Positions 1 through 20,367 of a DNA stretch of 20,367 bases are shown piece after piece. The stretch is from a virus. Each line of letters opens with the position of its first letter. The stretch's first letter is position 1. The DNA is taken from positions 1 to 20,367 of IMG/VR virus record IMGVR_UViG_3300042292_000125, one strand, 5' to 3'. A program made the translations under genes and the position numbers. The notes beneath the pieces are model-generated. The model saw nothing but the letters and a program-made list of their open reading frames with translations, was not told the origin of the DNA and ran no database searches.

Positions 1-26
1 TATGAACGCACGATCATGCCAATACT

Positions 27-57
27 ATGTCAGCATCGAAAAGGCAACTGCTGACAT
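27..57. repeat. Perfect 9-bp inverted repeat (hairpin)
   Basis: ATGTCAGCA (27-35) and its exact reverse complement TGCTGACAT (49-57) are separated by 13 nt. The transcript would fold into a stable 9-bp hairpin upstream of the SleB gene. It lacks a clean downstream T-tract (CGATTCTTAA follows), so a classical rho-independent terminator for a gene to the left is only a weak possibility. An mRNA 3'-end stabiliser or a protein-binding site are alternatives. Confidence 0.5.
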
Positions 58-108
58 CGATTCTTAAGGCCGACAACCTAAAGACAAAACTAAACAGGAG
101 GAAACGCT

Positions 109-645
109 ATGCGAACGATCTCACGATTGTTTCACAGAAATTTACTAACCTGGGCAAACCTGTCCATTGTTGTAATAGCAGTAACGGTAACATCACCTGC
201 ACACGCAAGTGAAGAAATAAACGCATCAACGCAACGACAATTAACGTGTCTAGCACAAAACATTTACCATGAAGCCGGTAGTGAAAGTTTTAACGGCAAA
301 GTAGCAGTAGCTCAAGTAACAGTTAATAGAGCTAACAATGGTAAATTCCCATCAACCATATGCGGGGTTGTACATCAAAAAACTCAAATAGCAGACCGGA
401 CTATATGTCAGTTCTCATGGGTTTGTGATCCAGTGGCAAAAGGTCGACGAATATATTCGAAAGCCTGGCAAGAAAGTCGAGAAATTGCACGTAGGGTATT
501 ACTCGACGGACTTAGATTGGAATCACTAGGCACTGAAGCATTGTATTTTCATAATGCTCGAGTACGTCCAAATTGGGGTCTTGAACGAATAGATCGTATC
601 GGCGGACATACATTCTACAGCGGTGATAAAGTCGCTGCAAAATAG
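109..645 (+). CDS. SleB/CwlJ-family cell-wall hydrolase, secreted
   Basis: Probable peptidoglycan hydrolase (Hydrolase_2 / SleB-like fold), acting on the host wall at lysis or during infection. The 178-aa protein begins with a basic segment and a hydrophobic stretch (about residues 15-30) ending in an AHA-S type signal-peptidase site near residue 33, so periplasmic export is likely. The mature part carries the family hallmarks: CLAQNIYHEAGSES (about residues 46-59, with the conserved Glu of the YHEA motif), VAVAQVTVNR, and CQFSWVCD followed by a stretch ending in ALYFHN. A strong Shine-Dalgarno (AGGAGG, 97-102) fixes the ATG at 109. It stands alone, and the next promoter starts right after its stop. 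Homologues are common in marine T4-like phages. The role as lysin versus spanin-like accessory is inferred. Confidence 0.87.
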   Translation: MRTISRLFHRNLLTWANLSIVVIAVTVTSPAHASEEINASTQRQLTCLAQNIYHEAGSESFNGKVAVAQVTVNRANNGKFPSTICGVVHQKTQIADRTICQFSWVCDPVAKGRRIYSKAWQESREIARRVLLDGLRLESLGTEALYFHNARVRPNWGLERIDRIGGHTFYSGDKVAAK

Positions 646-648
646 TCC

Positions 649-677
649 TTGACACCTTCACTAAATTCATGTATACT
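649..677 (+). promoter_or_regulatory. Sigma70-type early promoter P1
   Basis: TTGACA (649-654), a 17-bp spacer and TATACT (672-677) form a near-consensus host sigma70 promoter. It begins 3 nt after the stop of the hydrolase gene and points at the small gene at 751. The predicted transcription start is near 684. It is embedded in a perfect inverted repeat (separate entry). Confidence 0.85.
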
Positions 678-693
678 ATGTTTTTAGTGAAGG
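655..693. promoter_or_regulatory. Operator-like 11-bp inverted repeat across promoter P1
   Basis: CCTTCACTAAA (655-665) and its exact reverse complement TTTAGTGAAGG (683-693) flank the -10 box symmetrically (centre near 674). One arm fills the promoter spacer and the other covers the predicted transcription start. The half-site centres are 28 bp apart, close to integral helical turns, which suits a dimeric repressor. A related direct repeat, ACTAAAT(AT)TCATGTA, occurs at 660-673 and 696-711. The geometry is seen in the sequence; regulator binding is inferred. Confidence 0.6.
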
Positions 694-750
694 ATACTAA
701 ATATTCATGTAGCGACACAATTGCTATATAATTTAACTAAAGGACATACA

Positions 751-885
751 ATGTCAGATACTACAGACGCATTACCAATCCAACCATTACAAGAACAAAC
801 AACTCCAACTATTCCAAATGTCTGCCAAACTGGTGACAAAGAGTGTATAGCACGATTAATTCAAGCATTTTCGGATTGCGATTAA
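751..885 (+). CDS. Small unknown early protein (44 aa)
   Basis: A short reading frame immediately downstream of promoter P1, starting with ATG after AAAGGA (738-743). The product is 44 aa, begins MSDTTDALPIQPLQEQ, is rich in Gln, Thr and Pro in its first half, and has three Cys residues (about residues 26, 33 and 43) in the second half. The Cys spacing does not form a recognisable zinc knuckle. I do not recognise a family. Position directly behind a strong early promoter with an operator-like palindrome suggests a regulated early gene; a host-takeover peptide is only a guess. Support is the Shine-Dalgarno, the promoter, and the next promoter beginning just after the stop. Confidence 0.55.
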   Translation: MSDTTDALPIQPLQEQTTPTIPNVCQTGDKECIARLIQAFSDCD

Positions 886-892
886 ATAACGG

Positions 893-921
893 TTGACAAC
901 CCAACCAAAATAGCGTATAAT
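893..921 (+). promoter_or_regulatory. Sigma70-type early promoter P2
   Basis: Consensus TTGACA (893-898), 17-bp spacer, consensus TATAAT (916-921), located between the 44-aa gene and the gene at 954. The predicted start near 928 leaves a leader of about 26 nt containing AAGGAG. Confidence 0.88.
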
Positions 922-953
922 AGCACTTGTTTAGTTAATAAGGAGTGCGAATT

Positions 954-1163
954 ATGAGCTATGTAGTTTTCCAAAATGGTAAAGAATATGGCCCACGCAA
1001 GGGCTTAGAAGGTCCATTCCATTATCCAAACGGTCGTGTATTGTACTACGATGCACCCGCAGGCGAGTATTATGATCCCACAAGCGATTTTTACGTACCC
1101 AACGATGAAGTAGCAGAACTCCAACAATCAATCTTTACAAAGTTGAGTGCAGGATGTCCTTAG
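954..1163 (+). CDS. Small unknown early protein, Tyr/Pro-rich (69 aa)
   Basis: Start ATG at 954 is chosen because AAGGAG (940-945) sits 8 nt upstream; a GTG at 945 would lie inside that Shine-Dalgarno. The 69-aa product is rich in Tyr, Gly, Pro and Asp, with successive turns such as GPFHYPNGRV, YYDAPAGEYYDP and DFYVPNDE, which suggests a small beta-rich domain, and ends in a short helix. I do not recognise the family. It is driven by promoter P2 and its last 10 nt overlap the next gene, so the two are probably translationally coupled. Confidence 0.7.
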   Translation: MSYVVFQNGKEYGPRKGLEGPFHYPNGRVLYYDAPAGEYYDPTSDFYVPNDEVAELQQSIFTKLSAGCP

Positions 1164-1381
1164 AAGTTATTCGTGAAGTAACAGAGTGGAAGGTAGACTA
1201 TCGCCAGCCAAACCATGTTTACCTAATGAGTGGTGAACGGGTCATTGGTTATCAAAAATGGGGCGAAGGTCTTCCTATCTACTTCAATCACAAGGCCAAG
1301 TTTGACAAGCGTGGTCGCAAGTTTGAGAAGATTGCACTCAAAGATAGTCCATTTAAAACGGTTGACATTTTGGTAAAATGA
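1154..1381 (+). CDS. Small basic unknown early protein (75 aa)
   Basis: ATG at 1154 lies within the end of the preceding gene (10-nt overlap), typical of coupled phage genes. The 75-aa product (MSLEVIREVTEWKVDYRQ...) is rich in Lys, Arg and aromatics, with a GERVIGYQKWGEG turn and a basic KFDKRGRKFEKIALK stretch, so nucleic-acid binding is possible. The family is unrecognised. The -35 box of promoter P3 lies inside its final codons (1362-1367), and its TGA stop (1379-1381) falls within the P3 spacer, so the gene end and the next promoter are interlocked. Confidence 0.68.
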   Translation: MSLEVIREVTEWKVDYRQPNHVYLMSGERVIGYQKWGEGLPIYFNHKAKFDKRGRKFEKIALKDSPFKTVDILVK

Positions 1382-1390
1382 CTGTATAAT
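1362..1390 (+). promoter_or_regulatory. Sigma70-type early promoter P3
   Basis: TTGACA (1362-1367), 17-bp spacer, TATAAT (1385-1390). The -35 box lies in the 3' end of the gene at 1154. It drives the gene at 1423, with a leader of about 25 nt that includes CGGAGC. Confidence 0.88.
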
Positions 1391-1422
1391 GCTATACATA
1401 CACTAACAACACGGAGCAACTA

Positions 1423-1710
1423 ATGAAAAATCTAGCACAATACATTGAACAAAAAAATGCTTGGGCACGTATTTTCAATAATGTAACCTACGATGTTAAT
1501 AACTTATCAGAACGTGATTGTCAAAATTTGTATGATAGTTTAGACAATGATTTAAGCCCAGAGAACTTAACCTGCGATGGTGAACGTAGCGGCGTACAAG
1601 TTCGTCAATTTGCACGTTTTTATAACGCCGCAGCCAAAGAGTTAGTCACAATAATTCGTGCTAACAACTACACAATTCCATACTCAGATTTTCGCCAACT
1701 TAATTACTAA
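1423..1710 (+). CDS. Unknown early protein (95 aa)
   Basis: ATG at 1423 follows CGGAGC (Shine-Dalgarno at 1412-1417) and promoter P3. The 95-aa product is soluble, mixed charge and probably mostly helical, with motifs such as LSERDCQNLYDSLDNDL, VQVRQFARFYNAAAKEL and a C-terminal IPYSDFRQLNY. It has two Cys (about residues 35 and 52). I do not recognise a family. It forms a one-gene unit between two consensus promoters, the classic arrangement of phage early host-takeover genes. That role is inferred from position only. Confidence 0.72.
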   Translation: MKNLAQYIEQKNAWARIFNNVTYDVNNLSERDCQNLYDSLDNDLSPENLTCDGERSGVQVRQFARFYNAAAKELVTIIRANNYTIPYSDFRQLNY

Positions 1711-1715
1711 AGTAG

Positions 1716-1744
1716 TTGACAAGCACACGCAGAGGTGCTATAAT
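1716..1744 (+). promoter_or_regulatory. Sigma70-type early promoter P4
   Basis: TTGACA (1716-1721), 17-bp spacer, TATAAT (1739-1744), immediately after the stop of the gene at 1423 and upstream of the AAA+ ATPase gene. Predicted start near 1751. Confidence 0.88.
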
Positions 1745-1779
1745 TACGAATACTTAGAAAACAACAAAAGGAGCAATAA

Positions 1780-2805
1780 ATGACTGGTTTTGTTAAAATT
1801 AAAAATGGTAGTTATAGAAATACTGAAATTAAAAACGAAGTATTTCCACTTGTAAAACATTATACTGTTGGTGCTAAAGGCGGTTTTATTACTGTTGATG
1901 GTACAGGGCAGTTTGGTAAAGATAAAATTAGAGTATTAGTAGAAAGTCCTACAGACATTGAGTTTGTACACGCTGATGAGTATACAGGTGTAGTGGCTAC
2001 TAAAGAAGTAGACGCAACTAGCAAACAGTCAGACGAAGAACGTATTGCTGATATTGGCTTGCGTTTTGAAATGCTTGACGAAATGACTAAGGCAGTATTG
2101 AACGGTGATATACGTGCGATGATTGTAAGTGGTCCTCCGGGTGTGGGTAAAAGCTACACAGTGGAAGCACAAATTGACAAAGCAAACTTATTCCAAAACA
2201 TTGCTAACGCAAAACCTAAACACACTGTGGTTAAAGGTAGTGCTAGTGCTATTGGTTTGTACAAGGTATTGTACGAGTACAGTGATGCTAACAGCGTTAT
2301 TGTATTTGATGACTGTGATAGCATTTTGTTTGATGATGTTAGTTTGAACTTGCTTAAAGGTGCGTTAGACAGTGGCAAGTCACGTAAAATTAGCTGGTTA
2401 AGTGAGTCACGTGTGCTAAAACAAGAAGACATTCCTAACAGTTTTCAATTTAAAGGCAGTGTAATTTTTATTACTAACTTAAAATTTGATGCAGTTAAGT
2501 CACAACGTTTGAAAGATCACTTAGAAGCATTACAGTCACGCTGTCACTATTTAGATTTGACATTAGATACAATGCGTGATAAAGTATTGCGTATCAGACA
2601 GATTGCTAAACAAGGTGAGATGTTTAGTGACTTGGGCATTAGCGAAGTAGGACAAGATGTTATTATTGACTTTTTGGATGCTAACAAAAACAAAATGCGT
2701 GAAATGAGTTTACGTATGGCAATTAAAGTAGCACAGCTATACAAGAGTTTTCCTAACACTTGGGAAAGCATGGCTAAGACTACGTGCATGCGAGTTACTG
2801 CGTAA
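1780..2805 (+). CDS. AAA+ ATPase
   Basis: Probable AAA+ ATPase of 341 aa. Walker A is GPPGVGKS (about residues 119-126), Walker B is VIVFDDCD (about 173-180), and a sensor-1-like FITN lies near residue 230. An arginine-rich segment (QSRCHYLDL) follows and a helical lid-like C-terminus ends the protein. The first 85 or so residues form a beta-rich N-domain containing GGFITVDGTGQFG, probably a substrate- or partner-binding module. AAGGAG (1770-1775) precedes the ATG and promoter P4 drives it. Related ATPases occur in marine T4-like phages with no settled function; candidates include remodelling host or phage complexes early in infection. It is not gp44 (clamp loader) or gp41 by motif pattern. 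Confidence 0.82.
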   Translation: MTGFVKIKNGSYRNTEIKNEVFPLVKHYTVGAKGGFITVDGTGQFGKDKIRVLVESPTDIEFVHADEYTGVVATKEVDATSKQSDEERIADIGLRFEMLDEMTKAVLNGDIRAMIVSGPPGVGKSYTVEAQIDKANLFQNIANAKPKHTVVKGSASAIGLYKVLYEYSDANSVIVFDDCDSILFDDVSLNLLKGALDSGKSRKISWLSESRVLKQEDIPNSFQFKGSVIFITNLKFDAVKSQRLKDHLEALQSRCHYLDLTLDTMRDKVLRIRQIAKQGEMFSDLGISEVGQDVIIDFLDANKNKMREMSLRMAIKVAQLYKSFPNTWESMAKTTCMRVTA

Positions 2806-2877
2806 ACGATTTACAACGGTTGCCGTGATTGCGGGCCATAATATTTGCGGCAATACTAAAGTTTGAGGCATAATGAA

Positions 2878-3009
2878 ATGAAATTATTATTAGCAATGAT
2901 TTATAATTTAATCCTACTAGGAGGTACCGTTTACCTAGTAGGTTGGCAGGGTTGGAGTGCTTGGTGGTTCCTACTTACCGTAATACTTTTAGCTAGCGGT
3001 AAAGACTAA
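2878..3009 (+). CDS. Tiny Trp-rich membrane protein (43 aa)
   Basis: A 43-aa frame starting at ATG 2878 after GAGG (2865-2868). The product is almost entirely hydrophobic: a first membrane segment (about residues 3-16), a GWQGWSAWW interfacial turn, a second segment (about 29-39), and a short GKD tail. An ATG at 2873 in another frame stops after two codons. It is the first of three consecutive small membrane-type genes with good Shine-Dalgarno sequences. Function unknown; superinfection exclusion, membrane modulation or holin-like roles are possible but unproven. Confidence 0.6.
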   Translation: MKLLLAMIYNLILLGGTVYLVGWQGWSAWWFLLTVILLASGKD

Positions 3010-3020
3010 GGAGATTTAAT

Positions 3021-3164
3021 ATGGAATGGCAATATTGGTTAAGCGTGGTTTGGTTTGTGTTTATTGGTTATTGTTTTGGTCGTGCGCATGAATCTTGGGT
3101 CCGTTACGATGAAGCTGTAGATAAACTAAAAAAATTATCTGAAAAATTAGCTAACAAGGAGTAG
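3021..3164 (+). CDS. Small single-pass membrane protein (47 aa)
   Basis: ATG at 3021 follows AAGGAG (3008-3013) that overlaps the previous stop. The 47-aa product begins MEWQYWLSVVWFVFIGYCFG, one membrane segment, followed by a charged amphipathic helix ending KLKKLSEKLANKE. It is probably anchored with a cytoplasmic C-terminal helix. Its final codons (AAGGAG, 3156-3161) serve as the Shine-Dalgarno of the next gene, so the two are coupled. Family not recognised. Confidence 0.65.
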   Translation: MEWQYWLSVVWFVFIGYCFGRAHESWVRYDEAVDKLKKLSEKLANKE

Positions 3165-3167
3165 TAT

Positions 3168-3338
3168 ATGTGGAATAAAATTCGTTTTTGGTTGCATGAA
3201 AATGATCGACAACTAACATGGTTCTTCATTGGTTTATTTGTTATGTGTTTCTTTGTGGATATGGGTAAACAAAACTATCCGGGCGCAGTATTGGATGCTT
3301 TCATTGTAGGAATAAATTATATCCTCCGTCCTCGGTAG
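3168..3338 (+). CDS. Small membrane protein (56 aa)
   Basis: ATG at 3168 sits 6 nt after AAGGAG at the end of the preceding gene. The 56-aa product has a basic, aromatic N-terminus (MWNKIRFWLHENDRQ), one hydrophobic segment (about residues 18-31: WFFIGLFVMCFFVD), and a second moderately hydrophobic stretch near the C-terminus ending YILRPR. It is the last of the three-gene membrane cassette before fhs. Function unknown. Confidence 0.65.
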   Translation: MWNKIRFWLHENDRQLTWFFIGLFVMCFFVDMGKQNYPGAVLDAFIVGINYILRPR

Positions 3339-3356
3339 CATTAAATAGTAGTATCA

Positions 3357-4976
3357 ATGAAAACAGACATTCAAATCAACCAATCGGCCAACTTACTACC
3401 TATTACAGACGTTGCTAATTCCATCGATGTATGGAATGAACAATTGGAAGTATACGGCAGTAAGAAAGCCAAACTAAACATAGAAGCACTTGCTGACCGT
3501 CCTGGTCGAGATAGCAGGTTAATCTTAGTAACAGCGATAACACCAACACCTGCTGGTGAAGGTAAAACTACCACAACTATTGGCCTAGCAGATGGCTTAC
3601 GTAAGTTAAACCACAAGTCAATTGTATGTTTACGTGAACCTGCGCTAGGTCCAGTGTTTGGTATGAAAGGTGGAGCCACAGGTGGCGGCTATGCACAAGT
3701 AGCACCAATGGAAGACATTAACCTACACTTTACAGGTGACTTCCACGCTATTGCCTGTGCTCATAATTTACTAAGCTCAATGATAGACAATCACTTACAT
3801 TGGGGCAATGAATTAAACTTAGACACTAACAAGATCGTTTGGCGTCGTGTAAGTGAAATGAATGACCGTAGCCTGCGCAGTACTGTGGTGGGACTAGGTG
3901 CGCATAATAGTGTTACCCGTGAAGAAGGATTTGACATTGTGGTAGCAAGTGAAGTAATGGCTATCCTATGTCTAGCAGAAGACTTTAAAGACTTAAAGCG
4001 TCGGTTGGGAAAGATCACAGTGGGTTATACTCGTGATAATAAACCTGTTACAGCTAAGGACTTAAAAGCACATGGTGCTATGGCTGCACTATTAAAAGAC
4101 GCAGTTAAACCTAACCTAGTGCAGACCTTAGAAGGTACTCCTGCACTTGTACACGGTGGTCCATTTGCCAACATAGCACATGGATGTAACAGTGTTATTG
4201 CTACTAAGCTGGCAATGAAGTTAGCTGACTATGTGGTAACAGAAGCAGGCTTTGGTGCTGACCTAGGTGCTGAGAAGTTTATTAACATTAAGTGCCGTAA
4301 AAGCGGTCTACGGCCTGATGTAGTAGTGCTGGTAGCCACTATCAGAGCAATTAAGTATCAAGGTAATTATACCAACTTAGATAGGCATATTACTAACATT
4401 AAGACGCAGTATAACCTGCCTTGTGTAGTTGCTATTAATCGTTTTAAAGATGACACTGATCGAGAGATTTCAGACTTAATAGCCTACATCAGTAACACAT
4501 TTGACATTGAAGCAGTAGAGTGTACACACTTTGCCGAAGGCGGCGATGGAGCAGAGGAATTGGCACACGAAGTTATTATGGCAATTGATCAAAGTGTTCA
4601 GGCAATGGAGTTGACATATCGAGATGAAGATACATTATTATCTAAACTAAACAAAGTAGCTACACGGATATATAATGCATCGGGAATTAATATGGATGCT
4701 AAAGTATCAGCACACTTATATGAACTACAAAAGGACTACGGACACTATCCCGTTTGTATTGCTAAAACACAAAGTAGTTTCAGTGATGATCCCGCTAACA
4801 AATTAGCCGCAACATCTAAACATGTCTTAACAGTACGTGAGTTAAAACTGTGTACAGGTGCAGAATACATCGTAGCAGTCTGCGGTAACATTATGACCAT
4901 GCCAGGCTTGCCAGCACGGCCAAACGCAGAAAAGATCTCAATTGGTAAGGATGGTCGTATAGAAGGATTAGATTAG
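3357..4976 (+). CDS. fhs: Formate-tetrahydrofolate ligase (auxiliary metabolic gene)
   Basis: ATP-dependent ligation of formate to tetrahydrofolate, giving 10-formyl-THF for purine synthesis and formyl-Met-tRNA. The 539-aa protein is collinear with bacterial Fhs: N-terminal LLPITDVA, phosphate loop TPAGEGKTT (about residues 63-71), [56 protein letters not shown]-terminal [11 protein letters not shown] and [13 protein letters not shown]. Two oddities stand out. The loop that normally follows the ALKxHGG motif is missing (about 20 residues), which accounts for the length below the usual ~556. The usual Trp in the HWAxGG/VWAKGG motif is Phe392 (HFAEGGDG). The Shine-Dalgarno is poor (AGTAGTATCA). 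Arg codons are CGT-rich like neighbouring phage genes, suggesting long residence. It lies between phage genes, so it is an acquired metabolic gene, apparently intact. Confidence 0.95.
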
Positions 4977-4980
4977 TTTT

Positions 4981-5016
4981 ACGTTACACTGCACAGTCAT
5001 GCTCCTAGTGTAACGT
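4981..5016 (+). other. Perfect 10-bp hairpin downstream of fhs
   Basis: ACGTTACACT (4981-4990) and AGTGTAACGT (5007-5016) are exact reverse complements around a 16-nt loop, starting 4 nt after the fhs stop. It has no T-tract of its own and lies directly upstream of a rho-independent terminator. It may protect the fhs mRNA 3' end or assist termination. Confidence 0.65.
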
Positions 5017-5021
5017 CCTCC

Positions 5022-5055
5022 GAGCTCAATGTTTGATTACATTGAGCTTTTTTTT
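5022..5055 (+). terminator. Rho-independent terminator after fhs
   Basis: AGCTCAATG (5023-5031) pairs perfectly with CATTGAGCT (5040-5048) across an 8-nt loop, and eight consecutive T residues (5048-5055) follow. It closes the early/fhs transcription block just before the promoter of the gene at 5094. Confidence 0.9.
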
Positions 5056-5058
5056 AGG

Positions 5059-5087
5059 TTGATTTATTTAAATTAATCACGTATACT
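5059..5087 (+). promoter_or_regulatory. Sigma70-type promoter, apparently leaderless
   Basis: TTGATT (5059-5064), 17-bp spacer, TATACT (5082-5087). The ATG of the downstream gene begins at 5094, 7 nt after the -10 box, which is about where transcription should start. The mRNA is therefore predicted to lack a leader, and no Shine-Dalgarno is present. Confidence 0.7.
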
Positions 5088-5093
5088 AATACT

Positions 5094-6215
5094 ATGATAT
5101 CGTATACTCACATCGAAGACTATTTGGAAATACTAGGCGGCCATACTCCGGGTACCCTGGCAATTATTAATCCTCCTAATCCTCCTATTATTAGCCTTGC
5201 CCGCTATGATATTACAATCGTGGAAAGTATGAGCGCACATACCTATTGGGGCGGCGCTTTAACGGATAGACAAGCAGACCTTGCTGTAAGGTTAGTGCTG
5301 AAATATCGTAAACAGTTTGCTCGATTTAGTATCGATGTTGCTCCGGCAGAGATTCCACAGTTTCGTAAACCAGTACGAGTTGTCAACAGATCAAAACAGA
5401 TTTGGTTAGATGACGAACGAATCGGTGTACGCTTTCCCTACGACCTTCCTATGATTAAAGCCATACAAGAAGAACGCAATATAAGTCGTGGTAGTATGAA
5501 GTACAATCAAGAAGAAAAAGTTTGGTATTTGGCCATCACCGAATCTAATGTAAATTGGGCAGTGACTTGGGGTGAGATAAATCAATTTGAAATTGATCCA
5601 TTGGTACAAAACTTGTTCAACTTAATCATGGAGTGCGAAGCAACATCATACGAAATCAAATTAATACAGACAGCAGAAGGATATGCTATTACTAATGCCG
5701 CGGATAGTTTAATTGAATACATTAATACTCGGTTAGGTGGATTTGGTCCGGACAATGGGATAGCGTTAATTGATAATTCTGGTGTACTAGGATATACCTA
5801 CGATGATATGCTAACTCGTCCTGCACTGTTAGATATATTTGGCAGTAAACGCGATATACATTTACCTATGACGGCGGATGCCCTGGCATTTCTATTCTCA
5901 TACGCAGAATTAACCAATCGTTATCCTGTGTGCATTTATGATCCAACAATGTCATCAACAAATATAGACCTAAGTAGATTCACAGATGATGAAATTGTAC
6001 GTTTTGACCTTCGTGGTAAAACAAAGACTTGCGATTATAATATAGATTGTGTTAAAGTAGTATATGCGCATAAGATACCAGCAACGTGGAATTATTCAAT
6101 ACCATTGTTGGTATCCACTGTGGAAATGATGTATGGTGGCAAACGTATGGAATGGATTAACCAAGCTGAAAAGATAGCCTACTGTACCAATACCAAATTG
6201 AGAGAAACTGATTAA
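5094..6215 (+). CDS. Unknown protein next to UvsW with a HARP-like segment
   Basis: A 373-aa protein whose stop overlaps the uvsW start by 1 nt (TAATG), so the two are co-expressed. A basic segment LTDRQADLAVRLVLKYRKQ (about residues 62-80) precedes IGVRFPYDLPMIKAIQEE (about 109-126) and KYNQEEKVWYLAI. The pattern 'V/I-x-F-x-Y-[DN], hydrophobic-xx-IK, later K-x-W-x-hydrophobic' resembles the HARP substrate-recognition domain of SMARCAL1-type fork-remodelling enzymes. The C-terminal half (from about residue 170) shows no motif I recognise and no Walker A, so it is not itself a helicase. Inference: a DNA-structure-binding partner of UvsW. It could equally be an unrelated conserved marine-phage protein. 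Transcription appears leaderless. Confidence 0.7.
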   Translation: MISYTHIEDYLEILGGHTPGTLAIINPPNPPIISLARYDITIVESMSAHTYWGGALTDRQADLAVRLVLKYRKQFARFSIDVAPAEIPQFRKPVRVVNRSKQIWLDDERIGVRFPYDLPMIKAIQEERNISRGSMKYNQEEKVWYLAITESNVNWAVTWGEINQFEIDPLVQNLFNLIMECEATSYEIKLIQTAEGYAITNAADSLIEYINTRLGGFGPDNGIALIDNSGVLGYTYDDMLTRPALLDIFGSKRDIHLPMTADALAFLFSYAELTNRYPVCIYDPTMSSTNIDLSRFTDDEIVRFDLRGKTKTCDYNIDCVKVVYAHKIPATWNYSIPLLVSTVEMMYGGKRMEWINQAEKIAYCTNTKLRETD

Positions 6216-7672
6216 TGGCAACCTGTAAAATTATAATTAAAGACGAAGTGAACTGTAAGTTAGATGGACTTGAACTTACAGAACGCAAGTATCTGGCCAA
6301 CAAATTTAAGTTTGAAATCCCAGGCGCACGTTATCTACCAAGTGTACGATTAGGTCGATGGGATGGCAAAGTGGCTTACTTTCAATTAGGCGGTAGCACA
6401 TATACTAACTTGCTGGCCGAGATGTTGCCCTACATAGATGAACGTGGTTATAATATCGAACTTGAAGATCTACGTGACTATCGTACACAGTTTGCATTTA
6501 CACAGGTGACAGAGCAAACGTTTGCGCACAAAGTATGGCCGGCTAAACATCCAATAGCGGGTCAGCCTGTTGTCTTACGTGATTATCAAATTGAGATTAT
6601 CAACAAGTTCTTAAGTAATCCACAGTGCCTACAAGAAATTGCCACTGGTGCAGGTAAGACCCTAATCACTGCGGCATTAAGTTATAGTTGTGAACCATAT
6701 GGACGAACTGTGGTAATTGTTCCAAACAAATCATTGGTAACACAAACAGAAGCAGACTATATCAATTTAGGCCTAGACGTTGGTGTATACTTTGGCGACC
6801 GTAAAGAGTTTGGACATACTCATACTATTTGCACTTGGCAAAGTCTAAACATCCTGCTTAAAAATACCAAGGCACACGAAGCAGACATTACCATAATGGA
6901 ATTTTTGGAAGGTGTTGTTTGCGTTATGGTTGACGAAGTACACATGGCCAAAGCAGATGCACTTAAAACTCTACTTACTAGTGTAATGGCACACATTCCA
7001 ATTCGTTGGGGATTAACAGGTACAATACCTAAAGAAATGTATGAATTTATGGCATTAAAATGTTCGTTAGGAGAGGTTTTAGGCAGGTTAAGTGCCAGTG
7101 AATTACAAGACCAGGGTGTACTTGCCAACTGTCACGTGAACGTTGTACAGCTAATAGACCATGCAGAATATAAAGATTATCAAAGCGAACTAAAATATCT
7201 ATTAGAGACTGACGCACGTATTGATTACATAAGTAAAATGATAGAGAGTATACGAGCAACTGGCAACACACTTGTCTTAGTTGATCGTATCGCTCCAGGC
7301 AAAGCATTAGTTGAACTAATTAAAGATGCTGTGTTTGTATCAGGAGGAACTAAAGCAAATGATAGGAAAGAAAGTTATGATGAGTTTGCAACCAGTGATA
7401 ACTTTGTTGCTGTTGCCACTTATGGGGTTGCTGCTGTTGGCATCAATATCCCTCGCGTTTTTAACCTTGTGCTCATTGAGCCTGGTAAGAGCTTTGTTAG
7501 GGTCATCCAGAGTATCGGGCGTGGCATTCGCAAAGCGGAAGACAAGGACTTCGTCCAAATCTGGGACGTAACATCAACTTGTAAGTTTGCCAAGCGGCAT
7601 CTTACAGTCAGAAAGAAATTCTACACAGAAGCTAAATACGATTATAGTATAGCAAAGACTGAGTGGAAATAA
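6215..7672 (+). CDS. uvsW: UvsW-like DNA helicase
   Basis: SF2 helicase of the T4 UvsW type (485 aa; T4 UvsW is about 500). UvsW unwinds R-loops and Holliday junctions and regresses stalled forks, switching T4 from origin- to recombination-dependent replication. The small N-terminal DNA-binding domain is visible (about residues 1-75, with RLGRWDGKVAYF matching the UvsW hallmark). RDYQIEIINKFL (Q-motif region) follows, then motif I ATGAGKT (about 144-150), IVPNKSLVTQ (Ia), motif II VDEVH (about 238-242), motif III LTGTI (about 267) and motif VI QSIGRGIRKA (about 431). All key residues are present. It is coupled to the preceding HARP-like gene by a 1-nt overlap, and a homing endonuclease gene follows directly. 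Confidence 0.93.
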   Translation: MATCKIIIKDEVNCKLDGLELTERKYLANKFKFEIPGARYLPSVRLGRWDGKVAYFQLGGSTYTNLLAEMLPYIDERGYNIELEDLRDYRTQFAFTQVTEQTFAHKVWPAKHPIAGQPVVLRDYQIEIINKFLSNPQCLQEIATGAGKTLITAALSYSCEPYGRTVVIVPNKSLVTQTEADYINLGLDVGVYFGDRKEFGHTHTICTWQSLNILLKNTKAHEADITIMEFLEGVVCVMVDEVHMAKADALKTLLTSVMAHIPIRWGLTGTIPKEMYEFMALKCSLGEVLGRLSASELQDQGVLANCHVNVVQLIDHAEYKDYQSELKYLLETDARIDYISKMIESIRATGNTLVLVDRIAPGKALVELIKDAVFVSGGTKANDRKESYDEFATSDNFVAVATYGVAAVGINIPRVFNLVLIEPGKSFVRVIQSIGRGIRKAEDKDFVQIWDVTSTCKFAKRHLTVRKKFYTEAKYDYSIAKTEWK

Positions 7673-7674
7673 GT

Positions 7675-8352
7675 GTGTTAATTAAAAACAAATATAGTAA
7701 CTGGTATATGAATATCATCGATACTGCCCGAACAACTAACAGAAAAAAGGGAACAGGCATCGAGCGCCACCATATAATTCCTAAATGCATGGGCGGCAGT
7801 AATACAAAAGATAATTTAGTTTTATTAACTGTGCGCGAACATTTTGTGTGTCATTTATTGTTAACTAAGTGTACAGATGGAAATAATCGATATCGTATGT
7901 TACATGCAGTTGGGAAATTTATACAAAACTCACCTTTACAACAAAGAAAATTTACATCCTGGGAATATAAAAAAATACGCGATAGTATATCAATTGCTCA
8001 CACAGGAAAGAAACATTCAGCTGAAACACGAGAAAAAATGTCTGCCAATGGCAAAGGCAGAATTCCCTGGAACAAAGGAATTACAGGTATAGTCCATTCT
8101 GATGAATCTAATAGAAAACGTTCAGCAACTATTAAAGGAAGAAAAATGTCGCCTGAATTTTGCCAAAAAGTAAGTGATGGCAAAAAAGGAAAGGTAGCCG
8201 GAATGATTGGCAAGACACATTCCGAGGAGACCAAACAGTTAATGAGTAAAAACATGTCTAAACCCAAAGGTCCTCAAAAGAGAATTGATGAGTGTCCACA
8301 TTGTAAAACTAAAACAGTAACAGTAAGACATATTAAATTTTGTAAGAAATAA
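7675..8352 (+). mobile_element. HNH homing endonuclease with NUMOD3-like repeats
   Basis: Free-standing homing endonuclease of about 225 aa. The N-terminal HNH domain reads YSNWYMNII... then ERHHIIPKCMGGSNTKDNLV and LTVREHFVCHLLL (catalytic His-His pair, Asn, and later His). Three NUMOD3-type DNA-binding repeats follow: GKKHSAETREKMS, GRKMSPEFCQKVS and GKTHSEETKQLMS. The C-terminus is a CPHCKTKT...HIKFCKK zinc-finger-like tail. There is no ATG near the domain start. GTG at 7675 (2 nt after the uvsW stop) is preferred; GTG at 7663 would overlap uvsW. Base composition is more A-rich than its neighbours, as expected for a mobile gene. It probably spreads by cleaving the cognate intergenic site in related phages lacking it. 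Confidence 0.9.
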
Positions 8353-8365
8353 CTCAGGAAAATAC

Positions 8366-8866
8366 ATGCACATACTAACTCTCGAAAACACAGCCTATGA
8401 AATGAACGAAATCCCTGATGAAATTGAGGATTTACGTTTTGCAATATTAGACAACAGCGACCCAAAGAATCCAGATTATTTCTTTATTCCGCTGATATTT
8501 TTAGAGTCATTTAATAGTCCTGCATTAGTCCTGAACATCGGTGGCAACATGGTAAAGATGCCAGTGGATTGGCAGGTACTTATTGGTGAGCCCGACATAG
8601 GTGATTTGGAAGTAATACCACTTACGTCAATCAATGACCGTGGGTTTAGTGTATTTGCATTTAATCCATTAAGTAGTTTCAAACCAGAGTTCTTTAACAT
8701 TGAGATTATTGATATCTACCAAGATGTTAAATGGTATTTTCCAAAACTTAAACCTGGACAGATGTTAGCAGTGCCCGTTGAATCTGGTGATGCACCTTTA
8801 TGCGCTTACTTTGTTAAAGACATTAGTCGTCAAAGTGAAATTGTAGACTACAGTAAGATATGGTAA
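8366..8866 (+). CDS. Unknown conserved-type phage protein (166 aa)
   Basis: ATG at 8366 follows AGGAAA after the homing endonuclease. The 166-aa acidic protein looks all-beta/mixed, with VLNIGGNMVKMPVDWQVLIG, LEVIPLTSINDRGFSVFAFNPL, VKWYFPKLKPGQMLAVPV and PLCAYFVKD. The alternation of short hydrophobic strands and absence of signal peptide, membrane segment or catalytic motif suggest a small cytoplasmic structural or binding domain. I have an impression of similar proteins in T4-like marine phages near replication genes but cannot assign a function. Without the inserted endonuclease it would follow uvsW directly. Confidence 0.75.
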   Translation: MHILTLENTAYEMNEIPDEIEDLRFAILDNSDPKNPDYFFIPLIFLESFNSPALVLNIGGNMVKMPVDWQVLIGEPDIGDLEVIPLTSINDRGFSVFAFNPLSSFKPEFFNIEIIDIYQDVKWYFPKLKPGQMLAVPVESGDAPLCAYFVKDISRQSEIVDYSKIW

Positions 8867-8867
8867 T

Positions 8868-9104
8868 ATGATATTTGAAAGCCCGGATGGTGGAAAGACA
8901 GTATACAGTAGAGAAGCTGGACAGACAGAGCGTACACTATATAGTATAGACGGCGACATAAAAGATAATCTTGTAACTATACGCGAAGATAAACTATGGG
9001 GTGAAATTCGCCGCGCAGCTCGGACAAATACTTCTTTACAAGCCGTCCTTGATCATGCTATAATGATATATAAGTTAAGCAAGGAATATAAAGATGGCCT
9101 ATAA
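8868..9104 (+). CDS. Small unknown protein (78 aa)
   Basis: ATG at 8868, 1 nt after the preceding stop, with no clear Shine-Dalgarno (coupled translation likely). The first 38 residues look beta-rich (FESPDGGKTVYSRE, TLYSIDGD). The rest is helical: LWGEIRRAARTNTSLQ followed by AVLDHAIMIYKLSKEYKDG. No recognised family. Its last 11 nt overlap the next gene. The gene belongs to a run of small, tightly overlapping replication-region genes. Confidence 0.7.
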   Translation: MIFESPDGGKTVYSREAGQTERTLYSIDGDIKDNLVTIREDKLWGEIRRAARTNTSLQAVLDHAIMIYKLSKEYKDGL

Positions 9105-9333
9105 CCCAGCACAATTTAAAGCAAAGAAAAAGCGAGCAGTGGATCCGAATGCTCCGCCGCGTCCTAACTTATTATCGCATGACAAAGTTATTAGAGAACA
9201 AAAAGATGTTATCTTAGGGTTGCAACTACAACTACATAGACAAGCCGAAGAATTAGAAAGTCTTAAGTACAAATATAATAACATGCAACAGAGCATAACT
9301 GGAATTCTTAGTTATTTGCGAAAAGGTAAATGA
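9094..9333 (+). CDS. Small coiled-coil protein (79 aa)
   Basis: ATG at 9094 with AAGGA (9081-9085) 8 nt upstream, overlapping the preceding gene by 11 nt. The basic N-terminus (AQFKAKKKRAVDPNAPPRPNLL) is followed by a long heptad-patterned helix (about residues 30-75: VILGLQLQLHRQAEELESLKY...). The layout of a basic disordered tail plus a coiled coil suits a small adaptor or DNA/RNA-polymerase-binding protein. A gp33-like or other accessory role is possible but not supported by a motif. The stop overlaps the next ATG (ATGA). Confidence 0.72.
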   Translation: MAYNPAQFKAKKKRAVDPNAPPRPNLLSHDKVIREQKDVILGLQLQLHRQAEELESLKYKYNNMQQSITGILSYLRKGK

Positions 9334-9797
9334 TGAGCAGTAGTTTACAAATTAATGATGAGATGGCAGCATATGATCGCAAAGATCGTAGTTACTATGA
9401 TAACTTTACAGAAGAAGATCGTAAGAAGTTTTCAACATACCTAATGCTGCGTTATGGTGCTAGTGTTACAGGGTCTAGTGATCTACAGGCATACTATGTT
9501 ATGGCAGTAAATGAACGGGTAAACAAAAACTTCTTTGACCTAAATAAACACCCAAAGTTACAATGGTTAATGTGTACAACTGTAAGCCCGGGTATGGGTA
9601 GACAAAGTCATTACTGGCAAGGTACTAAAAAGAAAGAAGGCAACAGCAAAGCATCAAAGTTTCTTGCTAAACTATATCCTAACCTACGTCAAGATGAACT
9701 TGATGTGCTGGTGGCAATTAACGATACTAAAAGTCTTAAACTCTTAGGTCAACAGTTAGGCATGGATGATAAGACCATTAAGAAAGAGTTGGAATGA
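9330..9797 (+). CDS. Unknown replication-region protein (155 aa); possible distant gp62-like clamp-loader subunit
   Basis: A 155-aa, mostly helical basic protein beginning at ATG 9330 (ATGA overlap with the previous stop, AAAGGT upstream). Visible features are YDNFTEEDRKKFSTYLMLRYGAS, an AYYVMAVNERVNKNFF helix, LQWLMCTTVSPGMGRQSHYWQG, a Lys-rich KKKEGNSK loop, and two C-terminal helices. Size, helix order and the mid-protein basic aromatic segment are loosely reminiscent of the small clamp-loader subunit gp62 of T4-like phages. I cannot align them securely, and the gp44 partner is not in the window. Treat the gp62 idea as a hypothesis; the gene itself is well supported by overlaps and coding character. 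Confidence 0.72.
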   Translation: MMSSSLQINDEMAAYDRKDRSYYDNFTEEDRKKFSTYLMLRYGASVTGSSDLQAYYVMAVNERVNKNFFDLNKHPKLQWLMCTTVSPGMGRQSHYWQGTKKKEGNSKASKFLAKLYPNLRQDELDVLVAINDTKSLKLLGQQLGMDDKTIKKELE

Positions 9798-10537
9798 TCA
9801 ACGACATAGTATCAGCTTGGAATGAAGGTAAAACTAACATAGAAGCTACACCAACATATACTTGTAAGTATTGCTCGAAGGAATTTCGTAAAGAAAGTAC
9901 TCTGGCTGCGCATCTGTGTGAACCCAAGCGTCGTTGGCAACAAGAAAAAGAAGTTGGGGTGCAGTTCGGCTTACAAGCATATCTACGTTTCTTTGAGCTA
10001 ACGCAAGGTTCGGCTAAACTAAAGAGCTATGCTGATTTTGTTACAAGTCCATACTACACAGCGTTTGTTAAGTTCGGCAGACATATTATTGGTATACGTG
10101 CAGTAAACCCAAAAGCATTTATTGAATATGTAATTAAACAGAACAAGAAGATTGACAACTGGACACATGAAGTAATATACTTAGAATACTTGCATCAATA
10201 CATGCGCAAAGAAGCAGTACAAGATGCACTTGAACGAGCACTAACGGAGATGCAGAATTATGTGGATGAAAATACGGAATTATTTCCAAACGGGTTTACA
10301 GACTATTTTAGACTGGCTAACGCAAACCGTGTTTGTCATCATATTGCAAATGGGCGTATTAGTCCTTGGATTGTGTTTAACTGCGATTCGGGCATTGCAT
10401 TCTTGGATACATTGGGCGAGGAGCAGGTTACGCAAATAATTAGTATGATTGACCCAGAGTATTGGCAACGTAAGTTTAAAGACTATCTAGCCGATACAGA
10501 ATGGGTCAAATCAATTTTAACAGGTGCGGGACTATAA
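9794..10537 (+). CDS. C2H2-type zinc-finger protein, possible gp59-like helicase loader
   Basis: 247 aa, starting within the previous stop (ATGA). The N-terminus carries a zinc-finger motif YTCKYCSKEFRKESTLAAHLC (Cys24, Cys27, then His and Cys about 13-16 residues later, a CCHC variant of C2H2) followed by basic EPKRRWQ. The rest is all-helical: LQAYLRFFELTQG, YADFVTSPYYTAFVKFGRHI, NWTHEVIYLEYL, and HHIANGRISPWIVFNCDSGIAFLD. The last segment echoes the C-terminal domain of T4 gp59 (residue pattern KLLxSxIISxETFxLLDS). The location among uvsW, gp61 and gp41 fits a loader role. The zinc finger is seen; gp59 relationship is inference from pattern and context. The alternative is a conserved marine-phage DNA-binding protein. 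Confidence 0.75.
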   Translation: MINDIVSAWNEGKTNIEATPTYTCKYCSKEFRKESTLAAHLCEPKRRWQQEKEVGVQFGLQAYLRFFELTQGSAKLKSYADFVTSPYYTAFVKFGRHIIGIRAVNPKAFIEYVIKQNKKIDNWTHEVIYLEYLHQYMRKEAVQDALERALTEMQNYVDENTELFPNGFTDYFRLANANRVCHHIANGRISPWIVFNCDSGIAFLDTLGEEQVTQIISMIDPEYWQRKFKDYLADTEWVKSILTGAGL

Positions 10538-10704
10538 TGACTGATACTACAAAATTAATCACTGAGATAGTTAATATGCGCACTGACATATTATATCTAA
10601 TTCATCTAGTAGAAAAATTAGAAGCTAAGATTGCTAAACTTGAGCAAGGTGGCAGTAAAGCACCAGCAGATCCGTTTGCTGGAAAGATCATTGAGAAACT
10701 ATGA
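10537..10704 (+). CDS. Small coiled-coil protein (55 aa)
   Basis: ATG at 10537 overlaps the preceding TAA by one base (TAATG). A longer frame from 10501 is possible but would start inside the zinc-finger gene with no Shine-Dalgarno. The 55-aa product is a single long helix with leucine/isoleucine heptads (ITEIVNMRTDILYLIHLVEK, then LEAKIAKLEQ), followed by a Gly/Pro/Ala linker and a short C-terminal PFAGKIIEKL tail that could be a docking peptide. Unknown function; probably oligomeric. Its stop overlaps the next start (ATGA). Confidence 0.7.
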   Translation: MTDTTKLITEIVNMRTDILYLIHLVEKLEAKIAKLEQGGSKAPADPFAGKIIEKL

Positions 10705-11276
10705 AATTTAAAAGCGACATAGATATAGATTTTGCCGACCGTGAACAGATAATTCGTTTACTTGATGTCACACCTGCTAGTATATTACGTGATGGTAAAC
10801 TAGTACGTCACAACACAGGTGTGTATGCTACTGATGTTCCTGTGGATCCATTTACTGGGCAAGCAAGTTTAGATTATGACCTAGCTGAAGATAGAGGCTA
10901 TGTTAAACTAGACTTTTTAAATGTCAATTTGTATAAGCAGGTTAAGGACGAAGAACATTTAGTTGAGCTTATGCAGGAACCGGACTGGACAAAGTTATAT
11001 GACCCAGAAGTTTGTGCAAAACTAATGCATGTTAATGGGCACTATGATTTGTTATTACAGATGCCTGAACCTGTAGATACTATTCCTAGACTGGCTATGT
11101 TCCTAGCTATTATTCGTCCAGCTAAACGTAATCTAGCTGGCAAGACCTGGAAAGAAGTAGCGATGACTGTGTGGGATAAACCTGCGGATGATACTTATTA
11201 CTTCAAACGTGCCCATGCCGTTTCCTACGCACAACTTGTAGTCGTTAATATGAATTTGTTAGACACGTCTAACTAA
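10701..11276 (+). CDS. Mini-DnaE-like protein (C-family polymerase core remnant)
   Basis: 191 aa containing, in order, segments matching the DNA polymerase III alpha (DnaE/PolC) core: DIDIDF (residues 6-11, the third catalytic-Asp motif), RHNTGVYAT (36-44, cf. HAxGVVI), YVKLDFLN (67-74, cf. LxKxDFLG), DTIPRLAMFLAIIRPAKR (126-143, cf. DIIALxALxRPG) and YYFKRAHAVSYAQLVV (166-181, cf. FNKSHAxxYALxxY). The PHP domain and the GSA...DPL palm segment with the first two catalytic aspartates are absent, and spacing is compressed, so it is unlikely to polymerise alone. A regulatory, scaffold or DNA-binding role is inferred. It overlaps the previous gene by 4 nt, and its 3' end overlaps the minus-strand gene by 18 nt. 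Confidence 0.78.
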   Translation: MKFKSDIDIDFADREQIIRLLDVTPASILRDGKLVRHNTGVYATDVPVDPFTGQASLDYDLAEDRGYVKLDFLNVNLYKQVKDEEHLVELMQEPDWTKLYDPEVCAKLMHVNGHYDLLLQMPEPVDTIPRLAMFLAIIRPAKRNLAGKTWKEVAMTVWDKPADDTYYFKRAHAVSYAQLVVVNMNLLDTSN

Positions 11277-11630
11277 TGTAATACTTCTGCGTTTACTTCT
11301 CTTAGACGCAATTTCTCTTAAACTTACATACGGCCCGTGTTGTATTACAACATCTTTGCTGTTGAATGTTTTTAAACAAACTCTAAACTCTGTCCAATCC
11401 TGCTTTAAAAACACGTTAATGGGTATAAGCCTGTTACTTTCCCACCACCACTGATCTGCCATAGCTAAAAACACTGTTTTTTGCTCTAATGTACGCAATG
11501 CAGCAAAGTCATATATAGTGGTGATGAATTCATCTGCATTTTGAACAATGCCAATATAATCATTTCCCCCATACGTTATGAACGATAGGAAGGGATATTG
11601 ATCAAGTAAAACCTTGTGACTGTCTTCCAT
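11259..11630 (-). CDS. Conserved-type unknown phage protein, sole minus-strand gene (123 aa)
   Basis: The only convincing minus-strand gene here. ATG (complement of 11628-11630) is preferred over a GTG at 11675, because the extra 15 residues (MALCFIPYHIFIRIL) would come from the late-promoter region. The 123-aa product has YPFLSFITYGGNDYIGIVQN, FLAMADQWWWESNRLIPINVFLK, FRVCLKTFNSKDVVIQHGPYVSL and a very basic C-terminus (SKRSKRRSITLVRRV). The fold appears beta-rich with a basic tail. I recall similar proteins in T4-like marine phages, function unknown. A minus-strand TATAAATA late-promoter motif lies at 11687-11694. It converges tail-to-tail with the mini-DnaE gene (18-nt overlap). Confidence 0.8.
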   Translation of the reverse strand: MEDSHKVLLDQYPFLSFITYGGNDYIGIVQNADEFITTIYDFAALRTLEQKTVFLAMADQWWWESNRLIPINVFLKQDWTEFRVCLKTFNSKDVVIQHGPYVSLREIASKRSKRRSITLVRRV

Positions 11631-11639
11631 TAGAATCCG

Positions 11640-11647
11640 TATAAATA
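11640..11647 (+). promoter_or_regulatory. T4-type late promoter (TATAAATA), + strand
   Basis: Perfect TATAAATA at 11640-11647. By T4 spacing, transcription would start near 11653, 16 nt before the GTG at 11669 with AAGGGA (11654-11659) as Shine-Dalgarno. It precedes a virion-type gene, as expected for a gp55-dependent late promoter. Confidence 0.8.
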
Positions 11648-11668
11648 TGTGATAAGGGATAAAACACA

Positions 11669-12106
11669 GTGCCACTCATCACAAGTTATTTATATGAAAA
11701 TATTATAGAGGTTCAGGTTCTAGATGATGATCCCACAATTAAAACAAGGAATAGAATCGTGTATAGCAGACCAGTGAAAGTTTATAAGAATATCGATAAT
11801 ATTATCACAATTCAATTCAGAAACAACGACCAAAAGCCTGCTAATGTTGTAAGTAGATCTTTTACATTTGCACTGACAGATAGCAATGTAACGGTATGGT
11901 CGACTACTGCTAATATTTCAAATGTAACTACTGCGGTTGGCACGGTTACATTGGACCAAGCAAACGTTGCGAACCTAATACAAGAATACTACAATTACAC
12001 AGTGAGCTACACTGGGACAGCAGTGGGTAACTTAACACTACCTGCATACACTGATGACAATTGGGGTGCGGTTGGACAAATGCAAGTTATCTCAAACGTT
12101 TATTAA
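11669..12106 (+). CDS. Virion-type structural protein (145 aa)
   Basis: Starts with GTG 11669, about 9 nt after AAGGGA, behind a perfect late promoter. The 145-aa protein is predominantly beta: VYSRPVKVYKNIDNIITIQFRNNDQKPANV, then SFTFALTDSNVTVWSTTANI and VTLDQANVANLIQEYYNYTVSYTG, ending in GQMQVISNVY. The 'VKVYKNIDN-hydrophobic-F-NxDQ' pattern resembles the N-terminal beta domain of small virion/baseplate-associated proteins in T4-like marine phages. No signal peptide or membrane segment. A late-expressed virion component is likely; the precise position (baseplate, tail or head decoration) is unknown. It is followed directly by the early-type primase promoter. Confidence 0.75.
   Translation: MPLITSYLYENIIEVQVLDDDPTIKTRNRIVYSRPVKVYKNIDNIITIQFRNNDQKPANVVSRSFTFALTDSNVTVWSTTANISNVTTAVGTVTLDQANVANLIQEYYNYTVSYTGTAVGNLTLPAYTDDNWGAVGQMQVISNVY
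11687..11694 (-). promoter_or_regulatory. T4-type late promoter (TATAAATA), minus strand
   Basis: The + strand reads TATTTATA at 11687-11694, that is TATAAATA on the minus strand, inside the first codons of the gene at 11669. It points at the minus-strand gene starting at 11630. The predicted start near 11681 gives a leader of about 50 nt. It forms an overlapping divergent pair with the + strand late promoter. Confidence 0.6.
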
Positions 12107-12115
12107 TCAAAATAC

Positions 12116-12144
12116 TTGACTCGCAGTAACAACTAGCATATAAT
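12116..12144 (+). promoter_or_regulatory. Sigma70-type promoter of primase gene, apparently leaderless
   Basis: TTGACT (12116-12121), 17-bp spacer, TATAAT (12139-12144). The primase ATG begins at 12152, 8 nt after the -10 box, so the transcript should begin at or next to the start codon. No Shine-Dalgarno is present. Confidence 0.8.
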
Positions 12145-12151
12145 ATAGTAT

Positions 12152-13186
12152 ATGCTGAATATCATCTCTGACTTTATTAAAAGTATCCTGCCTGCAAAGC
12201 GTAAAACAACTCCTAGCGGTTGGATTAGCTTTAATGCACCTTGCTGTATACACAACGGTGACTCAGCAGATACTAGAGGTCGTGGTGGCTTAACTGCTAA
12301 CGCAGATGGTAGCGTGTCATATCACTGTTTTAACTGTAACTTCAAAGCATCGTATCAACCGGGTAGACATTTAACATTTAAGTTTCGTAAACTATTATCC
12401 TGGATGGGTGCAGGTGATAGCGATGTTAAACGATTGGTAATTGAAGCTATTCGTATCAAAGACCTAGTAGCACCAGAGCAGGTTAAAGACGAACCAGAAG
12501 AAAAGATTGAGTTTAAGGTTCGTGAACTACCCAAAGATGCGCTTAGTTTTCAACAGCTACTTACACATCACATATTAGATGACTTTAATAATGTTCCGCC
12601 CTTGTTAAATTCAGCAGTTGACTATATTAAACAGCGTAAAGTTGATACAACCAAGTATGAATTTTACTGGACTGACAGTGCAGAACATAAGTTAGATCGT
12701 CGTGTGATCATTCCAATGATTTGGGAAGGTCGGACTATTGGCTATACAGCCCGTACATTTGTAGATGAGATTAAGCCAAAGTATTACAGTCACTATGAAC
12801 CCAACTTCGTGTTCAACACTAACAATCAGCAACGTGATTGGAAGTTTGTTATTGTCTGTGAAGGACCATTTGATGCTATGGCTATAGATGGTGTAGCAGT
12901 ACTGGGCAATGAAGTAGCAGAACAGCAAGCAGACATCATTGATGCATTGGGTCGTGAAGTTATTGTGGTTGCAGATGCAGACAAGAGTGGTGCTAAACTT
13001 GTAGATGCGGCTATTAAGTATGGATGGAGTGTAAGTTTCCCAGTATGGCAAGAAGACACTGACTGTAAAGACATCAGTGACGCAGTGGTTAAATATGGTA
13101 AGCTATTTGTACTTAAGACTATTATTGATAGTAAAGAATCGAGCAAATTAAAAATTGAGATATTAAGAAAAAGGCTATATAATTAA
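12152..13186 (+). CDS. 61: T4 gp61-like DNA primase
   Basis: Primase that makes RNA primers for lagging-strand synthesis with the gp41 helicase. 344 aa, against 342 for T4 gp61. The N-terminal zinc-binding module has Cys31/Cys32, His34, Cys59 and Cys62 (CCIH...CFNC), then a basic linker. The Toprim-like catalytic domain shows CEGPFDAMAIDG (about residues 235-246, with the conserved Glu), DADKSG (about 274-279) and a conserved C-terminal KDISDAV. Translation seems to begin at the 5' end of the message (leaderless); ATG 12152 is the only start that keeps the complete zinc module. The gene order primase, methyltransferase, helicase shows that the primase-helicase pair has been interrupted by an insertion. 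Confidence 0.92.
   Translation: MLNIISDFIKSILPAKRKTTPSGWISFNAPCCIHNGDSADTRGRGGLTANADGSVSYHCFNCNFKASYQPGRHLTFKFRKLLSWMGAGDSDVKRLVIEAIRIKDLVAPEQVKDEPEEKIEFKVRELPKDALSFQQLLTHHILDDFNNVPPLLNSAVDYIKQRKVDTTKYEFYWTDSAEHKLDRRVIIPMIWEGRTIGYTARTFVDEIKPKYYSHYEPNFVFNTNNQQRDWKFVIVCEGPFDAMAIDGVAVLGNEVAEQQADIIDALGREVIVVADADKSGAKLVDAAIKYGWSVSFPVWQEDTDCKDISDAVVKYGKLFVLKTIIDSKESSKLKIEILRKRLYN
13155..13183 (+). promoter_or_regulatory. Sigma70-type promoter at end of primase gene, apparently leaderless
   Basis: TTGAGA (13155-13160), 17-bp spacer, TATAAT (13178-13183), located in the final codons of the primase gene. The methyltransferase ATG is at 13191, 8 nt downstream of the -10 box, with no Shine-Dalgarno, again predicting a leaderless mRNA. 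Confidence 0.6.
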
Positions 13187-13190
13187 TACT

Positions 13191-13889
13191 ATGTATAATT
13201 TCCACCAAACTAAGATTTTAAAACATATCAATGAATATACTCCTATGCGAGTAAATGTTGATTTACTCGCACTCTATTACTTAATTGCATATTTTAAATG
13301 CAATAAAATTTTAGAAATAGGATTCTATGAAGGATTAAGTTTTGGATCAATGATAGAAGCAGCACCGCACGGTAGTAGACTGACCGCAATAGACGTAAAT
13401 TTTCGCAATAAATTATTTAACAAATATTACAGTAATGATTCCTTGCATAAAATTTTAAGTTTGATCACAACTAATAGTAAAGATTTTGTCAGCGACCAAA
13501 CTTACGACTTCATTCTAATAGACGGAGATCATTCTTATCCGCAAGCATTTAATGATATTATTAAAGTAATACCAATGTTGGAAAAAACTGGAATATTAAT
13601 GATTGATGATTATGCTTGGCCGGGAGTTGATCAATCAATTAACGAAATGATGATGCGTAATACAGGATTAGTACCATTTATGATAGGAGAACAAACATCG
13701 TGGTGGCACTATCAAAATCATGATGCTTCTGATTTTTTAGATAATGTCATTGACTCGGCATTTTCTTCATTCTGTACATTACCTAATGTAGACTACAAAT
13801 CACATACGGTAAAGAAAATAGAATGTTTACCTGCAATAACAAAGAATAACGATGTGTTTGCACTTATTTGTGAAAAATATAAAATATAA
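13191..13889 (+). CDS. Class I SAM-dependent methyltransferase (Methyltransf_24-like)
   Basis: 232 aa with a Rossmann methyltransferase pattern: KILEIGFYEGLSFGSM (motif I, ExGxxxG, about residues 42-57), an acidic AIDVN strand end (motif II), and YDFILIDGDHSYPQAFNDI (motif IV, DGDHSY being typical of the Methyltransf_24 family), then GILMIDDYAWPGV. The C-terminal part (about 165-232) is unfamiliar and may choose the substrate. Relatives often act on sugars or small molecules in surface-polysaccharide clusters, so glycan or nucleotide modification is plausible but unproven. It is wedged between primase and helicase, with AGA/AAA/ATA-rich codons unlike its neighbours, suggesting recent acquisition. 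Confidence 0.82.
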   Translation: MYNFHQTKILKHINEYTPMRVNVDLLALYYLIAYFKCNKILEIGFYEGLSFGSMIEAAPHGSRLTAIDVNFRNKLFNKYYSNDSLHKILSLITTNSKDFVSDQTYDFILIDGDHSYPQAFNDIIKVIPMLEKTGILMIDDYAWPGVDQSINEMMMRNTGLVPFMIGEQTSWWHYQNHDASDFLDNVIDSAFSSFCTLPNVDYKSHTVKKIECLPAITKNNDVFALICEKYKI

Positions 13890-13892
13890 ATT

Positions 13893-15302
13893 ATGTCTAA
13901 AGAATATTCAGCAGACCTACAAAGGTTATTTTTAGAAATGATGTTACAAGACCCGCAGAGTTATGTGCGGGTGCAGAACATCTACAATCCCGAAAACTTT
14001 GATAGAAGTTTACGTGAAGCCGCTAAATTTATTAAACAGCACAGTGACGAATATAGAACACTACCTACTATTGATCAAGTACAGGCAGTGACTACAGTTA
14101 CACTTAAAAATGTACCTGACTTAACAGAAGATCACTACAGTTGGTTTATGACAGAGTTTGAGGGCTTTACTAAACGTAATGAACTTGAACGTGCAATTCT
14201 TGCGGCAGCTGATATGTTAGAAAAGGGCGAGTATGACCCTGTAGAAAAATTAATTAAAGATGCAGTGCAGATAAGTTTAACCAAAGACATGGGTATAGAA
14301 TACTTTGAAGATCCACGTGCTCGTATTGACAGATATTTTAACAGTGGTGGACAAGTAAGCACTGGTTGGCCACAGATGGATAAGATATTGTATGGCGGCT
14401 TCAGTCGTGGCGAACTTAATATCTTTGCAGGTGGATCTGGTTCAGGTAAATCCTTAGTTATGATGAACATTGCACTTAGTTGGCTTCAAGCTGGACTAAG
14501 TGGTGTGTACGTAACATTAGAATTGAGTGAAGAACTATGTAGTCTGCGTACAGATGCTATGCTTACTGGCATGAGTACCAAAGATATTCGTAAGGATATT
14601 GACACAACTGAACTTAAAGTTAAGATGGTAGGTAAGAAGTCTGGACAGTATCGTGTTAAAGGATTCCCAGCACAGAGTAATGTAAACGACATACGTAGTT
14701 ACTTAAAAGAAGTACAAATACAAACTGGTATTAAGATTGACTTTGTTATGGTGGATTACTTAGATTTAGTAATGCCTGTGTCGATTAAAGTTAATCCCAA
14801 TGACCAGTTTATCAAAGACAAATACGTAGCAGAAGAACTGCGTAACTTGGCTAAAGAACTTAACGTATTATTGGTAACTGCATCGCAACTAAATCGTAGT
14901 GCCGTTGAAGAAATTGAATTCGACCATAGTCATATTGCTGGTGGTATATCTAAGATCAATACAGCAGATAACGTGTTTGGTATCTTTACAAGTCGTGCTA
15001 TGAAAGAACGTGGGCGTTATCAACTGCAATGTATGAAGTCGCGTAGTTCGACTGGTGTAGGACATAAAGTAGATTTAACTTATAATATTGAAACTATGCG
15101 CATTACAGATGAAGGTGAAGAAACCACAGGCGATAGCAATGGTGCTAGTCGCAATATTAACAATGTTCTAAACAACATCAAATCAACATCAACAGTTAAT
15201 AAAGAAACGGGTGAAATTACAAATATGCCAAAAATTAACGCTACAGTTGATAGTAGCAAACTTAAAGGTATGCTTGCTAGTCTAAAGAATAGTGACCAGT
15301 AA
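13893..15302 (+). CDS. 41: T4 gp41-like replicative DNA helicase (DnaB family)
   Basis: Hexameric 5'-3' helicase that drives the fork and partners the gp61 primase. 469 aa, near T4 gp41's 475. The N-terminal helical hairpin domain (about residues 1-130) is followed by a RecA-like core: STGWPQMDKILYGGFSRGEL, Walker A GGSGSGKS (about 180-187), TLELSEELCSLR, Walker B-like FVMVDYLDLV (about 281-290), LLVTASQLNR (sensor) and the GGISKINTADNVFGI region. A Ser/Asn/Thr-rich C-terminal tail (about 405-469) may dock primase or loader. ATG 13893 follows the methyltransferase stop by 3 nt with a poor Shine-Dalgarno. The stop overlaps the next start by one base (TAATG). Confidence 0.93.
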   Translation: MSKEYSADLQRLFLEMMLQDPQSYVRVQNIYNPENFDRSLREAAKFIKQHSDEYRTLPTIDQVQAVTTVTLKNVPDLTEDHYSWFMTEFEGFTKRNELERAILAAADMLEKGEYDPVEKLIKDAVQISLTKDMGIEYFEDPRARIDRYFNSGGQVSTGWPQMDKILYGGFSRGELNIFAGGSGSGKSLVMMNIALSWLQAGLSGVYVTLELSEELCSLRTDAMLTGMSTKDIRKDIDTTELKVKMVGKKSGQYRVKGFPAQSNVNDIRSYLKEVQIQTGIKIDFVMVDYLDLVMPVSIKVNPNDQFIKDKYVAEELRNLAKELNVLLVTASQLNRSAVEEIEFDHSHIAGGISKINTADNVFGIFTSRAMKERGRYQLQCMKSRSSTGVGHKVDLTYNIETMRITDEGEETTGDSNGASRNINNVLNNIKSTSTVNKETGEITNMPKINATVDSSKLKGMLASLKNSDQ

Positions 15303-16432
15303 TGAATGAACAAAAAAATATTCATTGTCCAATGATACACGGCGGCCTCAATATAAATCTTAAAGATTCTGACGGCCAGATAGGATTTAATCAATGTTGT
15401 CTTAGTACAACAAATCTAATAATCGATAATTCATTGGAAAATATATGGAATAATCAAGAATTAGTCGATTTAAGAAAATTAAATAATACCAACAGTTGGA
15501 ATAAAGATTGTTGGGAGTGTGAGAGATTGGAATTTGCAAATAATCCTAGTTTTAGATTGGGTATGCTTGATAAATTTGGAGTTAAAACAAATCTTTCAGG
15601 CCCGCAACGTATAGATTTATTATTTGATTTAAGTTGTAATCTTGCTTGTAGAATATGCGGCCCGAGCTCTAGCACATTTTGGCAAAAGCATCTTAAAGAA
15701 AATAATATATCTTTTGGTAGTTATCCAACTAAATCCAGGATGGATGATATTATTAAAGTTCTTAAATCTTTAGATTTAAGTAATTTGGAAATGGTGCAAT
15801 ATTGCGGTGGCGAAACTTTAATGGGTAATACCTATTGGGAAACAACTAAAATATTAGCTGACTTAATTCCTAATGCTAATGAAAAATTAACTTTAGGATT
15901 TCAAACAAACGGCACCCAACTAATAGATGAAAAATATTATGATCTTATTGAAAAGTTTCATTTAGTTAAATTTATAATAAGTTTAGATGGAGTAGGCGAC
16001 AAATTTAACTATCTTAGATGGCCGGGTGACTGGAATCAGGTAACTGACAATATTTTACAAATGCGAGAAAAATTGCCAGTTAATGTTATGTTTGTGATAC
16101 AGGAAACAGCATGTAATTTAAATCTATTCTATCACGATGACGTTTTATCTTGGGTTAATTCTAATTTTAATAGTAATAGATTGGGAGACATAACTAACTA
16201 TGCTAAACAATTAGTTATGCATAAAACTCTTGATATTAATAACATAACCCAAGAGTATTATAATGCATTGATATCAAAAAATATGACAAATTTATTATCT
16301 CCAAATTGGCAGGAAACTCCTCAAAAAATTAAAGAAATGATTGCAGAAGTTGAAAAGTTTGATAAAATAAGAAATCAAGATTGGAAAAAAACCTTTCCGG
16401 AAGTAGCAAACTTCTATTCTAGATATCTTTAA
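15302..16432 (+). CDS. Radical SAM protein with N-terminal twitch/SPASM-like Cys cluster
   Basis: 376 aa. The radical-SAM [4Fe-4S] motif CNLACRIC (CxxxCxxC at Cys112, 116, 119) opens a TIM-barrel core with YCGGETLMG (GGE motif), GFQTNGT and ISLDGVGDKF. Before the core is a Cys-containing segment (Cys9, QCC near 33-34, CWEC near 68-71) laid out like the auxiliary-cluster half-domain of twitch-type radical SAM enzymes, here N-terminal. Substrate unknown; relatives in phages and surface-sugar loci suggest modification of a sugar, peptide or nucleotide. It begins inside the gp41 stop (1-nt overlap). About nine of eleven Arg codons are AGA/AGG while gp41 uses mainly CGT, so it was probably acquired recently. 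It may work with the methyltransferase on the other side of gp41. Confidence 0.87.
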   Translation: MNEQKNIHCPMIHGGLNINLKDSDGQIGFNQCCLSTTNLIIDNSLENIWNNQELVDLRKLNNTNSWNKDCWECERLEFANNPSFRLGMLDKFGVKTNLSGPQRIDLLFDLSCNLACRICGPSSSTFWQKHLKENNISFGSYPTKSRMDDIIKVLKSLDLSNLEMVQYCGGETLMGNTYWETTKILADLIPNANEKLTLGFQTNGTQLIDEKYYDLIEKFHLVKFIISLDGVGDKFNYLRWPGDWNQVTDNILQMREKLPVNVMFVIQETACNLNLFYHDDVLSWVNSNFNSNRLGDITNYAKQLVMHKTLDINNITQEYYNALISKNMTNLLSPNWQETPQKIKEMIAEVEKFDKIRNQDWKKTFPEVANFYSRYL

Positions 16433-16438
16433 TAAATA
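16431..16438 (+). promoter_or_regulatory. T4/cyanophage-type late promoter (AATAAATA)
   Basis: AATAAATA (16431-16438) overlaps the stop codon of the radical-SAM gene and fits the NATAAATA late consensus. Predicted start near 16444, followed by CGGAG (16446-16450) and the TTG-started gene at 16458. It would drive the whole head-protein cassette. Confidence 0.7.
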
Positions 16439-16457
16439 ATACAAACGGAGCAAGACC

Positions 16458-16706
16458 TTGCAAAAGCGTACACGTAGTATCCTTACTGAGCTAGATGAGC
16501 TATTAGCACACAGGGATAAGGCAAACCTGATTGAAAGCAGAGCTAATAACATCATTAATGGTGCTATTAATCTCATTAATCACATACGTGAAAACTATGA
16601 TGCTGAGCAAGCTGGTGAATTAGAGCGCCGCCTACTTAATGCAATCAAAGGACAAGACCCAGCAAAATTTAGCCGCGGTATTAGGAAATTAAAAGATGAA
16701 GATTAA
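16458..16706 (+). CDS. Small helical protein of the late region (82 aa, TTG start)
   Basis: TTG 16458 is chosen as start because CGGAG lies 7 nt upstream and no ATG occurs early in the frame. The 82-aa product is almost wholly helical and charged: RTRSILTELDELLAHRDKAN, SRANNIINGAINLINHIREN, LERRLLNAIKGQDPAKFSRG, ending KLKDED. The pattern (RTRSIL..EL, ESRxxNIINxAIxLI, LERxLLxAIKxxxPxKF) reminds me of a small conserved protein of T4-like marine phages with no known role. It lies directly behind a late promoter and overlaps the next gene by 11 nt, so it is probably a late protein made with the head-protein cassette. Confidence 0.78.
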   Translation: MQKRTRSILTELDELLAHRDKANLIESRANNIINGAINLINHIRENYDAEQAGELERRLLNAIKGQDPAKFSRGIRKLKDED

Positions 16707-17424
16707 TGAAATATTGGTTGAAGCAGAGCCGATAAAATTAACAGGAAAAACAACACCTACTCAACCTAGAAGTGCGTTGGGCTCGTTCCTTAGAGGTGCA
16801 GGTGCAACTCAAGGAGCAGATGCAGTAGATGCATACGCGAATGCCAATGCTCTTGCTCCCGGAGTTCGTCAAGTTTCGGATCAAGAAACAGATGCGGCTA
16901 ATGCAAAACGAGCAAGATTTATAGCTATAATAAAACAACAAGCAGATCGTCAAGGATCTATATCAATGACTGATATAGGCAAACAGATTCCAAAACAAGG
17001 TGAATATGCAGACCCAGCAAGACGTAGAGAAGCAATTAAAAATGTTGCGCAAGAATTACAACAACAAGGTGTGACAGTAACATCAACTAGCACACCAGCA
17101 GTATCCACAGCTTCCACAACCACTGAGCCATACAGCATAGGCGGGCAACAATTAGATCCCAATAAACCTAGTGATAAAGCAATTATTGATAAACTTAAAA
17201 CTGCACAAGCAGCTAAACCTAAAACTGCGCAAACAACTAAACCTCCTCGACTAAAATCGCAACAACCAGAACAACCTACTGGCTATACTTATTTTACATC
17301 GCCGCCGACTCCACCGCCAGAAGAACAACCAGTGCAACAACCTGCAGAAACTCCGTTGCCGGACATTAGTACACTGACACCGGAAGAACGTGCAGAACTA
17401 CGCCGTAGACTACAGGCCGCATAA
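16696..17424 (+). CDS. Putative internal head protein 1, capsid-targeting N-terminus, disordered
   Basis: 242 aa. The N-terminus MKINEILVE|AEP copies the T4 internal-protein capsid-targeting sequence (MKTYQEFIAE|A), ending in a prohead-protease site (L-V-E|A after residue 9). The body is low-complexity, rich in Gln, Thr, Pro and Ala, with one ordered-looking segment (about residues 75-120: ISMTDIGKQIPKQ, DPARRREAIKNVAQELQQQG). The C-terminal helix module LPDISTLTPEERAEL closely resembles the C-terminus of the next protein. AGGAA lies about 9 nt upstream of the ATG. Inference: packaged in the head with scaffold, trimmed by the phage's gp21-type protease and perhaps injected with the DNA. No enzymatic motif is seen. 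Confidence 0.75.
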   Translation: MKINEILVEAEPIKLTGKTTPTQPRSALGSFLRGAGATQGADAVDAYANANALAPGVRQVSDQETDAANAKRARFIAIIKQQADRQGSISMTDIGKQIPKQGEYADPARRREAIKNVAQELQQQGVTVTSTSTPAVSTASTTTEPYSIGGQQLDPNKPSDKAIIDKLKTAQAAKPKTAQTTKPPRLKSQQPEQPTGYTYFTSPPTPPPEEQPVQQPAETPLPDISTLTPEERAELRRRLQAA

Positions 17425-17426
17425 TT

Positions 17427-18671
17427 ATGAAACTTAACGAATTTAAAAATAACAATAGAGCATACCTATACGAAGGGTTAACTCCTAAGCATAAAAAATT
17501 AATGCAACTATGGGAAAGTGTGGGCACTAAATTAGTCGAAGCACAACTAACGCAAGATCAGATTAGACAGTTATTCCAACAAGTAGAGAAAGGTGCTACA
17601 GCAGGCGGCACTAACCGTACTGCTATTGGTAAAGGTAAAGATGTGGCTAGTGCAGTAGCTCAAGCATACAAAGACTTAAAAGCAAAAGCAATCAACAGCG
17701 AACCGATGCAAAAAGCAGATGCGCTATATGATCAAGCAGCAGAAAAATTAAAACAAGCAACCGGCGGTGATGCCGGAGTTATGCAGTATGTACAAAAGTA
17801 CAGAAACTTTGCTAAAGCGCATCCTGTTGCACAGAGTTTAATCTACGGTGCTCTTATTGCAGCCGCAGGTATTACGGGTGCCGGAGCAGGCGGTGCTGCC
17901 GCACTAGGTCTATTTAAAATTGTAGACAAACTTCTACAAGGCGAGAAGTTTAGCACAGCCGCAGTAGCAGGTGCTGAAACAGGCGCATTGGCATACGGTG
18001 CAGGGCAGCTTGGCCAAGCTGCACGGGGTGGAGATCAAACAACCACAACGTCTACAAACTACAGTCAGTCTACAGATGGTATGCAGGCAACATGGCCATC
18101 ACAAGGAGTAGTACCGCCGGGAATATTAGAAAGATTTCCTCCGGGTTCGTACGAATATACGCAAAATGGTGACTATTGGGAAGTTCTTGATGCCAACGGT
18201 AATAAAATGGCCAACTTTACAGTTGACTCAATGAATGAGTCTTTTGTGTTGACTTCAGCTCAAATTAGATTGTTATTTGAAGGTATAATTGTAGAAGCAG
18301 AGCTATGGAATCAATTTAAATCTGGTATAGGACAAGCTGCCGGCGCGGTGGCAGATAAAGCAAAACAAGTTGGCAAAAATATCACTACTAAGGTTACCGC
18401 AGATAAACTACAAAACGCATGGGTAGCCGCAGGCAGTCCGACTGACAGTGTTGGGGTAGGTAAGATTTTAACTGGTGCCGGTATAGATCCAGAAACAGTA
18501 AAAACAGCCATGCAGTCTATAGGGGTAGAACCAGCAACTGCTACACAACCAGATTACAGCAGAGTACCAGATGTTAGTAAATTGACTCTACAACAAAAAC
18601 AAGAGTTACTAGCACAGTTAGACGCATTAGATGCACAGCAATCTACAGTTAAACAATCGACAGCGCCATGA
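17427..18671 (+). CDS. Putative internal head protein 2, multiple prohead-protease sites
   Basis: 414 aa. The N-terminus MKLNEFKNNNRAYLYE|GL is a capsid-targeting-like leader (cut after Glu16). Further L/I-x-E|A/G sites occur at KLVE|AQ (after 38), LLFE|GI (after 285) and IIVE|AE (after 290), suggesting processing into several peptides. The processing points sit next to two related motifs, LTQDQIRQLF (about 41-50) and LTSAQIRLLF (about 275-284). The middle (about 135-200) is Gly/Ala-rich and hydrophobic (SLIYGALIAAAGITGAGAGG), resembling a membrane-inserting glycine-zipper segment. The C-terminus VPDVSKLTLQQKQEL matches that of protein 1. It starts 2 nt after the preceding stop and ends in an ATGA overlap. 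A packaged, possibly membrane-active ejection protein is inferred. Confidence 0.75.
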   Translation: MKLNEFKNNNRAYLYEGLTPKHKKLMQLWESVGTKLVEAQLTQDQIRQLFQQVEKGATAGGTNRTAIGKGKDVASAVAQAYKDLKAKAINSEPMQKADALYDQAAEKLKQATGGDAGVMQYVQKYRNFAKAHPVAQSLIYGALIAAAGITGAGAGGAAALGLFKIVDKLLQGEKFSTAAVAGAETGALAYGAGQLGQAARGGDQTTTTSTNYSQSTDGMQATWPSQGVVPPGILERFPPGSYEYTQNGDYWEVLDANGNKMANFTVDSMNESFVLTSAQIRLLFEGIIVEAELWNQFKSGIGQAAGAVADKAKQVGKNITTKVTADKLQNAWVAAGSPTDSVGVGKILTGAGIDPETVKTAMQSIGVEPATATQPDYSRVPDVSKLTLQQKQELLAQLDALDAQQSTVKQSTAP

Positions 18672-19924
18672 AATTATTTGAAATTAAAAAACAAACACCG
18701 CAATGGTTACTCGCTGAAGCCGCAGGAGCAAAAGCAGTAAACCCGCATCTCGAACACTTAGAAGACTTAATCTTTAACAGTGGTTATGCAGGTGCACTTG
18801 CGGCACTAGATTACGTAGAAAGTTTACGTGCTATGTTAGCCGAAGGTACAGGCACAACCACACAACTTACAGTTAAATGGGATGGTGCACCAGCAATTAT
18901 CTGCGGCATTGACCCAAGTGATAGTAAGTTTTTCATTGGTACTAAATCAGTATTTGCTAAAGGTGAACCTAAACGTTGCAAAACACCAAAAGACATTGAT
19001 AAATGGTACAGCGCACAACCAGAGCTTGCGGCAAAACTAACAGCATCATTAAAATATCTGTCAAAACTTGGCATTGGTGGTGTAGTGCAAGGCGACTTAA
19101 TGTTTACAGAAGGTGACGTAACCACAGTGTCTATTAACAACGAAGATTGCTATGTGTTCACACCCAACACAATTACCTATGCTGTTCCAGTTAACAGCAA
19201 CTTAGGGCAACGTATTGCTCGAGCTAAACTTGGTATTATATTCCACACCAGCTACGAAGGTGATTCATTGGATGCAATGACAGCAACCTACGGTGTAAAC
19301 GTAAGTGGATTAACACCAACAGCAGACGTATGGTTTGATGACGCAACATATAAAGATTACACTGGCATTGCAAGTTTAACGCCCAGCGAAAATGTCAGCA
19401 TACAAAAACAAATTGCCGCAACGCAGGCAACAATAGAAAAGATTGGGCAAGCTCGTTTTGATATTATACTAAACAACAAAGACTTTGCACGTAGTATTAA
19501 GCCATTTATTAATCAAATGGTTAGACAAGGTGAACAAGTAGGCGAACCTATGCAGTTCCTACAAAAGTTTGTTGATTACTATAACAGCGAGCTAATGAAA
19601 GATATCGAGAACTTGTCGGGTGGTATTGCTGGTCGTGCAGCACAGGCTCGTTTAGTTAAGATTAAAGAAAAAGAACAATGGGTAGCAGACAATGCCAACA
19701 ACCTATTGATCATACTGGCTACATACAAACGAGTTATCGAACTTAAACATGCACTAATGCGCAAACTAGCGCAGGTAGACGGTATTGGCACATTCCAAAA
19801 AACCAACGACGGTTATAAAGTAACTGCACCAGAAGGCTTTGTTGCCTTAGGGCACGATGGCGGAGCAATTAAGCTAGTCGATAGGCTTGAATTCAGCAGA
19901 ACTAACGCACTACGACGTGACTAA
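18668..19924 (+). CDS. Putative packaged nucleotidyltransferase/ligase-like protein
   Basis: 418 aa, ATG overlapping the previous stop. The N-terminus MKLFEIKKQTPQWLLAE|AAG is again a capsid-targeting-like leader with a protease site after residue 17. The body resembles a widespread phage family of unknown function (DUF6267-like, from memory): TVKWDGAPAIICGI (Lys70-x-Asp72-Gly73, like motif I of DNA/RNA ligases and capping enzymes), FFIGTKSVFAKG, GVVQGDLMFT (about 138-147, similar to ligase motif III), VFTPNTITYAVP and ARAKLGIIFHTSY. The C-terminal third is helical. Inference: a covalent-nucleotidyltransferase-fold enzyme carried in the head and delivered to the cell, comparable in logistics to T4 Alt. 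Catalytic activity cannot be confirmed by eye. Confidence 0.8.
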   Translation: MKLFEIKKQTPQWLLAEAAGAKAVNPHLEHLEDLIFNSGYAGALAALDYVESLRAMLAEGTGTTTQLTVKWDGAPAIICGIDPSDSKFFIGTKSVFAKGEPKRCKTPKDIDKWYSAQPELAAKLTASLKYLSKLGIGGVVQGDLMFTEGDVTTVSINNEDCYVFTPNTITYAVPVNSNLGQRIARAKLGIIFHTSYEGDSLDAMTATYGVNVSGLTPTADVWFDDATYKDYTGIASLTPSENVSIQKQIAATQATIEKIGQARFDIILNNKDFARSIKPFINQMVRQGEQVGEPMQFLQKFVDYYNSELMKDIENLSGGIAGRAAQARLVKIKEKEQWVADNANNLLIILATYKRVIELKHALMRKLAQVDGIGTFQKTNDGYKVTAPEGFVALGHDGGAIKLVDRLEFSRTNALRRD

Positions 19925-19937
19925 AAACAAACATTAT

Positions 19938-19956
19938 TGCATAGAATTTTTATGCA
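19938..19956 (+). other. Weak hairpin between late genes
   Basis: TGCATA (19938-19943) and TATGCA (19951-19956) can pair around a 7-nt loop just before the next late promoter. There is no downstream T-tract, so it is a poor terminator candidate. Confidence 0.3.
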
Positions 19957-19959
19957 GAT

Positions 19960-19967
19960 GATAAATA
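19960..19967 (+). promoter_or_regulatory. T4/cyanophage-type late promoter (GATAAATA)
   Basis: GATAAATA (19960-19967) matches the NATAAATA late consensus. Predicted start near 19973. The leader carries TTAGGAG (19995-20001) before the ATG at 20009 of a virion-type gene. Confidence 0.78.
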
Positions 19968-20008
19968 AAAGTATGCGCGAAAGCGTAACATAAATTAGGA
20001 GAAATAAC

Positions 20009-20367
20009 ATGGCTACACCAGCAGCAATAAATCCAGCAGCAACAACATTAAACGTTGAACAAGTAGGTCGTAATATTAGCTTTTTCACAGTTGACTACAT
20101 CTTAGATGTAACAGCATCAAGCGGCCCAGGTCAAACACAACAATTAGTATTAAACACAATCCAAACATTGCACACAATCATTGCTATTGGCCCATTAGCT
20201 GATGGTGGTACACAACAAACTTTTGCAATTGAAGGTGACTTGTTTACTCCACAAAATGGTATAACATTGCAAGCATCTATCCGTCTTCTTTCAACAGATG
20301 GTGGTGTTGATATGGCTAATGCAACAGTTACAGCAACTAAACTTGCTATCTTAACAGCAGCAGCAGT
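20009..20367 (+). CDS. Virion-type structural protein, partial (N-terminal 119 aa)
   Basis: ATG 20009 follows a strong AGGAG Shine-Dalgarno and a late promoter; the frame runs off the window end. The visible 119 residues are Thr/Ala/Gln-rich, with beta-strand-like segments: VGRNISFFTVDYILDVTASSG, LVLNTIQTLHTIIAIGPL, FAIEGDLFTPQNGITLQASIRLL, ATVTATKLAIL. There is no prohead-protease leader of the type seen in the three upstream genes. Composition, strong late signals and the T/A-rich beta pattern suggest an abundant virion protein (tail tube, decoration or baseplate-associated). It is not recognisable as gp23 or gp19 from this portion. Confidence 0.72.
   Translation, partial: MATPAAINPAATTLNVEQVGRNISFFTVDYILDVTASSGPGQTQQLVLNTIQTLHTIIAIGPLADGGTQQTFAIEGDLFTPQNGITLQASIRLLSTDGGVDMANATVTATKLAILTAAA

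Follow-up and report, generated by a model that had tools for sequence, protein, structure and literature searches.

A palindrome around an early phage promoter as the possible DNA image of an RNA hairpin that silences the next gene on readthrough RNA

In classical dyad operators, an inverted repeat lies over the -10 box or the rest of the promoter and over the transcription start site. In bacteriophage T4, the start sites of e (lysozyme), soc, 49 and I-TevI are closed on long early RNA, and late promoters beside the 5' hairpin strand, or within it, yield free RNA of e and I-TevI (PMC3014915, PMC2988022). By lying inside the sequestering hairpin, such a promoter keeps the late translation of a late gene apart from early translation. 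In the case of I-TevI, the promoter is also overlain by an operator to which the protein itself binds (PMC2988022). The locus analyzed here belongs to a complete IMG/VR virus record of 20,367 bases (hereinafter, the window), in which a palindrome with perfect 11-nt arms brackets the -10 box of an early promoter behind a cell-wall hydrolase gene (Table 1). As in e, soc and I-TevI, the promoter is located within a putative sequestering stem-loop, and a longer RNA would carry both strands of the stem; as in the nested T4 type, the left arm is upstream of the predicted start, so that the promoter's own RNA would lack the 5' strand of the helix. Unlike the T4 cases, the nested promoter is of the sigma70 type (TTGACA-17-TATACT) rather than late (TATAAATA), so that by promoter type the window element is not a member of the T4 class; it stands behind a lysis-type gene and would seal an early gene, so that the presumed time order is reversed; and in one group of relatives (family B, below) the stem is made of coding sequence. 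The inverted repeat covers the promoter and the start like a classical dyad operator, from which it differs in that the relatives show wobble covariation and arms that change with the downstream gene. It also resembles the I-TevI autorepression operator in that a regulatory sequence overlaps a promoter and a hairpin, the difference being that the records searched yielded no second site and that no endonuclease or other binding protein is known here. Among the titles and abstract openings of the open-licence PMC literature, the jumbo-phage and operator angle included, we found the T4 reviews and work on other matters, but no account of an early promoter enclosed by a hairpin of this kind.

The interpretation that we favor, and to which we assign somewhat better than an even chance, is that the palindrome reflects, at the DNA level, an RNA hairpin forming around the early promoter and silencing the next gene on readthrough RNA. 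Under this scheme, an early sigma70-type promoter wrapped by the hairpin would mark the point at which the hydrolase operon gives way to the early block. Readthrough RNA from the hydrolase gene would hold both arms and fold into the hairpin. The Shine-Dalgarno sequence or the AUG belonging to the first early gene would then be contained in the 3' arm, which would prevent translation of this gene from such RNA; RNA of the nested promoter would start in the loop or the right arm, lack the left arm and be translated. With the readthrough RNA blocked and the promoter's own RNA free, the gene would be made only from its own promoter.

Table 1. Features of the window at the junction between the hydrolase gene and the early block
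Feature	Position	Strand	Basis or remark
Cell-wall hydrolase gene, 178 aa	109..645	+	Pfam Hydrolase_2 3.5e-23; PHROG endolysin 2.3e-19
GUCCUU, predicted outer helix with AAGGAC 740-745	645..650	+	fold; weak
-35 box TTGACA	649..654	+	begins 3 bases past hydrolase stop codon
Left arm CCTTCACTAAA	655..665	+	within promoter spacer; would form 5' strand of hairpin on readthrough RNA
-10 box TATACT	672..677	+	in putative hairpin loop
Right arm TTTAGTGAAGG	683..693	+	over predicted transcription start ~684 (from -10)
Leader of 44-aa ORF	694..750	+	comparison with L005, L098, L102, L104; contains the 'direct repeat' noted earlier
44-aa ORF MSDTTDALPIQ...	751..885	+	present first gene behind promoter; no family match

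The preliminary description of this locus reported a perfect 11-bp palindrome around the -10 box, one arm in the spacer and the other over the start, as a feature particular to one early promoter. This observation is confirmed and its coordinates are exact: the dyad is centered on the -10 box, at 674, and, of the four strong early promoters in the block (649, 893, 1362 and 1716), only the near-consensus one at 649 (score 11/12) has such arms. With two mismatches allowed, the inverted repeat extends to 655-670/678-693. The partial direct repeat also reported downstream consists of the letters given but is not part of the device, being the leader of the 44-aa ORF. Taken alone, the bare inverted repeat is unusual to a modest degree only: the window has three places where perfect arms of 11 nt or more lie within 30 nt of each other, the mean over 150 shuffles being 0.23, and at least one such pair appeared in 27 of the shuffled windows. 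A search of window positions 1-3500 against Rfam gave 0 matches up to E = 1, and no named phage in the phage collection searched matched the window at the DNA level, its protein relatives there showing less than 60% identity.

In nine other IMG/VR records (L102, L103 = L005, L104, L105, L106, L107, L108, L109 and L098), which together with the window we denote family A, the hydrolase gene is likewise followed by this promoter. All nine family-A records found retain the palindrome, conservation in relatives being one of the points on which the preliminary description had staked its proposal. The alignment comprises seven sequences, six of them distinct, with L106 standing for the seemingly identical L106-L109 and L225 for L098; the core TTCACTAA-N19-TTAGTGAA is invariant across the six. 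The 15 pairs formed by the six members compared share 38-43 of 43 promoter bases. The window and L106 have 41 of the 43 bases in common at only 50% identity of hydrolase third codon positions, and the window and L102 agree at 17 of 17 spacer positions, whereas the spacer of the neighboring promoter differs. Such retention, along with the recurrence of different palindromes at one junction (see below), argues against the least probable of the explanations considered here, namely, that the inverted repeat has no special function and is a by-product of a conserved strong promoter, for which the frequency of perfect arms in shuffled windows speaks. Within family A, 11 of 14 pairs never vary and there is no covariation, so that this family is silent on the question of RNA versus DNA. 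Its strictness exceeds the demands of pairing alone, and the invariant arms thus leave room for a DNA-binding protein. L002 and L003, which have some of the AAA proteins nearest to that of the window, lack the core, and the promoter is absent, among the matches listed, from hydrolase genes at 60% identity or less. A scan of viral sequences with the gap left free between 13 and 25 yielded 20 stretches, with a gap of 19 in L083, L098 (family A) and L094 (an unrelated repeat).

The right arm merges into the AAGGAG Shine-Dalgarno sequence of the next gene in L005, L098 and L106-L109, where ATT AAA AT., at Shine-Dalgarno distance, opens a gene for (I/M)KIGFSFGRC...; L105 has ATG at the position of the ATT codon. 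In the window, L102 and L104, this gene is lost and a small-protein ORF (44 aa in the window) is next; in L005, the same ORF is located downstream of the IKIGFSFGRC gene. It is because of this loss that the stretch AACTAAATATTTGCATGG..., the leader of the 44-aa ORF, adjoins the palindrome. The window, L102 and L104 keep the arms despite the loss, and the start of their next ORF is not sealed. The main weakness of the window as a case for the RNA model is precisely that the gene controlled in the relatives is gone, so that the surviving element is possibly either a working insulator or a recent relic. As a separate observation, the apparent ATT start of the IKIGFSFGRC gene (L005:2858; L098, - strand, about 8507; L106:3583) has AAGGAG 7 nt upstream and an in-frame stop before it in three distinct sequences, and ATT is possibly a natural start codon here, as judged from these sequences.

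Palindromes of other kinds occupy the same junction in related phages. We scored dyads near the -10 box in 457 strong promoters (461 found) from 81 loci, and the five top scores (L025, L002, L005, the window and L015) are all at the hydrolase junction. A score of at least 11 was reached by 5 of the 457 promoters and by 8 of 1779 shifted control positions; because the controls also yield strong dyads, the special feature is the place. In a wider survey of 262 hydrolase genes (a redundant set) with 30 loosely defined junction promoters, a good TTGAC -35 box was present in 16 of the 30, and every one of these 16 had a palindrome score of at least 7, compared with 81 of 457 promoters in general; the 14 junction promoters with weak boxes scored 4-6. 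The arms and the downstream genes differ between family A (TTCACTAA), family B, L002, L213 and L017. Family B includes a CTATAG type (L209-L212), a CTATCACT type (L214-L218) and a CTCTATTAT type (L233); its next gene encodes a product that starts M..R, then NWG.HGNP, and its right arm is the start codon and first codons of that gene. The next gene of L002 and L213 has ...IATA., and that of L017 is yet another gene.

The evidence that bears most directly on RNA versus DNA comes from family B, where the left arm, which is promoter spacer, alters whenever the coding sequence in the right arm alters. Among family-B members, which are not independent of one another, 94.5% of the cells are paired and nine cells, in three pairs, are changed on both sides; the number of paired cells, the number of doubly changed cells and the covariation score were each unmatched in 500 shuffles, and two measures that count pairs or types were matched by 136 and 199 of the 500. 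Across six distinct sequences, every cell of the 14-bp core is paired, and the five distinct departures from Watson-Crick pairing are all sense-strand G-U, none being A-C. If only double-stranded DNA mattered, A-C would be expected equally often, so that sense-strand G-U alone is the signature of an RNA rather than of an operator. As far as aligned sequences can tell, this covariation between spacer and start points to RNA pairing.

The preliminary description had suggested control by a phage or host repressor. As an operator, the palindrome would offer such a repressor two TTTAGTGAA half-sites 27 bp apart, in the spacer and over the start, and its binding would exclude RNA polymerase. We regard such an operator as possible, although unlikely and not favored over the RNA hairpin. 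It would account naturally for a dyad centered on the -10 box, for half-sites invariant in all six distinct family-A sequences, including those without the downstream gene, and for the loss of the outer CC/GG pair in L102/L104, L105 and L106 while the core stays; moreover, T4 I-TevI combines a protein operator and a sequestering hairpin at one promoter (PMC2988022). Against it stand the unrelated arm sequences, with sense-strand G-U pairs, at the same junction in relatives, where the spacer co-varies with the start of the next gene. The suggested search for the half-site elsewhere did recover it at the junction in relatives; nevertheless, across whole records, the palindrome occurs once in each of seven family-A records (7/7), with no second operator copy, the half-site is not found elsewhere in the window beyond chance, and, in nine records, one-mismatch half-sites do not clearly outnumber those of a reversed control. 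A single operator per genome would suggest autoregulation or a host protein, and the operator interpretation names no candidate regulator. Altogether, the earlier interpretation is partly supported: the element is particular to one early promoter and strongly conserved, but control by a repressor is not supported.

Nor does an operator shared with bacteria appear tenable. A scan of genome contigs for TTCACTAA-N7-TANNNT-N6-TTAGTGAA gave 10 matches, none at a homologous place: eight (L192-L194 and L197-L201, from Lachnospiraceae/Eubacterium) precede a TnpB-like ORF, and L195 and L196 are elsewhere. Given this placement and the unremarkable stability of the L199 RNA (z -0.09), we rejected a shared operator and treat the likeness as convergence. 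In its own right, the arrangement in Lachnospiraceae consists of TTCACTAA-N19-TTAGTGAA about 18 nt upstream of the TnpB-like ORF (MEQMTVTAKIQ..., with a zinc ribbon recognized by eye), and is perhaps the promoter palindrome of an IS605-type element; among the viral contigs L187, L189 and L191, two have the TnpB-like arrangement and the third a similar ORF.

The RNA hairpin interpretation predicts that the start of the next gene is closed on readthrough RNA only. We quantified such sealing, for 328 distinct promoters preceding an ATG ORF, as the difference (readthrough minus own) between the costs of opening the start region on the two RNAs. The seven largest predicted differences, 15.4-18.5 kcal/mol (mean of all, 2.5; sd 3.4), belong to family-B junction promoters. 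In this automatic run, in which ATT was disallowed, family A was given wrong or distant starts and is not outstanding (L105 4.2, L106 0.2, L102 -0.1, L005 -0.5). We then set the start codons of 12 cases by hand and compared each case with 300 shuffles of its upstream 65 nt; predicted sealing was 14.8 versus 2.3 in L005 (0/300 shuffles as good), 12.4 in L098 (1/300), 8.3 in L106 (10/300) and 10.8 in L105 (14/300); outside family A, it was 8.1 in L213 (11/300), 10.4 in L002 (14/300) and 12.3 in L017 (0/300), with 0/300 shuffles as good in L022 and 2/300 in L025. It was not significant for the window (31/300), L104 (136/300) and L102 (276/300). Thus, according to the folding model, the cases with an intact first gene support sealing, whereas in the three members that have lost this gene, the window included, sealing of the present first gene is not significant. 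The readthrough RNA of the window is itself predicted to be unusually stable (z -5.38), and the outer helix 645-650/740-745 touches the Shine-Dalgarno sequence of the 44-aa ORF, though too weakly to count. The corresponding z values are -1.88 (L005), -0.26 (L105), -3.17 (L102) and -1.86 (L106) in family A, and -6.31 (L025), -3.09 (L022), -6.02 (L002) and -6.69 (L233) in others. A weak comparison between junction and internal promoters, split by promoter spacing too crudely to carry weight, gave p 0.026 in a rank test and p 0.076 for a cut at 8 kcal/mol or more (12/158 versus 4/142). The AUG of family B is predicted to be leaderless, and its readthrough RNA might be translated poorly even without the hairpin. 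Separately, L003:2368, the first promoter behind an upstream operon that has no hydrolase, shows a predicted hairpin over the AUG (stem 13 bp, difference 9.6 kcal/mol), a fold not clearly beyond shuffles (13/200 as good).

That readthrough would reach the junction is suggested by the operon context. In the 177-kb record of L102, the junction promoter is at 10740 and the next upstream strong promoter on the same strand is at 18069, 7.3 kb off, with an epimerase/dehydratase gene and glycosyltransferase-like ORFs in between; the lack of a strong sigma70 promoter over this distance places the junction at the far end of a long operon, where it enters the early block. In the window, a terminator scan found no terminator-like site from the hydrolase stop to the promoter, and reading the stem itself as a terminator was rejected because no T-run follows it. 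The latter point also weighs against the highly improbable alternative that the hairpin is the 3' end of the hydrolase mRNA, stabilizing or ending the message, and that the early promoter overlaps it through genome compactness. This would fit the position of the hairpin, which begins about 10 to 15 bases past the hydrolase stop in families A and B; it does not fit the family-B stem, which is formed by the opening codons of the next gene, start codon included, and follows coding changes there, or the more distant phages, in which the hydrolase gene mostly adjoins a co-directional gene with a Shine-Dalgarno sequence that begins at the stop codon and replaces the promoter. A T4-type late promoter before the hydrolase gene was likewise rejected: TATAAATA occurs once per strand in the window, the + copy at 11640, and not near 1-108.

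Among the 47 promoters of the L102 record, the junction promoter is second for duplex strength across the start. The strongest, G001:166740 (- strand; L324:6740), is predicted to have a nested hairpin over the Shine-Dalgarno sequence (z -2.91) and precedes an HD-domain gene (Pfam HD_4 7e-16), behind a short lipoprotein-like ORF; a pattern search did not find this element in six relatives. This second nested hairpin suggests a general device. With slightly more doubt than confidence, we entertain the broader proposition that, in a group of large T4-related phages, the early-promoter spacer is selected to be antisense to the next start and is rewritten along with the downstream gene, which would make it a sequence-independent insulator at boundaries between lysis operons and early blocks, a mirror image of the late-gene hairpins of T4 through which an early gene would be made only from its own promoter. 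If the RNA hairpin interpretation is correct, uncultured relatives run the nested-hairpin trick with host-type promoters and in the opposite direction, and evolution preserves the pairing while the letters change. There would then be a rule for finding phage genes that are silent on readthrough RNA and, conversely, a warning that a promoter palindrome is not necessarily an operator.

Several other features of these records deserve mention. Terminator-like stems with U-tracts (GGGC-TTTTTTT) occur behind the AAA gene in L029, L032, L036, L037, L054, L075 and others, where they adjoin the TTGACT -35 box of the promoter that follows, itself apparently leaderless, as fused terminator-promoter units. 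The record of the closest relative carries a gene for a Gram-negative porin (L316:18660-19901, - strand; Pfam Porin_4 2.5e-21), which offers a clue to the host and, perhaps, to superinfection exclusion. In the window, a NUMOD3/HNH homing-endonuclease-like gene (7663-8352) overlaps the end of the UvsW-like helicase gene, and the early region encodes a full-length formate-tetrahydrofolate ligase (3357-4976; Pfam FTHFS 2e-233), which is present in the L102 record as well.
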